Virus record (IMG/VR): IMGVR_UViG_3300006165_000026
Span: 1-30,840 of that record
From: a virus
Length of the DNA stretch: 30,840 nt
Strand: one strand, 5' to 3'
The notes under the pieces are model-generated. The model saw nothing but the letters and a program-made list of their open reading frames with translations. It did no database searches and had not been told where the DNA came from. The position numbers and the translations under genes were made by a program. Shown one piece after another: positions 1 through 30,840 of this stretch. Numbering within the stretch: position 1 is the first letter of the stretch; each line of letters opens with the position of its first letter.

Positions 1-120
1 ATGGTACAAGTTACATTGTCAATACGTTTTGATAATGCAATTCACCTTATTGATGGAAGTGATGTACTAAGTGCAATAGCTACAGATGCAGATAGAACAA
101 AAACTGGCGCGACTAAGTAA
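1..120 (+). CDS. C-terminal end of an unidentified gene (partial at left edge)
   Basis: The reading frame is open from base 1 to a TAA at 118-120 and gives 39 residues. Base 1 happens to begin an ATG, but no ribosome-binding site can be seen upstream, so this is more likely the tail of a longer gene cut by the window. It lies 18 nt before a tail-tube/baseplate gene. In T4-like phages that neighbourhood usually holds other baseplate genes, so a baseplate or tail protein is a reasonable guess. The fragment shows no motif that supports a family assignment. Confidence 0.5.
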   Translation: MVQVTLSIRFDNAIHLIDGSDVLSAIATDADRTKTGATK

Positions 121-138
121 CATAGTTAGGAACTAACC

Positions 139-1068
139 ATGACGATTGGGAACGCAGGATATAAAATCTATAGCCAGGCTCTTAGAACTGGCGTAATAGA
201 CGCGATACCTCGAAATAAGTTTAACTTTACTGTTACTCTTACTCGTACCGGTGTAACGGAGGCCTTAAAGCTAGAACGTATCGCTAATATTCAGATGCCG
301 ACATTTACACTTAGAACACAAACGTTAAACAAGTACAATAATAAAAGTATTATTCAAACAGGAATAGATTATACTCCTATAACACTAACAGCATACGATA
401 CAAAGGATGCTGTATTTGAAACATTCCTAAAGGACTACGCAAGATATTACTTTGCTGGTCCTATGAATGATGAAGATTATGCTACTTGGTTAACTAGTCC
501 AAAAGGATTAGAACTACGCGAAGAAAAGACATACATTAAGTCTATAAAAATATTACGACATGATCCAGATAACAAGGAAGCAAAGTTAGAGAGTGAAATT
601 GAAATCTTTAACGCATATATTCAAAACATTGATACTGATACACTAGACTATTCAGATAGTGGTGCATCAATTATTAGAGTAACATTTGGATATGAAGGTT
701 ATAGGGTACTAAGTTCAAACACTGTAATGCCACCAGATCATGTTAACAATCCAAACCTAGCTAATGAATTTGGCACTGGTCCAAACATATCAGCAACCGT
801 AGTAACTGAAGAACAGGCCAGATTTGGGATGTATACAGTCGTTCCAGATGAAACTGGTAATGCTACTGGAAAGTCAGCAGGAAATGCAGAAAACAATACA
901 GCTGAAGATGAAGCTCAATTTACAAGAAATAAAGGTGCAGTTACTTCAAATCAACCAGAATTAGAAAGATGGGATGGAAATCTTAAAACAGGTGAAAAAG
1001 TTAGAAATATTAATGGCGTATCTTACAAAGTACCAGCACCTGTAGTAAAGAAAACTGGTGTACAGTAA
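139..1068 (+). CDS. Tail-tube-like baseplate protein (gp48/gp54-type tube initiator/cap)
   Basis: The 309-residue product resembles the T4 tail-tube fold family (gp19, gp48, gp54). Residues about 25-205 look like a beta-rich tube domain, with a segment around residues 50-75 (MPTFTLRTQTLNKY) and a closing segment around 180-190 (IIRVTFGYEGYRV). The roughly 100 residues after that are polar and low in hydrophobics, probably an extension. In T4, gp48 and gp54 form the first tube rings on the baseplate, where gp19 polymerises. The length is close to T4 gp54. The start is supported by TAGGAA at 127-132, 6 nt before the ATG. The gene abuts gp4, which begins directly after its stop. I cannot decide between gp48 and gp54; a plain tube protein is less likely given the long tail. 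Confidence 0.65.
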   Translation: MTIGNAGYKIYSQALRTGVIDAIPRNKFNFTVTLTRTGVTEALKLERIANIQMPTFTLRTQTLNKYNNKSIIQTGIDYTPITLTAYDTKDAVFETFLKDYARYYFAGPMNDEDYATWLTSPKGLELREEKTYIKSIKILRHDPDNKEAKLESEIEIFNAYIQNIDTDTLDYSDSGASIIRVTFGYEGYRVLSSNTVMPPDHVNNPNLANEFGTGPNISATVVTEEQARFGMYTVVPDETGNATGKSAGNAENNTAEDEAQFTRNKGAVTSNQPELERWDGNLKTGEKVRNINGVSYKVPAPVVKKTGVQ

Positions 1069-1512
1069 GTGCCAAAATTTCACCAAGGCAGTTTCACTCC
1101 AAATAATCCTGCTAAATACTTAGGTAAACGAGTTCCTTACTTTAGAAGTGGATGGGAACTTGCAGTATTTAGAATGTGCGACAATCATCCAGCTATATTA
1201 GGTTGGGGAAGTGAAACACACAGAATTCCTTATAAGAACCCTCTTACAGGAAAAGCTAGTACATATGTACCTGATTTATTAATTGTTTATAAAGACAAAC
1301 AAGGAAAGAATCATGCAGAGATAGTTGAAGTCAAGCCTGCTAGTCAAACATTAGGCGAAGCTAGAACACCATCGCAGAAAGCGGCAGCAGTTGTTAATCA
1401 TGCAAAATGGGCTTCGGCACATGCATATGCAAAATCAAAAGGACTAGGGTTTAGAGTAATAACTGAACATCAGATATTTAATAAACCTAAAGGTTCAAAA
1501 AAGAAGAAATAG
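1069..1512 (+). CDS. gp4: Head completion protein gp4-like, with PD-(D/E)XK/TnsA-type signature
   Basis: The 147-residue product resembles T4 gp4 (about 150 residues), needed to finish the filled head before tail joining. It starts with GTG directly after the preceding TAA, suggesting translational coupling. A nuclease-like signature is visible in order: SGWEL with E30, VPDLLIVY with D69, and VEVKP with E87 and K89. This is the E...PD...ExK layout of TnsA/PD-(D/E)XK endonucleases. The C-terminus ends in a lysine run (KPKGSKKKK) that could bind DNA. Terminase genes follow, which fits a role at the packaging/completion step. Whether it cuts DNA in the virion is not shown by the sequence; the catalytic-looking residues are all present. 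Confidence 0.85.
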   Translation: MPKFHQGSFTPNNPAKYLGKRVPYFRSGWELAVFRMCDNHPAILGWGSETHRIPYKNPLTGKASTYVPDLLIVYKDKQGKNHAEIVEVKPASQTLGEARTPSQKAAAVVNHAKWASAHAYAKSKGLGFRVITEHQIFNKPKGSKKKK

Positions 1513-1515
1513 AAT

Positions 1516-2058
1516 ATGACAAAAAAATTAGAAGAAGAATTAAACTTACCCGATTTAGATCACTTGCTTGATGAAGAAGAAGCAGTTGAGCCTACAATAG
1601 ATGATATTCAACATGATATAGCAATGTATCAAGGAGAAATGAGTATGGTGGAACGTGCTTCGGCAGCGTTACCTATTGTAGTAGGATTAGAACAATTGGA
1701 TAGAGAAATGGACGAGTATGCAGCCAAAGCAATGGCTACATTTGATGATTTAGTTGATCTAGGCAAAAACGTAGAAGATAGACATGCGGCTCCGATATTT
1801 GATAGTGCAAGTAAGATGATTAGTGCGGCTTTACAAGCTAAACAAGCTAAAATGGACAAGAAATTGAAAATGGTTGAACTACAAATGCGTCAAGCTAGAC
1901 TTGAAAAAGACAGCGAAAAGATAGATGCATATGTAGCACAGAAGAATAGCGAATTAGGTTTAGATGAAGATCAAGGCGCCTCTGAAGCAAGGATTGTTGG
2001 TAATAGAACACAGTTGCTCGCAGAAATTATGGATAAGTTGCCTGAAATAGATAAATAG
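1516..2058 (+). CDS. gp16: Terminase small subunit gp16-like
   Basis: The 180-residue acidic, helical protein matches T4 gp16 in length (164 residues), position and general pattern: an acidic N-terminus (LNLPDLDHLLDEEE), a central helical region and a long coiled-coil stretch at about residues 95-145, rich in K, Q, M and L (AKQAKMDKKLKMVELQMRQA). In T4, gp16 forms rings that regulate the large terminase ATPase and help recognise DNA for packaging. It begins 3 nt after the gp4 stop. The large terminase is unusually far away, separated by two genes (about 1.9 kb); in T4 the two subunits are adjacent. Identification rests on layout and composition, as small terminases diverge quickly. Confidence 0.75.
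   Translation: MTKKLEEELNLPDLDHLLDEEEAVEPTIDDIQHDIAMYQGEMSMVERASAALPIVVGLEQLDREMDEYAAKAMATFDDLVDLGKNVEDRHAAPIFDSASKMISAALQAKQAKMDKKLKMVELQMRQARLEKDSEKIDAYVAQKNSELGLDEDQGASEARIVGNRTQLLAEIMDKLPEIDK
2051..2058 (+). promoter_or_regulatory. Late-promoter box ATAAATAG overlapping the end of gp16
   Basis: ATAAATA matches seven of eight positions of the T4 late promoter core TATAAATA and is the form seen repeatedly before virion genes here. It overlaps the last codons of the small terminase gene. Transcription would begin near 2062-2064, just ahead of the gene starting at 2082 or 2064. Confidence 0.5.
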
Positions 2059-2081
2059 TATTAATGGGAGAGATAACTGTA

Positions 2082-2573
2082 ATGAAATCTTATACTGAAT
2101 ATTTGACAGAGAATAAAAAGTCTTGGAAGTTCAAAGTGAAAACAATACACGAACTTACTGACGAACAATGTGATCGCATAGAGAAGCACCTCGGTAAATA
2201 CGACTCTAAAGGACTCGGTGCTGCACGGAAAACAATTTTGCAAAGTACGCCACGTGATTTTCCACAACATAGAGGATATGAAGTATTTACATATGACTTT
2301 GACACTAACTTAATTGCTAGTGGATGGGAACTTGCAAATGGAATCCGCAATATGTTAGGATTAGCAGATGGCACTTTTAAAATTAAAGGCGAAAACGAAC
2401 CCGATGATAACATCGAGGCTGACGGAACAGAAGTTAAAAGTATATTGGAAGATCCTGATTATGACGAAGCTAATAAAGTAGAATCAAAGGATCATTATGG
2501 TGATGAGTACAACACCAGTTTCATTAAAGAGTTATTAAAACTTAAAAAACAAAAGGAAAAAGGCGATGAGTGA
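2082..2573 (+). CDS. Conserved-type virion-associated protein, unknown function
   Basis: The 163-residue polar protein begins MKSYTEYLTENKK. The pattern K-x-[FY]-x-x-[FY]-L-x-E at the N-terminus recurs, from my memory of the family, in many virion proteins of marine T4-like phages. The ATG at 2082 is preferred because GGAGAG at 2067-2072 lies 9 nt upstream. An in-frame ATG at 2064 would add six residues and lies exactly 6 nt after a late-promoter box, so it could be used on a leaderless transcript. No enzyme motif is visible; the second half is acidic and the C-terminus is lysine-rich. It overlaps the next gene by 8 nt. The gene lies between the terminase subunits. Confidence 0.6.
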   Translation: MKSYTEYLTENKKSWKFKVKTIHELTDEQCDRIEKHLGKYDSKGLGAARKTILQSTPRDFPQHRGYEVFTYDFDTNLIASGWELANGIRNMLGLADGTFKIKGENEPDDNIEADGTEVKSILEDPDYDEANKVESKDHYGDEYNTSFIKELLKLKKQKEKGDE

Positions 2574-3918
2574 TTTAGATAGAATTTTAAAACTTGCTGG
2601 CCATGGCACAAGCAGAGCTCAAAGCCAGTCAAGCGATAGAGAAATAACACCAGAAGCAGTAGGCGATACAGCAGAAGGCGTTTGGGCATTATGCGACGAA
2701 TTAGATTGTAGCGACCATCCAGTATTTAACGAATTAGTTCGTTATTTAGATGGCGACACACTTCAAGACTTTGTAGCAGACTTTAGACGTCATAACGAAA
2801 TGCCAGAAAACCCAGAAATGGAATCTGTTGATCCTGAAGATGAAGATGAAAATGATGATTTGTTTAAAGATGACGAGTTTACTGACATGGATGATGAAGA
2901 TGAAGAAGAATTAAAAAAGCATTTTAATGAAGAGCCAAACGAAGGCAATGCTTTCTCAGGCGCACAAGTTGGTAAGCACAAAGGCGAAAAGTTTAAAGTA
3001 GCTGGTAAAGAATACACAAAAGAAGAAGACATGGTAGAAGGCACTTGGGCAGTTCCAGAAACTCCTGAGCAAATTGAAAAGCTAAAAGAAATAATGTCAC
3101 AACCTTTACCTTGCGGTGAAGACGGTGATGGTGCTGCAGATGTAATGTACGGCATTTTAGGTGACGACGAATTATTTGATGAGTTTCATCAAATGTCAGT
3201 AGACTTAGGTCCTGACACAGATTGTAGACCAGCTATTCAAGCTAGACTTGTTGAACTAGGACTTATGGATCAACCAGAAGCAGAAGAAATGACAGAAGCA
3301 TCTGGCGTATGTGAAGCATGCGGATGTCAAATTGACAATCCTAAACCAGGTTGCGAATGTACACATGATTCACATGATGCAGCTGGATCACATTGGGTAG
3401 CAGAATCAATATCTGATGAAGCTAAAGAGAAAGCACAGGACAGAGCAAAAAACTACGAATCACCACGCGGTGAGAAGAAGAAGAAAGTTTCTGTAGCAAA
3501 GGCACCATGGGATAAAGAAGATTTAGATGAAGCACAAAGTCCAGCACAGAAAGCAGCGTTTGCAAAAATGCTAGCTTCTAAAGGTGGAAAAAAAGCAGAT
3601 GATGCTGATGAAGATGAATCTAAAGATAAAGAAGATTTAGAAGAGTCTCCAACAATGGACACTACACAGTTAATTACACTTATGAAGAACTCAGGTTTAT
3701 CAGAAGAGAAAATTAAAACAAAATTAGACGAATGGGCAAATACTCCAGATGGAGCTGCTGAAGAAGCAGAAACATCACATGGTGACCCATATGAATATGC
3801 ACAGAGTGTAAATTTAAGTCTTAAACGTTACTTAGATGCAGAAGACATGAAAGTAGGCTTAAAAGAGCATACAGTTGATGGTATCAAAGAAGCATATAAC
3901 AAAGCAAAAAATAAATAA
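2566..3918 (+). CDS. Large acidic protein with a cysteine cluster, probably virion-associated
   Basis: The 450-residue product is strongly acidic and modular. Residues 1-13 hold an LDRILKLAG motif. Residues 36-80 form a small helical module (EGVWALCDELDC...LVRYLDGDTLQDFVADF). Residues 84-123 are low-complexity D/E. Residues 193-233 form a second module (YGILGDDELFDEF...RLVELGL). A cysteine cluster follows at C249, C252, C254, C263 and C265 with H267, H270 and H276 nearby, which could bind zinc. The region from about 300 to 370 is lysine- and acid-rich, and the C-terminus is helical. I recall similar modules in virion proteins of marine T4-like phages but cannot assign a function. A strong terminator follows, making this the last gene of its unit. 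Confidence 0.65.
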   Translation: MSDLDRILKLAGHGTSRAQSQSSDREITPEAVGDTAEGVWALCDELDCSDHPVFNELVRYLDGDTLQDFVADFRRHNEMPENPEMESVDPEDEDENDDLFKDDEFTDMDDEDEEELKKHFNEEPNEGNAFSGAQVGKHKGEKFKVAGKEYTKEEDMVEGTWAVPETPEQIEKLKEIMSQPLPCGEDGDGAADVMYGILGDDELFDEFHQMSVDLGPDTDCRPAIQARLVELGLMDQPEAEEMTEASGVCEACGCQIDNPKPGCECTHDSHDAAGSHWVAESISDEAKEKAQDRAKNYESPRGEKKKKVSVAKAPWDKEDLDEAQSPAQKAAFAKMLASKGGKKADDADEDESKDKEDLEESPTMDTTQLITLMKNSGLSEEKIKTKLDEWANTPDGAAEEAETSHGDPYEYAQSVNLSLKRYLDAEDMKVGLKEHTVDGIKEAYNKAKNK

Positions 3919-3936
3919 AGACATCCCTCCCGAAAT

Positions 3937-3965
3937 AATAGCGTAACTTAGGTTACGCTATTTTT
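3937..3965 (+). terminator. Rho-independent terminator after the 2566-3918 gene
   Basis: A perfect 11-bp stem (AATAGCGTAAC at 3937-3947 with GTTACGCTATT at 3952-3962) encloses a TTAG loop and runs into a T-rich tail at 3961-3965. It ends the gp4/gp16 unit and separates it from the large terminase gene. The stem is palindromic, so it could also act on minus-strand transcripts. Confidence 0.88.
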
Positions 3966-3992
3966 CTTTATTAACTGCATAGTTTATTAAGG

Positions 3993-3999
3993 TAAATAG
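3993..3999 (+). promoter_or_regulatory. Late-promoter box TAAATAG immediately before gp17
   Basis: TAAATAG sits directly downstream of the terminator at 3937-3965. The final A of TAAATA is at 3998, and T4 late transcripts start about 6 nt after that position, which is the A of the gp17 ATG at 4004. The first two bases of the T4 consensus (TA) are GG here, so the box is weaker. An AAGG at 3989-3992 is the only SD-like sequence and would lie upstream of that start. Confidence 0.45.
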
Positions 4000-4003
4000 T
4001 AGT

Positions 4004-5560
4004 ATGGCAGTAGATACAAAATTAACTAAAACCCCTTATACAAAAGAAAAGTATACAGAACAGCAAATACATGAACTTGCATTATGCTCGCAGTCTCCTA
4101 AACATTTTATGAAGGAACACTGTTATATTCAGCATCCTACAAAAGGACGTATGAAATTTGCTCTATACGACTTCCAAGAAGAACTAGTAGACACATACCA
4201 CAATAATAGATACAGCATTAGTATGCTTGCACGTCAAACAGGTAAATCAACTTGTGCGGCAGGATATTTACTTTGGTATGCTATGTTTAATCCAGACCAA
4301 ACAATTCTTATTGCGGCACACAAATATTCAGGTGCTAGTGAAATTATGCAACGTATTAGATTTGCGTACGAAACACTACCTGATTTCATTAGAGCTGGTG
4401 TTACTGCATATAACAAAGGATCGTTGGAATTTGATAACGGATCACGCATTGTAGCACAGAGTACAACAGAAAATACTGGACGTGGTTTGTCTATATCATT
4501 AGCATACTTAGACGAGTTTGCATTTGTGCGTCCTAACATTGCTAAAGAGTTTTGGACATCACTTTCGCCTACATTGGCAACAGGTGGTAAATGTATTATT
4601 ACAAGTACACCAAACATGGACGATGATCAATTTGCACAAATTTGGAGAGATGCTAATAAGAATGCAGATGAGTATGGAAATGCAACAGCTCAAGGCATAA
4701 ACGGATTTGCACACTACCTAGCATCATGGGAAGTACATCCAGATAGAGATGAAGACTGGGCAAATATAGAGCGTGGAAAAATTGGTGAAGAAAGATTTAG
4801 ACGTGAACATAACTGTGAATTTATTGCGTTTGATGAGACACTAATTGATAGTATTAAACTTAGTAATATGGAAGCACGTGATGCTTATGCAAAAGCAGGA
4901 CAAGTTCGTTGGTATGCACCAGTAGCTAAAGGCAAGTTATATGTAATAGGATTAGATCCTAGTTTAGGTACAGGAGGCGACAATGCAGCCATTGAAGTAT
5001 ACAGTATGCCAGGAATGAAACAGGTAGCTGAGTGGATGCACAATAGAACTACAGTACAAGGTCAGATTAAAATTCTACGAGAAATATCACAATATATAGA
5101 AAGTGAAACGGGCGGCGACTGTGAAATATACTACAGTATGGAAAACAATACATTAGGCGAAGCGGCATTAGTAGTTGTAGAAGAAACAGGAGAAGAGAAC
5201 TTTCCTGGTACATTCCTAAGTGAAACAAGACAACATGGAAATGCTAAAAGATACAGACGAGGCTTTACTACTACACACAAAAGTAAAATTGCGGCATGTT
5301 CAAAATTAAAACATTGGATAGAAACAGAAAAAATAGAGATAGCAAGTAAACCATTGCTACGTGAATTAAAAACATTTATTGCCAGAGGAAACAGCTATGC
5401 AGCCAAAGATGGCGAAACTGATGACTTAGTAATGGCATTAGCATTAATAGTAAGAATGAGCATGGAAGTATCAAAGTACGAAGAAAGTGCATTTGAATAC
5501 TTAAATGAAGACTTTGACGACGAAGACGGAATGGAACCCATGCCGTTTAGCTTGTTATAG
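4004..5560 (+). CDS. gp17: Terminase large subunit gp17-like (packaging ATPase and nuclease)
   Basis: The 518-residue packaging motor resembles T4 gp17 (610 residues) but is shorter. ATPase domain: Walker A ARQTGKST at residues 76-83, Walker B SLAYLDEF with D170-E171, and coupling motif STP at 201-203. Nuclease domain, RNase H-like: GLDPS with D318, YSMENN with E380, and ETDDLVMA with D473-D474, corresponding to the T4 acidic triad D401/E458/D542. It assembles on the portal, translocates DNA and cuts concatemers. It stands alone between a terminator and a late box, separated from the small subunit by two unrelated genes. All catalytic residues appear intact. Confidence 0.97.
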   Translation: MAVDTKLTKTPYTKEKYTEQQIHELALCSQSPKHFMKEHCYIQHPTKGRMKFALYDFQEELVDTYHNNRYSISMLARQTGKSTCAAGYLLWYAMFNPDQTILIAAHKYSGASEIMQRIRFAYETLPDFIRAGVTAYNKGSLEFDNGSRIVAQSTTENTGRGLSISLAYLDEFAFVRPNIAKEFWTSLSPTLATGGKCIITSTPNMDDDQFAQIWRDANKNADEYGNATAQGINGFAHYLASWEVHPDRDEDWANIERGKIGEERFRREHNCEFIAFDETLIDSIKLSNMEARDAYAKAGQVRWYAPVAKGKLYVIGLDPSLGTGGDNAAIEVYSMPGMKQVAEWMHNRTTVQGQIKILREISQYIESETGGDCEIYYSMENNTLGEAALVVVEETGEENFPGTFLSETRQHGNAKRYRRGFTTTHKSKIAACSKLKHWIETEKIEIASKPLLRELKTFIARGNSYAAKDGETDDLVMALALIVRMSMEVSKYEESAFEYLNEDFDDEDGMEPMPFSLL

Positions 5561-5577
5561 TAAAAAAACATAATTAG

Positions 5578-5585
5578 ATAAATAC
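5578..5585 (+). promoter_or_regulatory. Late-promoter box ATAAATAC before the 5603 gene
   Basis: ATAAATAC in the 42-nt gap after gp17. Transcription is expected to start near 5590, giving a short leader that contains AAGGAA at 5589-5594, about 8 nt before the ATG at 5603. Confidence 0.6.
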
Positions 5586-5602
5586 ATTAAAGGAATACTA
5601 CT

Positions 5603-6880
5603 ATGGAATTATCAACCGAAATCTTTAACATCTTAAAAGGTGCAAACATTAAATTAAAAATGTTTGACTTTGGAGGAAACAAAACTTTAGACGCACAGAA
5701 CTCAGCAAGGCTCTATGCATATGATGAAGATTTTCTAGTCACTATACGTATAGAAAATGACGAAGTTGAGGTTTTAGTTCAAGCAGGAGCGGATTTTAGC
5801 TTTAATAAGCATAAAGATTTATTAAGTAGTATCAAGAAAGCAGGACATAACGCTATGGCAGAATATACAATAAGAAAGTTTGATAAGAAAATAGTACCAA
5901 AAGATTTCGCACATGATACAGTATCAGAAGGATATGCACGTGCAACAGGTTCTATGAAAACAAGCTACATACAGTTACCCGAGTCAACTAGACTTGTAAT
6001 TAAACACAGTAAGAGTGTTAATGAAGAAGTACGCGGTTCACGCTCACGTAACATACAAGCTATGTTTATTGAGAATTCAGCAGGCGAGAGATTCCGTTTC
6101 CCACACAAATATTTAAGTGGTGCTAAAGCTATGGCCAAGCACGTAAGTATGGGCGGAACACCATATGATGAGCTAGGTGAATCAATTTTAAGCATATGTA
6201 ATGAAGTAACACAATGTAACCAGTTTTTACGTCATGTACGTTCAAACAAGCTAGTTACTGAAGCTAATCAAGACATTGTTGAAACAGTTAAAGCAAAACT
6301 AACAGAATTAAAGCATACAGTTAACAGTCTACAAACTGTTAAAGGATATGATGGATATGCAGTAAAACCACAAGAAATCGTAGAAAATAGCGATTCAGAG
6401 GTTGACATCTCAGATAAGTTCATGTATAATACATTTAAGAATACAGATATGGACGCTGTATTAGAAACCGTAGCACGAATTATAAAGGAGAAAGATAGCA
6501 TGACAGACCTAACTAAGCAATATTTTGATCGTTTAATGGAAATGATTAAAGGTAAGGAAGATTTTAAGCTAACAATTGATCCAAATGATCCAGAACATCC
6601 TGATAATGAAGATCCAGTAAAATACTCAGGTGGAATGGGTGCAATGGCAAAACTAAGCAGTATGTTATCATACCTTGCTATGTGTAGTAAGAATGATGAA
6701 GCATTTAACATATTATCACATATTGGCTCAGAGCTACATAACTTGCCTCAAAAACATGTTATTTTGCTTGCTAAGATATGTAAGTACTTGGATTCAAACT
6801 ACAATGCAGAACCCCAAGCACAACCAGCTGAATCACTAGATGAGTCAGTACTAAACGAATTACGTAGAAAGGTTGCATAA
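5603..6880 (+). CDS. Conserved-type protein of unknown function, late-expressed
   Basis: The 425-residue protein has no enzyme motif I recognise. The N-terminal half is mixed alpha/beta, with a conserved-looking stretch at about residues 150-195 (RFRFPHKYLSGAKAMAKHVS). The middle is acidic and helical, and the C-terminal 60 residues are helical and polar. I remember similar proteins encoded near the terminase genes of marine T4-like phages, where they are uncharacterised. A late-promoter box and good SD precede it, which suggests a virion or assembly role. It is followed by a weak terminator and then the gp32 promoter, so it closes the late unit. Confidence 0.65.
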   Translation: MELSTEIFNILKGANIKLKMFDFGGNKTLDAQNSARLYAYDEDFLVTIRIENDEVEVLVQAGADFSFNKHKDLLSSIKKAGHNAMAEYTIRKFDKKIVPKDFAHDTVSEGYARATGSMKTSYIQLPESTRLVIKHSKSVNEEVRGSRSRNIQAMFIENSAGERFRFPHKYLSGAKAMAKHVSMGGTPYDELGESILSICNEVTQCNQFLRHVRSNKLVTEANQDIVETVKAKLTELKHTVNSLQTVKGYDGYAVKPQEIVENSDSEVDISDKFMYNTFKNTDMDAVLETVARIIKEKDSMTDLTKQYFDRLMEMIKGKEDFKLTIDPNDPEHPDNEDPVKYSGGMGAMAKLSSMLSYLAMCSKNDEAFNILSHIGSELHNLPQKHVILLAKICKYLDSNYNAEPQAQPAESLDESVLNELRRKVA

Positions 6881-6898
6881 TTATTTGCAATCTTTTTT
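6873..6898 (+). terminator. Possible weak terminator before the gp32 promoter
   Basis: TTGCA at 6873-6877 can pair with TGCAA at 6886-6890, followed by a T-run at 6893-6898. The stem is only 5 bp and overlaps the end of the coding region, so strength is doubtful. Its place between a late gene and the gp32 promoter makes sense. Confidence 0.35.
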
Positions 6899-6908
6899 GT
6901 AAAAACAC

Positions 6909-6937
6909 TTGACAGTAGGTGTAAGATATTATATACT
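6909..6937 (+). promoter_or_regulatory. Sigma70-like promoter of gp32
   Basis: TTGACA at 6909-6914 and TATACT at 6932-6937 are separated by 17 nt, a near-consensus host-type promoter. Transcription should start near 6944, leaving a leader of about 103 nt. The spacer contains GTAAGATAT (6921-6929), which shares nine bases with the palindrome in the promoter at 10014, though its second half is missing here. Confidence 0.85.
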
Positions 6938-6962
6938 GTAAAGGCTAACAAAGGCAAAACAA

Positions 6963-7014
6963 GTAACTAACGAGAGGTTAGTTGCTAAACAAAGTGGAAC
7001 GATACTGTTCCGCT
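6963..7014 (+). promoter_or_regulatory. Two tandem stem-loops in the gp32 mRNA leader
   Basis: Hairpin 1 pairs AACTAAC (6965-6971) with GTTAGTT (6977-6983) around a GAGAG loop and can be extended by a G-U and a G-C pair. Hairpin 2 pairs AGTGGAAC (6993-7000) with GTTCCGCT (7007-7014) around GATACT. An A-rich single-stranded stretch separates them, and the SD AGGAG at 7033-7037 follows about 19 nt later. T4 gp32 represses its own translation by binding a structured leader, so an autoregulatory role is a reasonable inference. The motif AAAGGCTAA occurs at both ends of the leader (6940 and 7021). Confidence 0.55.
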
Positions 7015-7046
7015 ACAAATAAAGGCTAAAATAGGAGAAACTAATA

Positions 7047-8105
7047 ATGGCATCTTTAGCAGACATCCGTGCAAAATTACAGGCACAAGATAAAAAGAGT
7101 TCAGGCTCTAGTAATAGCGGCGGCGACAACGCAATATTCGCACACTGGAACATTCCAGAAGGCACTTCAGCCACGTTGCGATTCCTCCCAGACGCAGACG
7201 AAGACAACACTTTCTTTTGGAAAGAACGTCAAATGATTCGTCTACAGTTTCCAGGAGTAAAAGGTGGAGACGAAAATAAACCAGTAACAGTACAAGTTCC
7301 TTGTGTGGAAATGTGGGGCGATCAATGTCCTGTACACGCAGAAATTCGTCCTTGGTTTAAAGATCCATCTATGGAAGACATGGGTCGTAAGTATTGGAAA
7401 AAGCGTTCGTATATTTTCCAAGGCTTTGTACCACAAAGTGAAATGCAGGAAGACTCAGTACCTGAGAATCCTATTAGGCGTTTCGTAATCTCACCACAGA
7501 TCTATAAGATCATTAGTTCAGCACTGATGGATCCTGAGTTTCAGGAAATTCCAACAGACTATGAAGCTGGTACTGATTTCACAATTAAGAAATCTACCAA
7601 GGGTCAATATGCTGACTACTCAACATCGAATTGGGCTCGTAGGGAGCGTAGTTTAGATCAAGCAGAACGTGATGCAATTGCAACACATGGCTTGTATAAT
7701 CTAAATGATTATCTTCCTAAGAAGCCAGATGCTGAAGCACTAAATGCTATCTTCGAAATGTTTGAAGCTAGTGTTGATGGGCAATTGTACGATCCAGCAC
7801 GTTTTGCAACGTTCTATCGTCCATATGGAGTTGATGCACCTGCACAAGGTACAGCACCAGCACCAGCACCCGCTCCGGCAGCACCAATTGCTCCAACAGC
7901 ACCAATTGCTCCTGCACCAATAGTAGAAGCAGTTCCTACAGCACCTGCACCAGTTGCACCTGTAGCGGCACCAGTAGCGCCTCCGGCGGCAGTAGCAACT
8001 CCAGAACCAGCAATGGCAATGGCAGCAGCGGCACCCGAAGTAACTACTACTGATGCACCGAGTGCCCAGGACATTTTGGCAGCAATTCGTAACCGAAAGC
8101 AATAA
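7047..8105 (+). CDS. gp32: Single-stranded DNA-binding protein gp32-like
   Basis: The 352-residue product matches T4 gp32 (301 residues) in its N-terminal and core regions. Residues 1-20 form a basic N-terminal segment used in T4 for cooperative binding. The OB core spans about 25-260, with aromatic-rich stretches (FFWKERQ, WKKRSYIFQGF). In the zinc-loop region C86, C94 and H97 are visible; T4 uses one His and three Cys, so the site may be altered. Residues 264-331 are a Pro/Ala-rich linker unlike the acidic T4 tail, followed by SAQDILAAIRNRKQ, which ends basic. gp32 coats ssDNA and loads UvsX through UvsY and gp41, all encoded in the window. It has its own promoter and an SD AGGAG at 7033-7037. 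Confidence 0.95.
   Translation: MASLADIRAKLQAQDKKSSGSSNSGGDNAIFAHWNIPEGTSATLRFLPDADEDNTFFWKERQMIRLQFPGVKGGDENKPVTVQVPCVEMWGDQCPVHAEIRPWFKDPSMEDMGRKYWKKRSYIFQGFVPQSEMQEDSVPENPIRRFVISPQIYKIISSALMDPEFQEIPTDYEAGTDFTIKKSTKGQYADYSTSNWARRERSLDQAERDAIATHGLYNLNDYLPKKPDAEALNAIFEMFEASVDGQLYDPARFATFYRPYGVDAPAQGTAPAPAPAPAAPIAPTAPIAPAPIVEAVPTAPAPVAPVAAPVAPPAAVATPEPAMAMAAAAPEVTTTDAPSAQDILAAIRNRKQ
7850..8015 (+). repeat. Degenerate GCACCA-type low-complexity repeat inside gp32
   Basis: Tandem, imperfect GCACCA/GCTCC units encode the Pro/Ala-rich linker of the gp32-like protein. The tract is clearly richer in G+C than its surroundings. Repeats of this kind can change length by slippage. It is a coding repeat, not a CRISPR array. 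Confidence 0.7.
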
Positions 8106-8123
8106 GCTAAAATAAACATTATG

Positions 8124-8155
8124 AATGTACAGTGGCATAATAGTTGCTGTACATT
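8124..8155 (+). promoter_or_regulatory. Inverted repeat between gp32 and uvsX
   Basis: AATGTACAG (8124-8132) and CTGTACATT (8147-8155) form a perfect 9-bp inverted repeat around a 14-nt loop, in the 71-nt gap between gp32 and uvsX. No clear T-run follows, so it is not a typical terminator. It could be an attenuator, an RNA-processing or stability hairpin that sets the gp32:uvsX ratio, or a protein-binding site. No separate -35/-10 pair is evident for uvsX. Confidence 0.6.
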
Positions 8156-8176
8156 TATTAATTAAAGGAGAAAACT

Positions 8177-9286
8177 ATGGCGAGACCATTTGACGTAAGT
8201 AAATTCCGTAAAGCTATTACAAAAAGCGTACCAGGACTAAGTGTTGGATTCAACGACCCTGATACATGGATTAGTACCGGAAATTACACACTAAACAAAC
8301 TTATCAGTGGAGAGTTTACTAAAGGAATTCCACTAGGTAAAGTAACAGTACTTGCAGGCGAAAGTGGTGCAGGTAAATCATATATTGCCGCAGGCAATGT
8401 AGTAAAGGCGGCGCAGGATCAAGGCATTTTTGTTATCTTAATTGACTCAGAAAACGCACTTGATGAGAAATGGCTACATGCACTTGATGTAGACACTACA
8501 CCTGATAAACTACTAAAACTAAACATGTCAATGATTGATGACGTTGCTAAAACAGTTAGTGACTTTATGAAAGACTACAAAGCAGAATACGCTGATAAGG
8601 CCGATGAAGAACGTCCTAAAGTGTTATTTGTAGTTGATTCACTGGGTATGCTACTAACACCTACTGATGTTGATCAGTTTCAAAAAGGTGATATGAAAGG
8701 TGACATGGGTCGTAAACCTAAAGCACTTACATCATTAGTACGTAACACAGTTAATATGTTTGGACAATACAACGTAGGGCTATTAGCAACTAATCACACT
8801 TATGCATCACAAGATATGTTTGACCCAGATGACAAGATCTCAGGCGGACAGGGCTTTATATATGCATCAAGTATTGTTATTGCTATGCGTAAACTAAAAC
8901 TTAAAACAGACGCAGACGGAAATAAAACTTCTCAAGTACATGGTATTCGTGCCGCTTGTAAAGTAATGAAAACACGTTATTCTAAGCCGTTTGAAAGTGT
9001 GCAAGTTGAAATCCCATACGAAACAGGTATGTCACCATACAGTGGCTTAACTGACTTTTTTGAAGCTAAAGAATTGCTAAAGAAAAGTGGAAACAGTTTA
9101 GAGTACATTAGCCCGGTAACTGGCGAAGTAATTAAAATGTTCCGTAAGCCTTGGAATCTTAACAAAGATGGAGCACTTGACTTAGTCATGTCAGAGTATG
9201 ATGATGAAAGAGTTGATGCCCCAATTGAAGAAGACGATTTAATTGAACACAATGAAACCGAGGAGGTTGTAAATGAATCTATCTGA
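8177..9286 (+). CDS. uvsX: UvsX recombinase (RecA/Rad51 family)
   Basis: The 369-residue RecA-like strand-exchange ATPase is close to T4 UvsX in length (about 390). Walker A GESGAGKS lies at residues 61-68, the segment LIDSENALDE follows, and Walker B-like VLFVVDSLGML lies at about 148-158. The DNA-binding loop region with ISGGQGFIYASS is at about 221-232. The C-terminal 30 residues are acidic, as in other UvsX proteins. It forms filaments on ssDNA and drives recombination-dependent replication with UvsY and gp32. The SD AAAGGAG lies just upstream of the ATG. The gene overlaps the next one by 14 nt, suggesting coupled translation. Confidence 0.96.
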   Translation: MARPFDVSKFRKAITKSVPGLSVGFNDPDTWISTGNYTLNKLISGEFTKGIPLGKVTVLAGESGAGKSYIAAGNVVKAAQDQGIFVILIDSENALDEKWLHALDVDTTPDKLLKLNMSMIDDVAKTVSDFMKDYKAEYADKADEERPKVLFVVDSLGMLLTPTDVDQFQKGDMKGDMGRKPKALTSLVRNTVNMFGQYNVGLLATNHTYASQDMFDPDDKISGGQGFIYASSIVIAMRKLKLKTDADGNKTSQVHGIRAACKVMKTRYSKPFESVQVEIPYETGMSPYSGLTDFFEAKELLKKSGNSLEYISPVTGEVIKMFRKPWNLNKDGALDLVMSEYDDERVDAPIEEDDLIEHNETEEVVNESI

Positions 9287-9542
9287 TGGAGATTTTGAGT
9301 TTATTTTTAACATGTACGACGAAGCTACGCACTTTATTCACGATAAGGATAAGCCCGAGTTTGCATCTAAAGTCATTCTACAACTAGCTGATTATGGGTT
9401 TGATATTAAGCCTGCAATTAAAGAGATCTCTGATCATTGTGAGTTTTTAGGCGATGCTATGGATTCTTGGTTAGAAGCAGAAGAAGAGGATGAACCTATC
9501 TTTGACGAGTATAATGAAGACGATGAAAGTGAAGACTACTAA
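9273..9542 (+). CDS. Small acidic protein of unknown function between uvsX and uvsY
   Basis: The 89-residue protein is strongly acidic, with a C-terminal 22-residue D/E-rich tail (residues about 68-89). The first 65 residues look helical. The start at 9273 is supported by GGAGG at 9261-9265, inside the end of uvsX. The stop overlaps the uvsY start by one base (TAATG). Its place between two recombination mediators, in a tightly coupled set, suggests that it acts with them, perhaps as a DNA mimic or a regulator of protein contacts. That role is inference; I recall similar small genes near uvsX in marine phages without known function. Confidence 0.7.
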   Translation: MNLSDGDFEFIFNMYDEATHFIHDKDKPEFASKVILQLADYGFDIKPAIKEISDHCEFLGDAMDSWLEAEEEDEPIFDEYNEDDESEDY

Positions 9543-10000
9543 TGAGTGCTTGGTATCGTAAAGTTACACAGAACCTGGGAGAGATAGTTTCGGCTATCTC
9601 TTTCTTCGAACAACAAATCGAAGAAGGCAGGTTTGAATGTAGTATGAAAGGTGTGCTTGAGCGTCAAAGCAGAGACATGCCCGGTATCGTTGAGTATCGC
9701 TTTAATCAACTACAAGAAGTTGAAGCGATACTTGAATTCCTTCACACAGAAATGCGTAAACTTAGATCACGCACATTTCGCAAGTTTTTAGAAAATTACA
9801 ATAAAGCACTTAGTTCACGTGATGCAGAGAAGTATGTAGATGGTGAACAAGAAGTAGTAGACATGCAGTATTTGATTAACGACTTTAGCTTAGTACGTAA
9901 CAAGTACATTGGTATTATTAAAGCATTAGAAGCTAAAGGCTTTCAGATTAATAATATTGTTAAATTACGAGCAGCCGGATTAGAAGACATTTCATTATAG
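9542..10000 (+). CDS. uvsY: UvsY recombination mediator
   Basis: The 152-residue protein matches T4 UvsY (137 residues), most clearly in the C-terminal block YLINDFSLVRNKYIGIIKAL and then INNIVKLRAAGLEDI, which is highly conserved in the family. A central helical region with many R and K residues (residues 70-90) would bind ssDNA. UvsY displaces gp32 and loads UvsX. The gene shares a TAATG junction with the upstream small acidic gene, so uvsX, the acidic gene and uvsY form a translationally coupled run. No terminator is visible after it; a new promoter starts 13 nt downstream. Confidence 0.95.
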   Translation: MSAWYRKVTQNLGEIVSAISFFEQQIEEGRFECSMKGVLERQSRDMPGIVEYRFNQLQEVEAILEFLHTEMRKLRSRTFRKFLENYNKALSSRDAEKYVDGEQEVVDMQYLINDFSLVRNKYIGIIKALEAKGFQINNIVKLRAAGLEDISL

Positions 10001-10013
10001 TCTAAATTAAAGG

Positions 10014-10042
10014 TTGACAAGTAAGATATCTTACCGTATAAT
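10014..10042 (+). promoter_or_regulatory. Consensus sigma70-like promoter before the 10074 gene
   Basis: TTGACA (10014-10019), a 17-nt spacer and TATAAT (10037-10042) match the consensus at every position. The start site should be near 10049, with CGGAG at 10060-10064 as the ribosome-binding site for the ATG at 10074. Confidence 0.92.
10021..10034 (+). promoter_or_regulatory. Palindromic operator candidate in the promoter spacer
   Basis: GTAAGATATCTTAC is a perfect 14-bp palindrome placed wholly between -35 and -10, one base after TTGACA. The same arms, at the same offset, occur in the promoter at 11229. A protein bound here would block RNA polymerase. Confidence 0.65.
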
Positions 10043-10073
10043 GTATATATAAGTCAGAAACGGAGTATATGAT

Positions 10074-10781
10074 ATGAAAAAAGTTCCTTACCCTTCAGTT
10101 ACAGTACATGATGTAATGTGTGTAGCTATCAAAGTACACGAAAAGCAAGGTTTTATCCGCAGTGGTCAAGGGTATATTGACACAACTACCGATTCTGAAA
10201 CAGAAGTAAGAATTGAGGACAATAAGTCTGAAATTGGAAAAATTCTATCTTCAAAGGCAAGAACTACAGCAATTGTAAATGAGTACTCATCAAAGGGTAC
10301 AGACTTAGTTGATCACATTAACGGCAAACTTATGATTAAGAAGATGACTAATAATCTTAACAACTTTGAAGCTAATGTTGTTAAAGCATTGTCAGAAGCT
10401 GATGTAAGTAAGTTTTCTGTTAGTATTATTGCTAGCTTGCCACATAGTGTTACAGTTGATAAAAAACGTGAAGTAGTAGCTGATAAAATGGTTTCTTTGA
10501 AGCACAGTAGCCAATACTTTGGTGAGAAGTCTAAACGTTACGATCTTGCTGTAGAAGTGCTAGATGTTAAATTTATACAATCTAGTAACATTTACATGAT
10601 ATCTGCATGTTACATGGGTAAAGACATTATTAAGTTTTGGTGGAGAGATCAACCAGATATTAGCGACATTGTTGCTGATAGAGTTATTAAGATACGAGGC
10701 ACAGTTAAGAACCATGAAGTGTCAAAGTACTCAGATTCTAAAGAAACTATGTTAAACCGGGTAAAAATCCTAGCATTATAG
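10074..10781 (+). CDS. Unknown protein with possible C-terminal OB-like domain
   Basis: The 235-residue product is not securely recognised. The C-terminal third (about residues 155-235) is beta-rich and ends with IKIRGTVKNHEVSKYSDSKE then TMLNRVKIL. This shape, G-T-V-K-x-H-x-x-x-K-Y with a later T-x-L-N-R-V-K, resembles OB-fold strands in nucleic-acid-binding proteins. The N-terminal half is mixed and lysine-rich. It is driven by its own consensus promoter between recombination genes and a regulator gene, which fits early expression and a role in DNA metabolism. An ssDNA- or DNA-binding role is a hypothesis only. The SD is CGGAG, about 9 nt before the ATG. Confidence 0.6.
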   Translation: MKKVPYPSVTVHDVMCVAIKVHEKQGFIRSGQGYIDTTTDSETEVRIEDNKSEIGKILSSKARTTAIVNEYSSKGTDLVDHINGKLMIKKMTNNLNNFEANVVKALSEADVSKFSVSIIASLPHSVTVDKKREVVADKMVSLKHSSQYFGEKSKRYDLAVEVLDVKFIQSSNIYMISACYMGKDIIKFWWRDQPDISDIVADRVIKIRGTVKNHEVSKYSDSKETMLNRVKILAL

Positions 10782-10795
10782 GGGTTTATTAAAGG

Positions 10796-10824
10796 TTGAC
10801 ATATTCCCCGATTAATAGTATTAT
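10796..10824 (+). promoter_or_regulatory. Sigma70-like promoter before the winged-helix gene
   Basis: TTGACA (10796-10801), a 17-nt spacer and TATTAT (10819-10824). The start is expected near 10831. The spacer lacks the GTAAGA palindrome found in the two neighbouring promoters. Confidence 0.82.
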
Positions 10825-10846
10825 ATACTTAACTTAACAGACAAAC

Positions 10847-10861
10847 AGTTTGTTACAAACT
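10847..10861 (+). promoter_or_regulatory. Small leader hairpin directly before the SD of the winged-helix gene
   Basis: AGTTTG and CAAACT pair perfectly around TTA, ending one base before the AAAAGGAAG ribosome-binding region (10862-10870). It may influence ribosome access; the stem is only 6 bp. Confidence 0.35.
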
Positions 10862-10877
10862 AAAAGGAAGTAATAAT

Positions 10878-11138
10878 ATGAAAAATAAAAAAGCAGTAGG
10901 AACTAAGTTCTTTAAAGAAGGAACACAAAACCAACAAATCCTAGCAAGATTCTGGGGTACTGGTAAAACGTTTACTATGGACAGTCTAAGAGATAAATTA
11001 GACATCGCATCTCCGGGTGCTAGACTATCTGAATTAAGAGACATGGGCTTTAATGTTAGAGCTACAGCTATTTCAGAAGGTAACGTTGGCAGATCTGCTA
11101 ACGAGTACACTATATCTAAAAAAAGAGTAGCAGTATAA
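10878..11138 (+). CDS. Small winged-helix/HTH DNA-binding protein
   Basis: The 86-residue basic protein has a compact winged-helix pattern at residues 17-62: a helix with QNQQILARFW, a second with TMDSLRDKLDI, and a recognition helix with GARLSELRDMGFNV, followed by a beta wing. This resembles the short phage helix-turn-helix family in which the recognition helix reads A-R-[IL]-x-E-L-R-x-x-G. It is probably a transcription regulator or architectural DNA-binding protein. It has its own promoter and lies between two promoters that share a spacer palindrome, so it is a natural candidate to bind those sites, although its own promoter lacks the site. A hairpin follows the gene. Confidence 0.75.
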   Translation: MKNKKAVGTKFFKEGTQNQQILARFWGTGKTFTMDSLRDKLDIASPGARLSELRDMGFNVRATAISEGNVGRSANEYTISKKRVAV

Positions 11139-11149
11139 TACTTACAACA

Positions 11150-11178
11150 ATTGGGCCGTCCTTTTGGACTGGCCCAAT
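11150..11178 (+). terminator. Strong GC-rich hairpin after the winged-helix gene
   Basis: ATTGGGCCGTCC (11150-11161) pairs with GGACTGGCCCAAT (11166-11178) across a TTTT loop, with one bulged T. There is no downstream T-run, so it may be a terminator of unusual form, a 3'-end stability hairpin or a processing site. It lies in a 171-nt gap before the next promoter. Confidence 0.6.
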
Positions 11179-11228
11179 CGTATGAATAAACTAATCAAAA
11201 AAAGATTAAAATAATTGCAATATACCGG

Positions 11229-11257
11229 TTGACAAGTAAGACTTCTTACTGTATACT
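11229..11257 (+). promoter_or_regulatory. Sigma70-like promoter of the AAA+ ATPase gene
   Basis: TTGACA (11229-11234), a 17-nt spacer and TATACT (11252-11257). The start should be near 11264, giving a leader of about 46 nt with CAGGAG before the ATG at 11310. Confidence 0.88.
11235..11250 (+). promoter_or_regulatory. Second palindromic operator candidate in a promoter spacer
   Basis: AGTAAGACTTCTTACT has arms AGTAAGA and TCTTACT around CT. It starts directly after TTGACA and lies in the same position as the palindrome at 10021, with identical GTAAGA/TCTTAC arms. Confidence 0.65.
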
Positions 11258-11309
11258 TAGTATATAAAGTTAGTTAATTGAAGTAAACAAAAGAACAGGA
11301 GTTCAAAAT

Positions 11310-12188
11310 ATGTCGAAAACAATGCAACTTAAGAAAGCTCGTAAAGATCGTAAAGGCGAGACAATTATTGAAGTACTTCCAAATAACGTTGTAGACAATC
11401 CCAAAGAAACAGACGCTCAGATTATTGAACGTATGCGTGAACGTTTCCAAATACTAGACGATATGACACAAGCATCAATTGATGGTGTTGTACGTGGTAT
11501 GGTTGTAACGGGTCCTCCAGGAGTTGGTAAGTCATATGGTGTTGAACAAGTTCTAGAAAAGAATAGTTTGTTTGATGTCCTTGCTAACAATAAATTACGT
11601 TTTGAAGTTATTAAAGGTGCTAGTAGTGCAATTGGTTTGTACAAAGTACTTTACAATAATGCAGACAAAAACAGTGTTCTTGTGTTAGATGATTGTGATA
11701 CAGTATTGTATGATGAGACATCGCTTAACTTGCTAAAGGCAGCACTTGACTCATGTAAGAAGCGTAAGCTATGCTGGAATACAGATAGTGCATTACTACG
11801 TAGGGAAGGTATTCCAGATACTTTTGAATTCCAAGGTAGTGTAATTTTTATTACTAACCTTAAGTTTGATAATGTACGTGGTAAAATTAAAGATCACTTA
11901 GCGGCAATCATGTCACGTTGTCATTACTTAGATCTTACAATGGATACTACACGTGAAAAAGTATTACGTTGTAAGCAGATTGTTGCAGATGGCATGCTTA
12001 ATGAGTATGACTTTACAGCAGAAGAAGAAACAGACATAATGGACTTTATGATTAGTAACAAAGAAAAGATGCGTGAAATATCATTGCGTATGGTTACTAA
12101 ATTAGCAGACTTGAAAAAGAGCTTCGGTTCTGAGAAGTGGAAACGTACTGCAGAAGTTACATGTATGCGTAGGGTTGCTGTTGTATAG
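11310..12188 (+). CDS. AAA+ ATPase of unknown role
   Basis: The 292-residue P-loop ATPase has Walker A GPPGVGKS at residues 68-75, Walker B VLVLDDCD at about 123-130, a sensor-1-like segment VIFITNLKFDN at about 178-188, and a following region with an arginine (IMSRCHYLDL) in the place of an arginine finger. The C-terminal 75 residues are helical, like an AAA+ lid. It is shorter than the T4 clamp-loader gp44 (319 residues) and lacks clear clamp-loader signatures, so I do not call it gp44. It has its own promoter with a spacer palindrome, and a strong terminator ends the unit, so it is transcribed as a single gene next to uvsW. Similar ATPases are known in marine T4-like phages without defined function. 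Confidence 0.85.
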   Translation: MSKTMQLKKARKDRKGETIIEVLPNNVVDNPKETDAQIIERMRERFQILDDMTQASIDGVVRGMVVTGPPGVGKSYGVEQVLEKNSLFDVLANNKLRFEVIKGASSAIGLYKVLYNNADKNSVLVLDDCDTVLYDETSLNLLKAALDSCKKRKLCWNTDSALLRREGIPDTFEFQGSVIFITNLKFDNVRGKIKDHLAAIMSRCHYLDLTMDTTREKVLRCKQIVADGMLNEYDFTAEEETDIMDFMISNKEKMREISLRMVTKLADLKKSFGSEKWKRTAEVTCMRRVAVV

Positions 12189-12200
12189 CTTCTAAATTAG

Positions 12201-12223
12201 AAAAGCCCTTCGGGGCTTTTTTT
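12201..12223 (+). terminator. Canonical terminator after the AAA+ ATPase gene
   Basis: AAAAGCCC (12201-12208), loop TTCG, GGGCTTTT (12213-12220), and a T-run at 12217-12223. The C(TTCG)G tetraloop makes the hairpin very stable. The uvsW promoter begins 12 nt later. Confidence 0.95.
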
Positions 12224-12234
12224 GTGACTACCAC

Positions 12235-12263
12235 TTGACTTTCCTTAACAATTAGTGTATTAT
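12235..12263 (+). promoter_or_regulatory. Sigma70-like promoter of uvsW placed for a leaderless transcript
   Basis: TTGACT (12235-12240), a 17-nt spacer and TATTAT (12258-12263). Only six bases separate the -10 from the ATG at 12270, so the expected start (+7 from the -10 end) is the A of the ATG. There is no SD upstream of the ATG. An alternative -10, TATAAT at 12261-12266, has a 20-nt spacer and would start inside the gene. Confidence 0.75.
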
Positions 12264-12269
12264 AATAGT

Positions 12270-13721
12270 ATGAAATGTAAAATCGTATTAAAAGATGAAG
12301 TGAACTGCAAGATCGAAGGTCTTGACGTTAACACTCGAAGAAAATGTGAGAAGGAATTAAAGTTCTTTCTTCCATACGCATTCCACGTGCCAGCATATAA
12401 GTTGGGTAGATGGGATGGATGTCAAAGTTACTTTACAGTAGGTGGTGTAACATATACTAACTTACTTGACAAAGTGCTTCCCATTATAATGAATGAAGGT
12501 TATGACATTGACATTGAAGACTTAAGAACAAAATATGAACTTGATTTTAATGTAGTAGATGAATCAACATTTCAACATAAACTGTGGCCTGAAAAACACC
12601 AAATGGTAGGACAGCCAGTTACACTACGTGATTATCAGATTGAGATTGTAAACAAGTATTTAGAAACTCCACATTGCTTGCAAGAAATTGCAACAGGTGC
12701 AGGTAAAACTCTTATTACAGCGGCACTTAGTGAACGTGTAGAAAAGTATGGAAGGTCAATTGTTATTGTACCAAACAAAGACTTGGTAAAACAAACAGCG
12801 GCAGATTATGAGAACTTAGGATTAGATGTTGGCGTGTATTACGGTGACAAAAAAGAACTAGGCAAAACACATACAATTTGTACGTGGCAGAGTTTGAATA
12901 GTATTAAGAAAAGATTTAGAGAAGGACAAAGCGAATTAAGTTTAGCAGAGTTTGCAGAAGACGTAGTATGTGTGATTGTAGACGAAGTTCATCAAGCTAA
13001 AGCAGACGTATTAAAAGAACTATTGACTAAGGAGTTTGCAAAGATTCCTTTAAGGTGGGGACTAACAGGAACTATACCAAAGGCAGAACATGAAAAGGTT
13101 TGCTTACAAGCATGTCTAGGTGAAGTAACTAACAAGCTAAGTGCAAGCACGTTGCAGGAGATGGATGTATTAAGTCAATGTCATGTTAACGTAGTGCAAA
13201 TGAAAGAGTTTGCAGTCTACAATAATTATCAAAGTGAGTTAAGTTATTTAACTACAGACAAAGCACGTATAAAACATATTAGTGGACTAATTGATAAGAT
13301 TAGTAAAAGCGGAAACACACTAGTATTAGTAGATCGTATCAAGGGTGGACAAATGATTTGTGAAAACCTTCCACATGCAAACTTTGTAAGTGGTGAGATG
13401 AAAACTACAACACGTAAAGATCATTATGATGAGATTAATGAAGGAACAAACCAAATTGTTGTAGCAACATACGGAGTTGCGGCAGTTGGTATTAACATTC
13501 CACGTATTTTTAACTTAGTACTAATAGAGCCCGGTAAGAGTTTTGTTAGAGTAATACAAAGTATTGGACGTGGAATACGTAAAGCTGAAGATAAAGACAA
13601 TGTTCAAATATGGGACATTACAAGTACAGCAAAATTTAGTAAAAAACACTTAACCGAGCGTAAGAAGTTTTATAAAGAAGCCAATTATCCATTCTCTATA
13701 GAAAAAGTAGAATGGCAATAA
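12270..13721 (+). CDS. uvsW: UvsW-like SF2 DNA/RNA helicase
   Basis: The 483-residue helicase matches T4 UvsW (about 500 residues). Residues 1-95 form the N-terminal domain with FHVPAYKLGRWDG. Motif I is ATGAGKT (141-147), motif II DEVH (238-241), motif III TGT (266-268), and motif VI QSIGRGIR is near 435-442. UvsW unwinds R-loops and branched DNA and shifts replication from origin-dependent to recombination-dependent mode. A GTG at 12255 would add five residues, but it lies within the -10 box and could not be transcribed from this promoter, so ATG 12270 (MKCKIVLKDE) is chosen. It is preceded by a terminator and a promoter that appears to give a leaderless message. Confidence 0.94.
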   Translation: MKCKIVLKDEVNCKIEGLDVNTRRKCEKELKFFLPYAFHVPAYKLGRWDGCQSYFTVGGVTYTNLLDKVLPIIMNEGYDIDIEDLRTKYELDFNVVDESTFQHKLWPEKHQMVGQPVTLRDYQIEIVNKYLETPHCLQEIATGAGKTLITAALSERVEKYGRSIVIVPNKDLVKQTAADYENLGLDVGVYYGDKKELGKTHTICTWQSLNSIKKRFREGQSELSLAEFAEDVVCVIVDEVHQAKADVLKELLTKEFAKIPLRWGLTGTIPKAEHEKVCLQACLGEVTNKLSASTLQEMDVLSQCHVNVVQMKEFAVYNNYQSELSYLTTDKARIKHISGLIDKISKSGNTLVLVDRIKGGQMICENLPHANFVSGEMKTTTRKDHYDEINEGTNQIVVATYGVAAVGINIPRIFNLVLIEPGKSFVRVIQSIGRGIRKAEDKDNVQIWDITSTAKFSKKHLTERKKFYKEANYPFSIEKVEWQ

Positions 13722-13740
13722 GCCACACAGGAAATAAAAT

Positions 13741-14241
13741 ATGAAAATTTTAACAGTAGAAAACAATACTTACGAACTGGATGAGATTCCAGATCAGGTA
13801 GAAGACTTACGATACAGCATTTTAGACTATAGCAACCCAGGACACATTGATTACTATTTTATTCCATTAGTGTTCCTAGAAAGTTTTTATGCACCAGCCG
13901 CAGTATTAAAAATTGGTGATTACTCAATTACAATGCCATTAGATTGGAGCATAGTTATTTGTGATCCATCAGTTGGTGATCCAGAAGTTGTAAGTTTAAT
14001 GAGTTTGAATGACAGGGGCTTTAGTGTGTTTGCATTTAATCCTATTACAGGATTTACACCTAAGTACTTGGACATATCAATAACTAATATTTACACAGAT
14101 GTAAAATGGTATGCACCTAAGCTAAAGTTTGGACATTTATTAAATGTTCCATTGCATGACGGAGCAAATCCACCCTGTGTACTGTTTGTAAAGGAATCAA
14201 ACAAGTTACCTGAAGTACTTGACATTAGTGAGCTTTGGTAG
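13741..14241 (+). CDS. Unknown protein downstream of uvsW
   Basis: The 166-residue, beta-rich, slightly acidic protein begins MKILTVENNTYELDEIPDQV. Hydrophobic stretches (YYFIPLVFLESFYAPAAVLK, residues about 39-58) are not long enough for a confident membrane span. I recall similar proteins next to uvsW in marine T4-like phages, uncharacterised. No catalytic motif is visible. The SD is ACAGGAAA, about 9 nt upstream, and the gene follows uvsW by 19 nt, so it is probably cotranscribed with it. It is the first of several small conserved unknowns. Confidence 0.6.
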   Translation: MKILTVENNTYELDEIPDQVEDLRYSILDYSNPGHIDYYFIPLVFLESFYAPAAVLKIGDYSITMPLDWSIVICDPSVGDPEVVSLMSLNDRGFSVFAFNPITGFTPKYLDISITNIYTDVKWYAPKLKFGHLLNVPLHDGANPPCVLFVKESNKLPEVLDISELW

Positions 14242-14247
14242 TAAACT

Positions 14248-14469
14248 ATGAAGACTAGGATACATGTTAATCAGCACGTTGTTAAACGTAATGCTAAGAC
14301 AGGTGAAAGAGAACCTGTATTAACATGCAAGACTTCTAAGAGTAATACATATGGACATGAAGTGTCTATTAAAGGTGATTCGAAAGTTATATACAGTCCA
14401 GACAAACCACTATCATGTGGTGCTAAAGTTTGGATAGAAACTGAAGGAGAAGTAGTAATTGTCAAATAA
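14248..14469 (+). CDS. Small beta-rich protein of unknown function
   Basis: The 73-residue basic protein, MKTRIHVNQHVVKRNAKTGE and onward, ends in a strand-rich segment (GAKVWIETEGEVVIVK). It reads like a small all-beta domain, possibly OB- or SH3-like, but no family can be named with certainty. It starts 6 nt after the previous stop and overlaps the next gene by 11 nt. Two cysteines (in LTCKT and LSCGA) are too few for a zinc site alone. A TTGACA/TAAACT pair precedes it but is badly placed for its ATG. Coupled translation in the uvsW unit is likely. Confidence 0.6.
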   Translation: MKTRIHVNQHVVKRNAKTGEREPVLTCKTSKSNTYGHEVSIKGDSKVIYSPDKPLSCGAKVWIETEGEVVIVK

Positions 14470-14917
14470 ACTAAACATTAAAGAAGAGATGCGAGGTATT
14501 GATACCAAGGATAGAGGTTGGTATGACAGTCTTACTGAAGAAGAAAAGAAAAAGCTAGGCATATGGCTACTAATGCGTTATACTAGTAGTTGTGGTGATA
14601 AGATGTTTACTGAGCATTACTTAGAGTGGACTAACGAAGTAGTAAATGTACACTTTAACAAGCTACGTAAGCACCCACAGTTGCAACATCAGCTAATGCA
14701 GTTAGTTGGACTAGGGAAGACTACATTCCATCCTTGGATTGCACCTGGAAAAGCAATGAAACAAAGTAAGATACAGAAGTGGGTTATAGAAAACTATAAT
14801 CATCTGAATGACGATGAAGTAGAAATTTTTATTAGTACTAAAACTAAAGATGACTTCAAGGAGTTGTTTGAAGAGTATGGGTACGATAAGAAGCAAATTA
14901 AAGAGCTGTTAAAATAA
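14459..14917 (+). CDS. Unknown helical protein with TTG start
   Basis: The 152-residue protein begins MSNKLNIKEEMRGIDTKDRG and is predicted mostly helical. Motif-like features are WLLMRYTSSCGDKM (about 34-47) and HPWIAPGK. The TTG start at 14459 is supported by AAGGAG at 14444-14449, 9 nt upstream, inside the preceding gene. The next in-frame ATG, ten codons on, would lose a conserved-looking N-terminus. I recall related proteins in marine T4-like phages, function unknown. It abuts the zinc-finger gene, whose ATG follows its stop directly. Confidence 0.6.
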   Translation: MSNKLNIKEEMRGIDTKDRGWYDSLTEEEKKKLGIWLLMRYTSSCGDKMFTEHYLEWTNEVVNVHFNKLRKHPQLQHQLMQLVGLGKTTFHPWIAPGKAMKQSKIQKWVIENYNHLNDDEVEIFISTKTKDDFKELFEEYGYDKKQIKELLK

Positions 14918-15589
14918 ATGTTTAAATGTGAATACTGTTCTAAAACATTCAAGAAAGAGAATACACTAGTTGTTCATTTATGTGAACAGAAGCGTAGGCA
15001 CATGCAAAAAGACGAAAAGCATGTACAACTTGGTTTTAGAGGTTATCAGTTATTCTATAAAATAGGAACAAATGCAAAGAATGAAAAAAGCTACCAGGAG
15101 TTTGCAAAAAGTCAATATTATATTGCGTTCTGTAAGTATGGTTATTATTGTAGGGACATTGGTATTGATGATGTACCGTCTTACACAACTTGGCTATTAA
15201 AGAATTCAATAAGATTAGACCATTGGTGTAGAGATAAGCATTTTGCGGCTTGGATGAAAGAACGACAAAACAACGAATCGTGTGAAAGAGGTGTTGAGCG
15301 TACTGTATTGTTTTTACAGAAGTGGGCAGAAGAAAACAACACAACATATAATACATACTTTCATACAATAGCACCAGCACTTGCAGTATTTCATATATGC
15401 AGTGGCAAAATTAGTCCGTGGGTATTGTTTACAAGTACAGCGGCACAAGATTTAATTGATAACATGAGTGGCGAACAACTAAAAATGATAACAGATTATT
15501 TAGATGTTGATTATTGGCAACGTAGAATGAATGTCAATCCACAGGATGGTAGATTTGTAACAGAAATTATGGAGCAAATGAAAATATGA
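14918..15589 (+). CDS. Protein with N-terminal C2H2-like zinc finger, unknown function
   Basis: The 223-residue protein opens with FKCEYCSKTFKKENTLVVH: C4-x2-C7-x12-H20, with H28 or C22 completing the site. The spacing to the last ligand (seven residues to H28) is wider than the classic three to five. The remaining 190 residues are helical and rich in aromatic residues, with conserved-looking DHWCRDKHF and ISPWVLFTS stretches. Nucleic-acid or protein binding by the finger is likely. Related proteins are known to me only as uncharacterised products of marine T4-like phages. Its stop overlaps the start of a 30-residue membrane peptide (ATGA). Confidence 0.72.
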   Translation: MFKCEYCSKTFKKENTLVVHLCEQKRRHMQKDEKHVQLGFRGYQLFYKIGTNAKNEKSYQEFAKSQYYIAFCKYGYYCRDIGIDDVPSYTTWLLKNSIRLDHWCRDKHFAAWMKERQNNESCERGVERTVLFLQKWAEENNTTYNTYFHTIAPALAVFHICSGKISPWVLFTSTAAQDLIDNMSGEQLKMITDYLDVDYWQRRMNVNPQDGRFVTEIMEQMKI

Positions 15590-15678
15590 TATGGTCATTG
15601 ATTTATATATTAGCATGTTTTGTATTACCAGTATATATGTTATATAAAATGGATAAGGAAGACCCAAATGATAGTTAA
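15586..15678 (+). CDS. 30-residue single-span membrane peptide
   Basis: The ATG at 15586 overlaps the TGA of the zinc-finger gene (ATGA) and the frame ends at TAA 15676-15678, overlapping the start of the next gene. The product is MIWSLIYILACFVLPVYMLY followed by KMDKEDPNDS: a hydrophobic span at residues 2-20 and a short charged tail. Overlaps at both ends fit translational coupling in a packed operon. No strong SD is seen. The size is close to the lower limit, so it could be a chance ORF, but the clean span-then-charged-tail pattern and exact junctions argue for a gene. It is too short for most gene finders. Confidence 0.55.
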   Translation: MIWSLIYILACFVLPVYMLYKMDKEDPNDS

Positions 15679-16252
15679 CACAGATATTGACATTGATGTA
15701 GCTAATAGAGATAAGCTATTAAACCTTATTAACGGCACACCTGCAATGATTGCTCGCGAACATAAGCAAGTAAAACATAACACTGGTGTGTACTTCCATG
15801 AAATACCAAGTAATCCTTTTAATGGACTTAGCACAATAGATCATAAAGAAGCAGAGTCTATGGGTTACTTTAAAATTGATGTTATTAACGTTGGATTATA
15901 TAAATCTATTGATACTAAGAAGAAGCTAGATGATTTGCTTGCAATGGATCCTATGTGGGAGTTACTAGAACATCGAGAAGTAGTAGAACAATGTTTCCAC
16001 ATACATAAGCACTTTGATATTATTAATACAATGAAGCCTACTAGTGTAGAACAGCTAGCGGCAGTGCTTGCAGTAATCAGACCGGCGAAGCGTCACTTAC
16101 TTAATAAGGGTTGGGACGCTATTAACGCTGATGTATGGGTTAAACCTAGCACAGATGAATACTTTTTTAAAAAAGCACATGCTCACGCATATGCAGTTGC
16201 TATAGTATTGCAATTAAATATGTTAGCTAGTGGTTTTTCTTTACAAGGTTAA
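15668..16252 (+). CDS. DnaE-like mini-protein (palm/fingers motifs of DNA polymerase III alpha)
   Basis: The 194-residue product carries, in order, segments resembling bacterial DnaE. TDIDIDVANRDKL (residues 5-17) recalls the DnaE PD[FI]D[VI]DF...R block with the first catalytic aspartates. KHNTGVYFHE (36-45) recalls KHAGGV. ESMGYFKIDVINVGLY (63-78) recalls AGLVKFDFLGLRTL, which carries the third aspartate (D71 here). IINTMKPTSVEQLAAVLAVI (118-137) with RPAKR recalls L..L.P...EDMIALVALFRPGP. FFKKAHAHAYAVAIV (166-180) recalls GFNKSHSAAYALVSY. E. coli DnaE is 1160 residues, so this is an extreme reduction. ATG 15668 with AAGGAAG nearby is preferred to an upstream GTA-preceded extension. It ends overlapping a convergent gene by 26 nt. 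Confidence 0.6.
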   Translation: MIVNTDIDIDVANRDKLLNLINGTPAMIAREHKQVKHNTGVYFHEIPSNPFNGLSTIDHKEAESMGYFKIDVINVGLYKSIDTKKKLDDLLAMDPMWELLEHREVVEQCFHIHKHFDIINTMKPTSVEQLAAVLAVIRPAKRHLLNKGWDAINADVWVKPSTDEYFFKKAHAHAYAVAIVLQLNMLASGFSLQG

Positions 16253-16598
16253 TACTACGTCTTTTAATCCGCTTGGTGATGCTGTTGCTTAGTCTTACTT
16301 CTGGTCCTACAATAACTTCCATTTGTTTTACATTAAAACTTTGAATTGCGTATTGGTAATTCCATCTATTAAGTAATGCAATGTTGATGGGTAATTTTCT
16401 ATTCGTTTCCCACCACCATTCTTCGCCTAATTCCAAGAACTTAATTCTCTCTTGGGTATCAGTTAAGCGATCGTACACATATAAGCTAGCAACATGGTTA
16501 TCTATATTTTGGATAATCCCAAGGTATTCGTTTCCGGCATATGCTATGACAGTTAAGAATGGATATTCGTCTAATAGTTTCTGATGTTTTGTTTGCAT
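16227..16598 (-). CDS. Only minus-strand gene; unknown protein
   Basis: The 123-residue protein, MQTKHQKLLDEYPFLTVIAY and onward, has a beta-rich N-terminal half (GNEYLGIIQNIDNHVASLYV), a WWWETNRKLPINI segment (about residues 60-72) and a basic C-terminus (ITKRIKRRSINLVKKNH). I remember similar proteins in marine T4-like phages, with the WWWE(S/T)NR signature, of unknown function. The basic tail could contact nucleic acid. It converges on the DnaE-like gene, overlapping its 3' end by 26 bp, so antisense transcripts could form. A minus-strand ATAAATAG box lies immediately before its ATG. It is not a shadow ORF: no competing + strand gene covers most of it. Confidence 0.75.
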   Translation of the reverse strand: MQTKHQKLLDEYPFLTVIAYAGNEYLGIIQNIDNHVASLYVYDRLTDTQERIKFLELGEEWWWETNRKLPINIALLNRWNYQYAIQSFNVKQMEVIVGPEVRLSNSITKRIKRRSINLVKKNH

Positions 16599-16603
16599 TA
16601 CTT

Positions 16604-16611
16604 CTATTTAT
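16604..16611 (-). promoter_or_regulatory. Minus-strand late-promoter box ATAAATAG
   Basis: Read on the minus strand, ATAAATA is followed by six bases and then the ATG at 16598. The predicted start is therefore at or one base before the ATG. It is back to back with the plus-strand late box at 16636. Confidence 0.5.
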
Positions 16612-16635
16612 GCTTTCAAAATCCGAACAATTTTG

Positions 16636-16643
16636 ATAAATAC
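16636..16643 (+). promoter_or_regulatory. Late-promoter box ATAAATAC before the 16662 virion gene
   Basis: ATAAATAC lies in the 63-nt divergent gap. The start should be near 16648, with CAGGAG (16648-16653) as ribosome-binding site for the ATG at 16662. Confidence 0.62.
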
Positions 16644-16661
16644 AATACAGGAGTCTAACAC

Positions 16662-17495
16662 ATGTCAAATTACGGAACAACATACAATATTAATCAAGTA
16701 GGTGATCTTTACACCTTACAAGACCACGGTTCATCGCCAGGGCTTGGCAAGTACGCAAGTGCAAAAGGTACCTCAGTAAACAGTCCGGTTAACTATAGAT
16801 TTTTAAAACTATTTCGAGGATTTGATACTGAGTTTTTCTTCTTTATAAAGAACCAAGATCGCAAGCCAATTATGTTACACGGCACTACTATGCAAGTATC
16901 CTTAATTGATCGTAATGATAGATCTACTGTAGTTAGTAAAAAAGCTATTATAACAGACTACGATGCAGGTAGTGTTAAAGTAATAATTACAAGTGGAGAG
17001 AGTTCTTTATTCTCACAAGGATTTTATGATCTAGTGTTTAGTTACACTACTGATCAAGGTTTAGTTGTTCCTATGTTTGCAGACTTAAACATGCGACCTA
17101 ACTACACTGTTGAAGTAACAGAAGATGGTGATGCATTACCATTAACAACACAAATTAATTCATCCTTTACAACTTCAGTTGTAGGCGTAGACACATACTA
17201 TTACAGTAGTGCCATGAAAGCCACAGGATACTATAACAAACCAAACGGATTAATTACACTAGCAGTATATGGCACAGGCTACACAGGTAATTTTTGGGTG
17301 CAAGGCTCATTAAATGACAATCCAGGCGAAAGCGACTGGTTTAACATAATATTAGGCTCGTACACCGAAGAATTTTACCCATATACTAATCACACTGGAA
17401 TAGATCCATGGACATTCCGTACAAACGTAAAATTAATCAGAACAAAACACACATCACCAACAGGAACACTTGACAAAGTAGTAATAAGAGTGTAA
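16662..17495 (+). CDS. Virion structural protein, probably tail/baseplate-associated
   Basis: The 277-residue beta-rich protein contains repeated Tyr/Phe-rich strands and no enzymatic motif. Residues about 45-140 (FLKLFRGFDTEFFFFIKNQD...GFYDLVFSYTTDQGLVVPMF) have the pattern of an Ig-like or baseplate-upper-protein N-terminal domain, in which a sequence for an idealised linear function is followed by a beta sandwich. Residues 150-277 form a second beta domain (FWVQGSLNDNPGESDWFNI). The late-promoter box and SD CAGGAG support late expression. The last codons contain the -35/-10 of the primase gene. Tail-fibre or baseplate membership is inference from composition and my memory of related phages. 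Confidence 0.6.
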   Translation: MSNYGTTYNINQVGDLYTLQDHGSSPGLGKYASAKGTSVNSPVNYRFLKLFRGFDTEFFFFIKNQDRKPIMLHGTTMQVSLIDRNDRSTVVSKKAIITDYDAGSVKVIITSGESSLFSQGFYDLVFSYTTDQGLVVPMFADLNMRPNYTVEVTEDGDALPLTTQINSSFTTSVVGVDTYYYSSAMKATGYYNKPNGLITLAVYGTGYTGNFWVQGSLNDNPGESDWFNIILGSYTEEFYPYTNHTGIDPWTFRTNVKLIRTKHTSPTGTLDKVVIRV

Positions 17496-17498
17496 TAT
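17470..17498 (+). promoter_or_regulatory. Sigma70-like promoter of the primase gene, leaderless geometry
   Basis: TTGACA (17470-17475), a 17-nt spacer and TAATAT (17493-17498). Six bases follow and then the ATG at 17505. The promoter lies within the last codons and stop of the preceding virion gene. No SD precedes the ATG. Confidence 0.72.
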
Positions 17499-17504
17499 AC
17501 ATGT

Positions 17505-18518
17505 ATGACTTTGATGAACGACTACGTAAGAACTCTGGTACCGGCTAACTGGCGATCAAGCCCTAGTGGATGGATATCTGGCAATTGCCCAATGTGTACT
17601 AGAAATGGTCAAGCACGACCTGATACTAAAGGCAGAGGTGGATTCTTATTTGACGTAGAAAAGTTTCAATATAATTGCTTTAATTGCACATTTAAAACTG
17701 GATGGGCACCACAGGGCAAAGTAACATCTAGATTAAAACAATTACTAACTACATTAGGTGCAGATGAGAATGATATTAATCGTATTCAACTTGAATTGTT
17801 ACGTGAACAAGATGTAGCAACTTTATTAATAAAAACAGAGAAACGTAAAAACTTAATTATTGATTGGGACTTAAAAGAGCTGCCAGAAGATACTAAACCA
17901 TTTATGCTACATGACGAGCCTACAGCAGATTGGTCGGAAGCAGTAGAATATTTAACTAGACGTGGGTTTGATGTAACTGATCCTAGATTCATGTATAGTA
18001 ATAGTAAAACAAATGGTAGAGTCAACAAGCGTTTCATATTACCATTTACATATAAAAATAAAGTAGTAGGATACACAGCAAGATGGGCAGGAGATAGTAT
18101 TCCAGATGGTATGCCCAAGTACTACAATCAGCAACCTAAGAAAGACTTTGTGTATGGGTTAGATAGACAGACTCCAGACAAGCATGTTGTTATTGTAACT
18201 GAAGGACAACTTGATGCAATAGTAACTGATGGGTGTGCAATAGGTAGTAATAATATAAATGATGAACAAGCAGATATACTACACAGCTTACAGAAACATA
18301 TTATAATATTACCAGACGCAGATGATGCAGGAAAGTTAATGTGTAAGGCAGCAATAAAGCATGGGTGGAGTGTAGCATTTCCAGAATGGAAAGATTGCAA
18401 AGATGCCGCAGATGCCTTGACAAAATACGGAAGATTGTATACAATAAAGAGTATATTAAATAGTGCAGAAAGTAATGCAACTAAAATTGAATTAATTATG
18501 AGAAAGTATTGCAAATGA
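17505..18518 (+). CDS. gp61: DNA primase gp61-like
   Basis: The 337-residue primase is close to T4 gp61 (342). The N-terminal zinc domain has C28-x2-C31 and C58-x2-C61. The catalytic TOPRIM domain has VTEGQLDA with E233 and LPDADDAG with D271 and D273. It makes RNA primers for lagging-strand synthesis and works with the gp41 helicase, whose gene overlaps the stop. ATG 17505 sits 6 nt after a -10 box; a second in-frame ATG at 17514 (MNDYVRTLV) would give a product three residues shorter and is possible if the leader is short. All catalytic and zinc ligands are present. Confidence 0.94.
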   Translation: MTLMNDYVRTLVPANWRSSPSGWISGNCPMCTRNGQARPDTKGRGGFLFDVEKFQYNCFNCTFKTGWAPQGKVTSRLKQLLTTLGADENDINRIQLELLREQDVATLLIKTEKRKNLIIDWDLKELPEDTKPFMLHDEPTADWSEAVEYLTRRGFDVTDPRFMYSNSKTNGRVNKRFILPFTYKNKVVGYTARWAGDSIPDGMPKYYNQQPKKDFVYGLDRQTPDKHVVIVTEGQLDAIVTDGCAIGSNNINDEQADILHSLQKHIIILPDADDAGKLMCKAAIKHGWSVAFPEWKDCKDAADALTKYGRLYTIKSILNSAESNATKIELIMRKYCK

Positions 18519-19933
18519 TGAAAAAAGATGAAAATGTACAAGCAAAAGAATATGGCATAGACTTACAACGATTATTTGTTGAGTTTTTATCTCAGGACCA
18601 AGACTTATTCGCTAGAGTAAATGGAATACTTGATCCTTTGTATTTTGATAGAGAACTACGCAAGGGTGTTGAGTTTATACAAGAACATTCTATGGGATAT
18701 AGTGCGTTACCTACATTGGAGCAAATTGTAGCTACAACAGGGCTAGAGTTACAGCCACTAAAAGATGTAGATGACAGACACAAGAAATGGTTTATAGATG
18801 AGTTTGAAGTATTTTGTAGACATAAAGCATTAGAAGGTGCAATCTTAACAAGTGCAGACTTGTTAGAAAAAGGTGACTACGGACCAGTAGAACGTATGAT
18901 TAAAGATGCAGTCAATATTGGACTTGCTAAACATATGGGTACAGACTATTGGGAAGATCCAGCGGCACGTATTGAACGTGTACGTAATCAACGTGGTGGC
19001 ACAAGCACAGGTTGGAAAGATATTGATAACAAACTATATGGTGGATTTAACAGAGGCGAATTAAATATATTTGCAGCTCCATCGGGTGGTGGTAAGAGTT
19101 TGTTCTTACAGAACTTAGCACTGAATTGGTCAATTGCAGGATTGAATGTAGTATATATTACACTAGAGCTTAGTGAAGAATTATCTAGTATGCGATTAGA
19201 CAGTATGATTACTGGCATGGACACAAGATCAGTATTTAAGAACGCCGCTGACGTAGATTTAAAAGTACGTATGCAAGGTAAGAAAGCAGGTAAGCTACAG
19301 ATTGTACAATTGCCAAATGGTATTACAATTAATGCTATTACAAGTTATATTAGAGAATTTGAAATTAAAAGTGATGTCAAAATAGATGCAGTATGTATTG
19401 ATTACTTGGATCTAATGATGCCAGCACAAAATAAAGTAAATCCAAGTGATTTGTTTATTAAAGATAAATTTGTATCAGAAGAATTACGTAACTTTGCAGT
19501 AGAATATGATTATTTGTTTGCAACAGCATCTCAGTTAAACAGAGCGGCAGTAGAGGAAGTAGAATTTGATCACTCCCACATTGCAGGTGGTATAAGTAAG
19601 ATTCAAACAGCAGACAACGTTATTGGTATATTTACAAGCCAAGCAATGCGTGAACGTGGGCGTTACCAAGTACAGTTTATGAAGACACGTAGTAGTAGTG
19701 GTGTTGGACAAAAAGTAGACTTAAAATTTGATATTGCAGGATTGCGTATTGAGGATCTAGACGAAGATGATCAAGGAACTACAATGAATCAACCTAGTGC
19801 TATGTTTGAGAAAATTAAAGCACAAAACAAAGTATCACATCAAGAAAAGAATATTGCTGAAAATAGTGTTGTGGAGAACACAATACAGGGCCACGACAAG
19901 TTACGTTCTATGCTCAAAAGAAGTAATAGTTAG
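18515..19933 (+). CDS. gp41: Replicative DNA helicase gp41-like (DnaB family)
   Basis: The 472-residue protein matches T4 gp41 (475). An N-terminal helical domain (about residues 1-140) is followed by a RecA-like motor: Walker A APSGGGKS at about 188-195, LELSEELSSMRLDS after it, Walker B AVCIDYLDLMMP, and a C-terminal IQTADNVIGIF plus KTRSSSGVGQKV region typical of DnaB hexamers. It unwinds the fork 5'-3' and couples to the primase. The ATG at 18515 overlaps the primase TGA (ATGA); ATG 18518 is an alternative. A late-promoter box follows the stop, beginning the late block. Confidence 0.95.
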   Translation: MMKKDENVQAKEYGIDLQRLFVEFLSQDQDLFARVNGILDPLYFDRELRKGVEFIQEHSMGYSALPTLEQIVATTGLELQPLKDVDDRHKKWFIDEFEVFCRHKALEGAILTSADLLEKGDYGPVERMIKDAVNIGLAKHMGTDYWEDPAARIERVRNQRGGTSTGWKDIDNKLYGGFNRGELNIFAAPSGGGKSLFLQNLALNWSIAGLNVVYITLELSEELSSMRLDSMITGMDTRSVFKNAADVDLKVRMQGKKAGKLQIVQLPNGITINAITSYIREFEIKSDVKIDAVCIDYLDLMMPAQNKVNPSDLFIKDKFVSEELRNFAVEYDYLFATASQLNRAAVEEVEFDHSHIAGGISKIQTADNVIGIFTSQAMRERGRYQVQFMKTRSSSGVGQKVDLKFDIAGLRIEDLDEDDQGTTMNQPSAMFEKIKAQNKVSHQEKNIAENSVVENTIQGHDKLRSMLKRSNS

Positions 19934-19941
19934 ATAAATAC
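19934..19941 (+). promoter_or_regulatory. Late-promoter box ATAAATAC after gp41
   Basis: ATAAATAC overlaps the end of gp41. Transcription near 19946 would give a leader of about 36 nt with GGAG before the ATG at 19982. Confidence 0.6.
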
Positions 19942-19981
19942 TACAATAAAGTAAGAAGTAAATTATTACTGGAGAAGAAAC

Positions 19982-20233
19982 ATGACACAGAAACGAACTC
20001 GTAGCTTATTAGAAGAAATAAATCTTTTAGCTCCAAAAAAGTCTAAAGATGCAATCTTAGAAAGTAGAGGTTCCAACGCCATAAGTAGTGTTATAAATGT
20101 ATTAGATTTAATTGAGAATCATTACGATGCAGACGTAGCACAAGACTTGACAAAGCGTATCATGTTAAGTATAAAGAATAGAGACCCAGAACGATTCAAT
20201 CGTGGGGTTAGGAAAATTAGAGGACCGAAATGA
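19982..20233 (+). CDS. Small basic helical protein, unknown
   Basis: The 83-residue basic protein, MTQKRTRSLLEEINLLAPKK and onward, has a helical middle (NAISSVINVLDLIENHYDAD) and a C-terminus rich in arginine (RDPERFNRGVRKIRGPK). I recall related small proteins in marine T4-like phages, with the RTRSLLEE N-terminus, but no function. It is the first gene of a late unit and shares an ATGA overlap with the ligase-like gene, so the two are probably made together. DNA binding is possible from charge alone. No domain is confidently recognised. Confidence 0.6.
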   Translation: MTQKRTRSLLEEINLLAPKKSKDAILESRGSNAISSVINVLDLIENHYDADVAQDLTKRIMLSIKNRDPERFNRGVRKIRGPK

Positions 20234-21441
20234 AAATAAGTGATATTGAACATATAGTAGGAACAAAGAAACGCCTAAACAGAGACAGCCGCAAACGCAG
20301 GTTAGTTCAGAAAGATCTTTATACTCCAAATTTAACTAAATTAGCAGAAGATGCCGGCGGTGCTAGAATTCAGCACTTAGAAGATCTTATTCTATGGGAC
20401 GGTAGTCAAGGTGCTAAAAAAGCAATTGCAACATTACATCAAGTAGAACAACAACCAAATACAGTTACTATTAAATGGGACGGCTCACCAGCTGTTATGT
20501 TTGGAAGAAATGAAAAAGGTGAATTTGTACTTACTGATAAAAGTGGATTTAGTGCAAAAGGTTATGACGGAAAAGCAACTAGTGCTAAAGGTCTAAATCA
20601 AATGTTAAGCAACCGCCCAGGTGCAAAAAACCCAGATGCTAAAAAAGCAAATGACTATAAAAAGTTTATAGGAGCAATGACTAACATATGGGATAAAGTA
20701 GAAAGTTGTGTACCAGATAACTTTAGAGGATATGTGATGGGTGATTTACTTTGGTTAACAAAGCCACAAGTAACAGACAACAAATATGTATTCACACCTA
20801 ACACAACAACGTATTCAGTAAAAGCAGACAGTGAAGTTGGTAAGAAGATTACTGACAGTGAAGTTGGTGTAGTAATACACATGGCAGTTGGCTTAGATGG
20901 CGAAAAAAGCAATGTTGATATGACACAATTTCAACAAGGCGCAACATACATTATGCCACCTGTAATGGTAACAAAATCTCCAGGTGTGGACATTCCAGCA
21001 ATAGACGAATTAGAAAATTACTTAGACAAAAATGCACAAGCAATAGATAAATTGTTTGCAGTACCACCAGAATTAAAAATGGCAGACTTTGGCAAGATAC
21101 TTTATGCTTACATCAACAACAGTGTTAAAGCAGGCAACCTAAATGATCTTGGAAGTACTTTCCAAAAGTTTGTTGATGGTAGTAAGTTATCAGAACCAAA
21201 GAAAGCACGTTTAATGGATTACATAAATAGTAACATAGACGGATTTAATGCAACATTTAATTTTATTAAAGGCATTCAAAAAGTAAAGAATATAGTTATT
21301 AAAACACTAGATGCACAAGACGCAGATGTTGAAGCTAGCACTTCAGGTCAAAGAGGCGGTGAAGGGTATGTAGTGGACAAGGATGTTAAACTAGTTAACA
21401 GAGCAGGATTTACAGCCGCAAATATGGCACAGGAAAGATAA
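20230..21441 (+). CDS. Ligase-like nucleotidyltransferase candidate
   Basis: The 403-residue protein shows a run of motifs like those of DNA/RNA ligases. Motif I: IKWDGSPAVMFGR, with K82-x-D84-G85 and R93. Motif III-like: RGYVMGDLLW (residues 167-175). Motif IV-like: GEGYVV (377-382). Motif V-like: DVKLVN (385-390). The order is correct and the spacing plausible. The lysine would be the adenylated residue. The N-terminal 55 residues are basic, and a long insertion of helical character lies between motifs III and IV. The late box and neighbouring virion genes are odd for a replication ligase, so end-sealing or repair late in infection or in the virion is possible. A structural protein that merely retains the fold is an alternative. 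The ATG overlaps the preceding TGA. Confidence 0.6.
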   Translation: MKISDIEHIVGTKKRLNRDSRKRRLVQKDLYTPNLTKLAEDAGGARIQHLEDLILWDGSQGAKKAIATLHQVEQQPNTVTIKWDGSPAVMFGRNEKGEFVLTDKSGFSAKGYDGKATSAKGLNQMLSNRPGAKNPDAKKANDYKKFIGAMTNIWDKVESCVPDNFRGYVMGDLLWLTKPQVTDNKYVFTPNTTTYSVKADSEVGKKITDSEVGVVIHMAVGLDGEKSNVDMTQFQQGATYIMPPVMVTKSPGVDIPAIDELENYLDKNAQAIDKLFAVPPELKMADFGKILYAYINNSVKAGNLNDLGSTFQKFVDGSKLSEPKKARLMDYINSNIDGFNATFNFIKGIQKVKNIVIKTLDAQDADVEASTSGQRGGEGYVVDKDVKLVNRAGFTAANMAQER

Positions 21442-21446
21442 TTAAA

Positions 21447-21647
21447 ATGTCGGCATTAAAACCAAAAGATGAAGTAGGGAAATTAGAAGTATCATTAAGG
21501 GTACTTGGTAATGAACTAATAGGTTTAAAAATGACAGTAGACGATTTTAAGATTAAGTGGTTAGTATACGGAGTTATTACACTCGTAGCACTAGCCTGGG
21601 CAGGCGGAACGTTTGGACCCATGCTAATGGACACATTTAGCGATTAA
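21447..21647 (+). CDS. Small coiled-coil plus membrane-span protein
   Basis: The 66-residue protein has a helical, amphipathic N-terminus (GKLEVSLRVLGNELIGLKMT, residues 11-30) and one hydrophobic span at about 38-58 (WLVYGVITLVALAWAGG). This N-in coiled-coil plus C-terminal span resembles the XhlA/holin-accessory pattern, and a lysis role is possible. Gene position in a late block supports that, but no lysis enzyme is visible nearby. It could equally be a small virion membrane-contact protein. It starts 5 nt after the ligase-like gene. Confidence 0.6.
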   Translation: MSALKPKDEVGKLEVSLRVLGNELIGLKMTVDDFKIKWLVYGVITLVALAWAGGTFGPMLMDTFSD

Positions 21648-21657
21648 GGAAAATATT

Positions 21658-22386
21658 ATGAATGAAATAGAAGAACAGTACGGAGAAACAAACCCACTAA
21701 AAGAGTTGAAGTTTATTCAATCATTGGGTGAAGCACGTATGTTTAAAACAAGAACACAAATTCAGCGCCAAGGTGCTAGAAGTATTACTGACCATTTATT
21801 TGTTAGTATGTTAAGCCTTTACGCTATGTCAAACGATTATAAGTTTGCACCAGAAGCAACAAAGTATGTTAAGCGTACTACTGCATTTGGTGGATTTAAT
21901 AGAGCTAGTCCAAGTGGAACAGATTTGTATCAAACAATTTTCTCATTGAAAAAACCAGAAGGACTAAATGATGATCCTAAAGACAAATTACTTTTAAACA
22001 AAGTAAGAGTTGATGATCGTAGAATTAGAGCCTTTTTAAAGCAAATGGAATATGGTAAGTTAAACCCAGGTTCCGTACAAGCATTTTTCTATAAACTAGA
22101 AAAAGACTTAGCTATCCAAGATCCAAAATTAAAAGCGGCAAGACGCTTAGTAGGTAGTTGGGACAACTTAACTACAAATCAACAACAGTTAGCAGCCACA
22201 CAATTAAACAAGCATTTTAGACTTAATGCTAGACGCAGTGATTTGTTTCCAATGTTTGGAAAATATGCAAATGACAAGAACTTGTTAATTGGCAGAGACG
22301 ATAAGAAGTCAATAGGCGCTAGAGTAGCACGTGGTGCAGCAGCATTTGCGGCAGGTTACACTGCTGGCAAAATGACTGGTATGTAA
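21658..22386 (+). CDS. Probable virion protein, unknown
   Basis: The 242-residue basic protein has no enzyme motif. The middle (residues 55-175) is helical. The C-terminal 25 residues (GARVARGAAAFAAGYTAGKM) are Ala/Gly-rich and could form a membrane-active or packing helix. The SD AAGGAAA lies 7 nt before the ATG, and the next gene begins 3 nt after its stop. Late-block location suggests a virion component. Confidence 0.55.
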   Translation: MNEIEEQYGETNPLKELKFIQSLGEARMFKTRTQIQRQGARSITDHLFVSMLSLYAMSNDYKFAPEATKYVKRTTAFGGFNRASPSGTDLYQTIFSLKKPEGLNDDPKDKLLLNKVRVDDRRIRAFLKQMEYGKLNPGSVQAFFYKLEKDLAIQDPKLKAARRLVGSWDNLTTNQQQLAATQLNKHFRLNARRSDLFPMFGKYANDKNLLIGRDDKKSIGARVARGAAAFAAGYTAGKMTGM

Positions 22387-22389
22387 GAT

Positions 22390-22845
22390 ATGGGCACAAG
22401 TAGACCTAACGAGGTTTTAACTGGATCCACTGATTTTTATACAATATGCACGTTAGTTGATATTACGGATACTGGAGTACTCACACCTAAAGATGATGCT
22501 AATGGGTACTTTGAAGCACAGAACTTAAATACTTTTATACAATGCATAAGTTTGCGTTCGCAACCTGTACTAAGTAGTGTAAGTAAGCTAGACGCAGTAG
22601 ACTTATCGGATTACGAGTTTGGATCAAACTTTACTGGAATCCATGATGTTTGGGTGTTTAAGTTTGCAAGTGATACAGCAGATGCATGGAGAAGAGATAC
22701 AAACCCTACATACGAACTAACAGAAGACTTTAACAAAACACCAATACACACAATATTAGAAGAAACAGCGAACATTAATCCAGAGCAAATAGACACAAAG
22801 ACAAATAATAAAAATACGTACTTTAAGTTCAGCGAAAACGTATAA
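22390..22845 (+). CDS. Conserved-type virion-associated protein, unknown
   Basis: The 151-residue protein is polar and beta-rich. Stretches such as TDFYTICTLVDITDTGVLTP (residues about 14-33), NTFIQCISLRSQP and HDVWVFKFASDT resemble, from memory, a conserved unknown in marine T4-like phages. No motif indicates a function. The ATG follows the previous stop by 3 nt with only a weak SD. A perfect TATAAATA box overlaps its stop codon, so it closes one late unit and the next begins. Confidence 0.58.
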   Translation: MGTSRPNEVLTGSTDFYTICTLVDITDTGVLTPKDDANGYFEAQNLNTFIQCISLRSQPVLSSVSKLDAVDLSDYEFGSNFTGIHDVWVFKFASDTADAWRRDTNPTYELTEDFNKTPIHTILEETANINPEQIDTKTNNKNTYFKFSENV

Positions 22846-22849
22846 ATAG
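22841..22849 (+). promoter_or_regulatory. Late-promoter box TATAAATAG (full T4 consensus)
   Basis: TATAAATA at 22841-22848 matches the T4 late consensus at all eight positions. It overlaps the TAA of the preceding gene. The start is expected near 22854, followed by a leader of about 70 nt, longer than for other late genes, in which I find no convincing structure. Confidence 0.7.
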
Positions 22850-22925
22850 TAATGTAAGTAACACGATTGTTGCTTTTTTAAATCAGCTCTTTTAAAGACG
22901 CTGCTAAAGATTGCGAGAGCAAAAT

Positions 22926-23210
22926 ATGGCAATGCAACAGTCAAGACTTGAGCGTGAAAATCTAGAGGCACATGTAGACTTATGTGCGGAGAGATATCGC
23001 GTGTTAGAAGAAAAATTAATCAGATTAGAGTCCAAAGTTGACGCTTTGGCATCTGCTATGAATAAGGTAGCAGAGAAACAGACAGCGGCAACACTTGGTA
23101 GCAACAAGCTAGTAATTGGAGCAGCTGCAACAGTTATCGCCGGCTTGCTTTCAACAGTAGTATTGCTATTGTTAAATCTAAATACGGTCACGCCGTTAGT
23201 AGGTGGTTAA
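22926..23210 (+). CDS. Coiled-coil protein with C-terminal membrane span
   Basis: The 94-residue product has a heptad-like helix at residues 8-52 (LEEKLIRLESKVDALASAMN) and a strong hydrophobic span at about 61-84 (LVIGAAATVIAGLLSTVVLL). This matches the XhlA-type holin-accessory or spanin-like layout. The ATG at 22926 with GAGAG upstream is chosen; a TTG at 22911 would add five residues, and ATG 22932 is another option. It follows the best late promoter in the window. Lysis or envelope contact is plausible; a virion role is the alternative. Confidence 0.62.
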   Translation: MAMQQSRLERENLEAHVDLCAERYRVLEEKLIRLESKVDALASAMNKVAEKQTAATLGSNKLVIGAAATVIAGLLSTVVLLLLNLNTVTPLVGG

Positions 23211-23498
23211 ATGTTACTTAACGAGTCATACAACACAATCGTTTCAGAAGCTAAAGTAGTTTTTGCTAAACGAGGAAATAGTGTAGCTAGAAAATTTAGA
23301 TGCACAGTAGGACCACGTAAGGGACGAGTAGTAGCAAACCCAGGTCAATGTGCTGCTCCTATAAATCTTAAGAAAAGGTTTATATTAAAAAGAACAAAAA
23401 ACGCTAAAGGTGCTAGAATGAACAAGAAGGCACAGAGGACTAAAAGATTAAGTCCTGCAAGTCGTATTGTAGCAAGATTAAATAAGGCTAGAGGATAA
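23211..23498 (+). CDS. Very basic small protein, possibly nucleic-acid binding
   Basis: The 95-residue protein is strongly basic. The segment VARKFRCTVGPRKGRVVANP (residues 24-43) is followed by GQCAAPINLKKRF and a highly lysine/arginine-rich C-terminus (KKAQRTKRLSPASRIVARLN). I recall the pattern KFRCT.GPRKGR as conserved in marine T4-like phages. Two cysteines, about 17 residues apart, could form a zinc or disulfide pair. DNA binding inside the head or a packaging-related role is an inference from charge. The ATG directly follows the previous stop. Confidence 0.62.
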   Translation: MLLNESYNTIVSEAKVVFAKRGNSVARKFRCTVGPRKGRVVANPGQCAAPINLKKRFILKRTKNAKGARMNKKAQRTKRLSPASRIVARLNKARG

Positions 23499-23502
23499 TA
23501 AC

Positions 23503-24015
23503 ATGGATGTAATAAACAACAGCACAATTGATACTGTAATAGATTTTGCAAACGTAAAGTTTGGAATGGAGCTAACATCAGAAGATATTGTTGAACAATT
23601 AAAAGCGTTATCATTTTCACAAACTTTAAAACTATTGAGCTCAATGAAAAATGATGAACCAGAAGAGTTCTCAGAAATTATAGATTTAAGTGCAATGAAC
23701 GAAGCCGGATATGGCGGAGCAGGCACAGCGAATCCAAGTAGAGCTACTATTAGAGCTGGATCTGGAGACGTAGAAAATAGACGTGCTAACAACATAGCAC
23801 AAGATCAAAACAGAGATTCAAGAACCCCAAACCGTACAGTAGCAGGCGCAAGTAAAACTGCCACTGGACAAGGTGCAAATAGAGCATCACCAAATGATGA
23901 TCCAGATGATGTCCAACGTGGACAAAATGCACAACAAGGTGCAGAAAATGCCAACCAGGCAGCATATAATGCACAAGAAATTGAACGATTAAAACAACTA
24001 GCAGGCGCCAGATAA
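23503..24015 (+). CDS. Low-complexity virion-type protein, unknown
   Basis: The 170-residue protein has a helical N-terminal 60 residues (EDIVEQLKALSFSQTLKLLS) and a long disordered Ala/Asn/Gln/Arg-rich region (residues 75-155). It ends EIERLKQLAGAR, which resembles the LDRILKLAG motif at the N-terminus of the protein at 2566. SD AGAGGAT precedes the ATG. The disordered composition is typical of assembly or linking proteins, but no identification is possible. Confidence 0.55.
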   Translation: MDVINNSTIDTVIDFANVKFGMELTSEDIVEQLKALSFSQTLKLLSSMKNDEPEEFSEIIDLSAMNEAGYGGAGTANPSRATIRAGSGDVENRRANNIAQDQNRDSRTPNRTVAGASKTATGQGANRASPNDDPDDVQRGQNAQQGAENANQAAYNAQEIERLKQLAGAR

Positions 24016-24225
24016 ATGAAAACAATTGAAACGCCAGGCGGAATCCCAACATTCTTATCACTAAGAGAAAACGAAATGTACGAAAACTTATTAGAACGTA
24101 TATGTAAAACGGACCTATCTGAACGTGATAATTACTTAATTCAAAGTTTAGTTAACAAGAACATTGTTAGAAAAATAGTAGAGAATAATAAAGTATATTA
24201 TGAACGAATGAAAGGGAGTCTATAA
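24016..24225 (+). CDS. Small helical protein, unknown
   Basis: The 69-residue protein has ERICKTDLSERDNYLIQSLV then NKNIVRKIVENNKVYYERM, a pattern that could be a small winged-helix or helical hairpin. It begins right after the previous stop and shares one base with the next start (TAATG). No family is recognised. Confidence 0.52.
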   Translation: MKTIETPGGIPTFLSLRENEMYENLLERICKTDLSERDNYLIQSLVNKNIVRKIVENNKVYYERMKGSL

Positions 24226-24842
24226 TGCCAACACCAGAAGTACAAGACATGATGTCAATACTATCCAAGCTGAACGAAGTAGAAGCTATGGAAGTTTCAC
24301 CTGCAACAAAAGCACAAAACTTAAAGAATGCACCTAAGCCAACTATACTAGCAAGCGTTAGTAAAGATGCAGTAGGAATGCTATCAATTCTAGAAAAGTT
24401 TGAGAAGGCTACAACATCAGCTACTAAACAAGTTATTACTGAATCAAAGCATGACGTATCTTTACTAAGTGCTTCAAAAGTCAATGATACTGTAGCAGTA
24501 GGCAGGTATGAAGTTGTACTTGAAAAGGCAACAGTAGTGCCGGGTATAAAGAAAACATTTTATAATATCAAAGAAGGTAACGAAACGTTATATAGTCAAG
24601 TAGCATTGTTTGAAACTGCTATGGGTATCGTTAAAGGTTTACTATTTGGTAATACAATCAATATTGATAAGTTATTAGACTTAGATAATAGATATGCTAG
24701 TAACTTAGCGGAAGCGGCAATGTTTAGGGTTAAAACCAAGACTCTTAAAGAAGGTTATAAACTTGATATTGCAATTACAAAACAACAGGCAGCGGTGTCG
24801 AAGATGAGTAGTTTGAAAAAACAAATCAAATCGGCCCTTTGA
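24225..24842 (+). CDS. Virion-associated protein, unknown
   Basis: The 205-residue protein has an N-terminal helical part (MMSILSKLNEVEAMEVS; MLSILEKFEK), a beta-like centre (VAVGRYEVVLEKATVVPG, residues about 90-107), and a helical, lysine-rich C-terminus. The D-x-V-x-V-G-x-Y pattern matches proteins I remember as conserved in marine T4-like phages, without function. GGGAG lies upstream of the ATG at about 8 nt. A late box follows the stop, so it ends a unit. Confidence 0.56.
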   Translation: MPTPEVQDMMSILSKLNEVEAMEVSPATKAQNLKNAPKPTILASVSKDAVGMLSILEKFEKATTSATKQVITESKHDVSLLSASKVNDTVAVGRYEVVLEKATVVPGIKKTFYNIKEGNETLYSQVALFETAMGIVKGLLFGNTINIDKLLDLDNRYASNLAEAAMFRVKTKTLKEGYKLDIAITKQQAAVSKMSSLKKQIKSAL

Positions 24843-24844
24843 GC

Positions 24845-24852
24845 ATAAATAC
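24845..24852 (+). promoter_or_regulatory. Late-promoter box ATAAATAC before the scaffold-like gene
   Basis: ATAAATAC starts 2 nt after the preceding stop. A start near 24857 gives a leader of about 29 nt to the ATG at 24886, containing only a weak GTGGGG as SD. Confidence 0.62.
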
Positions 24853-24885
24853 ATTATATAACAAAAACCTAGTGGGGTAAAAAAT

Positions 24886-25668
24886 ATGGAATTAAAACAT
24901 TTAGAAGGAACTAGACTAACCAAGTTAGATAAAGTTCTAAACGAAGTATTCGGTATGAAATTTGACTTTGCGGCAGGAAATGCCAAATTAGCAAAGGTTA
25001 AAGTAGCAACTGAAACTAAAATTACAAAGCTACGTGAAAGTGGCATTGAAGTAAGTGACAAGCGATATCAGAAGTTATTGCTAGTACTAGAAGGTATAAA
25101 CACAGCTATGAAAACAAACATTTTAAAAGAAGACGAACTAGCTTCAGCTGAAGTCCTACTAGCCGCAAAACAAATGGCAGACGATCTACAGAAAATGGCT
25201 GAAAATTTAGCTAGTATGCAAGTAGAAGAGTTAATGAGCATTACCAATGCAATGAAAGAAGAAGTTGGCGTAGCAGAAGCAGATGCATTTACAGCATCAG
25301 CAGAAGCAGCAATTGGTTCAGCTTTGGAAGCAGTTAAGGCAGCAAACGCACAGGTTGCAGACGCTGTATTAGTAGCTCAAGGCCAAGCACCAGAAACAGA
25401 CATGGGTATGGATGATGGAATGGACGCAGACATGGATGCTACAATGGAACCAGAAATGGGACTAGACGCACCGATGGATGTTGACGCAGAAGCACCAATG
25501 GATGACTTTGAAGGCGCAGACGCGGCAAGTGCAGAATCAGACGTAGATGGAAGAGAAATGAAAGAAGATTCATATCTAACTGCATTACGTATGGTAAAAG
25601 AAGCACAGGCAGACGGCAAAGTTAATAAAGAAATTTTAAAGCAAGCATTTGCGGTTTTAAAGAAGTAG
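24886..25668 (+). CDS. Acidic scaffold-like virion protein
   Basis: The 260-residue product has a basic/neutral helical N-terminus (1-80), a long helical region (85-175), and a Met/Asp/Glu/Ala-rich low-complexity segment at 170-225, followed by a short helical tail. Prohead core proteins of T4-like phages share such highly helical, acidic character, and I recall relatives in marine phages. It has its own late box. Whether it is an internal scaffold, a core protein or a tail-associated protein cannot be told; no protease site stands out clearly. Confidence 0.55.
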   Translation: MELKHLEGTRLTKLDKVLNEVFGMKFDFAAGNAKLAKVKVATETKITKLRESGIEVSDKRYQKLLLVLEGINTAMKTNILKEDELASAEVLLAAKQMADDLQKMAENLASMQVEELMSITNAMKEEVGVAEADAFTASAEAAIGSALEAVKAANAQVADAVLVAQGQAPETDMGMDDGMDADMDATMEPEMGLDAPMDVDAEAPMDDFEGADAASAESDVDGREMKEDSYLTALRMVKEAQADGKVNKEILKQAFAVLKK

Positions 25669-25669
25669 T

Positions 25670-25996
25670 ATGAGATACGCTGACCTAATGGAAATCTCTT
25701 CGGTAGACTCTAAAGTAATAGATCTCTTATCGATATTAAGCAGCGAAGGTGTTGAAAGTATACCTATAGATGCATTAGTTAAAGAACTTGTATCTATGGG
25801 CATTGATGCAGACGATCAGAGTTTGTTCGATGAATTACAGAATTTGCCTATCGTTAACAACATTAAAGATGGCGTAGTTTATTTTAACACAGCGAGTATG
25901 GGTGCGTCTAACCTTAACAAGGTGGATCCAGAAAAAGGTAATAAACAAGTTAAGGCGATGGCTAAGAAGCAAGTAGATAAAGAGTTAAACAAATGA
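25670..25996 (+). CDS. Small protein, unknown
   Basis: The 108-residue protein has a winged-helix-like N-terminal half: SKVIDLLSILSSEGVESIPI, then DALVKELVSMGI, and strand-like VNNIKDGVVYFNT. The C-terminal 30 residues are lysine-rich and probably disordered. The ATG is 2 nt after the previous stop, and the stop overlaps the next start (ATGA). No function is assigned. Confidence 0.55.
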   Translation: MRYADLMEISSVDSKVIDLLSILSSEGVESIPIDALVKELVSMGIDADDQSLFDELQNLPIVNNIKDGVVYFNTASMGASNLNKVDPEKGNKQVKAMAKKQVDKELNK

Positions 25997-26607
25997 GTGT
26001 AGGATTGAACGCAGCACAGGCAAGGGCAAAAGCATCACAAGATATGATTGTGTTTAATGAAACACAGGCTATCATGAAGCAAGTAATCACTGAAAGTTCT
26101 TCAGGCAATTTCGAAGCGTATGTAGATGATACTACAACAATGACACTGTCAACTCCAAGTGCAAATAAAATTGGAACAATAAACACACCAACTGTCTCTA
26201 ATGGAGACACTGTTATTATAAATGCACAGACAATCACACTAGGTACTACAGGAACCTCACTTAATGCAGTAGTTAGTGATATTAATGATGCAGGAGTAGC
26301 TGGAATTACAGCTAGTAAAGATGCAGGATATTTGGTATTAACTATAGAAGCATCAGCAAACGCATGGAATTATATAATTGGTGCAGGCACAGCAAATACT
26401 TCACTAGGTATTACTGCTGGCACGTACAGTATAACACATCCAACTAGTGTTAGCTATTTTAATGTATGGCAAGGTACTGCAATTGACAGAGGATTGCAAA
26501 ACCAAATGGAATCAGTAATTAAGCATTTTCAAAACTTAGGTTATAAGTTAGAGAGACTTACTAATTCTACTACTAGTAATACATTGAAATGGTACATTTA
26601 CTGGTAA
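25993..26607 (+). CDS. Virion protein with an inserted flagellar-hook-like repeat
   Basis: The 204-residue protein begins MSVGLNAAQARAKASQDMIV and ends with a helical-strand block (GLQNQMESVIKHFQNLGYKL). From memory, these two ends occur together in small marine-phage virion proteins. Between them, residues about 55-140 form a beta-rich insert with TSLNAVVSDINDAGVAGITA followed by GYLVLTIEAS. That resembles the hook-IN type motif (x-L-x-x-x-V-x-x-I-N-x-A-G-V-x-A) of flagellins and related surface proteins. A surface or adhesive role is an inference. The ATG overlaps the previous TGA. Confidence 0.58.
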   Translation: MSVGLNAAQARAKASQDMIVFNETQAIMKQVITESSSGNFEAYVDDTTTMTLSTPSANKIGTINTPTVSNGDTVIINAQTITLGTTGTSLNAVVSDINDAGVAGITASKDAGYLVLTIEASANAWNYIIGAGTANTSLGITAGTYSITHPTSVSYFNVWQGTAIDRGLQNQMESVIKHFQNLGYKLERLTNSTTSNTLKWYIYW

Positions 26608-26617
26608 GGAGTTACTA

Positions 26618-27421
26618 TTGAAAATAGCCTTTATAGGTGATAGCTTCTCAGCTTATCATCAAGATGGACAGTATAAAAATAGCTGGACATATCAACTTTC
26701 CCAACAATTCCCACAACACGAATATCATAATTATGCTTGCGGCGGCAGAGGATATGACTATTATCAATGGTGTTTACTTGATGCAAAAATACAACATGAT
26801 GTAGACCTTATTTTTACTAATAGAACATTTAATCATAGAGTAGGTAAGCTATGGGGCAATCAAACGTTTAGGTTTGAAATTGATAAAATTGGTCAAGATA
26901 AACATATGTACTTTGCTAATACAGGAGCCGAATATAACAATAGAAGATATGAAGGTTTTGAAATATCTGATAACTACACATGTTGGAACCCAAATAAAGA
27001 AATATGGTATAGTGCTGGATTACACGAAAGAGTTAATATTATGTCTAATCCTAAAAAAGTACATCCTATGGAAGCCGGGTTTCTATTTGGATTGCAAGAT
27101 GAGAGCAGTTCAGAGCATAAGCAAAGTTATAATGATCAATGGTACGATAATATGCATAATTTGTACAACTTTAAGCATATAATAAAACTTGAATTATTGC
27201 ATATGTCCGGTAATTTGCCCAGTGCGACAAAAGCAATGTATGCCGCACATGGAATTAACAAAGGTGGTTTAAAACCTTTTAAAGAAGAACAACTAGAATG
27301 TTTTAAAGCAGGATTAATAGTATCTCCAACAGATGATCACTGGAGTAGACAAGGTAACATGTGGGCATTAAAAAATTATATATTAACTAAAGAAACCATT
27401 GACATCCTCTCAGAAGTATAG
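26618..27421 (+). CDS. SGNH/GDSL-hydrolase-like protein
   Basis: The 267-residue protein has block I IAFIGDSFSAY with S9 (GDSFS), block II-like ACGGRGYD (residues 40-47), block III-like FTNRTF with N68, and a C-terminal SPTDDHWSRQGN with D239/D240 and H241. These correspond to Ser, Gly, Asn and the Asp/His of SGNH hydrolases, although the last block reads DDH rather than the usual DxxH. Such enzymes deacylate lipids or sugars; in a phage the substrate could be a host glycan or surface polymer. The TTG start at 26618 is supported by AAGGAG at 26606-26611, 6 nt upstream. The 3' end overlaps the promoter of the exonuclease gene. Confidence 0.68.
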   Translation: MKIAFIGDSFSAYHQDGQYKNSWTYQLSQQFPQHEYHNYACGGRGYDYYQWCLLDAKIQHDVDLIFTNRTFNHRVGKLWGNQTFRFEIDKIGQDKHMYFANTGAEYNNRRYEGFEISDNYTCWNPNKEIWYSAGLHERVNIMSNPKKVHPMEAGFLFGLQDESSSEHKQSYNDQWYDNMHNLYNFKHIIKLELLHMSGNLPSATKAMYAAHGINKGGLKPFKEEQLECFKAGLIVSPTDDHWSRQGNMWALKNYILTKETIDILSEV

Positions 27422-27427
27422 TATTAT
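27399..27427 (+). promoter_or_regulatory. Sigma70-like promoter of the exonuclease gene, leaderless geometry
   Basis: TTGACA (27399-27404), a 17-nt spacer and TATTAT (27422-27427). Six bases follow before the ATG at 27434, and no SD is present. The -35 lies in the end of the preceding hydrolase gene. Confidence 0.8.
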
Positions 27428-27433
27428 ATATAC

Positions 27434-28123
27434 ATGCTTAAATTAACTAATCCCTATCCGTATAAAGAATTAACTCGTAAGAGCGTAGATGGCCAAAGAC
27501 TGTATGAAAACCCATGGGGTGATCCAGTTCCGAGTGTTACTACCATCCTTAGTGCTACACAACCAGCAGAGAAGCGTAAAGCTCTTGCAAACTGGCGTAA
27601 ACGTGTAGGAACAGAAGAAGCTCAACGTGTAACTACAACCGCCGCTAATCGTGGAACGGTTATGCACAACATCCTAGAACATTGGGCACTTGGACAGTAT
27701 GACACATACAATCCAGGAAATAACATTGTTCATAGACAAGCTAAGAAAATGGCAGATGTTGTTATTGAAAATATTGAACCAGATATCCAAGAAATATGGG
27801 GTACTGAAGTTATGCTTTGTTTGCCACAGCTATATGCTGGTACTACTGACTTAGTTGGTATGTATAAAGGTAAGCAAACTATCATGGACTTTAAACAAAC
27901 TAATAAACCTAAAAAACGTGAATGGATCGATGATTATTTCATGCAAGGAGCTGCATATGCATTAGCACATAACGAAATGTTTGAAACAAAGATTGAGAAC
28001 ATTGCAATCTTTATGTGTAGTGGAGATTTAGAGTTTCAACTGTTTGAATCAGACGCCGCAGAGTTTAAAGATTGGGAAATTAAATGGTCGAAACGAGTAG
28101 CTCAGTTCTACAACGTATCATAA
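27434..28123 (+). CDS. PD-(D/E)XK exonuclease, RecB/Cas4-like
   Basis: The 229-residue nuclease shows RGTVMHNILEHW (residues 73-84), TEVMLCLPQLYAGTTDLVGM (124-143) with E125 and D139, IMDFKQTNKP with D152 and K154, and DYFMQGAAYA with Q171. These are the H-x-x-x-E, D, (D/E)XK and Q-x-x-x-Y marks of the RecB/Cas4 nuclease family. It probably degrades or processes DNA ends, which would support recombination-dependent replication or host-DNA breakdown. It is transcribed from its own sigma70-like promoter and has no SD. All catalytic-looking residues are present. Confidence 0.85.
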   Translation: MLKLTNPYPYKELTRKSVDGQRLYENPWGDPVPSVTTILSATQPAEKRKALANWRKRVGTEEAQRVTTTAANRGTVMHNILEHWALGQYDTYNPGNNIVHRQAKKMADVVIENIEPDIQEIWGTEVMLCLPQLYAGTTDLVGMYKGKQTIMDFKQTNKPKKREWIDDYFMQGAAYALAHNEMFETKIENIAIFMCSGDLEFQLFESDAAEFKDWEIKWSKRVAQFYNVS

Positions 28124-28127
28124 ATAT
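28120..28127 (+). promoter_or_regulatory. Late-type box ATAAATAT overlapping the end of the exonuclease gene
   Basis: ATAAATAT overlaps the stop codon. A start near 28132 would give a 16-nt leader to the ATG at 28148, without a clear SD. Confidence 0.45.
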
Positions 28128-28147
28128 ATACAAGTAAAGTACAACAA

Positions 28148-28582
28148 ATGAAAGACACATGGCAACTATCTTTGAAAGAACGACTCAAGCGATGGCGTCT
28201 TTTGAGATCAGAAGTTAAAGAACTACCAAGCACTAGCGAGAAGGTTACAAAGGTTTTAGATTTTTGGAAATCAACACCGGTAAGTGCAAGAGCAATGGAC
28301 CCATACGATAATAGCACATGGCTTAGTCCTTGGGAACTATTAGAAGAGAATGTATATGACGACAATAGTATTTCGTTAATGATGGCATATACTCTACAGT
28401 ACAGCAACACACCTACTAGATTGTTGCTTGTACAAGATGTGGATAATAGTGAAATAAAGTTAATAGTTTTAGTTGACAATAAGTATGTAATCAACTATAA
28501 TTATAACACAATAGATACGTTAGATTCAATTGGCAATGTAAATATTTTAGAAGATATTGACGTTACACAGTTAACCAAATAG
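28148..28582 (+). CDS. Conserved-type protein of unknown function
   Basis: The 144-residue protein begins MKDTWQLSLKERLKRWRLLR. The pattern VLDFWKSTPVSARAMDPYD and then TWLSPWELLEENVYDDNSIS recalls a protein I remember across marine T4-like phages, with the PWE(L/I)L signature, of unknown role. The C-terminal half is strand-rich with IKLIVLVDNKYVINYN. A nuclease or nucleotide-binding function cannot be supported. It lies between the exonuclease and ribonucleotide reductase. Confidence 0.58.
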   Translation: MKDTWQLSLKERLKRWRLLRSEVKELPSTSEKVTKVLDFWKSTPVSARAMDPYDNSTWLSPWELLEENVYDDNSISLMMAYTLQYSNTPTRLLLVQDVDNSEIKLIVLVDNKYVINYNYNTIDTLDSIGNVNILEDIDVTQLTK

Positions 28583-28602
28583 TTATTAGATATAAACACA
28601 AG

Positions 28603-28610
28603 TTAAATAC
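28603..28610 (+). promoter_or_regulatory. Weak TTAAATAC box before nrdA
   Basis: TTAAATAC resembles the late box but departs at the first bases. Since ribonucleotide reductase genes are normally expressed early, this may be chance; no convincing sigma70 pair was found in the 72-nt gap either. Confidence 0.3.
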
Positions 28611-28654
28611 AATACTGTTTGATACAGAACAAAAACAACATATGGACGAGATAA

Positions 28655-30840
28655 ATGAGTAAAAATATTATTATAGCAAAAAGAGACGGTTCAAAGGAAG
28701 AATTAGATTTAGAAAAAATGCATAAAGTAGTTTTTTATGCATGTGAAGGTGTTACAGGAGTTAGTGCTAGTGAAGTCGAAATTAAGAGCCACATATCTTT
28801 TTATAATGGTATTGAAACAAAAGACGTACAAGAAACATTAATTAAGTCTGCTGCAGATCTTATCTCAGAAGAGACACCTAATTATCAATGGGTAGCAGGA
28901 CGTTTAATTAATTATCATTTGCGAAAAATAGTATACAACTCATTTGAACCAGACCACTTGCGTGATATAGCTCGTAAGAATGTTGATCTAGGCATATACG
29001 ACGAAGCATTTTTTACTTTTTATAATGACGAAGAAGTTGAACAACTAAACACATTTATTAAACATGATCGAGATGAAAATATTGCTTATGTTGGAATGGA
29101 ACAGTTTAGAGGAAAGTACCTAGCACAAAATCGTGCTACTGGAATGATTTACGAAACACCGCAAGTTGCATATATGATGATATCAGCAACGTTGTTTAGT
29201 ACATATCCAAAAGAAACACGTATGAAATATGTAAAGGATTTTTATGATGCTATTAGCAACTTTGATATCAGTTTACCTACTCCTATCATGGCTGGGTTAC
29301 GCACTCCACAAAGGCAGTTTTCAAGTTGTGTCCTTATCGAAACTGACGATAGCCTCGATAGTATTAATTCTACTGTTAGTAGCATTGTCAAGTACGTAAG
29401 TCAAAAAGCAGGCATTGGTATTGGCGCAGGAAGTATTCGTTCTATTGGTTCACCTATTAGACGTGGAGATGCTACACATACAGGCGTTATTCCGTTCTAC
29501 AAATTATTTCAAAGTGCAGTAAAGTCATGTAGCCAAGGTGGTGTACGTGGTGGGGCGGCTACATTGTATTATCCAATTTGGCACTTAGAAGCAGAAGAAT
29601 TACTTGTGTTAAAAAACAATAAAGGTACAGAAGACAATCGTGTTCGTCATATGGATTACGGTGTACAGTTTAACAAGTTAATGTACGAACGTTTAATGAC
29701 TGGCGGAGATATTACTTTATTCTCACCTAGTGACGTTCCTGGCCTATACGAAGCCTTTTTTAACGATCAAGAAAAATTTAAAGAATTATACGAAGAAGCA
29801 GAGCGTACAGTTACTAGGAAGAAGACTCTAAGAGCTTCGGACGTTTTTGGTACGTTTATGGAAGAACGTAAAAACACAGGACGCATTTACTTACAAAATG
29901 TTGATCATGCAAATACACATGGAGCATTTGATGAGCAGGTTGCACCTATTAAACAAAGTAACTTATGTTGTGAAATTAACTTACCAACTAAGCCTTTAAA
30001 GCATTTCCATGACGAAGAAGGCGAAATTAGCCTTTGTACATTAAGTGCTATTAATTGGGGTAACATTAAGTCACCTAAAGACTTTGAACGTGTATGTAAC
30101 TTAGCAGTTAGAGCATTAGATGAGTTATTAGATTATCAGAACTATCCCGTTATTGCCGCCGAACTAAGTACTATGAAACGTAGACCACTTGGTGTTGGTA
30201 TTATTAACTTTGCGTTCTGGTTAGCTAAGAATGACTTAAACTATCAAGACATTGACTCAGCAGGATTAGCAAAGATAGATGAATGGACAGAAGCATGGAG
30301 TTATTACTTAATTAAAGCAAGTGCAGACTTAGCTATTGAAAAAGGTAATATTACCGGCGTTATGGAAACTAAGTATGGACTAGGTATTACACCTAACATG
30401 ACATACAAAAAAGAGGTAGATGAATTAGTGCCTCATAAAGAACGTCAAGATTGGAAAGGACTACGCAAGCAACTAAAAGAAACAGGTATACGTAATTCTA
30501 CTTTAATGGCGCTTATGCCAGCTGAAACTTCAGCACAAATTAGTAACAGCACAAACGGAATAGAGCCACCACGTGCATTCGTTAGTGTAAAGCAAAGTAA
30601 ACACGGAGTACTCAAACAAGTAGTTCCAGGTTATCCACGCTTAAAGAACAAATATGACCTACTGTGGACGCAACGTAGCCCAGAAGGTTATTTAAAGATT
30701 ATGGCTGTATTACAAAAGTATATTGATCAAGGTATCAGCGTTAATACAAGCTATAACCCAGAATTTTATGAAGATGAAAAAATACCAATGTCTACAATGC
30801 TACAGCATCTAGTTATGTTTTATAAGTATGGCGGAAAGCA
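28655..30840 (+). CDS. nrdA: Ribonucleoside-diphosphate reductase alpha subunit (class Ia), partial at right edge
   Basis: The visible 728 residues match class Ia NrdA. Residues 1-70 form an ATP cone for allosteric activity control. SSCVLI holds C225, the first redox cysteine. NLCCEINLPT holds N436, C438 and E440, the substrate-site residues, and SLCTLSA holds C461, the partner cysteine. Numbering is nearly that of E. coli (C225, N437, C439, E441, C462). The frame leaves the window at MFYKYGGK, just before where E. coli has the radical-transfer tyrosines and C-terminal cysteines. GGACGAG upstream of ATG 28655 gives a modest SD. It supplies dNTPs for replication; NrdB would be expected beyond the edge. 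Confidence 0.98.
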   Translation, partial: MSKNIIIAKRDGSKEELDLEKMHKVVFYACEGVTGVSASEVEIKSHISFYNGIETKDVQETLIKSAADLISEETPNYQWVAGRLINYHLRKIVYNSFEPDHLRDIARKNVDLGIYDEAFFTFYNDEEVEQLNTFIKHDRDENIAYVGMEQFRGKYLAQNRATGMIYETPQVAYMMISATLFSTYPKETRMKYVKDFYDAISNFDISLPTPIMAGLRTPQRQFSSCVLIETDDSLDSINSTVSSIVKYVSQKAGIGIGAGSIRSIGSPIRRGDATHTGVIPFYKLFQSAVKSCSQGGVRGGAATLYYPIWHLEAEELLVLKNNKGTEDNRVRHMDYGVQFNKLMYERLMTGGDITLFSPSDVPGLYEAFFNDQEKFKELYEEAERTVTRKKTLRASDVFGTFMEERKNTGRIYLQNVDHANTHGAFDEQVAPIKQSNLCCEINLPTKPLKHFHDEEGEISLCTLSAINWGNIKSPKDFERVCNLAVRALDELLDYQNYPVIAAELSTMKRRPLGVGIINFAFWLAKNDLNYQDIDSAGLAKIDEWTEAWSYYLIKASADLAIEKGNITGVMETKYGLGITPNMTYKKEVDELVPHKERQDWKGLRKQLKETGIRNSTLMALMPAETSAQISNSTNGIEPPRAFVSVKQSKHGVLKQVVPGYPRLKNKYDLLWTQRSPEGYLKIMAVLQKYIDQGISVNTSYNPEFYEDEKIPMSTMLQHLVMFYKYGGK

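Follow-up and report, generated by a model that had tools for sequence, protein, structure and literature searches.

Iyer et al. 2021 (Viruses 13:63, PMC7824862) described, in the available part of their text and for jumbo phages of group 2.2, a minimal DNA polymerase III alpha (Pol III alpha) that is split over two proteins encoded by distant genes. The split Pol III alpha accompanies a family B polymerase, the other Pol III domains are absent, and the authors suggested a role in one-strand synthesis or repair and a likeness of the minimal form to early Pol III evolution; the same part of the paper presents this as a prediction without experiment. Together with the accessible passages of the CBB paper, which report a truncated alpha subunit of 172 aa (PMC5259590), and of the Atu_ph07 paper, which note alpha and epsilon (PMC6102473), this makes the split system already known as a prediction. 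A truncated C-family core, which the first-pass annotation of the DNA analysed here had called new to it, is thus not new in print. A related count comes from the accessible part of Weinheimer and Aylward 2022 (PMC9123017): in one cluster of jumbo phages, some of them marine, 51.9% have PF07733, a figure that may take in full-length DnaE too. Our literature search, with subscription papers and preprints outside its scope, found no activity test of the split pair; in the available text, the terms 'polymerase III' and 'DNA polymerase' are absent from the main text of a 2026 jumbo-phage review (PMC13282480), and a 2026 survey of bacterial polymerases (PMC12926913) has no split phage enzyme under 'split', 'phage' or 'truncated'. 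Several points presented below were not found in print in the parts of these sources that were available: the exact joint between the halves, the active site at the level of residues (with its steric gate), the loss of the thumb, adjacent genes in one lineage (L334), independent structural models for each half, and the clade that the window represents. Some of them may be shown in Figure 3b of Iyer et al.

The window, by which we mean the whole stretch of 30,840 nucleotides of the IMG/VR record IMGVR_UViG_3300006165_000026, is a fragment of a T4-like phage genome. Its gene content is T4-like, with a terminase, a weak gp32-like match, a UvsX/RecA-like protein, a UvsW-type helicase (phrog_16; PF04851), a primase and a DnaB-like helicase, and the gene under study lies among replication genes (the UvsW-type helicase, primase and DnaB-like helicase). 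By our own matching, PHROG 11778 is the C half and PHROG 11127 the N half of the split enzyme of Iyer et al. The system of Iyer et al. and that of the relatives of the window are alike in consisting of two small proteins from distant genes, an NTP-binding N half and a metal- and template-binding C half. Iyer's phages also carry a family B polymerase, which the relatives of the window have as well, and UvsW, represented on the window by the UvsW-type helicase. Unlike Iyer's phages, the window is an uncultured fragment, and no N half (N-piece) is present on its 30.8 kb. We consider it quite probable that the window protein is the C half (C-piece) of a two-gene minimal Pol III alpha, contributing the three metal-binding aspartates, K69 and trimmed steric-gate fingers, and that the halves assemble.

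The window protein is a relative of Pol III alpha

The product of the open reading frame is genuinely homologous to Pol III alpha, with five motifs in collinear order (Table 1). The ATG at its head is preceded by AAGGA 8 bases upstream. Since relatives differ in the residues ahead of this ATG, translation likely starts there and not at TTG 15620. The match to phrog_11778 ('DNA polymerase' in PHROGs) has an E-value of 2.3e-62 and covers residues 4-187 of 194. Block equivalences were taken from an alignment of the C-piece family with E. coli DnaE, and this alignment bears out the five collinear DnaE motifs that the first-pass annotation had read from the letters of the 194-residue frame. Of the aspartates that it had set against the E. 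coli catalytic triad, D6, D8 and D71 stand, and D10 is the counterpart of D405, outside the triad.

Table 1. Features of the window around the C-piece gene, with the equivalent positions in E. coli DnaE.
Feature	Position	Strand	Remarks
C-half gene	15668..16252	+	194 aa; phrog_11778; ATG at 15668, stop ends at 16252
TDIDID block	15668..15715	+	MIVNTDIDIDVANRDK = E. coli DnaE 396-411; D6 = D401, D8 = D403, D10 = D405
KHNTGV block	15773..15790	+	E. coli KHAGGV, 510-515; H37 = H511
GYFKID(V) block	15863..15883	+	E. coli about 550-559; K69 = K553, D71 = D555 (third metal ligand)
Fingers block, SVEQLAAVLAVIRP	16043..16084	+	E. coli 627-640; R138 = R639
FKKAHAHAYA(V) block	16166..16198	+	E. coli about 756-767; H171 = H760, Y175 = Y764
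AAA ATPase gene	11310-12188	+	phrog_1250
Gene upstream of the C-piece	14918-15589	+	phrog_11058
Small ORF	15586-15678	+	30 residues; overlaps the C-piece start codon
Gene downstream of the C-piece	16227-16598	-	phrog_11637 (function unknown); overlaps the final 26 bases of the C-piece gene

As a single sequence, the window protein matched no Pfam and no NCBIfam family, and its best match among PDB sequences was the unrelated SPT6 (0.64), which is what a fortuitous resemblance of motifs would give. A chance origin nevertheless has next to no probability. In hhalign, the 56-row C family scored 64.0 (E 1e-7) against six DnaE proteins; none of 100 column-shuffled controls exceeded 27.8, and the reversed alignment reached 18.8. 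Against PDB sequences at E<=10, nine of nine matches of the 56-row profile were Pol III alpha, the best at 2.1e-4. The DxD, third-aspartate and KxHAxxY blocks were collinear in them, and the predicted fold, described below, matches as well. An earlier 21-row profile had returned the same nine Pol III alpha sequences at 0.12-0.72. The comparison with Pol III alpha profiles that the first-pass annotation had proposed thus gave a match above chance, and the homology is visible at the level of the family, since the profiles of the family match DnaE and the window sequence on its own matches neither Pfam nor NCBIfam. DNA_pol3_finger (PF17657) was matched at E<=0.05 by 32 of the 56 C family members (best 4.7e-7), the window sequence not being one of them, and any other Pfam family by at most 2 of the 56. 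The C-piece of Stenotrophomonas phage CM1 matches DNA_pol3_finger at 3.2e-5, and that of Phosso matches phrog_405, a family of full-length polymerases, at 3.2e-9.

The C-piece is a shortened version of the corresponding region. No aligned counterpart of E. coli DnaE 412-493 was found in the window protein, nor one of most of 643-752 in the C-piece, and from these two gaps we conclude that the thumb, whose limits in E. coli we take to be 433-510, has been cut out and the fingers trimmed. The GRGS nucleotide-binding element is absent from the window protein, and a Pfam search found no PHP domain in it; that PHP and thumb are lacking had been noted in the earlier annotation, with which these results agree. 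In the genomes of 10 named phages with a C-piece, PHP (PF02811) and HHH_6 (PF14579) were both found in 0 of 10, compared to 14 and 11, respectively, of 14 control genomes. The phage proteins are thus unlike bacterial DnaE (E. coli b0184, Taq, M. tuberculosis) and PolC in these absent domains, in a palm that lies in two chains, and in the two stretches missing from the C half; they are alike in having a palm with partial fingers and collinear counterparts of D401/D403/D555, GRGS and H760.

The family is common. With the window protein as query, tblastn matched 63 of 50,697 phage records, each with at least 80% query coverage and less than 60% identity, and the best 40 of these 63 are 86-490 kb long, mostly above 280 kb. 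RaK2, PBECO4, PA5oct, Atu_ph07, Phosso, XacN1 and SCTP-2 are among the matches listed, the closest named relatives among them having 46-48% identity to the window protein; the coliphage Sharanji, recorded with E. coli K-12 MG1655 as host, also has a C-piece. Three scans of IMG/VR gave at least 596, at least 585 and at least 587 confirmed relatives, and the C-piece of one uncultured contig, G002, has 80% identity to that of the window. Depositor labels for C-piece homologues vary, being DnaE-like in some records and hypothetical in others.

The N-half gene and the break inside the palm

A PF07733 search of 10 complete named phages, picked for having a C-piece, found a second small gene of about 170-180 codons in all ten. 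The N-piece that it encodes covers about positions 16-98 of the 260 in the profile and nothing further, contains GxGRGS, and in the 10 named phages ends its frame at, or at most 2 residues beyond, F[LF][NKER], which corresponds to E. coli 391-393, immediately ahead of PDFDVDF. An N-piece profile matched PDB Pol III alpha at 3.1e-4 over E. coli 317-393, reaching the last profile position; the N-piece family scored 80.6 against DnaE in hhalign, compared to a maximum of 24.6 in 100 shuffles; and two N-pieces match DnaE in Pfam and PHROG searches. A C-family core of fewer than 200 residues, as first proposed for the window, therefore holds for the palm and fingers homology and fails as a complete core, the GRGS palm element being in the second gene in 10 of 10 phages. 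A scan with the Phosso N-piece sequence alone found no N-pieces, and an alignment-based scan did find them; the contig G002 (204 kb), a close relative of the window, has one 117 kb from its C-piece.

Predicted structures place the two halves side by side on known polymerases. AF2 models of single chains were made for the window C-piece (mean pLDDT 91.9) and for an N-piece taken from contig G002 (L230; mean pLDDT 92.6). With VIA-align, 193 of the 194 residues of the C-piece model (1-194) aligned to Taq Pol III alpha 458-845 (Z 10.5, rmsd 3.3), and further alignments covered E. coli 397-785, M. tuberculosis 416-815 and 9qrn_A 967-1308; the last is titled only 'DNA polymerase' and is, judging by its numbering, PolC. 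Z-scores of the C-piece were 6.7-10.5 for polymerases and 3.7 for the next chain. The N-piece, from residue 65, 68 or 76 to 168, aligned to Taq 294-455, E. coli 279-393, M. tuberculosis 304-413 (Z 12.5) and 9qrn_A 821-964. In all four structures the N and C ranges are adjacent, without overlap and with 2-3 residues between them, and the break between the halves runs from E. coli 393 to 396/397, inside one palm domain. Foldseek also placed Pol III alpha at the top for both halves, with modest E-values of 0.0012 (C) and 0.02 (N). The first ~67 residues of the N-piece have almost no structural match among the VIA-aligned chains; we do not call them a new fold, as in profile comparison they align weakly with about E. 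coli 236-320.

In cyanobacteria, two DnaE fragments are ligated by a split intein, and here too the two sides of a DnaE break come from genes far apart, so that post-translational ligation of the halves could be considered. The ends of the open reading frames in the sequences examined refute it, and we regard it as extremely improbable: in the 10 named phages, N-piece frames run at most 2 residues beyond the joint, 0-19 open residues precede the C-piece start at 86 loci, and no intein-sized stretch exists on either side.

The distance between the N and C genes is 15-224 kb in named phages and 55-281 kb in seven uncultured contigs (17 measured). Such a separation, together with the presence of all three carboxylates in one protein, would suit a C-piece that works without a partner, either as a small nucleotidyltransferase or, against host Pol III, as decoy or inhibitor. 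We consider this improbable, given that GRGS sits in a partner found in all 10 named phages, that the partner matches exactly the stretch missing from the C-piece in VIA-align, and that one lineage outside the 17 (L334) has both halves in one gene cluster; a decoy, moreover, would not need an intact active site. In that lineage the N and C genes (L334:1739-2239 and 2995-3567) are on the same strand, 755 bases apart with two ORFs between them, in a neighbourhood that is otherwise like that of the C-piece, and the cluster follows a gene resembling the zinc-finger one described below. L334 is the only one of 404 loci in which both halves were found together, and further cases could be missed since the remaining loci have 0-10 kb of flank.

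Eighteen large uncultured contigs, ten picked for a C-piece and eight for an N-piece, were searched with both profiles. Both halves were found in 7, G002 among them, the C-piece only in 9 (90-222 kb) and the N-piece only in 2 (G013, 191 kb; G014, 359 kb), in which a laxer search found no C-piece either. The contigs with one half, all of them IMG/VR records, may be fragments. The second of the N-only contigs (locus L144) also carries a family B polymerase, and it may be a fragment, contain a diverged C-piece or represent a real loss.

No frame at the 404 loci matched both profiles at E<=1e-3 as a fused single-gene form would, a threshold at which the full-length DnaE of Streptomyces phage Caliburn itself matched the N profile only. 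Caliburn DnaE (1159 aa) is, like the split pair, a phage-encoded C-family polymerase; unlike it, it is one chain of ordinary DnaE length, and residues 8-147 of the RaK2 homologue match it weakly in tblastn (E 0.8). In Microbacterium phage Anakin (L412:2974-6325), adjacent genes of 345 and 767 codons are both annotated as DnaE-like; that break is apparently separate and lies upstream of the jumbo-phage joint.

Some features of the surroundings of the N-piece were also recorded. In RaK2 and PBECO4, the N-piece and the gp44 clamp loader are separated by three genes. In Phosso, by annotation, and in the contig G002, by eye, the neighbors of the N-piece gene include a GroES-type co-chaperonin and a gene of MazG type (L122:589-4592, L208:723-3190). 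At one locus (L132:3584-4513), the N-piece frame is 310 codons long from stop to stop, with ~140 residues ahead of the homologous part, which may be merely open frame.

Active-site conservation and a possible role

The catalytic residues of both halves are essentially invariant. Of the 183 unique C-pieces, 182 have D6, D8 and D10 (the one exception being a gap) and all 183 have H37, G40, K69, D71, R138, P139, K141, H171 and Y175, and all 111 unique N-pieces have GxGRGS with two upstream residues (R, E). Frames shorter than 150 or 140 aa, or with E over 1e-10, were excluded from these counts; part of this invariance is by construction, since some N loci were fetched with a GRGSSV pattern and some C loci with a pattern containing H171 and Y175. 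The same residues were kept in 62 of 62 C-pieces fetched otherwise (by a pattern with Y175 alone of the nine counted residues), in 12 of 12 from named phages, and in 31 of 31 N-pieces fetched without the GRGSSV pattern. E. coli R362 and S364, which we take to contact the triphosphate, fall within GRGS. By alignment, H171 is the counterpart of E. coli H760. According to the available part of PMC8485763, H760 touches the sugar of the incoming nucleotide and is presumed to be the steric gate. By simple Nei-Gojobori estimates, dN was 0.01-0.18 and dS 0.3-2.4 in the tested pairs of both genes, several dS values being near-saturated. Since every catalytic element is kept under purifying selection, the pair is most simply an enzyme. 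On the basis of these sequence comparisons, an active heterodimeric dNTP polymerase appears more likely than a decoy, and the decoy or regulator role entertained in the first-pass annotation is disfavored by the invariant metal-binding and steric-gate residues.

A family B polymerase was found in 10 of 10 named phages and in 8 of 9 uncultured contigs searched, including G002, as had been expected from T4-like phages in the earlier annotation. A DnaQ-type exonuclease was detected in 8 of the 10 named phages, at most 5 kb from the C-piece in 6 of the 10 and far from it in 2 more; in the other 2 of 10, no DnaQ-type domain was detected.

The main rival to an active pair is a non-catalytic part of the replisome, that is, an N+C complex of Pol III alpha descent that would bind DNA or nucleotide without polymerising and would serve as a structural or regulatory subunit. 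The missing thumb and PHP, the absence of HHH_6 from the 10 genomes, and the full-size family B polymerase of the relatives, which could carry out replication, all fit such a complex. A scaffold, however, would not need the metal ligands, GRGS and the steric-gate histidine, all of which are kept, and dN is well under dS; we consider a non-catalytic complex unlikely, though it deserves more weight than a C-piece acting alone.

In the reading that we prefer, the N-piece and C-piece would bind each other non-covalently and share one active site, with the N-piece gripping the phosphates of the nucleotide and the C-piece responsible for metal binding and for the template side; together they would add dNTPs to a primer end. 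Whether or not the pair is catalytically active is, in our judgement, close to evenly balanced. We give about equal weight to acceptance and rejection of the fuller proposal, in which proteins of ~168 and ~194 residues would form a non-covalent C-family polymerase without thumb or PHP, with a site shared across the interface and with discrimination against ribonucleotides, beside a gp43-type replicase. Efficient polymerisation without a thumb is doubtful. Because it has no thumb or PHP, the enzyme should be distributive, which favors a local job over bulk synthesis. The weakest step is the task itself, which may be local work beside the gp43-type family B polymerase, such as the filling of short gaps or the extension of primers or recombination intermediates; we prefer such short tasks to bulk replication, but rate this detail as less likely than not.

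Should the pair prove active, a family of replicative polymerases would be able to function with a divided palm, no thumb and an active site between subunits, and this would inform both the evolution of Pol III and the role of a second polymerase in a large group of jumbo phages. We know of no C-family DNA polymerase smaller than the N+C pair would be. The minimal form could be a model of an early Pol III stage or a reduced derivative. The 2021 prediction concerns two small proteins and is hence directly testable.

Several minor observations concern the neighbors of the C-piece gene in the window (Table 1). The AAA ATPase has a weak match to a DnaC-like helicase loader, and its slot, before the UvsW-type helicase, is taken by a DnaQ-like exonuclease in RaK2. 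The gene directly upstream of the C-piece encodes a C2H2-type zinc finger at its start (PF12171 at 9.5e-5, slightly past the cut-off), and the corresponding ORF of L334 has, by eye, a similar Cys/His stretch close to its start. The gene directly downstream of the C-piece is on the opposite strand in 10 of 11 annotated relatives; in XacN1, the opposite-strand gene comes one gene later. The product of the small ORF at the C-piece start codon has one hydrophobic stretch and ends in YKMDKEDPNDS, and similar micropeptides (Y/H-[KR]-M-N...) were seen by eye at that place in 6 of 25 relatives (L004, L006, L008, L017, L022 and L024).
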